From: Bacteroidetes bacterium GWF2_33_38
GTDB lineage: Bacteria; Bacteroidota; Bacteroidia; Bacteroidales; GWF2-33-38
Direction of reading: 5' to 3'
NCBI GenBank assembly: GCA_001769505.1
Contig: MEOF01000032.1
Coordinates: 62,001-126,000, forward strand
DNA length: 64,000 nt
Numbering within the stretch: the stretch's first letter is position 1; the number at the start of each line of letters is the position of its first letter. The position numbers and the translations under genes were made by a program. Below are positions 1 to 64,000 of this stretch, piece after piece. Under the pieces are notes generated by a model, which had not been told where the DNA came from, searched no databases, and saw only the letters and a list, made by a program, of their open reading frames with translations.

Positions 1-2
1 AC

Positions 3-215
3 GACAAAAAATGTCCTGCAAAGAGCTGTAAACAACTTTTAACTTACGAAGTTGACAAAGTAAATTGCACTGGATGTACGGTTTGTGCTAAAAATTGTCC
101 GGTTAACGCAATTGACGGAGCAAGAAAAGAAATGCACTTTATTAGACAAGATGCTTGTATTAAATGTGGCGTTTGTTATAGTAAGTGTAAATTTAACGCA
201 ATTAAAATAAGTTAA
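3..215 (+). CDS. C-terminal end of HydB/NuoF-like iron-sulfur subunit (partial)
   Basis: Only the last 70 codons are in the window; the reading frame is open from the left edge. They encode two ferredoxin-type [4Fe-4S] motifs (CTGCTVCAKNCP and CIKCGVCYSKCK), preceded by a CPAKSC pair. This tail is typical of HydB/NuoF-type subunits of multimeric NADH-linked hydrogenases and transhydrogenases, which carry NADH-binding FMN and pass electrons to ferredoxin-like clusters. The FMN/NADH part is outside the window, so the assignment rests on the tail and on the NuoG/GltD-like partner gene downstream on the same strand. Confidence 0.75.
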   Translation, partial: DKKCPAKSCKQLLTYEVDKVNCTGCTVCAKNCPVNAIDGARKEMHFIRQDACIKCGVCYSKCKFNAIKIS

Positions 216-216
216 A

Positions 217-250
217 AGTTTATAAAGTTATAAAGTTGAAAAGGCAAAAG
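217..250 (+). repeat. Reverse-orientation copy of the AACTTTATA intergenic repeat
   Basis: Directly after the stop codon lies AGTTTATAAAGTTATAAAG followed by TTGAAAAGGCAAAAG. It is the reverse complement of the AACTTTATA tandem found before the rubrerythrin gene (4824-4857) and before hcp (about 37020-37077). The AAGGCAAAAG word also recurs near 4739. Function is unknown. Confidence 0.5.
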
Positions 251-270
251 AAAAACAATCAAAAATAGTA

Positions 271-401
271 CGTCATTGCGAACGGAATGAAATGGAGTGT
301 GGCAATCTCACAAATTGAAAATATTGAAGTCTAAATTTTCGTCTTCAATAAAAGCAAAAAAATTACTACATTTCTCTCACAATGACGAACAAATTGAAAA
401 A
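271..401 (+). repeat. REP-like hairpin unit, left copy
   Basis: The unit starts with a 39-bp arm (271-309) that opens with CGTCATTGCGAA and ends with TGTGGCAATCTC. A degenerate inverse partner, CTCACAATGACG, lies at 376-387, followed by AACAAATTGAAAAA. The last 22 bases (380-401) are identical to 840-861 at the end of the right copy. Part of this unit is open in frame with the GIY-YIG gene. Confidence 0.8.
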
Positions 402-413
402 GTTACAAACGTT

Positions 414-713
414 ATGGAAAAAGGCGGATATGTTTATATAATTACAAACAAAAATAATACAGTTTTATATACAGGTGTAACGTCAGATTTGTCGAAAAGA
501 ATAGCAGAACATAAAGAAACAATTTATAAAAAATCGTTCACAACAAAATATAATTTAGATAAACTTGTTTATTTTGAGCATTTTAATCTTATTATTTTTG
601 CAATTGAAAGAGAAAAACAAATAAAAGCAGGAACTCGAAAGAAAAAATTAGATTTAATAAATAGTTTAAATCCTGAATGGAAAGATTTATTCGAAGATAT
701 AATTCATTGGTAA
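414..713 (+). CDS. GIY-YIG domain endonuclease, YhbQ/UPF0213-like
   Basis: This 99-residue protein is essentially one GIY-YIG nuclease domain. YVY (6-8) and YTG (19-21) form the family-defining strand pair; Arg29, a glutamate in EREKQ (65-67) and Asn86 in NPEWKDL fit the catalytic positions. It matches the small COG2827 (YhbQ-like) group, whose cellular role is unsettled. The frame is open back to an ATG at 297, but that extension is translated REP-like repeat; the ATG at 414 starts right before the domain. REP-like hairpins lie on both sides, which suggests the nuclease acts on, or spreads with, these repeats. Confidence 0.85.
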   Translation: MEKGGYVYIITNKNNTVLYTGVTSDLSKRIAEHKETIYKKSFTTKYNLDKLVYFEHFNLIIFAIEREKQIKAGTRKKKLDLINSLNPEWKDLFEDIIHW

Positions 714-740
714 TTAATAAAATAAATATTATAAATAGAA

Positions 741-861
741 CGTCATTGCGAATGGAGTGAAACGAAATGTGGCAATCTCATTCAAAATGTTCAGAACTTC
801 GTAGGTTTGAGATTGCCACACTTCACTTTGTTACGTTCGCAATGACGAACAAATTGAAAAA
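741..861 (+). repeat. REP-like hairpin unit, right copy
   Basis: Two 39-bp inverted arms (741-779 and 809-847) are separated by 29 bases and followed by AACAAATTGAAAAA. The arms share CGTCATTGCGAA and TGTGGCAATCTC at their ends and differ mainly in the middle. The left copy at 271-309 is a third version of the same arm. Confidence 0.85.
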
Positions 862-896
862 ATTATGTCATCACAATTTGTGATGACATAATTTTT
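858..896. terminator. Long perfect hairpin, probable bidirectional terminator
   Basis: Arms of about 19 bp (AAAATTATGTCATCACAA and its complement) meet around a single central T at 877 and are flanked by A and T runs. It would end transcription from the GIY-YIG gene and would also separate the HydB-like gene from the large redox gene downstream unless a promoter follows. Confidence 0.7.
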
Positions 897-962
897 AAAA
901 AAGTAAACAAAATAAAACAAATCATTTTCCAAACCCCTTGGGGTTGGGGCAAAAAACAATAT

Positions 963-3900
963 ATGAACGAACAATTAAATATAATTCTTAACGGAAATAA
1001 TGTTAAAGGAAACAAAGGCGAAACAATTCTTCAACTTGCAAAAAGATTAGGAATTGAAATTCCAACACTTTGCAACGACCCAAGATTAGAACCATATTCA
1101 TCTTGTTATGTTTGCGTGGTTGAAGTTGCCGGAATGAGAGGTTTGCAACCATCTTGTTCAACTCGTTTAACCGAAGGAATGACCATCACAACCGAAAACG
1201 ACAAAATCCGTACAGCACGAAAAACTGCTTTAGATTTGTTGCTAAGCAATCACTACGCCGATTGTGCCGCACCTTGCAAGCAAACTTGTCCTGCAGGAGT
1301 TGATGTACAAGGCTATATTTCATTTGTCGAAAAAGGTTTATACCACGAAGCAGTTGCTTTAATTAAAGAAACAAACCCCTTCCCTGCTGTTTGCGGACGA
1401 GTTTGTGTTCGTCCTTGCGAACTTGCGTGTCGTCGTAATTTACTCGACGAAGGAACCGCCGTTGGAATCGACTACATGAAACGTTTCGCTGCAGATTTCG
1501 ATTTAAATTCAAAATCGAAATACGTTCCCGATATTAAAAAACCAACAGGAAAAAAAGTTGCAATAATTGGAGCCGGTCCTGGAGGATTATCAAGTGCTTT
1601 TTTTCTACGTAAAGAAGGACATACCGTTGATGTTTTCGAAGCTGCTCCTAAAGGCGGTGGCTGGTTACGCTATGGTATTCCCGAATATCGATTACCCAAT
1701 GATGTTTTGCAAAAAGAAATTGATAACATAACCGAACTCGGAGTAAATATTTATTACAACAAACGCTTAGGCGAAAATATCTTGTACAAAGAAATTAAAG
1801 ATAATTACGATGCAATGATTCTTGCTATTGGCTGTCAAACAGGGACACGTATTGGTTGCGAAGGCGATGACGCATTGAATGTTTTTTCTGGAATTGATTT
1901 CTTGAAACAAATGGAACTTTCGGGCAAAAAACACGATTTTAGTGGAAAAACTGTTGGAGTTATTGGCGGCGGAAACACAGCAATGGACTGTTGTCGTACG
2001 GCAATTCGTTGCGGAGCTAAAAAAGTTTACGTAATTTATCGACGAACCGAAGCTGAAATGCCTGCTAATCCTATCGAAATTCACGAAAGTAAATTAGAAG
2101 GAGTTGAATATTTATTTTTAACTGCTCCAATAAAAGTAAACAAAAACGAAAAAGATGAATTAAAATCTATTGTTTGTATTAAAATGGATTTAGGTGAACC
2201 CGATGCTTCCGGAAGAAGAAGACCAATTCCTATCGAAAACTCAGAGTTTGACATTGAAATGGATTTCGCTCTAGCAGCAATTGGGCAAAAAACAACCATT
2301 AATTTTTTAGACGATATTAATAGTTATGCCAATGGTACACTAAAAGGCAATAAATGGGGAGATATTGATGCCAATCGGAAAACACTTCAAACTGGTGTTG
2401 ATTCAATTTTTGCAGCCGGAGATGGAGTTACAGGAGCTGCTACACTTATTGAAGCCATTGCACAAGCAAAAATTGCGTCTCGCAGTTGTCATCAATTTTT
2501 GAGTGGATTACCAATTGAAGCTCCGAAACAAGAATTTTTAAGCAAAAAAGATAATTTTAGAAAACAAACTCCTGCAGAATATATTGGCAAATTTGAAAAT
2601 CAAAAACGTGAAGAAATGCCAACTTTAGACCCAAAAGCTCGAATGAATTTCGACGAAGTTGAATTGGGTTACGCAAATGAAATCGTTGCAAAACTCGAAG
2701 CTAGTCGCTGTATGGAATGTGGATGTAGCGAATTTTTCACCTGCGATTTAAAAAAATATGCAACAGAATACGAAGTTGAACAAAAACGATTTGAGGGCGA
2801 ATATCAAGAATATTCGGTTGATTTTCGACATCCATACATCGAAATCGACAATAATAAATGTATTTTGTGTGCACGCTGCGTAAGAATCTGCAAAGAAGTG
2901 GTTAGTGCAAATGCATTGGGATTAATAAATAGAGGGTTCAATACGTATGTTGCTCCAAGCATGGGAAACTCATTACAAGAAACCGAATGCGAATCATGTG
3001 GATTGTGCATTTCTGCGTGTCCTACCGGAGCTATAACTGAAAATGTAAACTTTAAACCAGGACCTGTTAAAACATCAAAAGTAGAAACCGTTTGTAACTA
3101 CTGTTCTGTTGGTTGCGAAATTATCATACATCACAGAGGAAATTTTGTAATGAAAGTAACCGGAAAAAAAGGAGCTTTAATCAACAAAGATGGAAACATT
3201 TGTCGTTTTCCAAAGTTCGGATACAGTTACTTAAACGACTCTTCTCGATTAAACAAACCTCTTTTAAAGAAAAATGGTAAATTCGTAGAGATTTCTTTTT
3301 CAGAAGCATACGAAATAATTGTCGATAAAATTAAAAGTGTTAATGCCGACGAAAATGCATTCTACGCAGGTGCTCGTTTATCGAATGAAGAATTGTATTT
3401 AATTCAAAAAATGGCTCGATATGCAGTTGGGACTAACAATGTTAACAGCTTTTTGTATCTCGAAAGAGGAAAAGGTTATTTCGACAGTTCAAGAGCAAAT
3501 GTTCCGTTTGAACAAATTAGCGGAGCAAGTAAAATATATTTATTCGGTTCGGAAATAAATAATGACAATGCAGTTGTTGGATTTATGGTAAACAATACAA
3601 GAGTAACCAAAAATGTCCCGATTGAAATAGTTACTACCAAGTCAGAAAATAGCATGACTCACAAAGTTGACAAAGTTCATAATATAAAATCGTACTATCA
3701 TTTGGTAAAAGCCATGAACCATTTTTTATTGGCAAATGGACTTGAAAATGCGATGTTTATCAACGATAATTGTGATGATTTTGACACTTATAAGAAAACG
3801 CTATTAACCGAAAATTTCGATGAACTTTTCAAAAAATCAGGATATAGTAACATAAAAGAATTCGAAAATTTTGTAAAAGATTACAATAATCAAATGAATG

Positions 3901-4664
3901 GGATTTTGATTTTTTCGGACAAGGAGATTTCAGGAAAAACGACACAAGAGCTTTTCAATTTGGCAATGATTACAGGCAAACTAGGAAAAACTTCAAATGG
4001 ATTAATTTCCTTGAAAGAAAAAAACAATTCGCAAGGAATTTTCGATATGGGAATTTGCTCTAAAATGGGAGTTGGTGGGCAAATAATGAACGATAATACA
4101 TATCTTGAAAAACTAAAAATCGCATGGAAGACCGATTCTCTTCCAAAACTTATCAAAGCAGGACATATTGATATGCTTGATGAAGGAAAAATTAAAAATA
4201 TGTTTGTTTTTGGCGAAGATCCTATTGGATGTGCAATAGATAAGAAACGAATATCCGGTTGGTTCAGTAATGCAAAATTTGTAGTTGTTCAAGATTATTT
4301 TATGACAGAAACAGCTCAAAAAGCCGATTTAATTTTACCTGCTTCGCTCCCACTCGAAACCGACGGTTCGTTTACAAATACTCAACGTATGATTCAAGAA
4401 GTTTACAAACAATTTACTTCAAAAGTTGACCGATTAAATTATCAGCAAATTCACGATTTAATTGAATGTTTTGGCGACAATGAGTACGAAACAATTAACG
4501 ATGTTTTATTGGAAGCTATTTCTTTGATTCCTATTAAATCAGAAAATCAAAAATTCACGTTTAATATAACTGAAAAAGACAATAGTAAACGAATGTTCAA
4601 CTTCGGTTGCGATAGTTTGGTGGAAAAATTTGAAGAAGAATTTAAAAACAAATTTGAAAATTAG
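963..4664 (+). CDS. Giant 2Fe-2S / GltD-type / ferredoxin / MopB fusion oxidoreductase
   Basis: Domains in order over 1233 residues. An N-terminal plant-type 2Fe-2S domain has Cys37, 48, 51 and 65. A GltD-type part follows, with a Cys-rich [4Fe-4S] region (101-156), an FAD site GAGPGGLS (203-210), an NAD(P) site GVIGGGNTAMDC and GAGDGVTGAA-like FAD closure. Next come two [4Fe-4S] motifs (CILCARCVRICK and CESCGLCISACP) and a MopB domain from about 705 (CNYCSVGC). The MopB part lacks the Cys/Sec-containing active-site motif of formate dehydrogenases: the matching stretch is NVNSFLYLERGKG. It therefore looks like a NuoG-type electron conduit. With the HydB-like gene upstream, an NAD(P)H/ferredoxin transhydrogenase of the Sporomusa Nfn (Stn) kind is plausible, but this is inference. 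Confidence 0.8.
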   Translation: MNEQLNIILNGNNVKGNKGETILQLAKRLGIEIPTLCNDPRLEPYSSCYVCVVEVAGMRGLQPSCSTRLTEGMTITTENDKIRTARKTALDLLLSNHYADCAAPCKQTCPAGVDVQGYISFVEKGLYHEAVALIKETNPFPAVCGRVCVRPCELACRRNLLDEGTAVGIDYMKRFAADFDLNSKSKYVPDIKKPTGKKVAIIGAGPGGLSSAFFLRKEGHTVDVFEAAPKGGGWLRYGIPEYRLPNDVLQKEIDNITELGVNIYYNKRLGENILYKEIKDNYDAMILAIGCQTGTRIGCEGDDALNVFSGIDFLKQMELSGKKHDFSGKTVGVIGGGNTAMDCCRTAIRCGAKKVYVIYRRTEAEMPANPIEIHESKLEGVEYLFLTAPIKVNKNEKDELKSIVCIKMDLGEPDASGRRRPIPIENSEFDIEMDFALAAIGQKTTINFLDDINSYANGTLKGNKWGDIDANRKTLQTGVDSIFAAGDGVTGAATLIEAIAQAKIASRSCHQFLSGLPIEAPKQEFLSKKDNFRKQTPAEYIGKFENQKREEMPTLDPKARMNFDEVELGYANEIVAKLEASRCMECGCSEFFTCDLKKYATEYEVEQKRFEGEYQEYSVDFRHPYIEIDNNKCILCARCVRICKEVVSANALGLINRGFNTYVAPSMGNSLQETECESCGLCISACPTGAITENVNFKPGPVKTSKVETVCNYCSVGCEIIIHHRGNFVMKVTGKKGALINKDGNICRFPKFGYSYLNDSSRLNKPLLKKNGKFVEISFSEAYEIIVDKIKSVNADENAFYAGARLSNEELYLIQKMARYAVGTNNVNSFLYLERGKGYFDSSRANVPFEQISGASKIYLFGSEINNDNAVVGFMVNNTRVTKNVPIEIVTTKSENSMTHKVDKVHNIKSYYHLVKAMNHFLLANGLENAMFINDNCDDFDTYKKTLLTENFDELFKKSGYSNIKEFENFVKDYNNQMNGILIFSDKEISGKTTQELFNLAMITGKLGKTSNGLISLKEKNNSQGIFDMGICSKMGVGGQIMNDNTYLEKLKIAWKTDSLPKLIKAGHIDMLDEGKIKNMFVFGEDPIGCAIDKKRISGWFSNAKFVVVQDYFMTETAQKADLILPASLPLETDGSFTNTQRMIQEVYKQFTSKVDRLNYQQIHDLIECFGDNEYETINDVLLEAISLIPIKSENQKFTFNITEKDNSKRMFNFGCDSLVEKFEEEFKNKFEN

Positions 4665-4869
4665 ATAATTTGGTAATTTGAAAATGAAAGTTAGAAAATG
4701 TGCTAATTTGGCAATTTGCTAATGTGCTAATTGAAGAAAAGGCAAAAGCATGAATTTATTAATTGAAGATTGATTTTGGCTGTTTATTGCTAATTACTAA
4801 TTGCAGATTGCTAATTGCCATTCAACTTTATAAACTTTATAAACTTTATAAACTTTTAACTCACAAAAG
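4665..4869. repeat. Low-complexity intergenic repeats (GCTAATTTG and AACTTTATA types)
   Basis: The gap begins with variants of AATGTGCTAATTTG and GCTAATTGCAGATTGC and ends, just before the rubrerythrin start, with a 9-bp tandem AACTTTATA (4824-4857). The same order of elements occurs before hcp. No gene is seen. Confidence 0.6.
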
Positions 4870-5325
4870 ATGAAAGAATTTAAAAACATAAACGACATAC
4901 TTAATTTTGCAATCGAAAACGAGCAAAATTCTGTTGATTTTTACCAAAAATTGGCAAAGAACTCCAAAACCGAAAATATGAAAACAACTTTTGAACAATT
5001 TGCAAAAGAAGAAGTTGGTCACAAAGCTCGTTTGATGAAAATTAAAGAAGAAGGAATTTTTGAAAGTGATGGACAAAAAATAATCGATTTAAAAATTTCT
5101 GATTATTTAATTTCAGGCGATATAAACGAAAATATGACCTACGAACAAGCCTTGGTTTTAGCAATGAAACGTGAAAAATCCGCTTTCAAATTATATCTAA
5201 AATTAGCAGAACGTGCTCCAAGTGCTGATTTGCAAAATATTTTCTTAAAACTTGCCAACGATGAAAGTAAGCATAAACTTCGTTTCGAAATTGAATACGA
5301 CGAATTTGTATTGAGAGAAAACTAA
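4870..5325 (+). CDS. Rubrerythrin-like ferritin-family diiron protein
   Basis: This 151-residue four-helix protein has two ferritin-like ligand motifs, EEVGHK near residue 57 and DESKHK near residue 133, with further helix glutamates (ENEQNSVDFY, MKREKSAFKLY). It lacks the C-terminal rubredoxin domain of classical rubrerythrin and is closer to the single-domain ferritin-like rubrerythrins. Such proteins reduce peroxide or store iron in anaerobes. It follows the large redox gene on the same strand, which suggests a shared anaerobic redox or oxidative-stress setting. Its 3' end is partly duplicated at 7672-7757, beyond the defence cassette. Confidence 0.85.
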   Translation: MKEFKNINDILNFAIENEQNSVDFYQKLAKNSKTENMKTTFEQFAKEEVGHKARLMKIKEEGIFESDGQKIIDLKISDYLISGDINENMTYEQALVLAMKREKSAFKLYLKLAERAPSADLQNIFLKLANDESKHKLRFEIEYDEFVLREN

Positions 5326-5327
5326 GA

Positions 5328-5458
5328 ATTTAACGGTTTAGGTATGAGTAGTGGCAAATTGCGTAGAATTTTACTGTAAAACCCTGATAAAGTTGAAGCG
5401 GGCTACAAACCTTGATGTTTTGCATTTTCCCTGCCATTACTTATACCTGTTGTTGGGC
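5328..5458 (-). other. attC-like recombination site (131 bp)
   Basis: Read on the minus strand it starts with GCCCAAC (5458-5452, RYYYAAC inverse core) and ends with GTTAAAT (5334-5328, GTTRRRY core). Between them are imperfect complementary arms: AGGTATAAGTAATGGCA pairs with TGCCACTACTCATACC, around a loop of about 75 nt. Length and box pattern match integron attC sites. The inverse core overlaps the last codons of rloB, as is common in gene cassettes. Confidence 0.7.
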
Positions 5459-6160
5459 AGCGTACTTCTCTGTTAATTCAATCAATTCATTAATCAGTTT
5501 ATGAACTTTTGTGCAAGGATTATGATTTGAAAAACTTCTATCAAAATACAAGTTTTCTAGTCTTTCAGCATTCTTGATTGCGTTCTCTTGACTTCCATAT
5601 TTATTTAAAATTGAAAACATTTCTTTTGAATTCTTCTTATACTTGAAACCAGTGCTATTAGAAGCTCTATTTATTTCTTTTTCAATTAATTTTTGGTATT
5701 GTTGACGTGTAATTCCTGTATTGTAATAATTAAAGTGCAATAAATACCAAAGTTCAAACGCTTCATTAGTCCAAGCACAATTAACTTTTGGTCTTGAGTT
5801 TTCCCCTTTATTTATAGCATTATTGAAATTTATTGGAGGAAAGCTGTCTTTATCAAATACAGCCCATACTTTATCAATTTTTCTAAGATATTTTTCTTCG
5901 TATTTGTTACGTAACTTCTTAGCTTCTTCAATAATAGACAGAGTATTCTTTCCTGTTCCGTCGATATCAATATTAGTCAGTTCTAATACTCCTTTAGGTA
6001 ATGAGGTTTTGAGAGAATCAAAATAATTTGGTTCAGTTTTTTCACCCTCACAAGCAATTAAATAAAACTTTCGTTTTGATTTAAACTCAACCTTTCGCTT
6101 TTTTTCTGCTCTCGCTCGTCTTTTAAGAACGGCATTATCAATTTTTATAATATTAGCCAT
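5441..6160 (-). CDS. rloB: RloB-family TOPRIM-like protein (AbiLii-type defence)
   Basis: This 239-residue protein opens with a basic stretch and then shows [11 protein letters not shown] (37-47) and VFDKDSF (101-107), the Glu and DxD positions of a TOPRIM-like metal site. [12 protein letters not shown] (132-143) is another hallmark of RloB proteins. RloB is the usual partner of the RloA ATPase in AbiL-type abortive-infection systems, where it is presumed to be the nuclease effector. The start overlaps the end of rloA by 8 bp, so the two are translationally coupled. The stop codon lies inside the attC-like arm. Similarity to the DUF4435 effector of PARIS exists in fold only, as far as can be judged. 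Confidence 0.85.
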
Positions 6161-7439
6161 TACTTAAAAGTTCTTCAAAATTTCCAATAAAAGGGATTGC
6201 ACCATACCGCCCATTGATATAATCTTTTTCGTATGACCTATCTTTTCTAATTTTTTTATTTGAACCATCCTCTTTATACTCAATCAATGAGTATAAATCA
6301 CTAGCTTCATATTTATCCTTTTCTAAAAAATAGATTTGGTCTCGTCTAAATCTTCCATATGATAAAAGATTAGTATCATGAGTAGCAAAAATTAATTGTG
6401 CATTATTGGTATTGTATTCAGGAGAGTTGAACAAATTAGTAATAGCAGCAGTCATCAATGGGTGAAGCTTTGCATCTAATTCATCAATAACCAACACACC
6501 TCCTCCAATCAATGTATCAAAAATTGGTCCCGAAATATCAAAGACTTTATTTGTTCCAGATGATTCTTGTTCACGTAAATCAAAGTCTCTGAACCCGACT
6601 TTTTTACCATTTCCATCAAATTTATTGTGAACAGTATTAATCCTAGCAATTGTTTTTCCCTGTAAATCATTAATAATATCATCTAAAAGTTCTGCTGGTA
6701 AATCACTAGGTAGAAAACTTTCTTGAAATTTTTCTTTTCTGAATTTTAGTTGTTCAAAACCTAAGTCTAAGTCCTTGAAAAAATCCAAGAGTCTCTCTTT
6801 TGACTTTTTTTTGTCAAGTAAAGAAAAAGTAACACCTCTATAATTATCATGGCTTAAGCCTGAAATAGTTTCCAAGTCGTTAAACCAACTAATAATTTTT
6901 GCTGCATTTTCTCCATTAAATTGGTCTACTACCGAAAGGAATAAGGCATTTTCTCTTGTTTTTGATTCTAAACCATGACCTTCGTTGAAATCATCTGTTA
7001 CCCCAATGCCATTCACATCTCGAATAAAAAGAGGTATTTCATTATCTCCTTCTAATTTAAACAACCATTCTCCATGAATTGAGATATTGTCAATTTCAAA
7101 ACCATATCTATACCTTACATTTTCAATCAAAAACACTAATTCAAAAAAAGTCGGTTTATCCTCTGTACTTGTATTAAGTAAGAAAGGGATAATTTTAAAT
7201 TTGGCTGCTGATGTTTTTTCTACTGATGTCATTACAATTCTTTTCATTGTAGACATCGCTTTGATAAAATTTGATTTGCCACTAGAGTTAGCACCATATA
7301 GAACAGCACTTTTCAAAAGTTTAAACTTTCCCGACTTAAATGTAGAGTCATTATATTCTGTAATATTTGTAGCTTCTAAGGATAAAGTTTTATTTTCCTT
7401 AAACGACAAAAAATTTCCAACTGTAAATTCAATAATCAT
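6153..7439 (-). CDS. rloA: RloA-family AAA15/ABC-type ATPase (AbiLi-type defence)
   Basis: The 428-residue protein has an SMC/ABC-like ATPase layout: [16 protein letters not shown] at the N-terminus, Walker A GANSSGKS (49-56), a signature-like ESSGTNK, Walker [13 protein letters not shown] (about 316-326) and the switch histidine in [15 protein letters not shown]15 ATPases of this type act as sensors in defence systems and control a partner effector, here RloB. It is the first gene of a two-gene operon, with a TATCTTTG promoter 36 bp upstream between two identical-sequence half-site operators. The target sensed is not known. Confidence 0.88.
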
Positions 7440-7449
7440 TGTTGTATGT

Positions 7450-7470
7450 TTGTGAGAATTTTTCTCATTC
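7450..7470. promoter_or_regulatory. Operator O1 of rloAB
   Basis: TTGTGAGAA-ttt-TTCTCATTC is an interrupted palindrome that covers the likely transcription start of rloA. It shares its left half with O2, 39 bp away centre to centre. Bound here, a dimeric repressor would block the start site. Confidence 0.65.
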
Positions 7471-7474
7471 TTTG

Positions 7475-7482
7475 CAAAGATA
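7475..7482 (-). promoter_or_regulatory. -7 promoter element of rloAB
   Basis: Minus-strand TATCTTTG matches the Bacteroidota -7 consensus TAnnTTTG. It lies 36 bp upstream of the rloA start and exactly between the two palindromic operators. The cassette thus brings its own promoter. Confidence 0.7.
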
Positions 7483-7488
7483 GAAATA

Positions 7489-7509
7489 TTGTGAGAATAT
7501 TTCTCACAA
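7489..7509. promoter_or_regulatory. Operator O2 of rloAB
   Basis: TTGTGAGAA-tat-TTCTCACAA is a perfect palindrome with 9-bp arms. It lies where the -33 region of the rloA promoter is expected. Confidence 0.7.
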
Positions 7510-7671
7510 ATATTAATTTATTTTGCAAAAACTTTCATTCTGGCGGTATGCTGCCCAACTCGTTTATATATGCACCAAAGATGTATATATACATACAAAT
7601 TTGGTTGTATTTTTGCACCTTTTGGTGAATATTATTTTTCGAATATAATTATTAATTGCTTAAAAAATAAA

Positions 7672-7757
7672 TTTTTCTTAAAACTTGCCAACGACGAAAG
7701 CAAACATAAAATCGTTTCGAAATTGAATATGATGAATACGTGTTGAAAGAGAATTAA
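7672..7757 (+). pseudogene. Remnant of a second rubrerythrin 3' end
   Basis: This stretch aligns with the last 28 codons of the rubrerythrin gene at 4870-5325. It reads FLKLANDESKHK, loses one base, then reads RFEIEYDEYVLKEN followed by TAA. Most differences are third-position changes, so it diverged while still coding before it was broken. The rest of the gene is missing. It shows that two rubrerythrin copies once stood here, or that the 3' end was duplicated when the defence cassette arrived. Confidence 0.85.
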
Positions 7758-7875
7758 CATAAATTTTTCATCAGCAAAACTTTATCTTTTATCACTAATA
7801 TCTTAATATTCATAAATTTATATTTCACAAATTTAAATGATTTACTAAATTTCGTCAAACAAAAAAATATAAATT

Positions 7876-8757
7876 ATGAAAAAAATTTTAGTCAATTCTT
7901 TTATTGCAATCTTTGCAATTATGTTTGTTGCGGTATCTTGTAAAGAAGAAAACGACGACGACGACAATAACAATAATTTGGATTCGGTATATACCGACAA
8001 TTCTGTTACCTTGGTATCAAACTCAATGACCTCAGATGATGTGTATTATGGAGCCGTAACTTCGGTAATTAGCAATGCCGAAAATTCAGGAAATAAAACA
8101 ACTTGTCCAACAGTAACACTTGAACCATCTGATTTAACAACTTATCCCAAAACTCTAACGCTAGACTTTGGAACATCGGGTTGCGAATTTGGAGAAATTA
8201 CTATTTCAGGTAAAATTATTGCAAGTTTATCGGGTAAAATTCGCGAAAATGGAACAACTGTATCCATTACTTTTGACAATTATACTGTTGACACTATTAC
8301 CGTAGGAGGAACACTTTCGCTAACTGTGCAAGATGTTTCGTTACTTGAATCAACCGTAACATTGATTGACTCCGTTAAAAATGGAGTATTAACCGTTCCA
8401 TCGGGCACCATGTCTTTAACTACGAACCAAACTATCAAGTGGAATTACAATACCTTAACCGATTATTTTGATGATGAATTTGAAATATCAAATGCTGCAA
8501 CAAATGCTACTACTTTAGATGAAAGTTCATATTCTACCGAAATAGTCGAGCCTATAATTATTAAAGGCTGTAGCGGTATTTATCAAGCAGTTCAAGGAGT
8601 TTACGAAATTTCGACAAGCGAATTAACAAATCCTGTTTCAATTGACTTTGGCGAAGGCACTTGCGATAATACAGCAACTGTTTCGACTGAAGTAAGCGTA
8701 ACCTACGGAAATCAAACCTTTACTCAAGATTATTCATACGAAATACCATTGCCATAG
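7876..8757 (+). CDS. Surface-type lipoprotein of unknown function, two-repeat fold
   Basis: The 293-residue protein has a lipoprotein signal peptide with lipobox VAVSC and Cys22 as the mature start. The mature end, CKEENDDDDNNNN, resembles the acidic lipoprotein export signal that sends Bacteroidota lipoproteins to the cell surface. The body contains two related segments, each with a DFG-x-(S/G)-x-C core (LTLDFGTSGC and SIDFGEGTC) followed by beta strands. This pattern is widespread in Bacteroidota lipoproteins of unknown function. A strong terminator follows, so it is probably transcribed alone. Confidence 0.75.
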   Translation: MKKILVNSFIAIFAIMFVAVSCKEENDDDDNNNNLDSVYTDNSVTLVSNSMTSDDVYYGAVTSVISNAENSGNKTTCPTVTLEPSDLTTYPKTLTLDFGTSGCEFGEITISGKIIASLSGKIRENGTTVSITFDNYTVDTITVGGTLSLTVQDVSLLESTVTLIDSVKNGVLTVPSGTMSLTTNQTIKWNYNTLTDYFDDEFEISNAATNATTLDESSYSTEIVEPIIIKGCSGIYQAVQGVYEISTSELTNPVSIDFGEGTCDNTATVSTEVSVTYGNQTFTQDYSYEIPLP

Positions 8758-8777
8758 TTAAGCAATCTTTTAATATC

Positions 8778-8809
8778 AAGTTCTTGAGCAATCAAGAACT
8801 TTTTTTTTA
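8778..8809 (+). terminator. Rho-independent terminator after the lipoprotein gene
   Basis: AAGTTCTTGA and TCAAGAACTT form a perfect 10-bp stem with a GCAA loop, followed by a run of T residues. Confidence 0.85.
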
Positions 8810-8883
8810 AAATCATAATAAATGTTAAAATAAAAGCAATTTGTTTGCGTTTAATAATTAAATCTAAAACACAATTTTTGCCT

Positions 8884-9066
8884 ATGAATCAAAATTACAC
8901 CGACGTTTATTTGTTTACAGTTGATGAAAATGGCTCTTCCATTATAAATGTCAACGAGTTTTTAACCAAAATCGACAAAGAATTAGAAGAAATTCTAGGG
9001 AGTAAGGAATTGAATCTTGAGCCTAAAAATGAAACTGTAAATGCAATATTAAGTTATTGCAAATAA
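8884..9066 (+). CDS. Small hypothetical protein (60 aa)
   Basis: The frame is open from 8845, but the ATG at 8884 gives a compact 60-residue acidic protein (MNQNYTDVYLFTVDENGSS...). It has no signal peptide or recognisable domain. A strong hairpin terminator directly follows the stop codon, which supports a real transcript. Function is not recognised; translation of this frame is likely but unproven. Confidence 0.5.
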   Translation: MNQNYTDVYLFTVDENGSSIINVNEFLTKIDKELEEILGSKELNLEPKNETVNAILSYCK

Positions 9067-9104
9067 AAAAATCGTAACTAATCAGTGGATTAGTTACGAT
9101 TTTT
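9067..9104. terminator. Strong hairpin terminator
   Basis: AAAAATCGTAACTAATC pairs perfectly with GATTAGTTACGATTTTT around an AGTG loop; the A and T runs make it usable from both sides. Confidence 0.85.
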
Positions 9105-9196
9105 ATTATCTGAAACAACTTGTCAAATACAGACTTATACTTCCGTCGAAATGAATTTTAAATCGAAACAATTATGTACATAATTATAACGGTAAA

Positions 9197-9709
9197 TTAA
9201 TGAAGTTTTCTTAGTAATTTATTTGATTGGTTTTTCAATCCTGTAGAACCGTCGATTAGTGTGTTTTCTAGGATTGCAGCGAATTCGGGAATTAGTTCTG
9301 GATATTTTTTTGTTAAACAGAATATTATTTTCATGGAATAATAACGAAGAGCAATTGGTTCTTTTGGATTAAGCCAATTAAAACACAAATCTACTATTTT
9401 ACCTTGTTGCTCTTCGTCGCTAATATTTTCGATATACTCATACACAATTCCCAATAAATTTCTTATCACACTTTTATCTTTTATTGTGTAGAAATGATTA
9501 ATTATTTCCGATGAATATTTTTGAAAAAAAACAGGATTCTGTAAGCACGAAAAGTATGCTACTCGAGATGCTCTATTTGATATTTGTTTAATCTCAGCAA
9601 AACTAAGATTCAATATTTCACGAAACCGACATTCGTCATTACCTACTTCATTGGCTACGATTTCAATAAGCTTTCGTGAACTATCAACTAAAATTTCCTG
9701 AAAATTCAT
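9197..9709 (-). CDS. Helical HEAT-like hypothetical protein
   Basis: The 170-residue protein is predicted to be all-alpha, with short helical pairs such as NRASRVAYFSCL, VIRNLLGIVYEYIE and IALRYYSMKIIFCL that resemble degenerate HEAT-type repeats. There is no signal peptide, so it is likely cytoplasmic. The gene stands alone between convergent and divergent neighbours. Small HEAT-like proteins of this kind are common next to housekeeping genes in Bacteroidales, but no function can be given. Confidence 0.55.
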   Translation of the reverse strand: MNFQEILVDSSRKLIEIVANEVGNDECRFREILNLSFAEIKQISNRASRVAYFSCLQNPVFFQKYSSEIINHFYTIKDKSVIRNLLGIVYEYIENISDEEQQGKIVDLCFNWLNPKEPIALRYYSMKIIFCLTKKYPELIPEFAAILENTLIDGSTGLKNQSNKLLRKLH

Positions 9710-9991
9710 GTTCGTATTTTTTATAAAGGTAGAAAAAATTCAAATCAAAATTGATAATTCTCTACCTTTCTCGAACGTCAGGCTGACATTACAAACATCT
9801 GTTTATATGAAAATATTCTAATTATTTTGATTGTATAATTGACCATTTTTAATAACTAAGGAAAAATTGTAATCCGGGATATTCCGATTTTGCTGTTTAA
9901 AAACCTATATTTTGCGAATGTTTTTTTTGGAATTTTAAATGTGTAGGCAATATTTTTTTCATATTTTTACAATCAAAGAAAAACAATAATT

Positions 9992-10429
9992 ATGGCAGGA
10001 AATATAACATTAACGATGATTAAGCCAATGGCTGTTCACAAAGGTTTTATTGTACCAATATTAGATAAAATAAATAAAGGAGGATTTCAGATTATTGCCC
10101 TGAAAATGGTTTGGATGAACAAACCTGAAGCTAGAGTTTTTTATAAAAATTTAAAAGACAAGCCATTTTTTAATAGTTTAATTAGGTTTATGACCTCTGG
10201 ACCTATTGTTGTAGCAATACTTAGAAAAGAAAATGCCGTTGAAGAATATCGAAAACTGATTGGTTCAACCGATCCGAAAAAAGCCGAAGTTGGTACTATT
10301 CGAAGAGAATATGCAAGCTCGATTGAAAAAAATGCTGTTCATGGCTCAGACTCAGATGAAAATGCCATAATTGAAAGTGATTTTTTCTTTTCAAAAATCG
10401 AACGTTTTGGCTTAGAAGATTTGGCTTAA
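9992..10429 (+). CDS. ndk: Nucleoside diphosphate kinase
   Basis: The 145-residue protein transfers the gamma phosphate of ATP to other nucleoside diphosphates. The catalytic histidine is His117 in NAVHGSDS, and TIRREYA supplies phosphate-binding residues. Length is normal for the family. The usual IKPDAV motif reads IKPMAV here, a substitution at a conserved aspartate that is not a catalytic residue. The gene has its own AT-rich upstream region. Confidence 0.95.
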   Translation: MAGNITLTMIKPMAVHKGFIVPILDKINKGGFQIIALKMVWMNKPEARVFYKNLKDKPFFNSLIRFMTSGPIVVAILRKENAVEEYRKLIGSTDPKKAEVGTIRREYASSIEKNAVHGSDSDENAIIESDFFFSKIERFGLEDLA

Positions 10430-10460
10430 CGAAAATTGCTTATAAACCTAAGATTATTGT

Positions 10461-11648
10461 TTATATAAATGTGATTTTAATAGGAAAATCAACTATAATA
10501 TTGTCATCAGGAGCTTTTAAAAGATTTTTTACTTTATACTTCAATACGTATTCTTTTTCGCCTTTGATATCTCTAGGTGCAGGCTTTAGATTTATTATTG
10601 AGATTGTATTAGCTTTCAACAATATTTTATCGGTAACAATCAAAATATTGTCCTTTTCTGCAAGTTCGAGATCAAAATCGAAACAAGATTTATTTTCAAT
10701 TCGAATATAATTGTAATAATTGTCCTTGCTGTCAGCATCAATCGTAAATTCAGCATTCTGAATATTAATTGATGCATTAAACAACGAAGTTAATAACTCA
10801 TTATTCCCAAACAAAATATCATTGTAATATAGTATCGTTCTTTTCTGCAATAATGCATTTTTGATTTCAACCAAACTTGTGTCTTTCGAAAAAATCAACG
10901 TCATGGGACGATGTTCTCCCGATAAATAATCAAACTCAGCCGTTGCAGGGTCGTGAATATCTGAACCCGACATTAATGTAATATTTTTCGCATTTGCCCA
11001 AGAAAAAGCAAGTGGATAATAATAATTTTTATTTACTATTTCGATTCCGTTCATTAGCCCACTTTTATAAATATTTTCGTGAATGCTGTCCCAAATCGGA
11101 ATATCATTTTCTTGCTTCCAACCTGGATGATTCCAAGTAATGAAAGCATCTTGTTCAGCTGCAGCTTTCAAGGCATCAAAATAGTCCTCTTTGTCAACTT
11201 TATGAAGGTCGGTTAGAAACAAAGCATTAAAATGACCATAAGGCATTCGTTTAGTTATTTCGGTTCCTTTAATTAAAATTAATCCGAGTTTATCAGCAAT
11301 AGGTTTAGCAATTTCGTAATTTCTATTAAAATTATCATCATCAACATTATTTTTATAATGATGACCCAAATGGTCAGTGATAGCAATAACATCAAATCCT
11401 TCGCTCCAAGCTTCTTCAACTCTGAAAGAAGGCCACACTGTCCCATCTGAAAATACTGTATGCATATGCAAATCAGCTTTTAAAGTTATAAAACCTGGTA
11501 TATTAGGAATGTTCCAAATTTTTCGATTAAAATTTTGAGCATCTGTAATTGAAACCATAAAAAGCATCAAAACAACAGCAATAAGCTTATTAAAGCAGTT
11601 TATAATCAGACTCAAATTTGCAATTTTAGAAAATATAGATTTTGACAT
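10461..11648 (-). CDS. Secreted PHP-domain phosphoesterase
   Basis: A signal peptide with hydrophobic core LIAVVLMLFMVSITDA is followed by a PHP domain. Metal-binding motifs are DLHMHTVFSDG, ITDHLGHH, KGTEIT, TWNHPGW and GSDIHDP. PHP enzymes hydrolyse phosphoester bonds with two or three metal ions; the C-terminal beta-rich region is seen in periplasmic PHP phosphodiesterase-like proteins of Bacteroidota. The start was set at the ATG at 11648 because a minus-strand TATCTTTG element lies at 11674-11681, so the farther ATG at 11690 would be upstream of the transcript. A start at 11666 is also possible. Confidence 0.85.
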   Translation of the reverse strand: MSKSIFSKIANLSLIINCFNKLIAVVLMLFMVSITDAQNFNRKIWNIPNIPGFITLKADLHMHTVFSDGTVWPSFRVEEAWSEGFDVIAITDHLGHHYKNNVDDDNFNRNYEIAKPIADKLGLILIKGTEITKRMPYGHFNALFLTDLHKVDKEDYFDALKAAAEQDAFITWNHPGWKQENDIPIWDSIHENIYKSGLMNGIEIVNKNYYYPLAFSWANAKNITLMSGSDIHDPATAEFDYLSGEHRPMTLIFSKDTSLVEIKNALLQKRTILYYNDILFGNNELLTSLFNASINIQNAEFTIDADSKDNYYNYIRIENKSCFDFDLELAEKDNILIVTDKILLKANTISIINLKPAPRDIKGEKEYVLKYKVKNLLKAPDDNIIVDFPIKITFI

Positions 11649-11673
11649 TTCATTAAAATTATACATTTTACTA

Positions 11674-11681
11674 CAAAGATA
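11674..11681 (-). promoter_or_regulatory. -7 promoter element of the PHP phosphoesterase gene
   Basis: Minus-strand TATCTTTG matches TAnnTTTG and leaves a leader of roughly 20 nt before the ATG at 11648. It decides the start of the gene. Confidence 0.6.
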
Positions 11682-11740
11682 TGTATTCACATGCGAGTTG
11701 CAAAATTTTACAAATCGATTATTGATATCAATATGAAAAA

Positions 11741-12529
11741 TTATTTGGTTTTATTCAAAAAATTGAGCACTATAGTTGAAAATATTTCTGGCTGTTCGGC
11801 ATGTAACCAATGTCCAGCTTTCGAAATTGTTTTAAAATCGGCATTAGGAAATATTTTTAGAATGTCTTGTAAGTCATTTCCTGAAATATATGGTGAATTT
11901 TCTCCTTTGATAAACAAAACAGGGAATTCAATAATTGGATTTATTTCTCTATCAAAACCATTCAAAATATTATGAATGTTATTTTTTATTGCTTTTAAAT
12001 TCAGAAGCCACTCAAAAGAATTATCATCAGCCCGACTAATGTTTTTTAATAGAAAATTACGTAAACTTTTTTGTTTTATGCTTTCACTCAACTTAATATC
12101 AATTTCATTTCTTGTACTGAATGACTTTAAATTAAGGCTTAATAAATTAGAAATTATAAATTCGTGATTATTGGCAAATTCCATTTTATAAGCAAATGGA
12201 CTGATATCTGCAACGATTAATGTTTTAACTCTTTCGGGATATTTTTGAGCAAAGTACATCGCGGTTTTTCCGCCCATTGAATGACCTAGAATAGTTGATT
12301 TTGTTAAATTATGCTCATTCATAAATTCAAGTAAATCCTCAAGCATTTCGCCATAATTATGAACCGAACTATGTGGTGAATGACCATGATTTCGTTGATC
12401 GATGAGATAAACCGAAAATTGAAAATCAAACCTTCGTGCAATTGTAACCCAATTATCAGAAGAACCGTAAAGTCCGTGTAAAATGACTAAAGGCTCTCCT
12501 TCTCCATATTTTTTGAAATTAAGTTTCAA
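11741..12529 (-). CDS. Alpha/beta hydrolase, YbfF-like esterase
   Basis: This 262-residue protein has the alpha/beta-hydrolase signature: oxyanion region LHGLYGSSDNW (18-28), nucleophile elbow GHSMGG with Ser84, and catalytic His in KAGHWLHAEQP near the C-terminus. DQRNHGHSPHS and SMGGKTAM are typical of the YbfF acyl-CoA thioesterase/esterase group. No signal peptide, so it is cytoplasmic. It starts one base after the pdxJ stop codon, so the two genes form an operon. The substrate cannot be told from sequence. Confidence 0.85.
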   Translation of the reverse strand: MKLNFKKYGEGEPLVILHGLYGSSDNWVTIARRFDFQFSVYLIDQRNHGHSPHSSVHNYGEMLEDLLEFMNEHNLTKSTILGHSMGGKTAMYFAQKYPERVKTLIVADISPFAYKMEFANNHEFIISNLLSLNLKSFSTRNEIDIKLSESIKQKSLRNFLLKNISRADDNSFEWLLNLKAIKNNIHNILNGFDREINPIIEFPVLFIKGENSPYISGNDLQDILKIFPNADFKTISKAGHWLHAEQPEIFSTIVLNFLNKTK

Positions 12530-12530
12530 C

Positions 12531-13244
12531 TTATTTCAATTGTCTTAAATACATTTGAATTGTATTCTCCAAACCTAAATACAAAGCATCTGAAATTAAA
12601 GCATGACCAATAGAAACTTCGAGTAACCCCGAAACATTTTCGTTAAAATATTTTAGATTTTCTAAACTTAAATCATGACCAGCATTTATTCCCAAACCAC
12701 ATTTAAAAGCAAGTTTTGAAGCATCGGCAAAAGGCTTTACAGCCTTGAATTTATCAATTGAAAACATCGAAGCATAAGGCTCGGTATAAAACTCAATTCT
12801 ATCGGTTTTTGTTTTTACTGCATTTTCGATATTTTTATGATTGGTGTCAATAAAAATTGATGTTCTAATATTTGCAGCTTTGAATTCGGCAATTATATCT
12901 TTCAAAAAAGCTTCATTTTTAACTGTATCCCATCCTTCGCTGGAAGTTAGAGCATCTGGTGAGTCTGGCACTAATGTTACTTGTTCAGGTTTTATGTTGA
13001 GAACCATATCAATAAAAGTCCTTGACGGATAGCCTTCGATATTGAATTCGGTATAAACTATAGGTCGTAAATCTAAAACATCTTGATAACGAATATGCCT
13101 TTCATCTGGTCGAGGATGTACAGTAATACCCTCGGCTCCAAAACGTTGGCAATCTTTAGCAACTTGAACAACATTTGGAACATCGCCTCCCCTTGCATTG
13201 CGTAATGTTGCTATTTTATTTATATTTACACTTAATCTTGTCAT
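12531..13244 (-). CDS. pdxJ: Pyridoxine 5'-phosphate synthase
   Basis: PdxJ condenses 1-deoxyxylulose 5-phosphate with 3-amino-2-oxopropyl phosphate in the DXP-dependent vitamin B6 pathway. Family motifs are [38 protein letters not shown] and [10 protein letters not shown] with the catalytic His; [11 protein letters not shown] closes the TIM barrel. The start was placed at the ATG at 13244, giving 237 residues; the frame is open for 17 more codons but the family begins at this point. It heads an operon with the hydrolase gene and is divergent from the CBS gene. Confidence 0.94.
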
Positions 13245-13326
13245 AAATATTTCTGTTTTTATCGAAATAAATGTAGTTTTGTCTTTGTCGAACAAAATTA
13301 ATTGATTTTATAGAACAAATGTAATT

Positions 13327-13992
13327 ATGTTAGCAAAAGATTTAATGTCAGATGTAATTCCTGCTTTAAAAACTTCCGATACGGGTCAAACCGCATTGAA
13401 TTGGATGGAATTGTTTAGAATTTCACATCTACCGATTGTTAACAATAAAGATTTTTTAGGTCTAGTTTCCGATACTGATATTTATGATCAAAATATTTCT
13501 GAAGAACCTGTTGGTAACCATAAACTTTCTTTATTCAATCCAAGTGTATTTGAAAATCAACATATTTACGAAGTTATTGAAATTTTTTCGCGTTTAAAAC
13601 TAACCACATTACCAGTCCTTGATAAAAATAAAAAGTACTTAGGTTTAATTTCCTTAACAGATTTATTGCATAATTTCTCAAATATTTCGGCTCTTAAAAA
13701 CCCCGGAAGTATAATTGTACTTGAATTAAACGAACACGATTACTATTTAAGTCAAATAACTCAAATAATTGAGGGCAACGATGCAAAAGTTCTAAGTCTT
13801 TACATAACATCTAAGCCAAATTCGACGAAAATGGAAGTTACCATAAAAGTTAACACAACCGATTTATCTCGAATTACTCAAACATTTGAACGATACGATT
13901 ATACAATAAAAGAAACTTTCCAAGAAAATAATACGGTAAATGAAATTTTACAATCAAGATTTGACTCTTTTATGAACTATATGAATATCTGA
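13327..13992 (+). CDS. Two-CBS-domain protein
   Basis: The 221-residue protein has two CBS motifs (about 1-55 and 70-125, ending in LGLVSDTDIYD and LGLISLTDLLHN), which usually bind adenine nucleotides, followed by an ACT-like C-terminal region of about 90 residues. No membrane segment. The stop codon overlaps the start of the Omp85-like gene (ATGA), and this CBS-Omp85-nadK order is a familiar Bacteroidota envelope cluster. A regulatory role is likely, the target is unknown. Confidence 0.75.
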   Translation: MLAKDLMSDVIPALKTSDTGQTALNWMELFRISHLPIVNNKDFLGLVSDTDIYDQNISEEPVGNHKLSLFNPSVFENQHIYEVIEIFSRLKLTTLPVLDKNKKYLGLISLTDLLHNFSNISALKNPGSIIVLELNEHDYYLSQITQIIEGNDAKVLSLYITSKPNSTKMEVTIKVNTTDLSRITQTFERYDYTIKETFQENNTVNEILQSRFDSFMNYMNI

Positions 13993-15392
13993 TGTCAAAA
14001 TTTTTAATTTTTATTCTTTTATTCTTTTTTATTCTTTTTAGCCAATCTATCTTATCTCAAAATAAGTCTATTTTCATCTCAAAAATCAACATTTTAGGAA
14101 ATGTAAAAACTAAAGAAAAAATCATTACACGTGAATTAACTTTCAATATTGGCGATTCCATACAGTATGATGCAATCAATAAAAATCTTTCTAAATCAAA
14201 AGAAAATATCGAAAATACATTGTTGTTTAACTCGGTAATTATCGATACAGTGAAACTTTCTCCAAATAATTACTCTATTAATATTACTCTTGTTGAACGT
14301 TGGTACTTTTGGCCTTATCCAATATTGGAACAAGCTGATAGAAACTTCAGTTCATGGCTTAAATCCAATGATTTAAGCAGAAGCAATTACGGTTTATTCT
14401 TTCAACAAAATAATTTCAGAGGTCGGAATGAAATCGTTAAAATAAAAGCCCGCTTTGGTTATAAAGAACAATTTGCAATCAATTATCGAATTCCGTACTT
14501 AAATAAGTCGCAATCAATAGGATTAGAACTTCTTTCGTCGTATTTTCGTCAAAAGGAAATAAGTTATGCCACCGTGAACAATTATCCTCAATATGTTAGT
14601 TCTGAAAAATATCTACAAGAGTATTTTAACTCTAAGCTTAATATAAATTATCGATATAAACTTTATAATACATTCAACGTTTCGCTATCCTACTTCAACT
14701 ATTATATTAATGACTTCGTATTTACATTAAATCCCGATTATTTTATTCATGAACAGACTTTACTCCCTGTAAATAGAAATTATTTTCAAAATTTGATAAT
14801 AAATTTGAATTACTCTTATGAAAAAAGAAATTCCATTATTTATCCATTAAAAGGACAGTATTTGTATGTTGATGTAGAAAAAAATCATGGTATTAGCAAT
14901 AGTTTTAATCAACTTAGTATTCAAACAAAGTTTAAAAAATATGTGAAATTAAATTCAGTTATATTCTTTGCTTCATCATTACATTTAAAATATTCACTAC
15001 AATGCAGCAATTCATATATATATTCTGACGCACTCGGTTATGAAGATAATATTCGAGGTTTCGAATATTATGTAATAGATGGTCAAGATTTTTTTATACA
15101 AAAAAATAATTTTAAAATAAAATTGTTTGATAAGCAAAAAACGCTCAAATTTATTAAGTTAAAAGAATTTAACACGACATATTTTGCGTCCTTTGTCAAT
15201 ATTTTCTTTGAAATGGCATATGTAAAAAATATTTATTCAAAACCTTCAAATCGTTTCGATAATTGGTATATCTATTCCATTGGAGCAGGCATTGATGTGC
15301 TGACATATTACGACAAAGTGATTCGATTAGAATATTCGCATAACAATTTCAAATACAACGGTTTTTATATTAATTTTACAGCTCCTATTTAA
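13992..15392 (+). CDS. Omp85-like outer membrane protein with single POTRA domain
   Basis: After a signal peptide (FLIFILLFFFILFSQSILSQ) comes one POTRA-like domain (FISKINILGNVKTKEKIITREL, about 28-100) and then a beta-rich region with alternating strands that fits a barrel of the bacterial surface antigen family. It is much shorter (466 residues) than BamA and ends in NFTAPI rather than an aromatic residue. A role in outer membrane protein or lipid assembly is possible. It overlaps the CBS gene by one base and precedes nadK by 10 bp. Confidence 0.75.
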   Translation: MSKFLIFILLFFFILFSQSILSQNKSIFISKINILGNVKTKEKIITRELTFNIGDSIQYDAINKNLSKSKENIENTLLFNSVIIDTVKLSPNNYSINITLVERWYFWPYPILEQADRNFSSWLKSNDLSRSNYGLFFQQNNFRGRNEIVKIKARFGYKEQFAINYRIPYLNKSQSIGLELLSSYFRQKEISYATVNNYPQYVSSEKYLQEYFNSKLNINYRYKLYNTFNVSLSYFNYYINDFVFTLNPDYFIHEQTLLPVNRNYFQNLIINLNYSYEKRNSIIYPLKGQYLYVDVEKNHGISNSFNQLSIQTKFKKYVKLNSVIFFASSLHLKYSLQCSNSYIYSDALGYEDNIRGFEYYVIDGQDFFIQKNNFKIKLFDKQKTLKFIKLKEFNTTYFASFVNIFFEMAYVKNIYSKPSNRFDNWYIYSIGAGIDVLTYYDKVIRLEYSHNNFKYNGFYINFTAPI

Positions 15393-15402
15393 AAAAAACA
15401 AT

Positions 15403-16287
15403 ATGATTGTTGCAATCTATGGTAAAAAAATTGATAAAAGTTTTAAGAAAGAAATCATAAAACTTTTTGAAATACTAGAAAACTATAAAATTAAAGTTAT
15501 TGTTTTTCAAGAATTATATTCAAATCTTGAAAGAGAAATAAATTTTAAACCTCCAATATTATCAACTTACAATTCAAAAGAAGAAATCTATAAAAAAATT
15601 GATTTCCTTTTTAGCATTGGTGGCGATGGAACTTTTCTTGATGCGGTTACTCAGGTTAAAGATTCAGGCGTTCCAATCATAGGAATAAATGCTGGGCGAT
15701 TAGGATTTTTAGCAACAATTTCTGAAATAAACGAATTTGAAGAAGTAATAAAATCAATTACTGAAAAATCATATGAAATTGAAAAAAGAACCTTGCTTGA
15801 AATCAAAACTTCCGCAAATGTATTTAACAACTTTAATTTTGCACTTAACGAAGTAACCATTCACAAGCACGACACATCATCAATGATTACCATTCATTCA
15901 TATATCAACGATGAATATTTGAATTCATACTGGGCTGATGGATTAATTATTTCAACACCAACTGGTTCGACAGCTTATTCATTGAGTGTTGGAGGTCCAA
16001 TTGTAGTTCCCAACTCCGAAAATTTCATTATTACTCCACTTGCCCCACATAGCATGACAGTAAGACCAATTGTAATTAACGATAAGAATAAGATAAAACT
16101 CAAGGTAGAAAGTAGAAATAATAGCTTTTTGGTTTCATTAGATCATCGAGCTGAAATACTTGATAATTCAGTGGAAATAGAAATTAAAAAAGCTGATTTT
16201 AAGATAAATACAATTAAATTGGCAAATCAATCGTTTTATAAAACAATCAGAAACAAACTAATGTGGGGAATCGACAAAAGAAATTAG
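15403..16287 (+). CDS. nadK: NAD kinase
   Basis: NadK phosphorylates NAD to NADP with ATP. The 294-residue protein has GGDGT (73-77) with the catalytic aspartate, NAGRLGFLA, the NE-ligand stretch FALNEVTIHK, and DGLIISTPTGSTAYSLS in the C-terminal beta domain. Length is standard. It is third in a CBS-Omp85-nadK operon that leads into the T9SS/BAM block. Confidence 0.95.
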   Translation: MIVAIYGKKIDKSFKKEIIKLFEILENYKIKVIVFQELYSNLEREINFKPPILSTYNSKEEIYKKIDFLFSIGGDGTFLDAVTQVKDSGVPIIGINAGRLGFLATISEINEFEEVIKSITEKSYEIEKRTLLEIKTSANVFNNFNFALNEVTIHKHDTSSMITIHSYINDEYLNSYWADGLIISTPTGSTAYSLSVGGPIVVPNSENFIITPLAPHSMTVRPIVINDKNKIKLKVESRNNSFLVSLDHRAEILDNSVEIEIKKADFKINTIKLANQSFYKTIRNKLMWGIDKRN

Positions 16288-16392
16288 TACATCTGTCAGA
16301 AAAATGAATAAAGTTGTCAAATATCAGGCGAATATTTTTTTAGAAAAATAATATTTTATATTTTTACCAATTGATTTAAAAAAAAGACACAA

Positions 16393-17328
16393 ATGTTTCA
16401 AAATAAATATATTCTCATTACTGTCATTTTTATCTTTATCAGCCTTACTGTTTTTGGACAAGGTAGAAGAAGAAGTGCGAGATGGAAACAAAATAGGTAC
16501 GAAATAATATATGGACTTGGTGCAACTAATTTTCTTGGGGAACTTGGTGGAGCCGATCAGATTGGAACAAATTTCGTAAGAGATTTTGAAGTTTCAATGA
16601 CTCGACCTCTTGGCAGCATAGGGCTTAGATACAAATTAATGGAAAAAGTTTCTGCTACAACAAAATTTTCATATGGCATATTGAAAGGAGACGATAAAAC
16701 AACAGAGCAAGTTCACCGAAAAAATCGCAATCTGCATTTCCGATCTCCAATTGCTGAATTTAGTATGAGAGGTGAATTTGAGATTATCAAAGAAAGTGAA
16801 GGACATCGTTATACATTGCGTAAGGTTAGAGGTTTAAAAGGTTTTAAATCAAACATTTATGTATTTGCTGGCATTGCAGGCTTTTATTTTAACCCCAAAG
16901 CTCAATACGAAGGAAAATGGTACGCTCTTCAACCATTGTGTACCGAAGGACAAGGAATTGTTCCAACCCGAAAGCCATATTCAAGAATTCAAGTTGCTTT
17001 TCCGTTGGGAATTGGTCTAAAATACGGACTTGATAGAAAATGGAGTATTGGGGTCGAATATGGTGTCAGAAAAACGCTTACTGATTATATTGATGATGTT
17101 AGCACGACTTATATTGACAAAGAAATATTAAGAGCAGAAAAGGGAGACATTGCGGCTTATTTATCAGATCCTTCACTTGGATATAATGAAGGTACAGTTG
17201 GTGAACCAAATTGGACTGGAGCAAACCAACAAAGAGGAGACTCGTTTGATAAAGATGCGTATATGTTTCTAGAAGTTACGTTAACTTATAAATTAAAAAC
17301 AACTCGAAAAGGTATGCCTAAATTTTAA
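16393..17328 (+). CDS. PorG-like (DUF6089) outer membrane beta-barrel protein, copy 1
   Basis: A signal peptide (cleavage near VFGQ) is followed by RYEIIYGLGATNFLGELGG and alternating beta strands up to TLTYKLKTTRKGMPKF. It belongs to the PorG/DUF6089 type of 8-stranded barrel; PorG is an outer membrane part of the T9SS that contacts the PorKN ring. At 311 residues it is longer than its neighbours because of an insert before the last strand (about 235-285). It is followed by two paralogues; the three share the motif of a polar first strand, a FRSPI/FSSPI strand and a PLGIG-KYG strand. Confidence 0.8.
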   Translation: MFQNKYILITVIFIFISLTVFGQGRRRSARWKQNRYEIIYGLGATNFLGELGGADQIGTNFVRDFEVSMTRPLGSIGLRYKLMEKVSATTKFSYGILKGDDKTTEQVHRKNRNLHFRSPIAEFSMRGEFEIIKESEGHRYTLRKVRGLKGFKSNIYVFAGIAGFYFNPKAQYEGKWYALQPLCTEGQGIVPTRKPYSRIQVAFPLGIGLKYGLDRKWSIGVEYGVRKTLTDYIDDVSTTYIDKEILRAEKGDIAAYLSDPSLGYNEGTVGEPNWTGANQQRGDSFDKDAYMFLEVTLTYKLKTTRKGMPKF

Positions 17329-17372
17329 TTTATTTGTTTTTTTAATCATAATATATACATTTGTAGAAATTT

Positions 17373-18161
17373 ATGCGAAAAATAATATATTTAACATTCC
17401 TATTTTTAATCGTTCTTTCTTTTACTTCATACGCTCAAAGATGGAAAAGAACTAGGTACGAATTTATATATGGAATTGGCTATACTAACGTATTTGGAGA
17501 TATCGGAGGAGGTGCTGGTAATGCTGGGAATATTTTAACCTCTGTTAAAGACTTCGATATTCAAACTGTCAGACCATCCTTAAATGTTGGTGCACGATTT
17601 AAACTTTCTGAATATATATCGTTCAAATTGAATTTAGTTTATGGATATATTAGCTCAAACGATAAGTTTAGTAAAGATCCCGAAAGATCATTGAGAAATT
17701 TAAGTTTTTCGTCTCCCATTTTTGAACAAAGCTTTCAAACAGAGTTCTCTGTTGTAAAAGAAAGATATGGAAGACGTTACACGCTCGCAAATATCAGAGG
17801 ATTAAAAAATCTTCATATCAATACTTACCTTTTAGCTGGTATTGGAGGAGTTTATTTCAATCCTAAAACAAAATATGATGGAATTGAAATCCCACAAAGT
17901 TCAAACAATGGACAAAGTGAATTAAGTTCAGGAGCAACGTATCCAAAATATGTTTTAGCTATTCCAGTTGGAATTGGGTTCAAATATGGAATTAATAGAA
18001 AATTATCGCTTGGGATTGAATATGGCAATCGTTTTGTGATGAGTGATTATCTCGACAATCATAAGCAAGTTTATTCTAAGCATAACGACTCTTACATGCT
18101 TATGACTTTTATTGTATCATACAAATTGCGAACAACCCGTAGCGGACTTCCTAAATTCTAA
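17373..18161 (+). CDS. PorG-like (DUF6089) outer membrane beta-barrel protein, copy 2
   Basis: This 262-residue paralogue has a signal peptide ending in SYAQ and the same strand pattern: RTRYEFIYGIGYTNVFGD, LSFSSPIFEQSFQTEF, AIPVGIGFKYGINRKLSLG and a C-terminal YKLRTTRSGLPKF almost identical in type to copy 1. It is probably the product of a local duplication. The gap to copy 1 is 44 bp and to copy 3 is 16 bp, so the three are likely co-transcribed. Confidence 0.8.
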   Translation: MRKIIYLTFLFLIVLSFTSYAQRWKRTRYEFIYGIGYTNVFGDIGGGAGNAGNILTSVKDFDIQTVRPSLNVGARFKLSEYISFKLNLVYGYISSNDKFSKDPERSLRNLSFSSPIFEQSFQTEFSVVKERYGRRYTLANIRGLKNLHINTYLLAGIGGVYFNPKTKYDGIEIPQSSNNGQSELSSGATYPKYVLAIPVGIGFKYGINRKLSLGIEYGNRFVMSDYLDNHKQVYSKHNDSYMLMTFIVSYKLRTTRSGLPKF

Positions 18162-18177
18162 TACGTACTAAATACCG

Positions 18178-18864
18178 ATGAGGTTTTTAAAACTTTTTCT
18201 ATTGTCAATCTTCTTGATAAACTCTCTATTATCAGTGTCTCAAAATACAAGTGAGATTGGCTTACTTTTGGGAGGAACTTATTATCAAGGAGATATTAAT
18301 ACATCTAAATTATTTCAATCTCCATTTTTTGCAGGAGGAGTTTTGTATCGACATAACTTTTCAACTAGATATTCGCTAAGAGGAAGTATATTTATTGGTA
18401 AACTTATTTCTAACGATGCAAATTCAAAATATACATATCAGCTAATTAGAAACCACGCATTTTCATCTACAATAGTGGATTATACTTTACAATGCGAATT
18501 CAATTTTTTAGAATATTTGCCTAACAACCCCGATTTTAACTATTCTCCTTACATTTCAACAGGAGTAACATTTGTCATCGCTGGTGGCACACCAAGACCC
18601 TATCAAATTGCAATCCCATTGGGAATAGGATTCAAATATAGTCTGTCGCCTAGATTATCAACTGGAATTGAATGGACATATCGAAAAACATTTACCGATT
18701 TTATTGATTCTACCATTGGATTAGAAGACGATGAATCTTTCTACAAACAAACAGGATATTCTCACAATAATGATTGGTATGCTTTTGCAGGAATATTCTT
18801 AACATATCGATTCAGTCTTACAAAAGAAGGTGTTTGTCCTGCATACGGTAATTATTACAAATAA
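18178..18864 (+). CDS. porG: PorG-like outer membrane T9SS component, copy 3
   Basis: At 228 residues this is the shortest copy and stands directly before uppS, bamA and two skp genes. The same neighbour order is known for porG in Porphyromonas gingivalis. It has a signal peptide, a first strand SEIGLLLGGTYYQGDIN and the IPLGIGFKYSLSPRLSTG strand shared with copies 1 and 2. The C-terminus differs (VCPAYGNYYK). By position it is the best candidate for the true PorG; function is inferred from synteny. Confidence 0.78.
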   Translation: MRFLKLFLLSIFLINSLLSVSQNTSEIGLLLGGTYYQGDINTSKLFQSPFFAGGVLYRHNFSTRYSLRGSIFIGKLISNDANSKYTYQLIRNHAFSSTIVDYTLQCEFNFLEYLPNNPDFNYSPYISTGVTFVIAGGTPRPYQIAIPLGIGFKYSLSPRLSTGIEWTYRKTFTDFIDSTIGLEDDESFYKQTGYSHNNDWYAFAGIFLTYRFSLTKEGVCPAYGNYYK

Positions 18865-18867
18865 ATT

Positions 18868-19605
18868 ATGAATCAAATTGATAAAAATAAACTTCCAAAC
18901 CACATTGCTATTATCATGGATGGTAATGGACGTTGGGCTAAAGAACATGGTAAACAACGTACTTTTGGGCATCGCAACGGAGTAATATCGGTTAGAGAAG
19001 TTGTTGAAGGTGCTGCTGAACTTCAAATAAAGTATTTAACACTATACGCCTTTTCTACCGAAAATTGGAATAGACCGAAGCTAGAAGTTAATACATTAAT
19101 GACTCTTTTAGTTTCGACTATAAATAAAGAAACAAAGACACTAATTAAGAATAATGTTCGTTTACTAGCAATTGGAGATATTGAAAATTTACCATCTAAA
19201 GTGCAAAAAGAATTGAAAGGAGCTATCGATAAAACGGCTAAAAACACAGGACTTGCGTTAGTTCTTGCTCTAAATTATAGTGCTAGATGGGAAATTATTA
19301 ACGCACTCAAAAAGATTTCTGTCAAAGTAGAAAATCAAGAAATTGCTGCAAAAAATGTTGATGAAAATCTTTTTATTGAAAATTTAACAACTTTTAACAT
19401 TCCTGATCCTGAGCTACTTATAAGAACAAGTGGAGAATACAGAATTAGCAATTTTTTACTTTGGCAAATTGCATACACAGAATTGTATTTTACCAATAAA
19501 CTTTGGCCAGAATTTCGAAAAGACGATTTAAAAGAAGCAATCATCAATTTCCAAAATCGAGAACGAAGATTCGGAAAAACAAGCGAACAAATTCAAACAA
19601 TATAA
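18868..19605 (+). CDS. uppS: Isoprenyl transferase (undecaprenyl diphosphate synthase)
   Basis: UppS makes the lipid carrier for peptidoglycan and surface glycans by adding isopentenyl units in cis to farnesyl diphosphate. Motifs are HIAIIMDGNGRWAK with Asp18, the HRNG region, LTLYAFSTENW, LNYSARWEI and the C-terminal PELLIRTSGEYRISNFLLWQ. Length (245) is typical. It begins 3 bp after the porG-like gene and overlaps the bamA start by one base (TAATG), so expression is coupled to outer membrane assembly. Confidence 0.95.
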   Translation: MNQIDKNKLPNHIAIIMDGNGRWAKEHGKQRTFGHRNGVISVREVVEGAAELQIKYLTLYAFSTENWNRPKLEVNTLMTLLVSTINKETKTLIKNNVRLLAIGDIENLPSKVQKELKGAIDKTAKNTGLALVLALNYSARWEIINALKKISVKVENQEIAAKNVDENLFIENLTTFNIPDPELLIRTSGEYRISNFLLWQIAYTELYFTNKLWPEFRKDDLKEAIINFQNRERRFGKTSEQIQTI

Positions 19606-22067
19606 TGAAAATCAAATTTTTATTTCTTATTTCAATCCTATTATTCAGCCTAACAAGCTTTTCTCAAATCAATAGCGACGGCATTGAAATCGACTATAGC
19701 AATCCTAAAGAATACGAAATAGGCGGAATATCTGTATCTGGGATTAAATACTTAGATCACAACGTTGTAATTGGCTTATCAGGATTATCAGTTGGCGACA
19801 AAATCAATGTACCAGGCGAAGAAATAACTGAAGCTATTAAAAAACTTTGGGAACAAAAGCTCTTTTCTGATATCCAAATTCAAGCGACAAAAATAGTTGA
19901 ATCAACAATTTTTTTAGATATTTATTTACAAGAAAAGCCTAGACTCTCAAAATTTAGTTTTAAAGGAGTTACAAAAGCAGAAGCTGACGATATTCGTGAA
20001 AAAATTAAGCTTACCAAAGGAAATCAGGTAACTGAAAATCTAATTATCAATACAAAAAACATTATTACCAATTTCTTCGAAGACAAAGGTTTTATGTTTA
20101 CAAAAGTAAATATCATTCAGTCTGATGATTCCTTACTTGTAAACAATGTAATACTTAAAATTATTATTGACAAAGGAAATCGAATAAAGATTAACAAAAT
20201 CGAATTTGAGGGGAATGATAAAATTAGCGACAATAAATTAAAGCGTTATTTAAAAGATACTAAAGAAAAAAAAATATATCGAATTTTTAAAGTTTCAAAA
20301 TATGTAGATTCTAATTTAAAAACCGATAAACAAAATATACTCGATAAATATAACACTCAAGGTTTTCGCGATGCAAAAATTATAAAAGATACCATTTATA
20401 AATTCGATGAAAAAACGGTGAATCTAAGGTTTAATATTGATGAAGGAAACAAATATTATTTCAGAAATATCACTTGGGCAGGAAATACTAAGCATAAAAC
20501 CGAAATTTTAAGTTCGATGCTTGGCATAAATAAGGGTGATATTTTCGACCAAAATCGACTTGACACCAAACTATTAATTGACGAAACCAGCGTTAGTTCA
20601 TTATACTTGGATAATGGATATTTATTTTTCTCAGCTACACCTGTTGAAATTTTAGTTGAAAACGATTCTATTGATTTAGAAATTAGAATTTACGAAGGCA
20701 AGCAAGCAATAATCGACAAAGTTGCAATCATCGGAAATACAAGAACCAACGATCATGTAATTCGTCGTGAAATACGAACAAAACCAGGTGAACTTTTCAA
20801 TCGTTCTGATATTATTCGTACTCAACGAGAATTAGCTCAACTCGGATATTTCGACCCCGAGAAACTTAACGTTACTCCTACTCCAAATCCGGAAAAAGGA
20901 ACCGTTGATTTAGAATATATTGTTGAAGAAAAACCATCTGATCAAATCGAACTTTCAGGTGGCTGGGGATCTGGAATGATTGTCGGAACCTTAGGATTAT
21001 CGTTTAACAATTTTTCGGCAAAAAATATATTTCAACCAAGTGCATATCGTCCTCTTCCTTCAGGCGACGGGCAAAGATTAAGCGTTAGAGCACAATCAAA
21101 CGGAACGTACTACCAAGCATATAATATGTCATTCGTAGAACCGTGGTTAGGAGGAAAAAAACCAAATTCATTTACAATTTCGCTCTATCATACAATACAA
21201 ACAGACGGGAAATTGGCTAGCGATGCAACTCAAACATATATAAAAATTTCTGGAGCAGCTATTGGGCTTGGAACTCGATTAAAATGGCCAGATGATTTTT
21301 TCTTACTTTATGGAGAAGTTGGTTATCAACACTACAATTTGAATCAATGGAGTTCGTTTAATTTATATAGCACAGGACGATCGAATAATGTAAGTGCAAC
21401 CATTTCGCTATCTAGAAATTCTATTGATAGACCTATTTACCCTTTCAAAGGCTCCTCATTTACCGTTTCGGTACAATTCACTCCTCCATATTCAGCTTTT
21501 GCTGATGCAGACTATGCTACAATGACTGACGAAGATAAATACAAATGGATAGAATATCACAAGTGGAAATTTAACTCTTCTTGGTTTACAACTTTGGCAG
21601 GAAAATTGGTATTAAACACAAAAGCCGAATTTGGATTTTTAGGATTGTACAATCGAGAATTAGGTTCTTCGCCATTTGAAGGATTTAATGTTGGAGGAGA
21701 CGGATTAACTGGTTACAATCTTTACGGACGAGAGACTATAGCTCTCAGAGGTTATGATAATGGTTCTTTGACACCAGACGCAGGAGGAAATATTTACAAC
21801 AAATTTACACTCGAATTACGTTATCCACTATCATTAAATCCATCAGCAACATTCTATGGATTAGCATTTTTAGAAGGAGGTAACGCATGGTCAAAATTTA
21901 AAGATTTTAATGCATTCGATATAAAACGTTCAGCGGGATTAGGCGTAAGAATATACCTTCCAATGTTTGGTTTGCTTGGAGTTGATTGGGGTTATGGTTT
22001 TGATGACGTTGCCAATCCAAATGCAAATAAAAGTCAGTTCCATTTTATTATTGGACAACAATTTTAA
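19605..22067 (+). CDS. bamA: Outer membrane protein assembly factor BamA
   Basis: BamA inserts beta-barrel proteins into the outer membrane. The 820-residue protein has a signal peptide (LFSLTSFSQ), five POTRA repeats (for example ISVSGIKYLDH, FSFKGVTKAEA, IEFEGNDKISD, ITWAGNTKHKTE and VAIIGNTRTND) and a C-terminal 16-strand barrel with SGGWGSGMIVG and IDRPIYPFKGSSF, ending in FIIGQQF. The start was chosen at the ATG that overlaps the uppS stop codon; the frame is open 34 codons upstream, but that part is inside uppS and precedes the signal peptide. Confidence 0.95.
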   Translation: MKIKFLFLISILLFSLTSFSQINSDGIEIDYSNPKEYEIGGISVSGIKYLDHNVVIGLSGLSVGDKINVPGEEITEAIKKLWEQKLFSDIQIQATKIVESTIFLDIYLQEKPRLSKFSFKGVTKAEADDIREKIKLTKGNQVTENLIINTKNIITNFFEDKGFMFTKVNIIQSDDSLLVNNVILKIIIDKGNRIKINKIEFEGNDKISDNKLKRYLKDTKEKKIYRIFKVSKYVDSNLKTDKQNILDKYNTQGFRDAKIIKDTIYKFDEKTVNLRFNIDEGNKYYFRNITWAGNTKHKTEILSSMLGINKGDIFDQNRLDTKLLIDETSVSSLYLDNGYLFFSATPVEILVENDSIDLEIRIYEGKQAIIDKVAIIGNTRTNDHVIRREIRTKPGELFNRSDIIRTQRELAQLGYFDPEKLNVTPTPNPEKGTVDLEYIVEEKPSDQIELSGGWGSGMIVGTLGLSFNNFSAKNIFQPSAYRPLPSGDGQRLSVRAQSNGTYYQAYNMSFVEPWLGGKKPNSFTISLYHTIQTDGKLASDATQTYIKISGAAIGLGTRLKWPDDFFLLYGEVGYQHYNLNQWSSFNLYSTGRSNNVSATISLSRNSIDRPIYPFKGSSFTVSVQFTPPYSAFADADYATMTDEDKYKWIEYHKWKFNSSWFTTLAGKLVLNTKAEFGFLGLYNRELGSSPFEGFNVGGDGLTGYNLYGRETIALRGYDNGSLTPDAGGNIYNKFTLELRYPLSLNPSATFYGLAFLEGGNAWSKFKDFNAFDIKRSAGLGVRIYLPMFGLLGVDWGYGFDDVANPNANKSQFHFIIGQQF

Positions 22068-22100
22068 AATAAAAAAATTAATAATTTAAAACTTAAAACT

Positions 22101-22616
22101 ATGAAAAAAATAATTGGAATTTTAGGACTTGTAATTATGGTTGCAACAACAGGCTTAGCTCAAAAGTTTGGCTTTGTAGATAGCGATTATATTATGAAAA
22201 ACATTCCATCTTACGAAGCAGCACAAGACCAACTCGACCAAATGTCAGTTGATTGGCAAAAAGAAATTGAAACTTTATACAGCGAAATCGATAAAATGTA
22301 TAAAGATTTTCAAGCCGAAAAAGTATTGTTAACTGAAGAAATGAAAGTTAAACGAGAAAATGAAATTATTGCCAAAGAAAAAGAAGTTAAAAATCTTCAA
22401 AAACAGTATTTTGGAAAAGAAGGCGACTTGTATAAAAAACGTCAAGAATTAATAAAACCTATTCAAGACGATGTGTATAATGCAATTAAAGAAATCTCAA
22501 CTGAAGGAGCTTACGCAATAATTTTCGATACTGCAAACAGTACTAACATTATGTTTAGTGACCCAAAATTTGATAAAAGCGACGAAGTATTAACTAAGTT
22601 GGGATATAAAAATTAA
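22101..22616 (+). CDS. Skp/OmpH-family periplasmic chaperone, copy 1
   Basis: A signal peptide ends at GLAQ. The mature protein starts with KFGFVDSDYIMKNIPSY, the usual Skp/OmpH beginning, and continues with a long coiled coil rich in Lys and Glu (about 45-115) and a beta strand ending in SDPKFDKSDEVLTKLGYKN. Skp trimers hold unfolded outer membrane proteins in the periplasm. It follows bamA by 33 bp, matching its role as a BamA partner. Confidence 0.9.
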   Translation: MKKIIGILGLVIMVATTGLAQKFGFVDSDYIMKNIPSYEAAQDQLDQMSVDWQKEIETLYSEIDKMYKDFQAEKVLLTEEMKVKRENEIIAKEKEVKNLQKQYFGKEGDLYKKRQELIKPIQDDVYNAIKEISTEGAYAIIFDTANSTNIMFSDPKFDKSDEVLTKLGYKN

Positions 22617-22620
22617 TTTT

Positions 22621-22628
22621 TATCTTTG
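22621..22628 (+). promoter_or_regulatory. -7 promoter element before the second skp gene
   Basis: TATCTTTG, 28 bp before the ATG, matches the Bacteroidota consensus, with a TTG near 22600 inside the end of the first skp gene. The second skp gene may be transcribed on its own as well as from the operon. Confidence 0.5.
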
Positions 22629-22656
22629 CCTAAATTTAAAAAATAATAAATAACAG

Positions 22657-23175
22657 ATGAAAACAAAATTCAACATTCTTTTAATTGCATTATTCTTGGT
22701 TTCTGCAATCAGTTTAAATGCTCAAAATAAATCAAAATTTGCACATGTCGATTCTCAGGTATTATTAGCAGCTATGCCTGAACGAACAGCAGCTCAAGCT
22801 AAATTACAAGAAGAAGCAAAGGCATTAGAAAGCGAATTAGTTACCATGCAAGAAGAATTTCAAGCTAAATACAACGATTATTTGGCTAAAAGAGAAACAA
22901 TGACAGATCTTGGTAAACAATCGAAAGAAGGCGAATTGCAAGATATGCAAACTAGAATTCAAAATTTTCAGGTAACTGCACAAGAAATGCTTGAGAAAAA
23001 AGAAGCTGAACTTTTACAACCAATTATCGACAAAGCTAAAAAAGCAATCGAAGAAGTTGGAAAAGAAAAAGGAGTTATTTATGTATTAGACACAAGCGTT
23101 GGTGTTGTTCTTTATTTTTCAGAAGAAAGCGAAGATATTCTTCCTTTGGTTAAGAAAAAATTAGGAATTCAATAG
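22657..23175 (+). CDS. Skp/OmpH-family periplasmic chaperone, copy 2
   Basis: This 172-residue paralogue has a signal peptide ending in LNAQ, the start KFAHVDSQVLLAAMPERTAA, a Glu/Lys-rich coiled coil (about 45-120) and the closing EESEDILPLVKKKLGIQ. Tandem skp genes after bamA are usual in Bacteroidota. A hairpin terminator follows and closes the envelope operon. Confidence 0.9.
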   Translation: MKTKFNILLIALFLVSAISLNAQNKSKFAHVDSQVLLAAMPERTAAQAKLQEEAKALESELVTMQEEFQAKYNDYLAKRETMTDLGKQSKEGELQDMQTRIQNFQVTAQEMLEKKEAELLQPIIDKAKKAIEEVGKEKGVIYVLDTSVGVVLYFSEESEDILPLVKKKLGIQ

Positions 23176-23199
23176 AAAAGATTTAATTTAAAAAATACC

Positions 23200-23229
23200 A
23201 AAAGCTCACTGTTATAGTGGGCTTTTTTT
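23200..23229 (+). terminator. Terminator of the bamA-skp operon
   Basis: AAAGCTCACT and AGTGGGCTTT form a 10-bp stem with one G-T pair and a short loop, followed by T residues. Confidence 0.8.
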
Positions 23230-23290
23230 ATGAATCCCATTTATTATTTCAATATTTACCTTATTTTTACATAAAAATATTTAGAATTCC

Positions 23291-23830
23291 ATGAAAAAAT
23301 ACATTCTATATTTCTTAATCCTATCAACAGTATATAGTTGCACAAAAGGAGATTATCAAAATAACAAAATTATTTCGGAGGATGACGAAATTTATGTTGA
23401 AAATTTATTAATGCTTATAAATATTCAAAATTCCGATTCTACGTATTTAATAACTCATCGAATTGATTCTTTATCAATTTACATCAATGATTCTCTGTGG
23501 GGATATTTTTCATCGTCAGAAATTGACACTGCAAAAATTAATAAAGAACAATCGGGGAATTACTTCTTTTCCAACAATAAACAAAATTATTTTTTTATCG
23601 GAAATGTTCTTGCTGAAAATGAATTCGAAACCGTTGGCGATTATGCAACATTTATGAATGCATACAATACCTTAAAACCTGGCGATTATGTTTGTATGAT
23701 TGAATCATATCAAATTGTAGATATAAATGGGCTTAGAAAAACATTTTATCCATACAAATACTTTCCATTTTCTGTAGAAGAAAATGTTGGAAGTATGTAT
23801 ATAGGAGAAATAAACTTAAATTTTAATTAG
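23291..23830 (+). CDS. Lipoprotein of unknown function (179 aa)
   Basis: A short lipoprotein signal peptide with lipobox VYSC (Cys17) is followed by a mature start CTKGDYQNN and a mixed alpha/beta body. No family is recognised. It stands 6 bp before another small lipoprotein gene, so the two are probably one operon and may act together in the envelope. Confidence 0.6.
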   Translation: MKKYILYFLILSTVYSCTKGDYQNNKIISEDDEIYVENLLMLINIQNSDSTYLITHRIDSLSIYINDSLWGYFSSSEIDTAKINKEQSGNYFFSNNKQNYFFIGNVLAENEFETVGDYATFMNAYNTLKPGDYVCMIESYQIVDINGLRKTFYPYKYFPFSVEENVGSMYIGEINLNFN

Positions 23831-23836
23831 AAAGTT

Positions 23837-24175
23837 ATGAGAAATTATATAATTATCGGAATTTTGCTACTAACATTAGTTTCTTGTTATAAACCGGGAG
23901 AAATCTCAATCGAAAATAATGTGTCAAATGCAACTTTAAATGATATTTATTGGGGAGACATTTATCTTACAAGTGATTTGCTGCCTGGCGAAAGCAGTAA
24001 TCCTAAAGTTATAAATAAAACAACTGAGAAACTTCCTGCAAGTTATAGAGTTAGCTTTGTTTTGGAAGCAAATAATAAAAAAGTGTATTTAGAAACAGAT
24101 GAAGAATTCCTTTTAGATGAAGATGACCAAATATTAATCGTTATAGATGATGAAACTTTAGTTGTTAATAAATAA
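23837..24175 (+). CDS. Small lipoprotein of unknown function (112 aa)
   Basis: The lipobox is LVSC (Cys17) and the mature protein is a short beta-rich domain (ISIENNVSNATLNDIYWGDIYL, with SYRVSFVLEANNKKVYLET) that could be an immunoglobulin-like or transthyretin-like fold. It is adjacent to the preceding lipoprotein gene. No function is recognised. Confidence 0.6.
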   Translation: MRNYIIIGILLLTLVSCYKPGEISIENNVSNATLNDIYWGDIYLTSDLLPGESSNPKVINKTTEKLPASYRVSFVLEANNKKVYLETDEEFLLDEDDQILIVIDDETLVVNK

Positions 24176-24195
24176 TAACCATAATCTAGAGATGA

Positions 24196-24918
24196 TTATA
24201 TTCCCTGAACAATCTCCGCAATCAAACTAGGATTTTTTTCGAAAGCCGTTCCAATAACAATAATGTCAGCCCCTGCACTAAAAACAGCTATTGCATCTTC
24301 TTTTGAACGAATTCCACCACCAACAATCAAAGGAATATTTGTATTCTTTTTTACGGCAGAAATCATATTTAGTGAAACATGTTTTGTAGCTCCACTTCCT
24401 GCATCTAAATAAAGCGACTTAAGTCCAAGCAATTCTCCTGCTAAAGCTGTTGCAACAGCTATTTCACTTTTATCGGCAGGCAAAGGATTTGTGTTACTCA
24501 TGTATTGAACTGAAGTGGTTCGCTCGCCCTCTACAATCATATAACCACAAGAAATAACCTCTAGTTTACTATTTTTTAAAAAGGGAGCAGCAACAATATG
24601 ATTTCCAATTAATAAATCTGCATTTCTCCCTGATATTAAAGAAAGTAATAAAATACCATCAGCAAAATTTGATAATTGAAGTAAGTTTCCAGGAAACAGA
24701 ATAACAGGGATATTTGTTAATTTCTTAATCGATTTAATTACCTCGTCGATTTGAATATTGGTTAAACTACCTCCCACAAAAAAGTAATCAACTCCGGAAT
24801 TCGTCGCTAATTTAACAATCTGTTCTAATTTCTGAATATTTTGAGTTTCAGGATCAATTAGAACAGCAATTTGCTTCTTTGCGTGCTGTTTTTTTTCAAT
24901 AATTTCTGAGTATATCAT
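24196..24918 (-). CDS. Geranylgeranylglyceryl phosphate synthase family protein
   Basis: The 240-residue TIM barrel matches the GGGPS/PcrB family, which forms an ether bond between glycerol 1-phosphate and a polyprenyl diphosphate. Motifs are VLIDPETQN, YFFVGGSLTN, PVILFPGN, YLDAGSGA and the phosphate-binding GGGIRSKEDA followed by GADIIVIGTAFEK. This is the first step of archaeal-type ether lipid synthesis, and Bacteroidota enzymes of this group are known to be active. The start at 24918 was chosen because it begins just after the stop of the phosphopantetheinyl transferase gene. Confidence 0.88.
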   Translation of the reverse strand: MIYSEIIEKKQHAKKQIAVLIDPETQNIQKLEQIVKLATNSGVDYFFVGGSLTNIQIDEVIKSIKKLTNIPVILFPGNLLQLSNFADGILLLSLISGRNADLLIGNHIVAAPFLKNSKLEVISCGYMIVEGERTTSVQYMSNTNPLPADKSEIAVATALAGELLGLKSLYLDAGSGATKHVSLNMISAVKKNTNIPLIVGGGIRSKEDAIAVFSAGADIIVIGTAFEKNPSLIAEIVQGI

Positions 24919-24919
24919 C

Positions 24920-25549
24920 TTAACTTTTCTTTGTCCAAACCAAAATATTGTTATCAAAAATACGATAATTCATGATAAATTCGTGTTTATATTTATCATT
25001 ATTTACATTAACCGCCATTGTACATGATAAAAAATCGATACTAATTACCTGAATATCTTTAAAAAACAAATGAGTATCGTTATAAATTTTATAAACAGCT
25101 TCTTTGGCACTCCACGACAAATACAAATACAACAACTCATTTTTCTTTTCAATCCTCTTCATCTCATTATCGTGCATAAACTTGTGAGCAAGTCTATAAA
25201 TTCTATCAGAAAGATGTTCAATATCAATTCCAACCTCGTAAGATCTACTTGCAATTAAAGTTAGATAATTACTAGTATGTGAAAGACTGATATGAAAATT
25301 TCCACATTTCAAAAAAGGTTTTCCTATTGAATTATAAATTATTTTTGAATTGTCGCCAACAATTTTATTTGCCAACAACCGAGCAACTAACCATTGTTTT
25401 CGACGAAGTTCCAACGAAAAGGAACAATAAATACGAGCATCTTCCTTATCTAAATTTGATATAGAAAACAGGAACTCTTCGGATTCGTCAATTTTCCATA
25501 TTCCAATCTGAATATCATCAGGCTTTTTATCGTAATAAATTATTGGCAT
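24920..25549 (-). CDS. 4'-phosphopantetheinyl transferase, Sfp-type
   Basis: This enzyme moves the 4'-phosphopantetheine arm of CoA to carrier proteins. The 209-residue protein has the family motifs NFHISLSHTSNY, VGIDIEH (metal-binding Asp and Glu) and WSAKEAVYKIY. It lies 4 bp after gldD and one base before the GGGP synthase start, so the three genes form an operon. Whether it serves fatty acid synthesis or a secondary pathway cannot be told here. Confidence 0.9.
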   Translation of the reverse strand: MPIIYYDKKPDDIQIGIWKIDESEEFLFSISNLDKEDARIYCSFSLELRRKQWLVARLLANKIVGDNSKIIYNSIGKPFLKCGNFHISLSHTSNYLTLIASRSYEVGIDIEHLSDRIYRLAHKFMHDNEMKRIEKKNELLYLYLSWSAKEAVYKIYNDTHLFFKDIQVISIDFLSCTMAVNVNNDKYKHEFIMNYRIFDNNILVWTKKS

Positions 25550-25553
25550 AAAA

Positions 25554-26114
25554 CTATTTATTCCAATTTAACGATTCAATTAAACGTAAAATATCTTCAC
25601 GAAGGTAAGCAACAACAGGAGCTAAGGAATCTTTATTTGGTTTAACATTAAAGTATAAAGCACCACTCATAAAATGCTTTGAACTATCGGTTAAAAAGAA
25701 ATTTATTGGAGAAGCGGCATTTCCTTTAATGTCATACAATAATCCATATACACGATTTGTATCGTTCAACCACAAGGTCTCTCCTATCGCATCAGCCTTT
25801 GCTGTATGTTTATAGGCGTATTTTCTCGACTGTTCCATCAGTTCAGCTACATTACTATGAACATCTTTGTATGTAATATAAACCGTTGCTTTATAATATG
25901 GATAAAAAATATTTACCCAAAACGAATCTTTATTGTATTCGTATATTAAACTTTGATTTGAATATTCAAACGAATAAGGATATTGCAAATCAAATTTTTC
26001 ATATTCTTTTTCAGGAAAATCAATTCTAAAATATCCTTTAGGTTTAGGAACAAATGACTCTTCGCAGGAACTGAAAAGAGCAATACTAAATAATATTGGA
26101 ATTAAATTTCTCAT
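25554..26114 (-). CDS. gldD: Gliding motility lipoprotein GldD
   Basis: The 186-residue protein has a lipobox (FSSC, Cys17) and the GldD start of the mature part, PKPKGYFRIDFPEKEYEKF. It also has the family stretches WVNIFYPYYKATVYITYK, IKGNAASPINFFLTDSSKHFM and ALYFNVKPNKDSLAPVV. GldD is needed for gliding in Flavobacterium and is conserved in T9SS-bearing Bacteroidota. It supports the T9SS inferred from the PorG-like genes and the sorting-domain proteins. Confidence 0.92.
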   Translation of the reverse strand: MRNLIPILFSIALFSSCEESFVPKPKGYFRIDFPEKEYEKFDLQYPYSFEYSNQSLIYEYNKDSFWVNIFYPYYKATVYITYKDVHSNVAELMEQSRKYAYKHTAKADAIGETLWLNDTNRVYGLLYDIKGNAASPINFFLTDSSKHFMSGALYFNVKPNKDSLAPVVAYLREDILRLIESLNWNK

Positions 26115-26202
26115 TAGTTATTTTTATGTAAAAAAACCAAAGACAACGCTAAAGCATTGCCTTTGGGAATAGTTTTATTTCTAAAATATCAAATTCTAAA
26201 AA

Positions 26203-26628
26203 CTAGAAAGGGAGATCGCTTCCAGAAGCATCCATATCTGGTTCATCAATTGCTTGAGGTACGTTTTCTTGGCGAGATGAGTACCCTGCTCCATCTTCAG
26301 CTTTACTAAGCATTTGCAAGTTGTCGCCAACAATCTCGGTTACATATCTTTTATTTCCATCTTTATCGTCGTAAGACCTTGTTTTGATTTTTCCCTCAAT
26401 GTATATTGGAGTTCCCTTTTTTACGTATTTTTCAGCGATTTCAGCCAAACCTCTCCATAAAACGATGTTGTGCCATTCGGTATTCGTAACTTTTTCACCA
26501 GCTTTATTCTTAAATGTTTCGTTTGTAGCTAACGAAAATGATGCAACCGTTGCACCTCCTTCTAAATGTCTGATTTCAGGATCCTTACCAACATTTCCAA
26601 TTAAAATAACTTTGTTTAAATTTGCCAT
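26203..26628 (-). CDS. ssb: Single-stranded DNA-binding protein
   Basis: A 141-residue SSB with the OB fold (NKVILIGNVGKDPEIRHLE, WHNIVLWRGLAEIAEKYVKKG, YIEGKIKTRSY) and the acidic C-terminal tip DLPF that recruits repair and replication partners. A TATATTTG element on the minus strand at 26654-26661 provides a promoter. It lies downstream of mutY. Confidence 0.95.
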   Translation of the reverse strand: MANLNKVILIGNVGKDPEIRHLEGGATVASFSLATNETFKNKAGEKVTNTEWHNIVLWRGLAEIAEKYVKKGTPIYIEGKIKTRSYDDKDGNKRYVTEIVGDNLQMLSKAEDGAGYSSRQENVPQAIDEPDMDASGSDLPF

Positions 26629-26653
26629 TTTCTGTTTCTTTTTATGTTTTATA

Positions 26654-26661
26654 CAAATATA
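26654..26661 (-). promoter_or_regulatory. -7 promoter element of ssb
   Basis: Minus-strand TATATTTG, 26 bp before the ssb start, matches TAnnTTTG. Confidence 0.55.
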
Positions 26662-26667
26662 TAAAGA

Positions 26668-27708
26668 TTAAATTAATTTTTGAAATTCAATTTCGATATA
26701 GTTATTAACTAATTTTGAAAAAGGATACTTACTAATTTCATTTATCGGCACACATTCCATTACATCGGCAATTGCTTTTAATTCGAAAATATTTGCAATA
26801 AACAAACTTCCATAGATTTCTTGATGCGACAATTTATGTTTTAATTTCATATTTTGCCTTAAAACAATTTTTGTTGAAAATTTATCGGTCAGGTACTTTT
26901 CAAAATCCTTAGCGGTAATTTTTTTTCCACTTTCGTATAGAAAAGGTTCATACAAGGACTTCCAAATATCATTTTGAGTTCGCTTCTTTACATAAACATT
27001 GTTATTATTTACGAAAAAAACATAATTAAAAAAACGTTTCTTTTTTTCAGTTTTCTTTGCTTTAATAGGGAAATTAGAAACTTGATTTAATTTTAAAGCT
27101 TTGCAGTTCGAGTTTATGGGACATGAAATACAATCCGGATTTGAAGGTTTACAAATCATAGCTCCTAAATCCATAATTCCTTGATTAAAATCGCATGGAT
27201 TTGAGTTTACAAGCATCTTATTGGCTTCGAATTCGATAGTATTTTTTATTTTATTTTGAGGTGTATTAATCGCAAATAATCGAGAAATCACTCTCACTAC
27301 GTTTCCATCGACTACAGCAACAGGCTCATTATAACATATCGAAGCAATTGCCACAGCAGTATACTTTCCAACTCCTTTTAGTTTTAGTAACTCGTCGAAT
27401 GAATTTGGAAATTTTCCGTTCAAATTTTCAACAATATATTTAGCAGTAAAATGCATATTTCTTGCTCTAGAATAGTACCCTAAACCTTCCCATGCTTTTA
27501 AAACTTCAATTTCATCGGCCTTTGCCAAACAATATATATCCGAAAATTTTATTATAAATTTCAAATAGTAATCATACCCCTGATTGATTCTAGTTTGCTG
27601 GAAAATTATTTCTGAAACCCAAATTTTATATGGGTCTTTTGTTTCTCTCCAAGGCAAGTCCCTTTTATTTTTATTGTACCAATTTAGAATTTTTTCGCCT
27701 ATTTTCAT
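26668..27708 (-). CDS. mutY: A/G-specific adenine DNA glycosylase
   Basis: MutY removes adenine paired with 8-oxoguanine. The 346-residue protein has the helix-hairpin-helix LKGVGKYTAVAI, the catalytic aspartate in VDGNVVRV, the [4Fe-4S] cysteines in CKPSNPDCISCPINSNC and a C-terminal NUDIX-like 8-oxoG recognition domain. The start at 27708 (MKIGEKILNWY) was chosen because the family begins here; seven extra codons upstream are possible. It is divergent from the HU gene. Confidence 0.93.
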   Translation of the reverse strand: MKIGEKILNWYNKNKRDLPWRETKDPYKIWVSEIIFQQTRINQGYDYYLKFIIKFSDIYCLAKADEIEVLKAWEGLGYYSRARNMHFTAKYIVENLNGKFPNSFDELLKLKGVGKYTAVAIASICYNEPVAVVDGNVVRVISRLFAINTPQNKIKNTIEFEANKMLVNSNPCDFNQGIMDLGAMICKPSNPDCISCPINSNCKALKLNQVSNFPIKAKKTEKKKRFFNYVFFVNNNNVYVKKRTQNDIWKSLYEPFLYESGKKITAKDFEKYLTDKFSTKIVLRQNMKLKHKLSHQEIYGSLFIANIFELKAIADVMECVPINEISKYPFSKLVNNYIEIEFQKLI

Positions 27709-27779
27709 GTTTTGTAAATAAATTAACAATTTTCATCAAAAATAATTATTCTTATTTTCATTTTTCAAAAGATAAGTTA

Positions 27780-27787
27780 TATATTTG
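27780..27787 (+). promoter_or_regulatory. -7 promoter element of the HU gene
   Basis: TATATTTG matches TAnnTTTG, followed by GCAC, with a 60-nt leader before the HU gene. Confidence 0.6.
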
Positions 27788-27848
27788 CACTCCTTAGAAA
27801 AACAAACGATACTTATCGTAAATTATTGATAATAAAAATATTTAGAAA

Positions 27849-28139
27849 ATGACAAAAGCAGATATCATTAACGAGATTTCAAAAAAGACAGGAATTGAAA
27901 AAGTTACAGTTCAAAAATCTGTTGAAGCTTTCATGGAAAGTATTAAAGATTCTTTAGTAAAAGGAAACAATGTGTATTTAAGAGGCTTTGGAAGCTACGT
28001 TGTTAAGAAAAGAGCTAAGAAAACTGCTCGTAACATTTCTAAAAACACAACTATCATTATTCCAGAACATTTTATCCCTTCATTCAAACCTGCAAAATCG
28101 TTTGTTAACAAGGTTAAAATTAAAGCTAGTAAAAAATAA
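27849..28139 (+). CDS. HU-family DNA-binding protein
   Basis: A 96-residue HU/IHF-type protein (MTKADIINEISKKTGIEK, then LRGFGSYVVKKRAKKTARN and the arm/tip region ending in PSFKPAKSF). It bends and compacts DNA as a dimer. Its basic tail VNKVKIKASKK is slightly longer than in E. coli HU. It is followed by a 30-residue basic protein gene and the RNase G gene. Confidence 0.93.
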   Translation: MTKADIINEISKKTGIEKVTVQKSVEAFMESIKDSLVKGNNVYLRGFGSYVVKKRAKKTARNISKNTTIIIPEHFIPSFKPAKSFVNKVKIKASKK

Positions 28140-28160
28140 TTAATTTAATAAGATTATATC

Positions 28161-28253
28161 ATGCCAAGCGGTAAAAAAAGAAAAAGACATAAAATGTCTA
28201 CGCACAAAAGAAAGAAGCGTCTTAGAAAAAATAGACATAAAAAGAAGAAATAG
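28161..28253 (+). CDS. 30-residue highly basic protein, candidate small ribosomal protein
   Basis: The ATG at 28161 opens a 30-codon frame, MPSGKKRKRHKMSTHKRKKR followed by ten further residues (LRKNRHKKKK), with 19 Lys/Arg residues. It lies 21 bp after the HU gene and before a terminator, so a conserved HU-small-ORF operon is likely. The KKRKRHKM..HKRKKRLRKNRHK pattern resembles mS38/AURKAIP1 and actinobacterial bS22 tails, which bind rRNA of the small subunit. Assignment as a ribosomal protein is inference; too short for standard gene calling. Confidence 0.75.
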   Translation: MPSGKKRKRHKMSTHKRKKRLRKNRHKKKK

Positions 28254-28283
28254 TTCTTTTATAAAATATTAGGTTGCTCTATA

Positions 28284-28317
28284 CGAAAACCTTTGGGAGT
28301 TTCCCTTAGGTTTTTTG
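28284..28317 (+). terminator. Terminator of the HU operon
   Basis: AAAACCTTTGGGA and TCCCTTAGGTTTT pair around GTT with a small mismatch and are followed by a T run. Confidence 0.8.
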
Positions 28318-28353
28318 TATTTGTTCTAATCCATTCAATATTTCACCATACAA

Positions 28354-29919
28354 ATGAGTGCTGAAGACATTATTCGGGAATTAGTAATTGACGTAAGTTC
28401 CTCAGAAATTTATATTTCGTTGCTTGAAAACAAAAATCTTGTTGAGTTAAATAAAGATAAACTCAATACAAAATTTTCTGTTGGCGATATTTATTTAGGC
28501 AGAATCAAAAAATTGATGCCTGGACTTAATGCTGCTTTTGTTGATATTGGATACGAAAAAGATGCTTTTCTTCACTATTTTGATTTAGGCCCGCAATTTC
28601 AAACTCTTAATAAGTTTATTCATCAAGCCTTATCGCCTAAGCAAAAATTTCCAAATATTTCTTACACAAAACCCGAAGAAGATATAAATAAAGATGGTAA
28701 GATTTCTGACGTATTGTCGGTTGGACAATATGTACTAGTTCAAATTGCCAAAGAGCCTATTTCATCTAAAGGACCAAGGTTAAGTGCTGAGATTTCAATT
28801 CCCGGGAGAAATCTTGTTTTAATTCCATTTTCAGATAAAACTTCGATTTCGCAAAAAATAAAAACTCAAGAAGAAAAAAGCCGACTCAAAAATCTTTTGA
28901 ATAGTATTGTTCCAAGAGGATATGGAATTATTGTACGAACAGTTGCTGAAAGCAAAAAAGTTGCAGATCTTGACAGTGAGCTAAAAAGATTAATTGAAGC
29001 ATGGGAGTCGTCTGTAAAAAAAATCAGAGGCATCACGCCTCCTAAATTAATACTTGGAGAATTAAATCGAACTTCTGCTATTCTCCGCGATGTTCTAAAC
29101 GAGTCGTTTAACAATATTCACGTTAACGATTTAGGAGTTTATAATGAGATTGTTGATTATATTAAAGAAATAGCTCCAGCAAAAGAAAAAATTGTAAAAC
29201 ATTATACCGAAAATCAGCCAATTTTTGAACATTTTGGAGTTGAAAAACAAATAAAAGCATTATTTGGAAAAACTGTTGGATTAAAAGCTGGAGCCTATTT
29301 AATAATTGAACATACCGAAGCCCTACACGTTGTTGATGTAAATAGTGGAAATCGTTCGAAAAAAGAGACCGACCAAGAAACAAATGCTCTAGAAACAAAC
29401 CTTATTGCAGTTGATGAAATTGCTCGTCAATTAAAGTTGCGTGATATGGGCGGAATTATTGTTATAGACTTTATTGATATGCAGCTGCCTGAAAATAAAC
29501 AACGTATTTTCGACAAAATGAGAGATGCCATGGCATCAGATAGAGCAAAGCATCAAATTTTACCATTGAGCAAATTCTGCCTAATGCAAATTACTCGTCA
29601 ACGAGTACGACCTGAGACTCACATTTCTACCTCTGAATCGTGTCCTACATGTAGGGGAACTGGAGAAGTAACTCCTTCAATAGTTTTTACCGACGAATTA
29701 GAAAATGCTCTAAGCTATACATTAGCAAAAGTAAAAGATTCAACCGTTACACTTAAAGTACATCCATTTATAAAATCTCACCTTAAAGAAGGTATTTTCA
29801 ATATTCATTTAAAATGGATGCTGAAATACAAACGTCGAATTAAGATTAAATCGATAAGTTCGTACAACTATTTGGAATACCATTTTTACGATTCAATGGG
29901 TGAGGAAATTTTCGTATAA
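28354..29919 (+). CDS. rng: Ribonuclease G/E family endoribonuclease
   Basis: RNase G/E cuts single-stranded RNA in rRNA maturation and mRNA decay. The 521-residue protein has an S1 domain (GDIYLGRIKKLMPGLNAAFVD, about 42-125), a central RNase H-like catalytic part with VVDVNSGNR and GGIIVIDFIDM (the Mg-binding aspartates) and the Zn-link CPTCRGTG. It lacks the long C-terminal scaffold of E. coli RNase E and so fits RNase G size. It follows the HU operon terminator with its own short upstream region. Confidence 0.93.
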   Translation: MSAEDIIRELVIDVSSSEIYISLLENKNLVELNKDKLNTKFSVGDIYLGRIKKLMPGLNAAFVDIGYEKDAFLHYFDLGPQFQTLNKFIHQALSPKQKFPNISYTKPEEDINKDGKISDVLSVGQYVLVQIAKEPISSKGPRLSAEISIPGRNLVLIPFSDKTSISQKIKTQEEKSRLKNLLNSIVPRGYGIIVRTVAESKKVADLDSELKRLIEAWESSVKKIRGITPPKLILGELNRTSAILRDVLNESFNNIHVNDLGVYNEIVDYIKEIAPAKEKIVKHYTENQPIFEHFGVEKQIKALFGKTVGLKAGAYLIIEHTEALHVVDVNSGNRSKKETDQETNALETNLIAVDEIARQLKLRDMGGIIVIDFIDMQLPENKQRIFDKMRDAMASDRAKHQILPLSKFCLMQITRQRVRPETHISTSESCPTCRGTGEVTPSIVFTDELENALSYTLAKVKDSTVTLKVHPFIKSHLKEGIFNIHLKWMLKYKRRIKIKSISSYNYLEYHFYDSMGEEIFV

Positions 29920-30031
29920 AACTTATAAAGTCTTTACATACATAAACTTATAGAAATATACATCGATTTGATTTTAACATTATTTATATTTAATTCAAAT
30001 AAAAATAGTTGTTTTTTAGTCATTCAAAATA

Positions 30032-30039
30032 TATCTTTG
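30032..30039 (+). promoter_or_regulatory. -7 promoter element of dsbD
   Basis: TATCTTTG, 29 bp before the ATG, with a TTG at 30009-30011 about 20 bp upstream, fits the Bacteroidota -33/-7 promoter well. Confidence 0.65.
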
Positions 30040-30068
30040 CAATCTGAAAATACAAATCAAAAATTTAT

Positions 30069-32144
30069 ATGAAAAGATTATTATTTATTTCATTGTTATT
30101 CATTGCAATAAATTCGTTTGCACAAATTTTAGAACCTGTAAAATGGACATCAACTGTAAAAAGGATTAACGATACTGAAGCCGAATTAATTTTCAGTGCA
30201 AAAATCGAAGAAAATTGGCACTTATATTCTCAATTTTTGCCCGATGGAGGCCCTATTCCTGCAAAATTTTCTTTTCTACCAAGCAAAAATTATGAAAAAA
30301 CAGGCAATGTTGTTGAGACACCTGCCCCCGAAGTCTATTACGATGATATTTTCGAAATGAATATTAAACAGTTTAGTAAGAAGGCTAATTTCACTCAAAA
30401 AATTAAAATTCTTAACGTAAAAAGTTTCAAAATTAAAGTAAATTTTGAGGGTCAAGCTTGTCTTGAAAATGGACAATGCGTTATGTTAGGTAAAGAATTT
30501 GAATTCAACATTGATGGTGTAAAAAAAAAGAGTAATGAAGAAAATCCCAACACCGATTCAGTAAATATTTCGACTATAAATACAGTTGTTGTAAATGACA
30601 GTAATAGTTTCACAACCGAAAATCAAAATTCAACAATTAGTACTAAAGTTGAAGCTAAGACCAATCCGATAGAAGAATCCAGCTGGTTTGGAATATTTAT
30701 TTTTGCGTTCATTGCCGGAATTTTAACACTCATTACTCCATGTGTATTTCCAATGATTCCGATGACTATAAGCTTTTTTATGAAAGGAAAAAAAAGCAAA
30801 TCGGAAGGATATAAACAAGCCTATTTTTTCGGTTTTTCAATAATCATAATCTTTGCGGTTTTAGGTTTACTTCTTACGATGATATTTGGTAAAGATGCCA
30901 TGTATATTATCAGTACACATTGGATACCCAACATGATATTTTTCGTAATTTTCATGGTTTTCGCTTTGTCGTTTTTTGGAATGTTTGAAATTACCTTGCC
31001 TAATAAATTAATAAATCAGTCGGATAAAAAAGCAGATAAAGGTGGATATATTGGAGTTTTTTTCGTTGCTCTTACTACCGTTTTAGTTTCCTTTTCATGC
31101 ACAGGACCAATTTTAGGTGCTGCACTCATTGAACTAAGTTCTGGTTCCGACAATAGCATTGTATTCTTTATTTCAATGGTTGGATTTGCACTTGGGTTTG
31201 CTTTGCCGTTTACACTATTAGCAATGTTCCCGTCGATTCTTAGCAAGTTAAAATCAGGAAGTTGGTTAAATACAGTGAAAATTGTATTTGGATTTCTAGA
31301 AATTGCATTAGGACTTAAATTTTTATCAATGGCTGACTTAGGTGCTAATTGGGGACTTCTAGACCGAGAAACATTTCTTGCATTATGGATAGTTGTATTT
31401 GCTTTACTAGGATTTTACTTATTAGGAAAGTTAAAATTCAAAGGCGATAACGATTTAAAATCAATTAGCGTAAGTCGGTTGTTTTTATCAATTGTAACAT
31501 TCTCTTTCGTAATTTATATGATACCTGGATTGTGGGGTGCTCCGTTAAAAGTTTTATCAGGTTATTTGCCTCCGTTAACTACTCAAGATTTTGATTTAGA
31601 TAGAATTATATACGAGAATAGAGGTTCAGTCAATATTTCGGATAATGAGAAAGATGTAACACGAAAATATGCTGACATATTACATTTGCCAACAGGATTT
31701 AATGGATTTTTCGATTTAGAAGAAGCCAAAGCTTATGCAAAAAAAGTTAACAAACCATTATTTGTTGATTTTACAGGAAAAACTTGTGCAAATTGCCGTG
31801 AAATGGAAAACAATGTATGGAACGATAAAGAAGTTAAAAGAATGCTTAATGAAGAATTTGTTTTAGTTGCCCTATATGCCGATGCTAACTTTATCGACTT
31901 AGAAGAAAATGATTGGGTTGCTACTGAAGATGGAACTGTAATTAAAACTTTAGGAAAGAAAAACTTAAATTATCAAATTACTAGATTTCAAATGAATGCC
32001 CAACCCTATTACGTTTTGATGGATTTCAACGAGGAAATTCTAACAAGTCAAAATAAGTCGTACGATAAGGAAGTTCCGAATTTCATAAATTTTTTGAACG
32101 AAGGTTTAGAAAGTTTTAAAAAGAAACATCCTGAAGAATTATAA
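30069..32144 (+). CDS. dsbD: Thiol:disulfide interchange protein DsbD-like
   Basis: The 691-residue protein moves reducing power from the cytoplasm to the periplasm. A signal peptide precedes an N-terminal periplasmic DsbD domain (about 20-150, with LENGQC). A Ser/Thr/Asn linker leads to eight membrane segments (about 205-520) with the redox cysteines in TPCVFPMIPM and SFSCTGP. The C-terminal thioredoxin domain has FTGKTCANCREME with its CxxC (CANC). Size and order match full-length DsbD. It probably supplies electrons to periplasmic thiol pathways, for example cytochrome or lipoprotein maturation. Confidence 0.9.
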   Translation: MKRLLFISLLFIAINSFAQILEPVKWTSTVKRINDTEAELIFSAKIEENWHLYSQFLPDGGPIPAKFSFLPSKNYEKTGNVVETPAPEVYYDDIFEMNIKQFSKKANFTQKIKILNVKSFKIKVNFEGQACLENGQCVMLGKEFEFNIDGVKKKSNEENPNTDSVNISTINTVVVNDSNSFTTENQNSTISTKVEAKTNPIEESSWFGIFIFAFIAGILTLITPCVFPMIPMTISFFMKGKKSKSEGYKQAYFFGFSIIIIFAVLGLLLTMIFGKDAMYIISTHWIPNMIFFVIFMVFALSFFGMFEITLPNKLINQSDKKADKGGYIGVFFVALTTVLVSFSCTGPILGAALIELSSGSDNSIVFFISMVGFALGFALPFTLLAMFPSILSKLKSGSWLNTVKIVFGFLEIALGLKFLSMADLGANWGLLDRETFLALWIVVFALLGFYLLGKLKFKGDNDLKSISVSRLFLSIVTFSFVIYMIPGLWGAPLKVLSGYLPPLTTQDFDLDRIIYENRGSVNISDNEKDVTRKYADILHLPTGFNGFFDLEEAKAYAKKVNKPLFVDFTGKTCANCREMENNVWNDKEVKRMLNEEFVLVALYADANFIDLEENDWVATEDGTVIKTLGKKNLNYQITRFQMNAQPYYVLMDFNEEILTSQNKSYDKEVPNFINFLNEGLESFKKKHPEEL

Positions 32145-32245
32145 ATGTTACATAATTCAAATTCCAGTTGTTTTTTGTACAACTCTAGGATTTGTTAGTT
32201 AAAAACCTTTATCCTTTTTTAGGACTAGTCAAATTTATCAAAAAA

Positions 32246-32836
32246 CTATATATCGGTTAAGACCAAATTCTTTTCTTCGATTAATTTTCGAAGATTTATT
32301 AAAGCATATCGCATTCTTCCAAGTGCTGTGTTTATACTTACACCCGTATGGTCTGCTATTTCTTTAAAACTCAATCCAACATAGTGTCTTAATACAACAA
32401 CTTCCTTTTGATCTTCGGGTAAAAACTCAATTAAACTCCTAACCTCTTTAACAATTTGTTCAGAAATAATTTCTTGTTCGATATTACGCTCCAGAAGCTG
32501 ACTAGAACTAAACAAATCAATTTCGCTTGCATCATTCGAAACAGTTTGAAGTTGTTTCGCTTTTCTAAAATGATCTATAACTAAATTATGTGCAATCCGC
32601 ATTACCCAAGATAGAAACTTACCTTCATCTTTATACCTTCCCGATGTAAGTGAATTAATAACTTTGATAAAAGTATCTTGGAAAATGTCCTCAGCAAGTT
32701 CACGATCTTTTACGTTGATGACAATGTAAGTATAAACTTTACGCTTATGCCTCTTGATTAAAACCTCAATTGCCGATTGTTTGCCTCCTAAAAACTCGTT
32801 CACGAGTTCGTAGTCTGAATAATTTTGGTAACACAT
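32246..32836 (-). CDS. ECF-type RNA polymerase sigma factor
   Basis: The 196-residue protein has sigma region 2 (about 20-90: VYTYIVINVKDRELAEDIFQ, FLSWVMRIAHNLVIDHFRK) and region 4 (about 130-185: FLPEDQKEVVVLRHYVGLSF, then an HTH with TGVSINTALGRMRYALINLR). This is the RpoE-like group common in Bacteroidota. No anti-sigma gene is next to it. It is divergent from uvrA. Unusually for this phylum, a good Shine-Dalgarno sequence precedes the ATG. Confidence 0.9.
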   Translation of the reverse strand: MCYQNYSDYELVNEFLGGKQSAIEVLIKRHKRKVYTYIVINVKDRELAEDIFQDTFIKVINSLTSGRYKDEGKFLSWVMRIAHNLVIDHFRKAKQLQTVSNDASEIDLFSSSQLLERNIEQEIISEQIVKEVRSLIEFLPEDQKEVVVLRHYVGLSFKEIADHTGVSINTALGRMRYALINLRKLIEEKNLVLTDI

Positions 32837-32840
32837 ATTA

Positions 32841-32846
32841 CCTCCC
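32841..32846 (-). promoter_or_regulatory. Shine-Dalgarno-like site before the sigma factor gene
   Basis: Minus-strand GGGAGG lies 4 bases before the ATG. Most genes in this window have no such site, and Bacteroidota ribosomes usually hide the anti-SD, so this stands out. Confidence 0.6.
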
Positions 32847-33012
32847 TTTTTTAATTGGTTATAAGGGTAAAATTTATTCTATAGGCACTTTCCGATTAGT
32901 TTAACTTTATTAAATAGTAACGCAAGAACGCAAAAAAAAATTGTTTTTCAAAATTTTCATTAAAAAAAGCAATATATTTCTTAATATTACGAATTGAAAT
33001 GTTACAAAATAT

Positions 33013-35802
33013 ATGCCAATTAATAACAATACGAACAACAACGGTCTTATACGGATTAAAGGAGCAAAAGTTCACAATTTGAAAAATATTTCCTTAGAAA
33101 TTCCTAGAAATAAGTTTGTTGTCATTACAGGATTATCAGGATCAGGAAAATCGTCTTTAGCTTTTGACACCCTCTATGCCGAGGGGCAACGTCGATATGT
33201 AGAAAGTTTATCATCATATGCAAGACAATTTTTAGGCAGAATTTCAAAGCCCGAAGTAGATTTAATTTCTGGTTTGCCTCCAGCTATTGCAATTGAGCAA
33301 AAAGTAAATATTCGAAATCCTCGTTCAACTGTTGGTACATCTACCGAAATATATGATTACATTAAACTTTTATATGCTCGAATTGGAAAAACCATCTCTC
33401 CTATTTCAAAAACTCAAGTAAAAAGACATAATATTAATGATGTTGTAAACTTTATTTTTTCACAACCCGAAAATTCAGTCGTTTTTATTCTTACTCCTTT
33501 TATCTTACCAGAAGGAAGGAACGTAAATCAACATCTTGAAATCTTGCTTCAACAAGGGTATAGCAGAATTTTTTACAATAACGAAATTTTTAAAATTTCT
33601 TCAGTCCTTAGCGAGAATAAGAATTTAGACTTAAGTAAAATTGAAATTCTGATTGATAGAATAGAAGTAACAAAATCTGATGATATTCTTTCGAGAATTG
33701 CTGACTCAGCTCAAACAGCTTTTTACGAAGGTCGAGGTACTTGCTCTGTTAAAATCGAAAATAAAAATATTACAGAAATTTTTTCAAACAAATTTGAACT
33801 TGATGGAATCACATTTGAAGAACCCAGCGAATACATGTTCAGTTTTAATAACCCTGTTGGTGCATGCCCAAAATGTGAGGGATTCGGGTTAACCATCGGC
33901 ATAGACCCCGATTTAGTTATTCCTAACAAAAACCTTTCGATTTACGAAGAAGCCATCGTTTGTTGGAAGGGCGATAAAATGAAAGAATGGAAAGATGAAT
34001 TGGTTTACAATGCTTCGCACTTTAACTTTCCAATCCACAAACCTTATTACGAACTCACAAAAGACCAAAAACAATTAATTTGGGATGGGAATAATTATTT
34101 TAAAGGACTTCACCATTTTTTTGCATTTTTAGAAGAAAATAGTTACAAAATCCAATATCGAGTAATGTCATCACGTTATCGTGGAAAGACAATATGCCCA
34201 GAGTGTAATGGTAGCAGACTAAAAAAAACAGCATCTTTCGTAAAAATAAACAACACTTCGATTCAAGAATTAGTTGGTTTACCTATAAATGAATTAAAGT
34301 TATTCTTCAAAAATTTAGAATTAAACGAATATGAACTGAGTATTGGTAAAAGATTATTAATTGAAATCAATAACCGAATTGATTTTTTGATAAATGTGGG
34401 GCTTGGATATCTAACATTGAATCGAACTTCAGCAAGTTTATCAGGAGGAGAATCTCAACGTATCAATATAGCAACCTCGCTAGGAAGCAGTTTGGTTGGC
34501 TCACTTTATATTCTCGACGAACCAAGTATTGGACTTCATCCTCGCGATACAGAAATGTTAATCGATGTACTCAAACATTTGCGAAATATTGGTAATTCGG
34601 TAATCGTAGTTGAACACGACGAAGGTATAATGAAAGCTGCGGATATGATTATAGATATTGGCCCAAAAGCAGGAAGACATGGAGGTGAAGTTGTTTTTCA
34701 AGGTAACCATAGCGAACTGTTAAATAGTACTCAAAGTTGTACCGCTAGATTTCTCACAGGAATCGAAAAAATCGAAGTTCCCAAAATTCGACGAAAGTGG
34801 AATAGCTACATTCAAATAGTTGGAGCCCGCGAAAATAATTTAAAAAATATAACCGTTAAAATACCATTAAATATTTTTACAGTTATAACTGGGGTGAGCG
34901 GTTCAGGCAAATCAACCTTAATTAAACGAATCCTCTACCCTGCACTAAAAAAACTCAAAGGTGGTTTTGGTGAAAAAACTGGCGAACACGATAATATAAC
35001 TGGGGATATTCATACCATTCACGAAATTGAATTTGTTGACCAAAACCCAATTGGAAAATCATCACGTTCAAATCCAATAACCTATTTAAAAGCATTTGAC
35101 GATATTAGAACTTTATTTTCGAAACAAAAAGCTGCTCAATATAATGGATACAAACCTTCTCATTTTTCATTTAATGTTGACGGTGGAAGATGTGAAGAGT
35201 GTCAAGGCGAAGGAATCATTAAAGTTGAGATGCAATTTATGGCCGACGTTCATCTATTGTGTGATAGTTGTAAAGGAAAACGATTTAAAGATGAAATACT
35301 TGATGTAAAATATAAGTCGAAAAGTATTTTCGATATTCTTGAAATGACAATTGATGAAGCTATTGAATTTTTCACAGAGCATGGGCAGGACAAAATTACA
35401 GCAAAAATTCAACCGCTAGCTGATGTGGGACTAGGTTATGTTAAACTCGGACAGTCATCTAGTACGCTTAGCGGAGGAGAAAGCCAGCGAGTGAAATTAG
35501 CTTCATTTCTAAATAAAGATACTAAAACCACTCACCTATTTATTTTTGATGAACCCACAACCGGTTTACATTTTCACGACATTCGCAAATTGCTTGAGGC
35601 TTTTAATGCATTAATAAAAGCCGGACATTCGATACTTGTAATTGAACACAATCTTGATGTGATAAAAACTGCTGATTGGATTATTGACCTTGGTCAAGAA
35701 GGTGGAGATAAAGGCGGACATATCGTTTTTGAAGGAAGTCCAGAGGAAATTATAAAAGAAAAAAATTCATATACAGGCAAATTCTTAGCTGAAAAAATAT
35801 AG
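33013..35802 (+). CDS. uvrA: Excinuclease ABC subunit A
   Basis: UvrA finds DNA damage in nucleotide excision repair and loads UvrB. The 929-residue protein has two ABC modules: Walker [13 protein letters not shown] and [13 protein letters not shown], signatures [12 protein letters not shown] and [12 protein letters not shown], Walker [14 protein letters not shown] and [13 protein letters not shown]. Zinc-binding pairs include [24 protein letters not shown] and CDSCKGKR. Length is normal. It is divergent from the sigma factor gene. Confidence 0.96.
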
Positions 35803-35967
35803 CCTTGTTAAAAAACATAAAAATATATTTTGATTATTCAGAATAATATACTTAGATTTGAGTAATTAATTACTCTATTATTTATATTATTTAATAATTT
35901 GAATAATAAATACTTAGCAATTATACTTATTTAAATAAATAGGATTTACATTACTTTATTACCTTAA
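35803..35967 (+). promoter_or_regulatory. AT-rich control region with palindromes upstream of the ferredoxin-hcp genes
   Basis: The region holds the perfect 16-bp palindrome GAGTAATTAATTACTC (35860-35875), flanked by the imperfect dyads GATTATTCAGAATAATAT and ATTATTTAATAATTTGAATAAT. Such dyads suggest a dimeric regulator; a CRP/FNR-type nitrosative-stress regulator such as HcpR is plausible for a hcp locus but is not shown. Confidence 0.5.
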
Positions 35968-36846
35968 ATGAAAAGACAAATTATAAAAATTGACGAAGAC
36001 AAATGTAACGGTTGTGGTTTGTGTATACCAAACTGTCACGAAGGTGCATTGCAAATTATTGATGGCAAAGTGCGATTAGTTAGCGATTTAATGTGCGATG
36101 GTTTAGGTGCTTGCCTCGGACATTGCCCCGAAGGTGCGTTAGAAATTGAAGAACGTGAAGCTGTTCCTTACGATGAAAATGCAGTTATGGCTGAAATGAT
36201 TAGCAAAGGACGAAATGTAGTAATTGCACATTTAGAACATTTGATTGACCACAATGAATTGGAATTTCACGCTCAAGGAGTTGAATATCTTGAACAAAAC
36301 AAAGAAAATATCCCATTTGACATATCAGAAATAGTTTTACCAAAAGAAGAAAAAGAAGAAATTATGACACACGAACATCATCATGGGCACGGAGGAAGTT
36401 GTCCAGGTTCTGCCTCGAAAAGCTTTGTACCCATAAATATAGGAAATGAAGCAATAAGCGGAAAATCAGAACTAACACATTGGCCTGTACAAATGCACTT
36501 AATAAATCCATTAGCATCTTATTTTAGAGATTCTGATTTGCTTTTAGCAGCAGATTGTGTTGCGTTTTCGTTAGGAAATTTTCATTCAAAATATTTAAAG
36601 GGGAAAAGTCTAAATATTGCTTGCCCAAAGTTAGATTCAAATATTGAAATATATGTCGAAAAACTAACTCGAATGATTGATGAAGCACACATTAACACCA
36701 TAACTGTTATGATTATGGAAGTTCCATGTTGTGGCGGACTAATTCAAATTGTGAAAAAAGCATTAAACAATGCAAAACGTAAAGTTCCTGTAAAAGCAAT
36801 AATGGTTGGAATAAAAGGAGAAATATTATCGGAAGAATGGATGTAG
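35968..36846 (+). CDS. Ferredoxin-domain protein associated with hybrid cluster protein
   Basis: The 292-residue protein starts with a dicluster ferredoxin: CNGCGLCIPNCHEGA and the variant CDGLGACLGHCPEGA. A linker rich in His (THEHHHGHGG) leads to a C-terminal domain with CPGS, a Cys in ADCVAF, CPKLD and PCCGG. The C-terminal part looks able to bind a further metal or cluster. It lies upstream of hcp on the same strand, so it is probably the electron donor to Hcp, although the 241-bp gap with repeats may carry its own promoter. Confidence 0.82.
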   Translation: MKRQIIKIDEDKCNGCGLCIPNCHEGALQIIDGKVRLVSDLMCDGLGACLGHCPEGALEIEEREAVPYDENAVMAEMISKGRNVVIAHLEHLIDHNELEFHAQGVEYLEQNKENIPFDISEIVLPKEEKEEIMTHEHHHGHGGSCPGSASKSFVPINIGNEAISGKSELTHWPVQMHLINPLASYFRDSDLLLAADCVAFSLGNFHSKYLKGKSLNIACPKLDSNIEIYVEKLTRMIDEAHINTITVMIMEVPCCGGLIQIVKKALNNAKRKVPVKAIMVGIKGEILSEEWM

Positions 36847-37087
36847 GGAAAGTGAAAAACTAAAAGTGAAAAGTATTAATGTGATAATTTGATAATGTGA
36901 TGATGTGCTAATGTGCTAATTGAAGAAAGGAAAAAAGAAGGGATAGTAATTGGTAATGAAAAAAGAGTGACGAGTATTTTTCTCATTACTCATAACTTGT
37001 AACTCATTACTAAATTCAACTTTACAAACTTTATGAACTTGACGAACTTTAAAAACTTTATAAACTTTATAAACTAAAATAAAAAAA
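36847..37087. repeat. Low-complexity repeats between the ferredoxin gene and hcp
   Basis: Order of elements: AAAGTGAAAA words, ATGTGCTAATGTGCTAATTG words, a GAGTGACGAG / CTCATTACTC dyad, and the 9-bp AACTTTATA tandem (about 37020-37077) running up to the hcp start. The same series is found before the rubrerythrin gene. Confidence 0.55.
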
Positions 37088-38755
37088 ATGAGTATGTTTT
37101 GTTATCAATGCCAAGAGGCAGCCAAAGGAACAGGTTGTACAATTAAAGGAGTTTGTGGAAAAACAGACGATGTTGCTAATCTACAAGATTTATTACTGTA
37201 CACTATGAAAGGAATTTCATTTTATAGTTCAAAAGCTAGAACTATAGGAATTGAAGATTCCGAAGTAAATAACTTTATTATGAACGGTTTATTTGCAACC
37301 ATAACCAATGCAAATTTTGACAAACAAGTATTTATCAAAAAAATTAAAAAGTCGTTCTTAATTCGAGAAAAAATTAAAGCTACTTATGTAAAAAACGGAG
37401 GAACAATTGAAGGTTTAATCCCAAGCTGTGCTACATGGACAGCACAAACAGAAGAAGATTTTGAACGAAAAGCGACTTTAATTGGAATTTTATCAATCGA
37501 AAATGAAGACATTCGTTCGTTAAAAGAATTATTAACTTACGGAATTAAAGGAATGGCAGCTTATGCTGAACACGCTTTCAATTTAGGACACATCGATAAT
37601 ACCATTCACGCATTTATGCAAAAAGGTTTATATGCTACTACCAGAACCGATATTGGTGCTGACGAATTGGTTGGTTTGGTGTTGGAATGTGGAAAATTTG
37701 GAGTTTCGGTAATGGCTTTGTTAGATAAAGCAAACACATCGGCTTACGGAAATCCAGAAATCACGAAAGTAAACATCGGCGTAAGCGATAAACCAGGAAT
37801 TTTAATTTCGGGACACGATTTGAAAGATATTGAAGAACTTTTGAAACAAACCGAAGGAACAGGCGTTGATGTTTATTCGCACAGCGAAATGTTGCCAGCA
37901 CATTATTATCCAGCATTCAAAAAATACAAACATTTTGTTGGAAACTACGGAAATGCTTGGTGGAAACAAAAAGAAGAATTTGAAAGTTTCAACGGACCTA
38001 TTTTGTTCACAACCAATTGTATAGTTCCGCCAAGCGAAAGTTCAACTTACAAAGATAGAGTTTACACCACAGGACAATCGGGTTTTACAGGTTTTAAACA
38101 CATTGCCGATAGAGAAGAAAAAGGAACAAAAGATTTTTCGGAAATTATTGCACACGCAAAAACTTGCAAAGCTCCAATTGAAATTGAAAAAGGAGAAATT
38201 ATTGGTGGATTTGCACATAATCAAGTAATTGCATTAGCTGATAAAGTTGTTGATGCAGTAAAATCGGGAGCAATTAAAAAATTCTTCGTTATGGCAGGTT
38301 GCGATGGAAGAATGAAAAGCCGTGATTATTACACCGAATTTGCTGATAAATTGCCAAAAGATACTGTAATTTTAACAGCAGGTTGTGCAAAATATCGTTA
38401 CAATAAATTAGAACTTGGCGATATTGGAGGAATTCCAAGAGTGTTAGACGCAGGTCAATGTAATGATAGTTATTCACTTGCAGTGATTGCTTTAAAATTA
38501 AAAGAAGTTTTTGAACTTAATGATATTAATGAATTACCAATTGCATATAACATTGCGTGGTACGAACAAAAAGCCGTTATTGTTTTATTAGCATTATTGA
38601 GTTTAGGCGTAAAAAATATTCATTTAGGACCAACACTTCCAGCATTTTTATCACCAAATGTGGCTAAAATTTTAGTTGAAACATTCGGAATTGCAGGAAT
38701 TGGAACCGTTGACGAAGATATGAAAATGTTTATGCCAGAACTGCAAAAAAATTAA
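37088..38755 (+). CDS. hcp: Hydroxylamine reductase / hybrid cluster protein
   Basis: Hcp reduces nitric oxide or hydroxylamine with a hybrid Fe-S-O cluster and protects anaerobes from nitrosative stress. The 555-residue protein starts MFCYQCQE with cluster cysteines 5, 8, 17 and 23, the Cys spacing of anaerobe-type Hcp. Hybrid cluster ligands are in [30 protein letters not shown] and [11 protein letters not shown]. It stands between the ferredoxin-domain gene and a small cupin gene. Confidence 0.96.
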
Positions 38756-38767
38756 AAGTGAAAAACG

Positions 38768-38813
38768 AAGAGTGAAAAGTGAAAAACAATTCAACTATTC
38801 ACTTTTCACTCTT
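38768..38813. repeat. Perfect inverted repeat after hcp
   Basis: AAGAGTGAAAAGTGAA (38768-38783) and TTCACTTTTCACTCTT (38798-38813) form a 16-bp stem around a 14-base loop. It may be a terminator or mRNA-stabilising hairpin between hcp and the cupin gene. Confidence 0.65.
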
Positions 38814-38853
38814 AACTTTTCACAGTACTTTACAAACTTTAAACTTAAGAAAT

Positions 38854-39201
38854 ATGACATTTGAACACTCAAAAGTTTTTACTTTTAAAAATTCAGTAGA
38901 ATATGCCGCAGGTTCGGTAGTAAGTAAAACAATGGTTAAAAAACCAACAGGAACAGTAACATTATTTGCATTTGATGCAGGTCAAGCATTGAGCGAACAC
39001 GCAGCTCCATTTGATGCGTTGGTTCAAATTGTTGATGGAAAAGCGGAAATTATAATTAATAAAATTCCTTTTCAACTTTCAGAAGGTGAAAGCATTATAA
39101 TGCCTGCAAATATTCCGCACGCAGTAAATGCAAACGAAAAATTCAAAATGCTTTTGACAATGATTAAAGAAGTTCCAACATTTAGCGATTTGAAGATGTA
39201 G
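38854..39201 (+). CDS. Small cupin-domain protein
   Basis: The 115-residue protein is a single cupin barrel with the motif ALSEHAAPFDALVQIVDG and the second motif LSEGESIIMPANIPHAVNA, which supply His ligands for a metal. The frame is open to 38779, but the ATG at 38854 is used because the upstream part is the inverted repeat. It lies after hcp on the same strand; small cupins next to hcp are frequent in anaerobes and may help metal or nitrosative-stress handling. Confidence 0.82.
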   Translation: MTFEHSKVFTFKNSVEYAAGSVVSKTMVKKPTGTVTLFAFDAGQALSEHAAPFDALVQIVDGKAEIIINKIPFQLSEGESIIMPANIPHAVNANEKFKMLLTMIKEVPTFSDLKM

Positions 39202-39310
39202 AAGTTAGAAGCTGGAAGTTAGAAGTTAGAAGTTAGAAGTTAGAAGTTAGAAGTTAGAAGTTAGAAGTTAGAAGTTAGAAGTTAGAAGTTGGAAGCTGGA
39301 AGTTAGAAAT
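39201..39310 (+). repeat. 7-bp tandem repeat GAAGTTA
   Basis: About 15 units of GAAGTTA, some with the variants GAAGCTG and GAAGTTG, start at the cupin stop codon. No spacers and no inverted structure. Confidence 0.85.
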
Positions 39311-39603
39311 TGGATATTTTATTTCATCTGGGTAAAGAGGGTTAGGGGAATTAAAAAATTTCTCAACCCTCTTCCCTTTTTTTTCAAAAGTGGAAATTTT
39401 GAGTCGTTAATATTTTCAAATATTCAATTGATGTTGTAATGAATACCTTTTAAATACTTTTGTTAACGCAAATGTTTGCTAGCAACAATTAGATATACAA
39501 CGATTTAAAATTGTACATAAGTTAACTTTATTAACTTTAAACAACTTCCGTTCGAAAATTGAATGTAATTTTGTTATTTTTGGACATCCAAATATAATGT
39601 AAC
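39202..39603. other. Intergenic region between the cupin and TMTC-like genes
   Basis: It holds the 7-bp tandem, the terminator hairpin and a TATTTTTG promoter element at 39575-39582, 22 bp before the next ATG. No coding frame is supported. Confidence 0.6.
39335..39382 (+). terminator. Hairpin terminator of the hcp-cupin unit
   Basis: AAGAGGGTT and AACCCTCTT form a 9-bp stem around a 21-base AT-rich loop and are followed closely by CCC and a T run. Confidence 0.65.
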
Positions 39604-41673
39604 ATGAGTAAAAAGAATTTCAAAAAAGAAATCGTAAAAACACCAATAGTTGAAGAGGTAGTTAAGCCCGAAAATAAGCCTTCGAACAAAGTAATATTTC
39701 TTATCATTTTTGCATTTACATTTTTGCTATATGGCAATAGTATTATGAACGATTACGCTCTCGACGATGCCATTGTGATAACTCAAAACGAATTTACCAA
39801 AAAAGGAATTTCCGGCATTAGCGATATTGTTTCAACCGAGTTTTTTACTGGTTTTTTTGGTCGTCAAAAAAACTTAGTTGCAGGAGGTCGTTATCGTCCC
39901 CTTTCAGTAGTAACTTTTGCTATTGAATATGAATTTTTCGGACAAAATCCACACATCAGCCATTTTATCAATGTTTTGCTTTACGCACTTACCGGAATAT
40001 TACTGTTTATCATATTATCAAGGCTATTTCAATCATACAAAAAAACAAAATGGTATTTTTCTATTCCATTTGTTGCCAGCATGTTGTGGATTGCACACCC
40101 AATCCATACCGAAGCCATAGCCAACATAAAAGGTCGCGACGAAATTTTGGCTTTTCTTGGCTCGTTGTTAGCACTCCATTATACTGTTAAATATATTGAT
40201 TTACAAAAGATTAAATTTCTATTTTTTAGTGCAATTGCATTTTTCTTATCGCTGACAGCAAAAGAAAACTCAATAACATTTTTAGCCGTAATCCCATTAA
40301 CTATTTATTTTTTTACCGATAGTTCGATTAAACGAAATCTTATTTCAGTAATTCCTATGTTGATTACTACGATTGCATTTTTAGCAATTCGCCAATCCGT
40401 ATTAGGAACTTCAATTTTTGATGGCAGCACATCAACATCGGCACCTCAGGAATTAATGAATAACTCTTTTCTGGGAGCTTCTATTGCTGATAAATACGCA
40501 ACAATTACCTTAACATTAGGATATTACATTAAACTGTTATTCCTTCCTCATCCACTCACTTACGATTATTATCCATATATGATTCCGATTATTAGCTGGA
40601 GCGATTGGAGAGCAATTTTTCCGTTAATAGTTCACATTTTGTTAATTTACTGGGCTTTTAAAGGTTTAAAAAACAAAAGCATTATTTCGTATTCCATTTG
40701 GTTTTACGCTATAACATTTTCGTTAACTACCAATATTTTGTTTCCGATTGGTGTATTTATGAACGAGCGTTTTATGTATATTCCATCGCTTGGATTTATC
40801 ATAATTATTACTTATTTCTTGCTTAAATATCTGCCAACAGTCGTGAAAAATATTAAGCAGTACAATACTATCATAACTTCATTTCTTGTAATGGTAATGC
40901 TTTTATTTTCGGTAAAAACAATCAGCAGAAATTCAGCTTGGGAAAACGATTTTATCCTATTTACAACCGATGTAGAAGTTTCGGGAAATAGTGCAAAAAG
41001 CACAACTTCAGCCGGAGGTAAACTTATTGAAGAAGCCATAAAACCAGGCAACGAAAATGTTAGAAATAAGTATTTGCAACAATCCATAAAACATTTGAAT
41101 AAAGCTGTCGAAATTCATCCTACTTATGTTGATGCACTTTTGTTGTTAGGAAACGCTCATTTTCAATACAACCAAAATTTTGTGGAAGTAATGAAGGCAT
41201 ATAATCGAATACTCAAGATAAATCCGGGATATGACAAAGTTTATACAAATCTGGAAATTATGTTTGCTAAACACGAAAACCAAGAGTTTGAGCTCGAAGT
41301 TTACAACAATTTATACAAAATTGCTCCAAATCGATACGATGTAAATTATCATTTGGGTTCGCTGTACGGAAAATTTAAAAACGACCTTACAAATTCAATA
41401 TTTTACTTAGAACGTGCTATTCAATTAAATCCTAATAAAATTGAAGTATATAAAGATTTGGGCGTTGCGTATGGAATGAAACAGGAATTTAAAAAATCTA
41501 CCGAAGTTCTCGAAAAAGCAGTTGTATTAGACAATAAAGATGCACAAATGTTTGTAAATCTTGGACTTTCGTATTTGCAATTAGGTGATAAAGACAATGC
41601 TCGAAAAAATTTCGACAAAGCAGGAGAAATTGACGCAAAATTTAAAAACATGAGCAATCAACTCATAAAATAG
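39604..41673 (+). CDS. TMTC-like membrane protein: multi-pass N-terminus with C-terminal TPRs
   Basis: The 689-residue protein has about 10-11 membrane segments (35-440), with the GT-C-like luminal motif MNDYALDDAIVITQN and the DUF1736-type stretch, followed by TPR repeats (about 490-685: AVEIHPTYVDALLLLGNAHF, AIQLNPNKIEVYKDLGVAYG, AVVLDNKDAQMFVNLGLSYL). This matches the TMTC/O-mannosyltransferase-like architecture, also found in bacteria. A role in protein or glycan mannosylation is inferred from eukaryotic relatives. It ends 4 bp before the secreted protease gene. Confidence 0.8.
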   Translation: MSKKNFKKEIVKTPIVEEVVKPENKPSNKVIFLIIFAFTFLLYGNSIMNDYALDDAIVITQNEFTKKGISGISDIVSTEFFTGFFGRQKNLVAGGRYRPLSVVTFAIEYEFFGQNPHISHFINVLLYALTGILLFIILSRLFQSYKKTKWYFSIPFVASMLWIAHPIHTEAIANIKGRDEILAFLGSLLALHYTVKYIDLQKIKFLFFSAIAFFLSLTAKENSITFLAVIPLTIYFFTDSSIKRNLISVIPMLITTIAFLAIRQSVLGTSIFDGSTSTSAPQELMNNSFLGASIADKYATITLTLGYYIKLLFLPHPLTYDYYPYMIPIISWSDWRAIFPLIVHILLIYWAFKGLKNKSIISYSIWFYAITFSLTTNILFPIGVFMNERFMYIPSLGFIIIITYFLLKYLPTVVKNIKQYNTIITSFLVMVMLLFSVKTISRNSAWENDFILFTTDVEVSGNSAKSTTSAGGKLIEEAIKPGNENVRNKYLQQSIKHLNKAVEIHPTYVDALLLLGNAHFQYNQNFVEVMKAYNRILKINPGYDKVYTNLEIMFAKHENQEFELEVYNNLYKIAPNRYDVNYHLGSLYGKFKNDLTNSIFYLERAIQLNPNKIEVYKDLGVAYGMKQEFKKSTEVLEKAVVLDNKDAQMFVNLGLSYLQLGDKDNARKNFDKAGEIDAKFKNMSNQLIK

Positions 41674-41677
41674 GATT

Positions 41678-43318
41678 ATGCGATTAAAGATTTTATTCTT
41701 GTTTTTCATACTTGCTTCTTTAAGCTTTAAATTTTCTGCACAGGAAAATGCAATTGATGAAGATATTTCACAAGAATTTATTGACTATGTTTTACTAAAA
41801 AGTAATAATTCGTTTGGTATTATTCCCTCTCCATTAATTTTACATTACAACAAATCGTCATTAAATGTAAAATCGAGCAAAACGCTTCCAGAAAAATACG
41901 ATATGCGAACCGAGAACTTATTAACTTCGGTTAAAAATCAAGGAGGATGCGGCGGTTGCTGGAACTTTGTTGCCATGGGAGCCATCGAATCGAATTGGAT
42001 TAAAAATGACTTGGGTATTTTTGATTTATCGGAGCAAAACATGAGAACTTGTCATAATTACACAACATTTGAAGATGGGAGTTGTTCAGGAGGGAATCAC
42101 TTGATTTCGGGAGCATACCTTACTCGACATGCAGGTCCAATTCTCGAATCACTCGACATTTATAACACCAATCCTGATGCAATTTGCAACGACAGCCTTC
42201 CACAAATTGCCTTTGTTGACGAAATGGTGCTATTGCCATACAATCTTGATATAATAAAACAAAGCATTTTAGATTACGGAGGAGTCTATGCAAACATGTA
42301 TTGGAACGAAAGTTCGTATAGCATCGTAACAAAAAACTATTATTACAGCGGAACTCAGCCTGTTAATCATGCCGTTTTAATTGTTGGCTGGGACGATACA
42401 AGAGCAACTTCAGGCGGAACTGGAGCTTGGATTGTTAAAAATAGTTGGGGAACTTCGTGGGGCGAAAACGGTTATTTTTATATTTCATACAACGATACCA
42501 AAGCCTTATCGTCAACCGCAATATTTCAATCAAGAAGCGATTACGACAGCCTATCTACAATTTATATGTACGACGAACTAAGTTCTACTTCCAGCACAGG
42601 TTATGGAGAATCAGTCGCATATGGATTAATCAAATTTAAAGCAAATGCAAAACAGAAAATTTATCGTTTAGGCACATTTTTAAATGCATCGAATTCAGAA
42701 GTCGATTTTTTTGTATATTCTATGAAAACAGGAAACACCCTTTCAAACCTTATTTACGCATTAACAAATCAAGAATGCGAATATCCGGGCTATTATGTTT
42801 TTGATATACCTAAACCTATTCGAATAAATAAAGATGAGGAATTTTATATAAAAGTTCGCTACAACACTCCTGGATATAGCTATCCTATTCCAGTTGAAAA
42901 ATATGTAGCTAATTACGCTGACCCCAGCATCGAATCAAACTGTTGTTGGATAAGTGCCAATGGCGATTCGTGGACAGCAATTGGAAATGACATTTCTGAT
43001 GGAGAGAAAGATCTGTGTATACGGGCTTATGCAACTCCTGATACAAGTTCGCTGATACCTTCAAAATTTTCGTTTAGAATTTATCCAAACCCAAACAACG
43101 ATTTTTTAAACTTATATTTCAGCAATTACGAACCTACTGAAGCCTTGCTCGAAATTTTTAATAGTCAAGGAAAAATAGTTTATCAAGAAAATATCAAATC
43201 GAGTGAATCGTATTTTACCAAAAGACTTAATTTATCAACTCACATAAGTAAAGGATATTACTTTATAAAAATCAGTACGAAGAACGAAACATATCTCGAA
43301 AAATTCATTTTATTCTAA
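41678..43318 (+). CDS. T9SS-exported papain-family (C1) cysteine protease
   Basis: The 546-residue protein has a signal peptide (FSAQ), a C1A peptidase domain (about 70-300) and a T9SS type A sorting domain at the end (FRIYPNPNNDFLNLYFS). The catalytic residues are Cys94 in GGCGGCWNF, His in PVNHAVLIVGWDD (near 231) and Asn in WIVKNSWGTSWGENGYF (near 257). A beta-sandwich separates protease and sorting domain. It is secreted by the T9SS encoded in part by genes in this window. No obvious inhibitory propeptide is seen beyond the short N-terminal extension. Confidence 0.9.
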   Translation: MRLKILFLFFILASLSFKFSAQENAIDEDISQEFIDYVLLKSNNSFGIIPSPLILHYNKSSLNVKSSKTLPEKYDMRTENLLTSVKNQGGCGGCWNFVAMGAIESNWIKNDLGIFDLSEQNMRTCHNYTTFEDGSCSGGNHLISGAYLTRHAGPILESLDIYNTNPDAICNDSLPQIAFVDEMVLLPYNLDIIKQSILDYGGVYANMYWNESSYSIVTKNYYYSGTQPVNHAVLIVGWDDTRATSGGTGAWIVKNSWGTSWGENGYFYISYNDTKALSSTAIFQSRSDYDSLSTIYMYDELSSTSSTGYGESVAYGLIKFKANAKQKIYRLGTFLNASNSEVDFFVYSMKTGNTLSNLIYALTNQECEYPGYYVFDIPKPIRINKDEEFYIKVRYNTPGYSYPIPVEKYVANYADPSIESNCCWISANGDSWTAIGNDISDGEKDLCIRAYATPDTSSLIPSKFSFRIYPNPNNDFLNLYFSNYEPTEALLEIFNSQGKIVYQENIKSSESYFTKRLNLSTHISKGYYFIKISTKNETYLEKFILF

Positions 43319-43322
43319 GTTA

Positions 43323-44621
43323 TTGAGATTACGCACTACATATCAAAACTTAAATCTTGACGATTTCAAAAAAAAACTTCTCATCTGGTCAAGTAAATTC
43401 GAATATGTTGCATTTCTCGATAGCAATAATTATTATCAACATCAGAATTCAAAATTTTCGTATCATACTTTCGATAGCATTGTTGGTGTTGGACACATAT
43501 CATTATTTTCGCCTACAGAAAATTCATTTGAAAATCTAAATCGTTTTTTCGCCGAAACAAATGATTGGATTTTTGGACATTTAGGTTACGATTTAAAAAA
43601 CGAAATTGAAGATTTATCGTCAAATAATATTGACTTTTTGAATTTCCCCAATATTTTCTTTTTTCAACCCAAATATGTTTTTATTATACAAAACAATCAG
43701 TTACATGTTGAGCATTTTAAAAATATTAATCCCGATACGGTTATCGATGAAATATTAAATCAGCAAATTCACAAATCTGAAAACGAGTTAAAAAAAATCG
43801 AAATATTATCACGTTTTACAAAAGACGAATATATCGAAACTATAGACAAGGTAAAGCAACATATCAAACGTGGAGATATTTATGAAGTAAATCTTTGCCA
43901 AGAATTTTTCAACAAAAATGTAACAATTTCTGCTATCGATATATATTCAAAATTAATAACCGTTTCCCCCACTCCATTTGGATGTTTTTATAAAATTAGC
44001 GATAAATATTTATTGTCGGCTAGCCCCGAAAGGTTTTTAAAAAAGATAAATAACAAATTAATTTCACAGCCCATCAAAGGCACCATAAAACGTGGAGGAA
44101 GCAAAATCGAAGATGAAAATTTAAAATTTGCACTAAAAAATGATAATAAAGAATTGGCTGAAAATATTATGATTGTAGATTTGGTAAGAAACGATTTAAC
44201 CCGAACAGTGCTTAATGCCTCTGTTAAAGTTGAAGAGTTGTGCGAAATTTACAGTTTTAAACAAGTGCATCAAATGATTTCAACCATCAGTGCAGAAATC
44301 GACAACAATCTGGCTTTATCCGATATTTTCAAAAATACATTTCCTATGGGCTCAATGACTGGGGCTCCCAAAATTAGAGCAATGGAAATAATCGAAAAAT
44401 ACGAAAAAACAAAACGAGGGCTATATTCCGGTGCAGTTGGATACATTAATCCTAAGGGAGATTTTGATTTTAATGTTGTAATTCGTAGTATTTTTTACAA
44501 TTCTGAGAATAACTATCTTTCGTTCACAGTTGGCGGAGCAATCACAGCCAATTCAGTTCCCGAAAACGAATACAACGAATGTTTATTAAAAGCAAAAGCA
44601 ATTTTAGAAGTGTTAGGATAA
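43323..44621 (+). CDS. pabB: Aminodeoxychorismate synthase component I
   Basis: The 432-residue chorismate-binding enzyme is PabB-like rather than TrpE-like: it has PIKGTIKRGG, with the lysine typical of PabB, and MIVDLVRNDL, GSMTGAPKIRAMEII, RGLYSGAVGYI and TVGGAITANS. It forms 4-amino-4-deoxychorismate for folate synthesis. No ATG exists near the N-terminus, so a TTG start at 43323 is used, 5 bp after the protease gene; this is the weak point of the annotation. Confidence 0.88.
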   Translation: MRLRTTYQNLNLDDFKKKLLIWSSKFEYVAFLDSNNYYQHQNSKFSYHTFDSIVGVGHISLFSPTENSFENLNRFFAETNDWIFGHLGYDLKNEIEDLSSNNIDFLNFPNIFFFQPKYVFIIQNNQLHVEHFKNINPDTVIDEILNQQIHKSENELKKIEILSRFTKDEYIETIDKVKQHIKRGDIYEVNLCQEFFNKNVTISAIDIYSKLITVSPTPFGCFYKISDKYLLSASPERFLKKINNKLISQPIKGTIKRGGSKIEDENLKFALKNDNKELAENIMIVDLVRNDLTRTVLNASVKVEELCEIYSFKQVHQMISTISAEIDNNLALSDIFKNTFPMGSMTGAPKIRAMEIIEKYEKTKRGLYSGAVGYINPKGDFDFNVVIRSIFYNSENNYLSFTVGGAITANSVPENEYNECLLKAKAILEVLG

Positions 44622-44749
44622 TAAGTTGAAAGTGGAAAGTGAAAACGAAAAGTGTAGAGTGGAAATCATTTACATTGATTCTTTTTATATTGGTTTACTG
44701 ATGTTTACGAAAATCATCTAACAAACTCGGGAGTTACCAGTTTTTTCCT

Positions 44750-45391
44750 TTATCTGTTATTATCTCGTCTGTCAAATGGTAAAAGTAAAGAGTCGTTGTA
44801 ATGGTAGCCATAAAACTGTCCCCATATCTTTTTATTTTTTTCTATTGTTGCTAAACTATCAAGTGTTAAACAATTGTCAGTTAGTTCATAAACAATTGTC
44901 GGATTATAAAATGCAGTATCTCCATTTTCAATTGTTTCCCCGTTTGACAGAATGCCACTTAATTCTAATTTTTCATCATTGTCAATGTCTACGGGATTCC
45001 AATTAAAAACTGGTAATCTTTCTTGTTCTATTTTTCCATCTTTAGAAATTGTCAGTTGTGTTAATTCATTTTGATTCGGTCGTTCATCAACCTCAATTAA
45101 TAACTGACAACTTCCATCAGCACACTTTAAAAATTTTGGATATTGAGTGGATTCATATCCAGTAAGCCAATATTCATTTATGGTGTCTTTGAAAATTAAT
45201 TTGTCATCAAAGAAAACAGAAATTGGCTTGAAACTTAAACCACCAAAATCGTTTGAGTATTGTCCAGTAAATTTTATAAGGTCAGAAAATACAATAACTG
45301 TGTCAGGTTCTATAGTTAAATCATTAGAATTCTGCTTACTTATTCCACAAGAAACATTAGCTAATATGAGAAGATAAAGCAATAATTTCAT
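44750..45391 (-). CDS. Lipoprotein of unknown function (213 aa)
   Basis: The lipobox is NVSC (Cys16) after a short hydrophobic signal (LLLYLLILA). The mature part is a beta-rich domain with FNWNPVDIDNDEKLELSG, which resembles EF-hand-like or integrin-like calcium-binding loops in its DIDNDEKLE sequence. No family is recognised. It is isolated between convergent and divergent neighbours. Confidence 0.6.
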   Translation of the reverse strand: MKLLLYLLILANVSCGISKQNSNDLTIEPDTVIVFSDLIKFTGQYSNDFGGLSFKPISVFFDDKLIFKDTINEYWLTGYESTQYPKFLKCADGSCQLLIEVDERPNQNELTQLTISKDGKIEQERLPVFNWNPVDIDNDEKLELSGILSNGETIENGDTAFYNPTIVYELTDNCLTLDSLATIEKNKKIWGQFYGYHYNDSLLLPFDRRDNNR

Positions 45392-45470
45392 TTTCTTTTG
45401 TTTTTATGTTTCATCAAAATTGTCGTGTTGTCGTTCCTAAAATACTCATTAACTTCTAAATAAACTCAAT

Positions 45471-46259
45471 CTAGCTCAAAACAAATTTTTTGATACTTTC
45501 CACAACACCATTTTCGTCGTTGCTTTTGGCTACAAAGCGGGCTATTTTTTTGATTTCCGGATGTGCATTTTCCATTGCAAAACTATAAAATGCAGAGTCC
45601 ATCAATTGAATATCATTCAAATAATCACCAAAAACCATTGTTTCTTCAGGTGAAATATTAAAAATTTCTTGCGTTTTTTTAACCGCATAACCTTTGTTCG
45701 CATTTTTAACAGAAATATCTAGCCAAAATTTACCGGAAATAGCTACCAATAAATCGTTTTCAAATTCAGCAAATGCACTTGCATTATTATCTTTTGTTCC
45801 TGTTAAATCACAAATAGTAACTTTCAAAATATCGTCGTCAACTTGAGATAAATCGTCAACAATTTTGTAGCGAGCATAGTATTTCTCAACTTGAGTAATG
45901 AACTCGGGTGAATTTTGTTCAATATAAGCGAATTTTGCTCCGCATAAAATTCTATATGCATGAGTCAGCGTCCGACTCTTTTCTATCATTTTAATAGATG
46001 TTTGTCGGTCTAGGCTCGAAAGTAAAATTTGTTTGTTTTGATACAAAACATAACTTCCATTTTCAGCCATAAAAACAATGTCATTTTTCAATTCATCAAA
46101 TCGAGCCAAAAGATTAAAATACTGACGCCCGCTTGCAACAGCAAAAAGTATATTTTTTTCTTTCAATCTTTCAAAAGTTGGATAAAATTCAGGATTTATT
46201 TCACTTTTCGAATTAAGTAAAGTGCCATCCATATCGGCAACAATTAATTTTATGTTCAT
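45471..46259 (-). CDS. Cof-type HAD-superfamily phosphatase
   Basis: The 262-residue hydrolase has HAD motif I ADMDGTLLNS with Asp9 and Asp11, motif II in the AVASGRQY strand, a type IIB cap and motif IV FGDYLNDIQLMD. Such enzymes dephosphorylate sugar phosphates, FMN or pyridoxal phosphate; the substrate cannot be told. It is 27 bp downstream of the Ste24-type protease gene on the same strand. Confidence 0.9.
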   Translation of the reverse strand: MNIKLIVADMDGTLLNSKSEINPEFYPTFERLKEKNILFAVASGRQYFNLLARFDELKNDIVFMAENGSYVLYQNKQILLSSLDRQTSIKMIEKSRTLTHAYRILCGAKFAYIEQNSPEFITQVEKYYARYKIVDDLSQVDDDILKVTICDLTGTKDNNASAFAEFENDLLVAISGKFWLDISVKNANKGYAVKKTQEIFNISPEETMVFGDYLNDIQLMDSAFYSFAMENAHPEIKKIARFVAKSNDENGVVESIKKFVLS

Positions 46260-46286
46260 TTGAATGTTGTTGAAAATGATAGAAAC

Positions 46287-47528
46287 TTATTTACTTTTTA
46301 ATTTATTCATTGCAACTATTCGCTGTAAAAGCGTTGGGTGCGAATAATGAAAAAACACATAAACAGGGTGTGGTGTAAGATTACTCAAATTATTAACTGA
46401 TAATTTTTTTAAACCGGAAATTAAAAACTCTTTTTTATAAAAATTCCCTGCATATGCATCAGCTTGATATTCGTTTGCTCGCGAAAGCATATTCATAAAC
46501 AAGCCCACGATTAATGAAATAGGACTGTAAAGCATTCCAAAGGCAATCAATCCTATATGAAAGCTAACATGCTCAACTCCTAAAGCTTTTGATAAATCGG
46601 CATTTCCAATTAACAATCCCAAAATATAAAATGTTATTCCAGTTTGAACAAGTGCCAATAAAATATTCATTAAGGTATGTTTCTTTTTATAATGTCCAAC
46701 CTCGTGAGCCAATACTGCAACGATTTCTTCGGTTGTCAAATCCTTAATCAGCGTATCATACAATACAATTCGTTTTTTAGCTCCAAGTCCTGTAAAATAT
46801 GCGTTTGCTTTGGTTGAGCGTTTCGAACCGTCGATTACAAATATGTTTTTAAGTTTAAATCCAACTTTTGAACTAAACTCGCTAATTGCATTTTTTAACT
46901 CTCCCTCCTCCAATGGTGTTTGTTTATTAAATAGTGGAACTAGAATCGAAGAATAAAACATTGTCATAAAAATCATAAACATACTCACAACTCCCCAAGC
47001 CAATAACCAGAAATATTCGGGTGTAAATTGATAAAACCAAATAATAACCCACATCAATCCACCACCAATTATTATTGCAAGCAACCAGCCTTTAAGTTTG
47101 TCGAGAATAAAAGTATTAACAGTTGTTTTGTTGAAGCCAAATTTTTCTTCAATCACAAACGTATCATAAATAGTAAAAGGTGTATTTAACAAATCGGAAG
47201 CAAACATAATTATTCCGAAAAACAACAACGAAACTAAAATTTCATTCTCCGCATAATTCCGTGCTAACTTATCGACAAAAGCAAAGCCATCGAAAAACAA
47301 CATTACAAGTATTAATAGCAAACTGAATGTGCTTGTAATATAAGAAAAACGATGATTTACCCGCTCGTAATTTTGCGATTTTTTGTACTTTTCCTCGTCG
47401 TAAATTCCTTCAAGTTCTGTAGGTAATTTCTCTGACCATTTTGTAGAATTCAAATAATCAAGAAACCGTTCTAAAATAAAATCAAAGATAATGATTCCAA
47501 TAATTATAAAGAAAATAGTGGTTGCCAT
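46287..47528 (-). CDS. M48-family (Ste24/CAAX prenyl protease 1-like) membrane metalloprotease
   Basis: The 413-residue membrane protein has about seven hydrophobic segments and the zinc motif HEVGHYKKKH, with the third ligand Glu in NEYQADAYAG. The N-terminal part (LEGIYDEEKYKKSQNYE) is typical of Ste24-like bacterial enzymes. They act in membrane protein quality control; true CAAX processing is not expected in bacteria. Upstream are low-complexity repeats. Confidence 0.9.
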   Translation of the reverse strand: MATTIFFIIIGIIIFDFILERFLDYLNSTKWSEKLPTELEGIYDEEKYKKSQNYERVNHRFSYITSTFSLLLILVMLFFDGFAFVDKLARNYAENEILVSLLFFGIIMFASDLLNTPFTIYDTFVIEEKFGFNKTTVNTFILDKLKGWLLAIIIGGGLMWVIIWFYQFTPEYFWLLAWGVVSMFMIFMTMFYSSILVPLFNKQTPLEEGELKNAISEFSSKVGFKLKNIFVIDGSKRSTKANAYFTGLGAKKRIVLYDTLIKDLTTEEIVAVLAHEVGHYKKKHTLMNILLALVQTGITFYILGLLIGNADLSKALGVEHVSFHIGLIAFGMLYSPISLIVGLFMNMLSRANEYQADAYAGNFYKKEFLISGLKKLSVNNLSNLTPHPVYVFFHYSHPTLLQRIVAMNKLKSK

Positions 47529-47534
47529 GAATTA

Positions 47535-47650
47535 ATGTGCTAATATTTTTAATGTGTTAATATGCTAATTGTTTAATGTGCTAATTTGTTAATGTGCTAA
47601 TGTGCTAATTTGTTAATGTGCTAATGTGCTAATTTGTTAATGTGCTAATT
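47535..47650. repeat. AATGTGCT / AATTTGTT tandem repeats
   Basis: Units of 8 bp are ordered into a 24-bp higher-order repeat (AATTTGTTAATGTGCTAATG plus TGCT) occurring about two to three times. Shorter versions occur at 4665-4820 and 36890-36925. Confidence 0.8.
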
Positions 47651-47671
47651 AAAAACTTTACATCTTTATGA

Positions 47672-47985
47672 ACTTATAATTCTAAACTCGCCTTAATCTT
47701 CCCAACTTTTCTACTCAAATTCTGTATTCACTTTTTCAAAATCGACTTTCGATTTTAGTTCAGTTTTTGCAACGTAGAATTTAATTTTTGGTTTAGTTCC
47801 CAGCGAGCGTACAGTAAATTTTATTCCCAAATTCTCACATTCAAATCTAAATCGTCAACAATATCGGTGATTAATTGAAAATATTGATAATTGCTTTTTA
47901 TAAATTCTTTGTTGTTTATTGGTTCGAAAAAACTTTGTTTTACATTTTCCCAATTGCTTCTTTTTATAATTTTGATGAATTTCAT
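47672..47985 (-). pseudogene. Decayed phosphoglucomutase C-terminal fragment fused to an unknown short frame
   Basis: On the minus strand the sequence reads GIKFTVRSLGTKPKIKFYV, then AKTELKSKVDFEKVNTEFE and a stop. This is clearly the end of the phosphoglucomutase encoded at 50362-52104 (ITVRPSGTEPKIKFYV, KTELKSKADFEKVNAEL). DNA similarity continues past that stop to about 47672, with small indels. Upstream, an ATG at 47985 opens a different frame (MKFIKIIKRSNWENVKQSF...) that shifts near the fragment and has no known match. It is a broken partial copy. Confidence 0.8.
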
Positions 47986-48125
47986 TTTTTGGGGATTTGG
48001 GTTGAAAATTCTTTTTGTTTTTTTTTAAGCAGTTTTTAATTCCTTTGAATTTTACGATTAATTATGCTGCGTAACTATCGGAAACACTATCGGAAAGAAA
48101 GAAAATAACTGACAAAGGCAGAAGT

Positions 48126-49181
48126 TCAAGATGATGTCAAAGGTTTTGAATCAGGAAAAGAATCAATTATTAGTCTCATTTTACCTTTCGACTCAGCCTT
48201 GAAATGCCTTGAAATATCCATTCTTTTTTCCACATAATCATTTGAAAATTCATCCTTTTGATGATAATAAATTTTTATTTTTTCACAATTCTCATGTTCA
48301 AAAATACCATTTAATAAAACTCTATCTGAAAGACCACAAGAATGCCCCATTATATGTACTTCATATTTCAATTTTCGATTTCCCATTCCTAAAAATTTAA
48401 ATAAATCTTGATAATTTCTTGTCATAGAATAACCAAAAGATTTAAAATTCTTTAAAAAATCATTATTATTTAATTGTTCTATTTTTTCGTGATAGGAATC
48501 TATTTCATCTCCATAACCGAAAATAATTGGATTACTCTCATTATTTAGTTTTCCATGTATATAATTTACTCTAAACTGGTTTTCATCAAACAATGTTTTA
48601 TATAATTCAATGGTAGAAGTGTAGTTAAAATTTAAGAACAAAATATTGTTCGGCTCACTTTTATTTACATTGTCTTTTATTTTCATAAGATGATTTTGAA
48701 TATCCTTATTCATTTTTCTCTGAACATTCTCATTTGGTTCTAGTTTAATCTCCACAGTCGATAAATACTGTTGCAATTCTGTTTTGATTATTTCAAAGCT
48801 ATCATTTAATCCGCTAATTGCAAATTCTCCGTTTTCGATATCTTTATAATAATCAATAAGCAATTTGTAATATTCAGATTCAATATCAACCCAATTTAGA
48901 TTGCCAAGATTATTAATTAGATTATTAATAAAATCATGTTGATAATCTATTTCAAACTGTTCCATTTTATAAGCTTTTTTAAAATCATATATTGATTTAA
49001 AAAAATCAATTTTTTTGGGATTATTTCCTGTTAATAATTTTATTAAGCCATCATTATAAAACAACTTTGTATTTAAAGCTACTATAGCTTCATTCAAATA
49101 CCACAAGATAAAATCGGAATATCTAGTTTTTAACCCATGAGCTAAATCAAAACCATTTCCTATAATTACAAGTTTATTCAT
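48126..49181 (-). CDS. abiH: AbiH-family abortive infection protein
   Basis: The 351-residue protein starts NKLVIIGNGFDLAHGLKTRY, the diagnostic AbiH N-terminus (NGFDLAHGL at 8-16), with SDFILWYLNE after it. The C-terminal half holds FLNFNYTSTIELY, YIHGKLNNE, IIFGYGDE and HIMGHSCGLSDRVLL, which are family strands around a putative nucleotide pocket. AbiH gives phage resistance in lactococci; its mechanism is not settled. It follows a T9SS cargo gene by 15 bp on the same strand. The pair sits between phosphoglucomutase and a decayed copy of its end. Confidence 0.88.
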   Translation of the reverse strand: MNKLVIIGNGFDLAHGLKTRYSDFILWYLNEAIVALNTKLFYNDGLIKLLTGNNPKKIDFFKSIYDFKKAYKMEQFEIDYQHDFINNLINNLGNLNWVDIESEYYKLLIDYYKDIENGEFAISGLNDSFEIIKTELQQYLSTVEIKLEPNENVQRKMNKDIQNHLMKIKDNVNKSEPNNILFLNFNYTSTIELYKTLFDENQFRVNYIHGKLNNESNPIIFGYGDEIDSYHEKIEQLNNNDFLKNFKSFGYSMTRNYQDLFKFLGMGNRKLKYEVHIMGHSCGLSDRVLLNGIFEHENCEKIKIYYHQKDEFSNDYVEKRMDISRHFKAESKGKMRLIIDSFPDSKPLTSS

Positions 49182-49196
49182 ATTTTAGAAAGACTT

Positions 49197-50099
49197 TTAT
49201 AATGTGATAAATTTTCCCCAAGTTCGTTTGTTATTTATTTGACTTGTTAGTTTATAAAAATATTCTCCTTTAACAAATGACTGTGCATTTATAGTTATAG
49301 TATTGCCCGAAATATTAGATTCAGAGTGAACTAATTTACTGTTTCTATCATAGATTGATAAATTAAATTCTTCGAAGTACGGATTTTCAAAATCAATTGT
49401 AAAAAGATTATTAGATGGATTAGGATATATTTTAGATTTTATATTATCAAAGCGGACTTCTGTAACTCCTTCAACAAAATCAAAAAAACAAATATTGTCA
49501 AACATCAAGCCTCCTAAATTATCATAAATTGAATCGCTAGTAAATGAAAATCTGTACAAAAGGGTGTCGCCCATTTGAATATTAAACAACGAACCTAAAT
49601 CTGCTAATAGGACATCTAAGCATTTCCACTCATTTGAATTTCCGGTTAAAATTGGTTTGTTAGAATACCATGTTAAATTTGCACAATATGTTGTATCGTT
49701 AACAATATCTACCCATGTATTTCCCATATCGGGAGAAAATTCAATTGACCCGAAATCATTTAAAGAATCAGTTTCAACCATGTAAAGCCCGGATAATATT
49801 TTTAAACCGTAATAATCACCCATTCCAACAACATTCCAAATCGTAAACGAAGAATGGTTATTAACGGGATAAGGGTTAAGCGTATCTGTAATTATTGCTT
49901 TTGACATTGTATCTCCCCATAGTGTAGTAAAGGAATTTTTTTGAGGTAAGCCAATTTGCCAAATATTTGTAGAATTAGTATCAATTTGAATATGACTTAT
50001 ACATGTCGTATCAAAATAATAGCAATAACATGTACTGTTTTCTTGTGCATAAACTGCATTAATGCCAAACCAAATGAAGATAAATATTATTTTTTTCAT
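49197..50099 (-). CDS. Secreted protein with T9SS type A sorting domain
   Basis: The start was set at ATG 50099, where a signal peptide (IIFIFIWFGINAVYAQ) begins; the longer frame adds 13 basic residues without support. The middle is a beta-sandwich-like domain (LLYRFSFTSDSIYDNLGGLMFDNICFFD region, about 75-215) and the end is a T9SS sorting domain (SKIYPNPSNNLFTIDFENPY to WGKFITL). The substrate is unknown. It is the upstream partner of abiH, an odd pairing of a secreted cargo with a defence gene. Confidence 0.8.
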   Translation of the reverse strand: MKKIIFIFIWFGINAVYAQENSTCYCYYFDTTCISHIQIDTNSTNIWQIGLPQKNSFTTLWGDTMSKAIITDTLNPYPVNNHSSFTIWNVVGMGDYYGLKILSGLYMVETDSLNDFGSIEFSPDMGNTWVDIVNDTTYCANLTWYSNKPILTGNSNEWKCLDVLLADLGSLFNIQMGDTLLYRFSFTSDSIYDNLGGLMFDNICFFDFVEGVTEVRFDNIKSKIYPNPSNNLFTIDFENPYFEEFNLSIYDRNSKLVHSESNISGNTITINAQSFVKGEYFYKLTSQINNKRTWGKFITL

Positions 50100-50250
50100 A
50101 ACGTTATTCAATTTATTTTGCCTTTTTTCCTTTCTCAAGTGTTTTTACCTGATAGTTTTTTTTTAGTTTTAAAACCAATTTGTTTTCTTTCAGTTGGTTT
50201 ATTTTGTTTTTCAATCAGTTCGTCAAGATAGTTAAAAACGAGTTTTTCCC

Positions 50251-50283
50251 AAACTTGATATTCCATTTTGGAATATCAAGTTT
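50251..50283 (-). terminator. Perfect hairpin downstream of phosphoglucomutase
   Basis: AAACTTGATATTCCA pairs with TGGAATATCAAGTTT around TTT. It lies about 80 bp beyond the phosphoglucomutase stop and probably ends that transcript, with GAAGTTA-type repeats in between. Confidence 0.7.
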
Positions 50284-50361
50284 TCCAATTTCTAACCTCT
50301 AACTTCCAACTTCCAATTTCCCCAACTTTAAAAACTTTATGAACTTTACAAACTTTCAACT

Positions 50362-52104
50362 CTACAATCCCAAACTCTCCTTAATTTTTCCAACTTTTCC
50401 ACTTAATTCAGCATTTACTTTTTCAAAATCAGCTTTCGATTTGAGTTCAGTTTTAACACCAACGTAAAATTTAATTTTTGGTTCAGTTCCAGAAGGGCGA
50501 ACGGTAATTTTGCTTCCATCTTCTAAAAAGAATTGCAAAACATTCGATTTTGGCATGTTGATTTCAATTTGTTTTCCGGTTGAAATTGTGGTTATTTTTT
50601 GAAGTTTATAATCACGAATTTCGGCAACTTTCGAACCTGCAATTTCTTTTGGTGGATTGTTTCTATAATCAACCATCATTTGTTGAATTTCTTCGGCTCC
50701 CGATTTTCCTTTTTTAACAACATTAATCAAATCTTCTTTATACAAACCAAATTCTTCATAAATTTCTAAAAGCAAATTATAGAAAGTTTTTCCATTATCT
50801 TTAGCCCAAGCTGCAGCTTCAGCAATCAAAGCACAAGCCATAATTGCATCTTTATCGCGAACAAATTCGCCAGCCAAATAGCCGTAACTTTCTTCGCCAC
50901 CGCCAATAAATTGTTTTTTGCCTTCGTTTTCTAAAATTAAAGCAGCAATAAATTTAAAACCGGTTAAAACATCAAAACATTCAACGCCAAATTTGTCGCT
51001 CATATTTTTAATTAACTCTGTGGTAACAATTGTTTTACAAACATATTCTTTGCCTTTTAGTTTGCCATTTTGTTTCCATTTTGTGAGTAAATAATACACC
51101 AAAATTGAACCCGTTTGGTTTCCATTCAATAGAATAAATTCGTTTTTATCGTTTCTAACCGCAATTCCAACTCGGTCGCCATCAGGGTCGGTTGCCAAAA
51201 CTAAATCGGCACCAACTTGTTTTGCTTTTTCAATTGCTAAACGTAATGCGTCAGGAACTTCAGGATTTGGCGAAATCACAGTTGGGAAATTTCCATCCGA
51301 TATGTTTTGTTCCGGCACATCGTAAATATTTGTGAAGCCAAATTTCTTTAGTGTCATTGGGACAAGTTTCACGCCAGTTCCATGAATTGGAGTGTAAACT
51401 ATTTTAATATCATTGTTTCTTTTTATTGCATCAGGCGAAAGCGAAAGTTCTAAAATTTTGTTTGTATAAATTTCGTCAATTTCGGCACCAACTATCGAAA
51501 TATTTTGTTCATTTCCAGTAAATTTCACATCGTCAACCGACAGAATTTTTTCAACTTCTTTAATTACATTTTCATCGTGAGGAGCAATTAATTGTCCGCC
51601 ATCGTTCCAATAAGCTTTGTAACCATTGTATTCTTTCGGATTGTGCGAAGCAGTAATTACAACACCTGCGTGACAATTTAAATGTCGAATTGCAAACGAA
51701 AGTTCAGGCGTTGGACGCAAAGCATCGAACAAAAAAACTTTAAAACCATTTGCTGCGAATATTTTTGCCGTAGTTTCGGCAAATAATTGGCTATTATTTC
51801 TACTGTCGCAAGCAACGGCAACTCGAATTTCTTTTTCGTTAGAAAATCCTTTTTTTATGTAGTTGCAAAATCCTTGAGTAGCCATTCCAACTGTGTAAAC
51901 GTTCATTTTGTTGGTTCCAACTCCCATAATTCCACGCAAACCGCCAGTTCCGAATTCTAAATCTTTATAAAAGCTTTCAATCAATTCATTTTCATCACTT
52001 TCCATTAAATGTTTTACTGATTTTTTGGTTTCGGCATCAAAATTTCCGTTTAACCATTTATTTGCTTTTTCTTTAACTTGTTTTAGAATTTCGTTGTTTT
52101 CCAT
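50362..52104 (-). CDS. Phosphoglucomutase/phosphomannomutase family
   Basis: The 580-residue enzyme interconverts hexose 1- and 6-phosphates. Key motifs are the phosphoserine loop TASHNPKEYNGYKAYW with Ser153, metal loop DPDGDRVG, sugar-binding GGEESYGYL and phosphate-binding RPSGTEPKIKFY. Length and motifs fit the long (PGM2-like) branch found in Bacteroidota. It is divergent from the UDP-glucose dehydrogenase gene; together they lead from glucose 6-phosphate towards UDP-glucuronate. A decayed copy of its 3' end lies at 47672-47840. Confidence 0.93.
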   Translation of the reverse strand: MENNEILKQVKEKANKWLNGNFDAETKKSVKHLMESDENELIESFYKDLEFGTGGLRGIMGVGTNKMNVYTVGMATQGFCNYIKKGFSNEKEIRVAVACDSRNNSQLFAETTAKIFAANGFKVFLFDALRPTPELSFAIRHLNCHAGVVITASHNPKEYNGYKAYWNDGGQLIAPHDENVIKEVEKILSVDDVKFTGNEQNISIVGAEIDEIYTNKILELSLSPDAIKRNNDIKIVYTPIHGTGVKLVPMTLKKFGFTNIYDVPEQNISDGNFPTVISPNPEVPDALRLAIEKAKQVGADLVLATDPDGDRVGIAVRNDKNEFILLNGNQTGSILVYYLLTKWKQNGKLKGKEYVCKTIVTTELIKNMSDKFGVECFDVLTGFKFIAALILENEGKKQFIGGGEESYGYLAGEFVRDKDAIMACALIAEAAAWAKDNGKTFYNLLLEIYEEFGLYKEDLINVVKKGKSGAEEIQQMMVDYRNNPPKEIAGSKVAEIRDYKLQKITTISTGKQIEINMPKSNVLQFFLEDGSKITVRPSGTEPKIKFYVGVKTELKSKADFEKVNAELSGKVGKIKESLGL

Positions 52105-52316
52105 AAAATGTGTTGTTAAATTTGACTTGAAAATACAAAATCATATGGTATTTTCAATATATTTGAACTCTTATTTTTAAAATTTGATATTTAAATATGA
52201 GATAAAATATTTGACAGAGTTATTTATCGAAATTTTTGTGTTGATAATCAGCTTTTTGAGAATTTAATATCTGACCTTTGTTAAAGTAAATGTAAACTAA
52301 TTAAAATTATACATAA

Positions 52317-53636
52317 ATGAAAATTTCAGTCGTAGGTACCGGATACGTAGGTTTAGTTTCAGGAACTTGTTTTGCAGAAACAGGGATTACAGTTACATGC
52401 GTAGATGTCGATTCAGACAAAATTAATAAATTAAATAAGGGTATAGTTCCGATATATGAACCAGGATTAGATGACATGATTCAACGAAATGTTGAAAAAA
52501 GCAGATTGTTTTTTTCAACCGATTTAAAAGAAAGTTTGATTGATGCCGAAGTTGTTTTTATCGCTGTTGGAACTCCACCTGATGAAGATGGAAGTGCAGA
52601 TTTAAAACACGTTATTGGAGTTGCTCGCGAAGTTGGTCAGCACATGACAAAATATTTGGTTGTTGTTACAAAAAGTACTGTTCCAGTTGGAACTGCGGTA
52701 AAAGTTAAAAATGCAATTAAAGAAGAATTAGATAAACGTGGAGTGAATATTCCTTTCGATGTGGCTTCAAATCCTGAATTTTTGAAAGAAGGAGATGCCA
52801 TTGACGATTTTTTGAAACCCGACAGAATTGTAATCGGAATAGAATCGGACGAAGCTGAAAAAACCTTACGTAAACTATATAAGCCATTCGTGTTAAATAA
52901 TCATCCTATTTTATTCATGGATATTCCATCGGCTGAAATGACAAAATACGCAGCAAACTCTATGCTGGCAACCAAAATCAGTTTTATGAATGATATTGCA
53001 AATCTTTGCGAAATAATTGGAGCTGACGTTAATTCGGTTCGTCGTGGTATTGGTAGCGATTCGCGAATTGGAAGTAAGTTTATTTATCCGGGAGTTGGTT
53101 ATGGCGGTTCGTGCTTTCCTAAGGACGTTAAAGCATTGATAAAAACTGCACAAGAAAATAATTATACATTGCGTGTACTCCAAGCTGTTGAAGATGTTAA
53201 CGATTTACAAAAATCAGTTTTATTTAATAAGATTTATAAACATTTTAATGGAAACTTACACGGCAAAAAATTTGCAATTTGGGGTTTATCGTTTAAACCA
53301 AACACCGATGATATGCGAGAAGCTCCATCGTTGGTAATTATCGATAAATTAGTTAATCACGGAGCAAATGTTGTTGCTTACGATCCTGTTTCAATGGAAG
53401 AAACACATCGCAGAATAGGTGATACCATAACGTATGCAAAAGATCAGTATGAAGCTTTGTTAGATGCTGATGCTTTATTAGTTGTAACTGAATGGAATGA
53501 ATTCAGAGTTCCTAATTTCCAAATGGTAGAAAAATTATTGAAAAACAAAATTATTTTCGATGGGCGTAATATTTACGAACCAAGCGAAATGAAAGAATTG
53601 GGATTTATTTATTACGGCATAGGTCGAAAAGTGTAA
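52317..53636 (+). CDS. ugd: UDP-glucose 6-dehydrogenase
   Basis: This NAD-dependent enzyme makes UDP-glucuronate for capsule or exopolysaccharide. The 439-residue protein has an N-terminal Rossmann motif GTGYVGLVSGTCFAETG, the catalytic cysteine in GYGGSCFPKD (about residue 266), and the C-terminal UDP-binding domain with GLSFKPNTDDMREAPS. Length is normal. It is divergent from the phosphomutase gene with a 212-bp shared upstream region. Confidence 0.95.
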   Translation: MKISVVGTGYVGLVSGTCFAETGITVTCVDVDSDKINKLNKGIVPIYEPGLDDMIQRNVEKSRLFFSTDLKESLIDAEVVFIAVGTPPDEDGSADLKHVIGVAREVGQHMTKYLVVVTKSTVPVGTAVKVKNAIKEELDKRGVNIPFDVASNPEFLKEGDAIDDFLKPDRIVIGIESDEAEKTLRKLYKPFVLNNHPILFMDIPSAEMTKYAANSMLATKISFMNDIANLCEIIGADVNSVRRGIGSDSRIGSKFIYPGVGYGGSCFPKDVKALIKTAQENNYTLRVLQAVEDVNDLQKSVLFNKIYKHFNGNLHGKKFAIWGLSFKPNTDDMREAPSLVIIDKLVNHGANVVAYDPVSMEETHRRIGDTITYAKDQYEALLDADALLVVTEWNEFRVPNFQMVEKLLKNKIIFDGRNIYEPSEMKELGFIYYGIGRKV

Positions 53637-53844
53637 TTTTTTTACAAATCCTATGGTTGTTGCCTAATTATACAATATTTAGAGTAATTACAATAGTATC
53701 GTTATGGTTACACATAAATAGGATATTGTTTTTACATTATTACAAAAAACGTACATTGGTCAATCATTTTTGATGATACGCCAAAAAAACTAGATGTAGA
53801 TTCATAAAACCCAAAAACTTCCCTTTTCGATTTTAATATATTCT

Positions 53845-53852
53845 TACATTTG
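53845..53852 (+). promoter_or_regulatory. -7 promoter element of the five-gene secreted operon
   Basis: TACATTTG matches TAnnTTTG. The expected start of the transcript, about 6-8 bases further, coincides with the first stem of the structured leader. Confidence 0.6.
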
Positions 53853-53856
53853 TAAT

Positions 53857-53932
53857 ACTGTGGAGCAAAACCACAATAAAAAATGGGCGATACCGAAAAG
53901 CCTTATGAGTAGGGATAATAAATATAAATTAT
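53857..53932 (+). promoter_or_regulatory. Structured 5' leader of the secreted operon
   Basis: The leader folds into three possible small stems: TGTGG/CCACA (53859-53875), GGC/GCC around GATACCGAAAA (53886-53902) and TTAT/ATAA around GAGTAGGG (53903-53918). It is compact, richer in G and C than its AT-rich surroundings, and starts where transcription should start. It might be a cis-acting RNA; no known riboswitch consensus was recognised. Confidence 0.45.
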
Positions 53933-55237
53933 ATGAATAAAAAAAATTTACTTTTGGCTTTAGTTGCATGCGTTGGTTTTATAAATACGACTTTTTCTCA
54001 AACAGAAGCCGTAAATGTAAAATATCGCAGAAGCTCATTGCATACAATTATTGTTGAATCCGAAAACTTTCCACGCAAAGATGTCGTTTTAAAAGCATAT
54101 CAAAATGCTCCATTCCCAGATAAATACAACGATCACTCAATTGGAGATAAGTCATTCGACCCTGCAAAATATCCTTTAACTGCTGAAGAAAAGTCAGGAT
54201 TATACAAATCATCAAAAATGGGGAAATTAGCAGCAAGTACTGGAGAAGTTACGATTGACTCTGTAAATAGAGAATTATCGGTAAGAATTGAAAAATATTT
54301 AGCACAAGAAAAAATAGCAAACAAACTTATTGCAAAATGGTTTAACCGTCAAGATGATGGCAGCTTTGACATGAATTTAATTGGCGAAAGAGGTTCATAC
54401 GATGCTACCGAAATGCAAGCAAATATTGCGAAAGGTTCTGCACGTGGCGTTTCTTCATTGGCTGATGCCGGAGAAGAATTAATTGGAAATACCTTTGTGG
54501 TAATTAATAAAATGAATTTTGTGGAAAATGAGCCTGCGGCAAGAATCGCTAGAGATATTGCAAAATCACAAGCTAATGGAATTAAATTACCTGTTGCTCA
54601 GCAAGCTGCATTAAAAGCTGCCGACGAAACATATGAAAAATCAAAAGAAGGATATTCTGTTTGGGCTACAGCATTCTTATATAAATTATCATGGAACGAT
54701 TCAATTTCGGCTGTTTTTTATAACGATTTATGGATAAATAAAGGCACTTCTGACGCAGCTAGAAAAGAAGCATTTGATAAAGCAAATTTTAATCTAGAAT
54801 TTGTTGGAGACGAAAAGGCTACTGGTTTAGTTTTGTTTTCATTGAAAGAAACTAGAACCGAAGACCAAATTATTGAATTGGCAACTGTTCGTACCATTGA
54901 TGCTGTTTACGCAAAACTTCAAAAGAAATACGATGTTTTCAAAACCAAAACGCCTATCTTAGGTGTAGACCCTATTACTGCAAAAATTGGAATGAAAGAA
55001 GGTTTAGAAGGCGGGGAATCGTTTGAAATACTTGAACAAAGCATTGACCCAAAAACTGGAATGACAGTTTACAATAGTAAAGGAAAAATTACGGTTGACA
55101 AAGATTTAATTTGGGACAATAGATACAATGCAGGAGATGGTCCAGTCGAAGGAACTCCAGCACCAACTCTTGACCGAACAACATTTAAAGGAGGTAAGAA
55201 ATTATATCCAGGCTTATTAATCAGACAAACTAAATAA
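53933..55237 (+). CDS. Secreted protein of unknown function, first gene of a five-gene operon (434 aa)
   Basis: A signal peptide (LLALVACVGFINTTFSQ) precedes a large soluble mature protein without cysteine after cleavage. It contains helical stretches and a repeated SVWATAFLYKLSWNDSISA-type strand region; no domain is recognised. It lies directly behind the structured leader and 20 bp before the next gene. All five genes in the operon encode exported proteins, so a joint envelope function is likely. Bacteroidota genomes carry relatives of unknown role. Confidence 0.65.
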   Translation: MNKKNLLLALVACVGFINTTFSQTEAVNVKYRRSSLHTIIVESENFPRKDVVLKAYQNAPFPDKYNDHSIGDKSFDPAKYPLTAEEKSGLYKSSKMGKLAASTGEVTIDSVNRELSVRIEKYLAQEKIANKLIAKWFNRQDDGSFDMNLIGERGSYDATEMQANIAKGSARGVSSLADAGEELIGNTFVVINKMNFVENEPAARIARDIAKSQANGIKLPVAQQAALKAADETYEKSKEGYSVWATAFLYKLSWNDSISAVFYNDLWINKGTSDAARKEAFDKANFNLEFVGDEKATGLVLFSLKETRTEDQIIELATVRTIDAVYAKLQKKYDVFKTKTPILGVDPITAKIGMKEGLEGGESFEILEQSIDPKTGMTVYNSKGKITVDKDLIWDNRYNAGDGPVEGTPAPTLDRTTFKGGKKLYPGLLIRQTK

Positions 55238-55257
55238 TAAACTAAATTTTTATAAAT

Positions 55258-55782
55258 ATGAAAACATTAATCAATCGCTTAAGTTTTATTTTTATTCTAT
55301 CCTTATGTACTTCTTTGGTTACTTTTGCTCAAGCAGGAAAAAAAGCTGACAAAGACACCGAAGCATGGAGATATGAAGTGGAATGTGTATCTACAGGAGC
55401 TGCTGGTACATATTTAATAAAAGTATGGTCGTATTCAAAAAAACCGAATGTGGCAATCGAACAAGCTAAAAAGAATGCTGTTCATGGTATTATTTTCAAA
55501 GGATTTTCAGGAGCTGGTGCTGGTTGTACACAAAAACCATTAGCAAACAGCCCTGCATTAGAAGAAGAAAAAGCAGACTTTTTTACTGAATTTTTTACCG
55601 ATGGTGGAAAATATATGAAATTTGTTAGTGTTACAAACGACGGAGCTATTCAAGCTGGGGATGTTGTGAAAATAGGCAAAGAATACAAAGTTGGAGTAGT
55701 TGTTTCGGTGTTAAAAGATAATCTAAGAAAAGATTTAGAATCTGCCGGAATAATCAAAGGTTTAGATGGTGGTTTATTTTAA
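55258..55782 (+). CDS. Secreted LPP20/FlgT-like domain protein, copy 1
   Basis: The 174-residue protein has a signal peptide (LVTFAQ) and a mature domain YEVECVSTGAAGTYLIKVWSY followed by a helix AIEQAKKNAVHGIIFKG. This strand-helix pattern (W/A-AI-x-AKKNA) recalls the LPP20/FlgT N-terminal fold found in envelope assembly proteins. Residues KEYKVGVVVSVLKDNLRKDLE close the domain. It is a paralogue of the next gene product, sharing the YE-EC, KVWS, AIEQAKKNAV and FF-DGG motifs. Confidence 0.65.
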   Translation: MKTLINRLSFIFILSLCTSLVTFAQAGKKADKDTEAWRYEVECVSTGAAGTYLIKVWSYSKKPNVAIEQAKKNAVHGIIFKGFSGAGAGCTQKPLANSPALEEEKADFFTEFFTDGGKYMKFVSVTNDGAIQAGDVVKIGKEYKVGVVVSVLKDNLRKDLESAGIIKGLDGGLF

Positions 55783-55793
55783 TAGGCAATACT

Positions 55794-56297
55794 ATGAAAA
55801 GTAAATTAGTAATATTTTCGATAATTGTGCTGATGTTCAGCACAATTGTTGAATCTTGCTTTGCACAAGATAAAAACTCAGGCTATTACACCTATGAAAC
55901 TGAATGTTTGGGAGTTGAGTTAGATGGTTCACAAACACTCAAAGTTTGGGGAAGTGGTAGAAATCGTGCTGATGCAATTGAACAAGCCAAGAAAAACGCA
56001 GTTCGAGATGTCTTGTTTAACGGAATAAAAAAAGGCAAATCAGAATGTAACGTAAAACCTGTTATTTTTGAAGTTAATGCACAAGAAAAACATGAAGATT
56101 ATTTTAATAAATTTTTTGCTGATGGTGGTGATTTTCAAAAATTTGTATCCCCTAAAGATGGCTCAAAATATCACGTAGAAGTAATAAAAGATAGAAAAAA
56201 AGCTGGCTCACAAGAAAATTATGCAGTTACTGTTCGTATTCTTCGTGCTGAACTTAAAACCAAAATGACAGAAGATAATATATTAAAAACCAATTAA
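55794..56297 (+). CDS. Secreted LPP20/FlgT-like domain protein, copy 2
   Basis: The 167-residue paralogue has a signal peptide (SCFAQ) and the same fold markers: YETECLGVELDGSQTLKVWG, ADAIEQAKKNAVRDVLFNGI, EDYFNKFFADGGDFQKFV and YAVTVRILRAELKTKM. The signal peptide contains a Cys but no clear lipobox glycine/serine context, so soluble export is more likely. It starts 11 bp after copy 1. Confidence 0.65.
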   Translation: MKSKLVIFSIIVLMFSTIVESCFAQDKNSGYYTYETECLGVELDGSQTLKVWGSGRNRADAIEQAKKNAVRDVLFNGIKKGKSECNVKPVIFEVNAQEKHEDYFNKFFADGGDFQKFVSPKDGSKYHVEVIKDRKKAGSQENYAVTVRILRAELKTKMTEDNILKTN

Positions 56298-56310
56298 AAA
56301 TTAAAAGTCT

Positions 56311-57261
56311 ATGAAATCAAAATTAACATTATTTGTTGCTATATTTTTTATTAGCATTAGTCTTGGATTTTCTCAAGCAAAAAAACCAACCATTATGATT
56401 GTACCAAGTGATGTTTGGTGTAATACAAACGGTTACATGATGGAATTTGATAATCAAGGAACAGTTGTGAAAATTCCTGATTATAAAAAAGCATTGCAAG
56501 AAAATGCCGATTTATTAACAGTTATTAGTAAAATAAATGGAATGATGGCTGAAAGAGGATTTCCACTAAAAAATATGGAATCTGCAATTAAAACATTAGA
56601 ATCAGAAAGTGCTGAAGATGCGATGCTTACAAGCAAAGGAGGAGCTAGTGTAAACGAAAGCCCAATCGACAAACTTAAAAAAGTTGCAAAAGCCGACATT
56701 ATCATGCAATTAACATGGACATTGAATACTACCGGACCTAAAAAATCGGTAACATTCAATTTACAAGGATTAGATTCTTATACCGACAAACAAGTTGCAA
56801 CAGCAGTTGGAACGGGAGCACCATCGTTTTCAGCAGAAATTCCTGTATTATTAGAGGAAGCAGTTCTTGCTCATCTTGACAATTTTAACGCTTCGCTTCA
56901 AGCTCATTTTGAAGATATGGGAACAAACGGTCGTGAAATTATTATCAGAATCAAAAAATTTGACTCATGGGAAGAAGATTTGGAAACCGAATATGATGGA
57001 AAAGAATTATCATCAATAATTGAAGGATGGATGACCGAAAATTGTGTGAACGGAAGATTTAGCACAAGCGATGCAACTGAAAATATGATGCTTTTCGAAC
57101 AAGTTCGTATCCCTTTGTATGGAGCTGATGGTAAGGCAATTGATGCTCGTGGATTTGCAAAAGGATTACAAAAATTCTTAAAAGAACCTCCATATGAAAT
57201 TACAAATAAGTTGATGATGAAGGGTCTTGGTCAAGCTGTAATCGTATTAGGAGATAAATAA
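56311..57261 (+). CDS. Secreted DUF6175-like protein
   Basis: The 316-residue protein has a signal peptide (SLGFSQ) and a mature start KKPTIMIVPSDVWCNTNGYM. The first strand and the helix pattern resemble CsgG/LpoB-type proteins, and the overall match is to the DUF6175 family of Bacteroidota as far as can be recalled. Two alpha/beta parts (about 20-190 and 195-316) look like tandem domains. DUF6175 genes tend to lie beside genes of the preceding type. The function is unknown. Confidence 0.65.
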   Translation: MKSKLTLFVAIFFISISLGFSQAKKPTIMIVPSDVWCNTNGYMMEFDNQGTVVKIPDYKKALQENADLLTVISKINGMMAERGFPLKNMESAIKTLESESAEDAMLTSKGGASVNESPIDKLKKVAKADIIMQLTWTLNTTGPKKSVTFNLQGLDSYTDKQVATAVGTGAPSFSAEIPVLLEEAVLAHLDNFNASLQAHFEDMGTNGREIIIRIKKFDSWEEDLETEYDGKELSSIIEGWMTENCVNGRFSTSDATENMMLFEQVRIPLYGADGKAIDARGFAKGLQKFLKEPPYEITNKLMMKGLGQAVIVLGDK

Positions 57262-57284
57262 AAATAATATTAAACCAATTAAAT

Positions 57285-58241
57285 ATGAAAAAAATACTTT
57301 TTATTGCCTTGGCTTTCGTAGTTTCAATAAATACTATGAAAGCTCAAAATTCAACAGGCAAAATGGACGACAAGGGCAGATTGGCTCTTACGGCTTGGGT
57401 TCCTGAGCAAATTGAAAGCATGCCTGTTGCTGCTAGAAAAAATTTAGAAAATAAATTGAGTCAAATTATTACTTCAAATGGTATGGCAGGAAGTCCGTTT
57501 AACTCAAGATTTATTATTACTGCAAATGTTACCGTTTTAACTAAAGATTTAACTGCGACTGCTCCTCCTATGCAAGCTTACACGCTTGACGTTACGCTAT
57601 ATATTGGCGACGGCTTTGAAGGAAAAAGCTTTGCAAGTTATTCTACTACTGTAAAAGGTGTTGGAGAAAATGAAACAAAGGCTTACATGGCTGCACTTAA
57701 AAACATAAAATCTAGCAACCCTGAATATCAAGCATTTATTGAAAAAGGAAAGAATAAAATTATTGAATATTACAATACACAATGTGATTTCATAATTAAA
57801 GAAGCTCAAACACTCGAAAGTCAAAATAAATTTGACGAAGCAATATGGAAATTGACTAGTGTTCCTGATGTTTGTGCCGATTGTTTCAATAAATGCATGG
57901 ACGCAGTTGCACCTATTTTCAAAAAGAAAATAGATTACGATTGTAAAGTAAAATTGACCGAAGCTAACAATGTTTGGGCAGCAAGTCAAAATTACGACGG
58001 AGCTAGTTCTGCTGGAGCTATTCTTTCAACTATCGACCCAGAAGCTGCTTGTTATAACGAAGCAAAAGCATTATCGTCGCAAATGGCAAAAAGAGTGTTG
58101 GAAATCGATAAAAGAGAGTGGAACTTAACTTGGGAACAAGAAGTTGGTCTTGAACGCGATAGAATAAAAGCATACAGAGACATAGGAGTTGCATGGGGAA
58201 ATGGACAACCTCAAAATGTTACATATAAAAGTTTGTGGTAG
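57285..58241 (+). CDS. Secreted protein with C-terminal helical repeat region, last operon gene (318 aa)
   Basis: After a signal peptide (TMKAQ) comes an alpha/beta domain (FIITANVTVLTKDLTATAPPM..., about 20-165) and then a helical region with four cysteines (DVCADCFNKCM and YDCKVKL) that resembles TPR-like repeats (QTLESQNKFDEAIWKLTSVP). The N-terminal half has a strand pattern seen in penicillin-binding protein activators. It is the last gene before a strong terminator. Confidence 0.62.
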   Translation: MKKILFIALAFVVSINTMKAQNSTGKMDDKGRLALTAWVPEQIESMPVAARKNLENKLSQIITSNGMAGSPFNSRFIITANVTVLTKDLTATAPPMQAYTLDVTLYIGDGFEGKSFASYSTTVKGVGENETKAYMAALKNIKSSNPEYQAFIEKGKNKIIEYYNTQCDFIIKEAQTLESQNKFDEAIWKLTSVPDVCADCFNKCMDAVAPIFKKKIDYDCKVKLTEANNVWAASQNYDGASSAGAILSTIDPEAACYNEAKALSSQMAKRVLEIDKREWNLTWEQEVGLERDRIKAYRDIGVAWGNGQPQNVTYKSLW

Positions 58242-58259
58242 AATTGAACTTAAAAAATT

Positions 58260-58298
58260 AAAACAAAAGCACATTGAATCAATGTGCTTTTGTTTTTT
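58260..58298 (+). terminator. Terminator of the five-gene operon
   Basis: AAAACAAAAGCACATTGA and TCAATGTGCTTTTGTTTT form a perfect stem around a 2-base AA... loop and are followed by T residues. It ends transcription from the left and could serve the SpoIIE gene from the right. Confidence 0.9.
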
Positions 58299-58378
58299 GT
58301 AGTAACTAATGTATTGTAAGACGTATTATTTGATTTGAGAATTTTATGACAAGCTAAAAGAACTATCAAAATTTGAAA

Positions 58379-60865
58379 TTAAATTTTCATTCCCAAAATA
58401 GTAATATCATCAATTTGTTCGTAATCCCCTCGCCATTCAATCATTGCTTTTTCCATTACAAGCTTTTGCTCCATCATTGATAAATGACAATTGTTAATGA
58501 ATAGTTGTTTCAATTGCTTCGACATAAATTTTTTGCCTTTTGAGCCTCCAAATTGGTCTTGAAAACCATCACTGGTAAGATAAATAGAATCACCTTTGAA
58601 TAATTGTATTTCGTGATTTGTAAACGGATTCATATGTTCAAAAATTGCGACAGGCATTTTATCTGGCTTTAGTTCATAAAGTTCAAAGTTAAAAGTTGAA
58701 AGTTCATCAAGTTTAGTATTTTCTTCATTTTTCACTATGTAAAGTGGATTATTTGCACCTGCCCATTGAGCGAGATAATAATTATTAATTGAAAATTGTG
58801 AATTGTCAATTACCACAAGGCTTATGTCCATTCCATCTTTCTGTTCTTCTAAACTTCCTTTTTGTTGAAGAGCTTCAATAATTGATATTCGCAAATAATC
58901 GAGTACTTCGCTGGCTTTTGTAACTTCTTTTTTACGAACAATTTCATTTAAAAAAGAAACTCCAAGCATACTCATAAACGCACCTGGAACGCCATGACCT
59001 GTACAATCAGCCACTGTTACAATAAGCATTTCGTTCACACGTGTTGCCCAATAAAAATCGCCTGAAACAATGTCTTTAGGTTTAAATAAAATAAAATGTG
59101 AGCCTAAAATTTTATTGGCATAATCACCAGTAGGCAAAACAGCTTGTTGAATATTTAAAGCATAATTAATACTATCGGTAATTTTTTGTTTTTGCTCTTC
59201 GATATGATCTTTTTGCGACATAACTAAATCACGCTGTGATTCGATTTCATCGCGTTGTGCCATAATTTCTTCGTTTTGCTGATTCAACAAACTATTCTTT
59301 TCATCAACAATTGCTTTTTGCTTTTCTATTATTAGCTTTTGCCTACGTGTAACTTTAAGTCGTTGTACTACAAAAAAAGCAAATACACCAATTAGAATTA
59401 TTCCGGCGATAACAAAAACAATAATTATTTTTTGTTGACGGCCCGTTTCTTGTTGTCTGAGCAATTCTGATTGTTGCAACTCTTTTTCCTTGTTTAGTTT
59501 CTCTATTTGAAGTTGTTTTTTTTCTGATTCAAACTTTTTTTCCGCATCCGCAATCGAAGACGTCTTCTCTAATTCAAACATGCTATCATTCGCAGCAATA
59601 AAAATCTCAGCAAATTCAAAAGCTTTTTCGAAGTCCCCCATCATCTTATATGCACTAATTATTGTATGAGAAGCTTCTCTTTGGCGAGGAATAGCATTAA
59701 TTTCTTTGGCGAGTAGATATGCTTTTGTTCCATATTCAAGAGCTTTTTTTAAATATGTCGATTTTTCAATTGATGAGTTGGCAAGCAAAACATTCAAAGC
59801 TCCAATATTATTATAACATACAATAAGTCCGTTTTTATCCCCTATTTGTTCAACTATCTCCAATGCATTTTGATAATATTCAATAGCCATATCAAAATTG
59901 CCTTTAGCTTCATACACTTGTCCTATATTTGAATAACAAGCAGAACTTCCACTTATATCTCCTAATTTTTGAGTAATTAATAGTGATTTATTGTAATAAT
60001 CAATTGCTGTTTCATGCTCTTTTTTTGCATTGTAAATAATTCCCAAGTTATTATAGCAACCCGACATTCCTCTTAAATCGCCTAATTCTTCTTTATATTT
60101 CAACGATTTTAAATAATACTGAATTGCTTTTTCATAACTATTTTGAAAAAAATGAATATTTCCAATATTGTTGTAACAGTATGAAATTCCTTTTTTATCA
60201 TTAATTTTTTCCAAATAAGTTAACGATTTTAAATAATGCTGAATCGCTTTATCAAAACCCCCCATATCGGTATAAATACTTCCTATATTTGTATAACATC
60301 CAGCAATGCCTCTTTTATCGCCAACTTCGGTATTTAATTTCAATGAATTATTGTAAAATTCCATTGCTTGTTCATAATTGCCTTGGTCAGAATATACGTT
60401 CCCAAGACTAGTATTGCAACTTGCTAAACCTTTTTTGCCTTCAAAAATATGATTCGGGGTAGATTCTTTGTCAATAATTTCATTATAAATATTCATCGAT
60501 TTTAAATAAAAATCTATTGCCTCATCATAAATCCCCAAACCGTTTTTTACAAATCCAATATACCTCAAAGATGTTGCTTTATGAACTAGAAATTTTACTC
60601 TTAAGATATCATCATTTTTTTTCGACAAGCCTTTATCAGCGATATTTAAAGCTTCGTTGTAAAAAAATACAGCAGTGTCAGGATTTTCAGATTCAAAATA
60701 ATACCCGATTTCCTCATTTAAGAGTATAATGCGAGTTGTATCGTGCTTGGCATTTTTATAAAGAGCCCATAATGAATCAATATTTTGATTCTGCGAAAAA
60801 CAAGAAAACATAGATTCTCCAATAACGAAAACCAACAAAAGTAAAAAAGGCTTAATTAATCTCAT
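58379..60865 (-). CDS. TPR-containing SpoIIE/PP2C-type serine phosphatase
   Basis: A signal or anchor sequence is followed by eight to nine TPRs (about 70-420, unit YYNKSLLITQKLGDISGSS), a membrane segment (about 478-503), a long coiled coil (505-575) and a C-terminal SpoIIE phosphatase domain (about 590-828). The latter has FKPKDIVSGDFYWA, VADCTGHGVPGAFMSMLG and SDGFQDQFGG, which hold the metal-binding aspartates. So a periplasmic TPR sensor would control a cytoplasmic phosphatase, likely in an anti-sigma/anti-anti-sigma switch. The start at 60865 fits the signal peptide; three more codons are possible. A minus-strand TATCTTTG lies at 60889-60896. Confidence 0.88.
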   Translation of the reverse strand: MRLIKPFLLLLVFVIGESMFSCFSQNQNIDSLWALYKNAKHDTTRIILLNEEIGYYFESENPDTAVFFYNEALNIADKGLSKKNDDILRVKFLVHKATSLRYIGFVKNGLGIYDEAIDFYLKSMNIYNEIIDKESTPNHIFEGKKGLASCNTSLGNVYSDQGNYEQAMEFYNNSLKLNTEVGDKRGIAGCYTNIGSIYTDMGGFDKAIQHYLKSLTYLEKINDKKGISYCYNNIGNIHFFQNSYEKAIQYYLKSLKYKEELGDLRGMSGCYNNLGIIYNAKKEHETAIDYYNKSLLITQKLGDISGSSACYSNIGQVYEAKGNFDMAIEYYQNALEIVEQIGDKNGLIVCYNNIGALNVLLANSSIEKSTYLKKALEYGTKAYLLAKEINAIPRQREASHTIISAYKMMGDFEKAFEFAEIFIAANDSMFELEKTSSIADAEKKFESEKKQLQIEKLNKEKELQQSELLRQQETGRQQKIIIVFVIAGIILIGVFAFFVVQRLKVTRRQKLIIEKQKAIVDEKNSLLNQQNEEIMAQRDEIESQRDLVMSQKDHIEEQKQKITDSINYALNIQQAVLPTGDYANKILGSHFILFKPKDIVSGDFYWATRVNEMLIVTVADCTGHGVPGAFMSMLGVSFLNEIVRKKEVTKASEVLDYLRISIIEALQQKGSLEEQKDGMDISLVVIDNSQFSINNYYLAQWAGANNPLYIVKNEENTKLDELSTFNFELYELKPDKMPVAIFEHMNPFTNHEIQLFKGDSIYLTSDGFQDQFGGSKGKKFMSKQLKQLFINNCHLSMMEQKLVMEKAMIEWRGDYEQIDDITILGMKI

Positions 60866-61169
60866 TTTATACAAAATACTTCTTTTTTCAAAGATAATTT
60901 TTTTTATATGAATTCTTAAAAAAATAGTATGCTTAATTCGATTGTATTTTGATGAGTTATAAAAACATAATTCTTATTCTTTTGTCATTAGCAAGCAAGC
61001 TATTAATCCTTGATATAATTCAGCGAAACTAAAGCTCATCACAAGAAAGTTCATCTTACGTTCAATAAAAAAGATAATTGACAATATTTTTTGTTGCAAT
61101 TACAGCTATGATATTAAAAAGTTATCTTACATTTTTTACTACCTTTGCCATGAATTTTAAAAAAAACAT
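60866..61169. other. Divergent promoter region
   Basis: Minus-strand TATCTTTG (60889-60896) serves the phosphatase gene and plus-strand TACCTTTG (61140-61147) serves the lipoprotein gene. Between them no gene or repeat was recognised. Confidence 0.55.
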
Positions 61170-61694
61170 ATGAAAAAATTTAACTTTTACTTTTTCCTAG
61201 TATTAAGCATTGTAGTTGCTATGTCTTCTTGTAAAAAAGAAGAAGACGACGATGATAACAACAACAATAATAACGAACCAACTTACGAATTTAAAGACCA
61301 AGTGCTTCAAGGAGAAATTTCAGGAGTTGCATGGGAATTTAAAGCCGGAAAATACGAACTTGATTATTGGGATAGTACTGAATATTCGGTTGATTTATAC
61401 GATACTACAGGAGCTGAAAATTTTACAACTGTTTGTGATGTTTGGACTGGCGATTTCGATTACAATATTATGTTTTCGTGTCCGCAAGATACTGGTTTGT
61501 ACGAATTAGGTTGGGGGTCACAATCTATAACGTTAGTCGATTGGACAGCCGATCCTGTTTTGAACATAGTTTTAACCGAAGGAGCCTTACATATTATAAG
61601 CAAAACCGACAGTACGTTGACTGGAGAAATAGACGCTGCTTCAGATAACGAAAGTTATATAAACGGATATTTTACCATCAGTTTGTGTCAATAA
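61170..61694 (+). CDS. Surface-type lipoprotein of unknown function (174 aa)
   Basis: The lipobox is MSSC (Cys21). The mature start CKKEEDDDDNNNN is an acidic and Asn-rich tether very like that of the lipoprotein at 7876-8757 and resembles a Bacteroidota lipoprotein export signal. The rest is beta-rich (VLQGEISGVAWEFKAGKYEL...), and its domain is not recognised. It is followed 15 bp later by a PAS-domain gene. Confidence 0.7.
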   Translation: MKKFNFYFFLVLSIVVAMSSCKKEEDDDDNNNNNNEPTYEFKDQVLQGEISGVAWEFKAGKYELDYWDSTEYSVDLYDTTGAENFTTVCDVWTGDFDYNIMFSCPQDTGLYELGWGSQSITLVDWTADPVLNIVLTEGALHIISKTDSTLTGEIDAASDNESYINGYFTISLCQ

Positions 61695-61709
61695 TTTTGA
61701 TATGCGAAA

Positions 61710-62048
61710 ATGGAAAATTGGAGTAAAGAGTTAAATATAGCCATTACTGTAGCCGATGCCAATGGAATAATTCAAGATATGAATCAAAAATCAATGATGA
61801 CTTTTCAAAAATCAGGAAGCGAATCGTTGATTGGAAAAAGCTTATATGATTGTCATCCGCAAAAAGCAAACGAGAAAATTAACGAACTAATGGCAGAACA
61901 AAAGACTAACGCCTATACCATTGAAAAAAATGGAATTAAAAAACTAATTTATCAAACACCATGGTTTGAAAATGGAAAGTTTAAAGGATTGGTTGAGTTA
62001 TCGCTCGAAATTCCGTTTGAGATGAAACATTTTGTTAGAAATCCATAA
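61710..62048 (+). CDS. Stand-alone PAS-domain protein
   Basis: The 112-residue protein consists of one PAS fold (IAITVADANGIIQDMNQKS, then SLIGKSLYDCHPQKA and KNGIKKLIYQTPWFENGKFKG). No kinase, cyclase or HTH part is attached, so it must signal through a partner or act as a heme or ligand binding unit. It may be co-transcribed with the lipoprotein upstream. A terminator follows at once. Confidence 0.85.
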   Translation: MENWSKELNIAITVADANGIIQDMNQKSMMTFQKSGSESLIGKSLYDCHPQKANEKINELMAEQKTNAYTIEKNGIKKLIYQTPWFENGKFKGLVELSLEIPFEMKHFVRNP

Positions 62049-62049
62049 A

Positions 62050-62076
62050 TAGAAAAGGGCTTAATAAGCCCTTTTT
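62050..62076. terminator. Bidirectional terminator between converging genes
   Basis: AAAAGGGCTTA and TAAGCCCTTTT form an 11-bp stem with A and T runs on either side. It serves the PAS gene and the convergent hypothetical gene. Confidence 0.85.
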
Positions 62077-62079
62077 CAT

Positions 62080-62466
62080 TTAATTTTCGTCAGCGTATTT
62101 TGTTAAGCGACTTCTATATTCGAGAATGTCTTCCCTATTACGTTTATTGTTGCTATCTTCGATAAGTGAAAGTAAGTAAATCAAACTATCGATTTGAAGT
62201 TTAACATCCTCGTGAATGTCTCCAACCTCTTCATTTTGTGAATCGTCAAACAATTCATCTTCGGGAATATTAATAAAGAATCCTTCGAAATTTTCGAGAT
62301 GTTCGTAAGTTAAGCGAATCAATTTTACCAATACAGGATCTTTATCTTCAATAGCATAGTTTCGCAACTCTTTTAAATCTTTTATCAGTTTTCCGTCAAT
62401 TTTTTCAGTATCCAACAATCTTTTGTGAATTCGATTAACTAATTTCAAACCTTCAATACTATTCAT
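62080..62466 (-). CDS. Hypothetical helical protein (128 aa)
   Basis: The soluble, acidic, all-alpha protein (INRIHKRLLDTEKIDGKL-like start, then DLKELRNYAIEDKDPVLVKL) has no recognised domain and no signal peptide. It is preceded by a short spacer and lies upstream-convergent with the PAS gene. Its conserved-looking charged helices suggest a cytoplasmic interaction protein; function unknown. Confidence 0.65.
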   Translation of the reverse strand: MNSIEGLKLVNRIHKRLLDTEKIDGKLIKDLKELRNYAIEDKDPVLVKLIRLTYEHLENFEGFFINIPEDELFDDSQNEEVGDIHEDVKLQIDSLIYLLSLIEDSNNKRNREDILEYRSRLTKYADEN

Positions 62467-62586
62467 ATTTTTCTTTATTAAAATTCAGATGCAAATTAAG
62501 CCAAAAAAATCTGCTTATTACTGCTTTATTTCGGGCTTTTATTAACAAGAATTGTTTAAAAATATTTACTCATTCAAAAAGTAGAA

Positions 62587-63825
62587 TTAAAAAATTCTTT
62601 TCAATTCGTTTACATCTGGTTTAATTGGAGCAGGCATATCTAATAATGGCTGAACCGATTTTAAATCTTTTAAACCGCTACCAGTAAGCATTGTAACAAC
62701 TTTTGCTCCTTTTGGAATTTTATTTTCACGCATATATTTCAAAACTCCAGCAAATGAAGTTGTAGCAGCTGGTTCAGAGAATAAACCTGTGTTACGGCTT
62801 AAAATTTTTGATGCTTGCATTATTTCTTCGTCAGTAACTAAAAGTCCGTGACCAGCAAAATCTTTGATGAATTTTTTAGCCATATAGAAATTTCGTGGAA
62901 TATCAACCGAAATTGAATCTGCAATTGTTGAGCTTGGATATGAAACAAAATCTTCGTTTTCTAAATTTGCAACAATATTTTTACTTTTATCTGATTGAAC
63001 ACAAACAATTGTTGGCATTTTTTCGATAATTCCTAAATTCAATAAATCTTCAAATCCTTTGTAAACGCCAGAAATAATAACACCATCGCCAACTGGAACG
63101 AAAACAAAATCTGGTGATTTTTCTTTCAAATTTGAGAAAATTTCAAACGAAACAGTTTTCTTTCCTTCAATTGTGAAAGGATTAAAAGCTGTGTTGCGGT
63201 TGTACCAACCGAATTGTTTTGTTGCCTCAACGCTCAAATCGAATGCATTATCGTAAGTTCCATCAACAGGAACTATTTTTGCTCCATACATAATAATTTG
63301 AGTTAATTTTGCCAATGGAGCAGCTTTTGGAACAAAAATTATTGCTTTTTGATTATTTGCAGCACACAATCCCGCCAAAGAAGAACCAGCATTTCCAGTT
63401 GATGCAGCAACAATTGTTTCAATATTATTTTCTTTTGCGAAAGCAGAAACTAAAACAGATGCTCGGTCTTTAAAAGAATAAGTTGGATTTTGAGAATCGT
63501 CTTTAAAATACAATTCAAAGGTTAGTTTTTTTCCTTCAATTGTATCGAAATGATACATTGGATTGTTTCCAACTTTTAATTTAGGAAAACTTTCAACCGA
63601 TTTTATTGGCAAAACATCAATCCAAGCTTTTTTTTCTAATTGTTTGAATAATTCTACTTTTGGATATTTTGCTTTAATTTCTTCGTAATTATAATGTGTT
63701 TTTAAAACGCCTTTTGGTGGCATTGTTGGAGTATTGTGTTTTTCACATTTTGGACAAAGATATGTTACTTCGTTTGATTGGTATTTTGCACCGCAATCGT
63801 TACATTGATAAAAATATTTGCTCAT
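62587..63825 (-). CDS. thrC: Threonine synthase
   Basis: ThrC converts O-phosphohomoserine to threonine with PLP. The 412-residue protein has an N-terminal zinc ribbon (Cys8, 11, 24, 27), the PLP lysine in TYSFKDRA (Lys119), the phosphate loop STGNAGSSLAG and GDGVIISG, and a C-terminal MLTGSGLKD. It is the compact class of ThrC with a zinc ribbon. It faces the right window edge with no other gene seen in the 175 bp beyond. Confidence 0.92.
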   Translation of the reverse strand: MSKYFYQCNDCGAKYQSNEVTYLCPKCEKHNTPTMPPKGVLKTHYNYEEIKAKYPKVELFKQLEKKAWIDVLPIKSVESFPKLKVGNNPMYHFDTIEGKKLTFELYFKDDSQNPTYSFKDRASVLVSAFAKENNIETIVAASTGNAGSSLAGLCAANNQKAIIFVPKAAPLAKLTQIIMYGAKIVPVDGTYDNAFDLSVEATKQFGWYNRNTAFNPFTIEGKKTVSFEIFSNLKEKSPDFVFVPVGDGVIISGVYKGFEDLLNLGIIEKMPTIVCVQSDKSKNIVANLENEDFVSYPSSTIADSISVDIPRNFYMAKKFIKDFAGHGLLVTDEEIMQASKILSRNTGLFSEPAATTSFAGVLKYMRENKIPKGAKVVTMLTGSGLKDLKSVQPLLDMPAPIKPDVNELKRIF

Positions 63826-64000
63826 TTTTTTGATTTTTAGTTTTTTTACTTAAAACCTCGGATAGTTCATTAAGCTATGAGTCTGTATTCAAGATTTATA
63901 AGTAATAAAATAGTTATCGTTATATAATCTGATGTAAAATTAATAAAAAAGACGAAATGTTTTAAGGAATTGATTTTTCTAATAAAATGCAATGATATCA

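Follow-up and report, generated by a model that had tools for sequence, protein, structure and literature searches.

A conserved five-gene operon of secreted proteins in Bacteroidota, preceded by a DUF805 leader RNA and possibly encoding a flagellum-independent envelope scaffold

FlgP, Lpp20 and FlgT have a common SHS2-like fold, and two of them, FlgP and FlgT, assemble into rings associated with the outer membrane (PMC12222027). Together with the H-ring (PMC6375700) of Vibrio, which comprises FlgO, FlgP and FlgT, the FlgP basal disk of Campylobacter and the CsgG/PelC outer-membrane export lipoproteins are the described systems closest to the locus considered here, while its leader belongs to the DUF805 RNA class of Rfam. 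The window, a stretch of 64,000 nucleotides from Bacteroidetes bacterium GWF2_33_38, carries a set of five genes, g1 to g5, for which we computed the operon layout, the conservation, the predicted folds of g1 and g4, and the structure of the leader RNA. Among the literature searched, no paper was found that names DUF6175, the family of the fourth product, nor any on the DUF805 RNA, and the module has apparently never been studied.

The five open reading frames lie on the plus strand at 53933-58241, exactly where the original prediction had placed a five-gene set, and are separated by gaps of 20, 11, 13 and 23 nt (g1-g2, g2-g3, g3-g4 and g4-g5, respectively). That prediction had also given each product a signal peptide, and all five do begin with a hydrophobic, signal-type N-terminus, an assessment made by visual inspection and with a basic heuristic run over the homologues. 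The features of the locus are as follows.

53845-53852, plus strand: promoter-like TAnnTTTG element TACATTTG of the Bacteroidota type, a pattern match only, immediately 5′ of the leader RNA
53855-53920, plus strand: leader RNA, Rfam RF03081 (DUF805 RNA), a covariance-model match
53933-55237, plus strand: g1, secreted protein of 434 aa, predicted fold of the FlgT middle and C-terminal domains with a helical insertion
55258-55782, plus strand: g2, secreted protein of 174 aa, paralogue of g3, possible FlgP/LPP20-type part (unproven)
55794-56297, plus strand: g3, secreted protein of 167 aa, paralogue of g2, lipoprotein in some homologues
56311-57261, plus strand: g4, secreted DUF6175 protein of 316 aa, from a Pfam match and an AlphaFold2 model
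57285-58241, plus strand: g5, secreted protein of 318 aa, N-terminal domain of unrecognised fold followed by TPR-like, cysteine-bearing helices
58260-58296, no strand assigned: terminator-like inverted repeat of 17 pairs, separating the operon from a converging TPR-SpoIIE gene

From this layout we predict an operon with a single promoter-like site at its head and a single terminator at its end, read as one transcript; the promoter-leader and terminator said to frame the set have their counterparts in the TAnnTTTG element at 53845, the RF03081 leader and the 17-pair repeat. The promoter-like element is located 62 nt 5′ of a GAGTA anchor, and this spacing is kept (61-62 nt) in L037 and L040, two loci of the same family as the window operon, although the pattern itself is at chance level here, with 7 present in 5.6 kb versus approximately 6 expected. 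TAnnTTTG was found in 8 of 37 scanned stretches, and no general promoter motif was found 5′ of all RNA copies. The terminator scan called the 58260-58296 repeat on the minus strand; it is symmetrical, with a T run on the plus strand too, and could terminate both the operon and the converging gene.

The five genes are a real module that is kept in many Bacteroidota. Scanning public species genomes with a g4 profile yielded 451 related stretches, 80 of which were fetched with their surroundings; these are the nearest relatives (67-84 % identity) and therefore form a biased sample. A g2-type gene was present in all 80, g5 in 77, g1 in 76 and g3, which is missing from many loci, in about 48. Contig ends aside, the order g1 g2 (g3) g4 g5 on one strand is fixed in these loci, with median intergenic gaps of 16-20 nt, and no neighbor outside the module is conserved, the commonest outside family occurring in 9 of the 80. 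Distant Bacteroidota loci with g4 proteins only 25-60 % identical, drawn from relatives and from a phylum search, also keep the module; a single rearrangement was seen among them, in L042, where g1 is placed after an extra gene. The gene neighborhood survey that had been suggested as a check thus favors the five-gene set, the genes staying adjacent and in sequence across about 80 loci and also in distant relatives. Occurrence is patchy: of 247 genomes sampled evenly across the phylum, 11 had DUF6175, and 13 of 60 relatives from the order had a g1 match. Distance correlations between the operon genes are moderate (r 0.59-0.72) and show co-inheritance rather than contact.

For g4, the assignment as a CsgG/LpoB-type DUF6175 protein was borne out. 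It belongs to DUF6175 (PF19672) with a score of 426 bits over positions 1-293 of 293 (cut-off 23), and its AlphaFold2 model (pLDDT 87) places a CsgG/PelC/FlgT-M-type domain at residues 23-207, followed by a second small alpha/beta domain. The modelled N-terminal domain aligned to CsgG (4q79_C) with Z 10.1 and an rmsd of 4.1 Å over 138 residues, to PelC with Z 9.3, to FlgT with Z 8.5 and to LpoB with Z 6.8, with TolB also matching, so that a CsgG-type core fold is predicted. DUF6175 is the sole family match of g4, which has no match to Pfam CsgG (PF03783), and the source genome has no Pfam CsgG gene. In the secondary structure of the single-chain model there are no evident CsgG-like hairpins, a short helical, disordered insertion being found instead. 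This CsgG-type fold occurs widely (in TolB, LptE and LpoB, for example) and on its own does not imply rings.

The likeness to FlgT, originally attributed to g2 and g3, belongs instead to the product of g1, which had been left unassigned. With the AlphaFold2 model of g1 (pLDDT 82.5) as query, the top two Foldseek matches were both FlgT (E 8e-6 and 2.8e-5, prob 1.00), followed by a match at E 0.05; the two are the crystal and LPHT-ring chains and the sole convincing matches in PDB. The aligned range covers the FlgT middle and C domains, with no FlgT N-domain aligned. VIA-align gave a modest Z of 7.1-7.5 at an rmsd of 12 Å, values that fit domains moved apart and also fit chance, and no FlgT Pfam model appeared among the 25 listed matches for 52 g1 homologues at E up to 10. 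At one locus, L051, the protein in the g1 position scores just above the Pfam CsgG cut-off and reaches 21.8 bits for Pfam LpoB (cut-off 22.3). C-terminal extensions resembling outer-membrane barrels occur in six long g1 proteins and in the protein at the g1 position of L053; they have an alternating-pattern z of 1.2-2.9 versus about 0 in most cores and mostly hydrophobic or aromatic ends. Pfam contributed one sub-threshold match (PF13505, E 0.27) and a PDB profile search of these extensions no match; the pattern is suggestive of a fused outer-membrane barrel on some long g1 proteins.

Sequence searches of g1, g2, g3 and g5 against Pfam, NCBIfam and PDB returned nothing significant, and profile-profile comparison of the operon proteins with one another linked g2 to g3 and no other pair. 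For that pair, described earlier as LPP20-like paralogues, the paralogy is clear (hhalign 100 %, E 1.6e-38), whereas the LPP20 label has no support from sequence: across 19 g2/g3 homologues, neither LPP20 (PF02169) nor any other Pfam model matched over its cut-off, and LPP20 gave no match even with E allowed up to 10. Compared with 26 LPP20 domains, the g2/g3 profiles show weak similarity, the g3-LPP20 value of 92 % in hhalign lying mainly over the signal peptide and one helix. At least 18 of 52 g3 homologues have a lipobox, which marks them as lipoproteins, and in L037, L040 and L109 the protein carries a C-terminal caspase domain whose His and Cys motifs look intact. The TPR-like helices ascribed to g5 fared unevenly, with TPR-type Pfam models matching as many as 6 of 14 homologues (lowest E 3.8e-7) but none matching the window's own g5.

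Variant loci bring some of these parts closer together. A g2-like domain is fused ahead of DUF6175 in L044 and again in the distant lineage L031-L036 (hhalign 99.3-99.5 %), and the presence of such fusions in two separate lineages suggests physical contact. By coordinates, an LPP20 gene adjoins the DUF6175 gene in four genomes of the L031-L036 lineage. Seven Bacteroidales loci have the module together with two LPP20-like neighbor genes and an eighth has one; the two neighbor families reach 98.5 and 95.9 % against LPP20 profiles in hhalign, and in L056 the LPP20-like genes are on the opposite strand.

The leader at 53855-53920 scores 59.9 bits against RF03081 (cut-off 51.1) and is thus a member of that family, with the g1 start codon 12 nt 3′ of it. 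Its two stems pair 53860-53863 with 53871-53874 and 53886-53888 with 53900-53902, and a pseudoknot (53893-53894/53912-53913) pairs the stem-2 loop with a GG ahead of the start codon. In an alignment of 20 RNA copies, 97.8 % of cells are paired over the two stems and the pseudoknot. Both-sided changes occur in 6 of 9 pairs, 0 of 500 shuffles reach the covariation score and all slid controls are far lower, these figures coming from the same alignment from which the pseudoknot was proposed. The covariation supports two stems and a pseudoknot in the leader; since pseudoknots cannot be shown in the consensus line of cmscan, we do not claim this one as new. The source genome has one RF03081 copy above the cut-off, namely this leader, and a weaker copy ahead of another secreted-protein gene; in relatives, the RNA is also found 5′ of other genes, mostly for secreted proteins and often in several copies. 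With a sequence model derived from 27 copies and searched over 95 sources, nearly all of them loci of the operon, the top 16 matches (E 0.015 or better) all lay shortly 5′ of the operon's first gene, except that in L051 the match precedes a gene in front of that first gene; four sources of these matches (the window, L037, L040 and L051) had fed the model. Through this recurrent pairing, an orphan class of RNA acquires a target operon that can be tested.

A multi-protein envelope system is well supported. Our preferred reading, to which we assign slightly less than an even chance, is that the five proteins form a scaffold or ring beneath the outer membrane, independent of flagella, with parts like those of the H-ring and basal disk; we prefer it because FlgT-, CsgG- and LPP20-type parts come together in the module time and again, a combination similar to the components of those structures. 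Complex formation, ring shape and placement in the cell are inferred, as are any control of expression by the RNA and the purpose of the whole. In such a structure, g1 would act as a FlgT-like organiser through its middle and C domains, g4 would be the source of an oligomerising CsgG/FlgT-M-type domain, the g2/g3 paralogues, of which g3 is often a lipoprotein, could be FlgP-like ring or anchoring subunits, and g5 could serve as an adaptor via its TPR-like helices. In some lineages a fused barrel may hold g1 in the outer membrane, and in some g3 may have gained a caspase protease. Expression would be set by the pseudoknotted DUF805 leader at the 5′ end of the mRNA, beside the first start codon.

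The original prediction had read the operon as an envelope assembly machine, of which the multi-protein envelope part stands; with no sign of a transported or assembled substrate, no obvious membrane-spanning hairpins in g4 and the FlgT likeness placed on the wrong genes, the assembly machine is the less probable reading, and a structural ring or scaffold fits better than secretion or assembly. One form of the latter is an outer-membrane export or assembly apparatus of the CsgG/PelC type, with g4 as pore or collar and the other proteins guiding a substrate such as an amyloid or polysaccharide. CsgG and PelC are indeed the closest folds to g4, and some g1 homologues possibly bear an outer-membrane barrel, but no conserved substrate, synthase or nucleator gene lies beside the module, the g4 model lacks CsgG-like membrane hairpins and the genome lacks a Pfam CsgG gene; we consider this apparatus unlikely. 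It is very unlikely that these are LpoB-like regulators of peptidoglycan synthesis, a lipoprotein and soluble envelope domains binding and activating cell-wall synthases: despite the resemblance of g4 to LpoB and the near-threshold LpoB score in L051, neither a penicillin-binding protein nor another cell-wall gene recurs beside the module, and such an activator needs fewer than five co-conserved proteins.

The g3-caspase fusion with its intact-looking motifs would suit an envelope stress or signalling module whose five proteins detect damage and, in certain lineages, set free a protease of the caspase type; as the fusion is limited to three close loci, and the window's g3 and most genomes have no caspase, we regard this as quite unlikely. 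An accessory role in type 9 secretion or gliding, as part of a PorK/N-type ring, would agree with the presence of GldM in 15 of 15 operon-bearing genomes tested. GldM is nearly universal in the order, however: 58 of the 60 relatives from the order carry it, and the majority of these lack the operon. Its link to the operon is therefore uninformative, and no Por or Gld gene family recurs beside the module; the type 9 link was dropped and appears highly improbable.

A broader form of the scaffold or ring reading, which we find doubtful, is that the operon represents a hitherto overlooked relative of the H-ring and basal disk, independent of flagella and widespread in Bacteroidota, made of FlgT-, CsgG- and FlgP-type parts, controlled by the pseudoknotted leader and coupled to a secreted caspase in some lineages. 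If true, rings of this kind would be general-purpose envelope structures, with flagella among their users. Should the operon build a ring or disk, FlgT/FlgP-type scaffolds would exist outside flagella, with a bearing on the origin of those flagellar accessories.

Among the known systems, the CsgG/PelC export lipoproteins share the predicted fold of g4 residues 23-207, whereas the window's g4 has a signal peptide without a lipobox, an additional C-terminal domain and no evident membrane hairpins, and substrate genes are absent beside the module. The DUF805 RNA class includes the window leader, which scores above the curated cut-off and adjoins a start codon, but this copy differs in heading a five-gene operon and in having a documented covarying pseudoknot. 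Like FlgP of the Campylobacter basal disk, g2 and g3 are small and secreted, g3 is often lipidated, and the sequence of both suggests a strand-helix-insert-strand topology comparable to that described for FlgP (PMC12222027); the likeness is one of topology read from sequence only, with no significant profile match and, unlike for the disk, no flagellum. The Vibrio H-ring differs in that FlgH, the sole flagellar gene searched, was found in none of 15 operon-bearing genomes, g1 has no aligned FlgT N-domain, g2 and g3 match no LPP20 model, and g5 has no named counterpart. The operon nevertheless resembles it in the predicted FlgT middle and C domains of g1, in the predicted FlgT-M/CsgG-type fold of g4 and in the small partner proteins encoded alongside.

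In the DUF805 RNA (RF03081) that forms the 5′ leader of the operon, we noted a CC/GG pseudoknot with covariation (window 53886-53913) that extends to a position shortly 5′ of the start codon and suggests a candidate element for translation control or ligand binding. Sets of DUF805-like RNA copies, each within about 10 kb, occur in two loci from other genomes (seven in L090:2298-11647 and five in L091:3386-8984), where most single copies have a secreted-protein or lipoprotein gene directly 3′, and these sets look like local amplification of a leader.

The gene that converges on the operon (window 58379-60874, minus strand) codes for a TPR protein whose C-terminal part is a SpoIIE phosphatase domain, and its adjacency to the operon is not kept in other loci. 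Downstream of the operon, Bacteroidales loci carry a pair of LPP20-like genes, one of about 190 aa and the other of about 430 aa, and none of those scanned against Pfam matched a family above its cut-off.

LPP20-like gene pair 3′ of the operon
L045:11437-13316
L047:12620-14515
L120:12004-14010
L130:12008-14002
L144:11999-14003

A solitary homologue of g1, the first operon gene, (L041:9762-11063) lies beside apparent NADH dehydrogenase (nuo) genes in genome G039, which has a complete operon on a different contig.

In three loci, the homologue of g3, the third gene, carries a caspase domain (Peptidase_C14) as a fusion.

g3-caspase fusion gene
L037:3200-4606
L040:10371-11762
L109:2324-3694

All three caspase domains contain YYSGHGD and DACFSG motifs, and by sequence the fusion is a putative secreted metacaspase-type protein within the operon.
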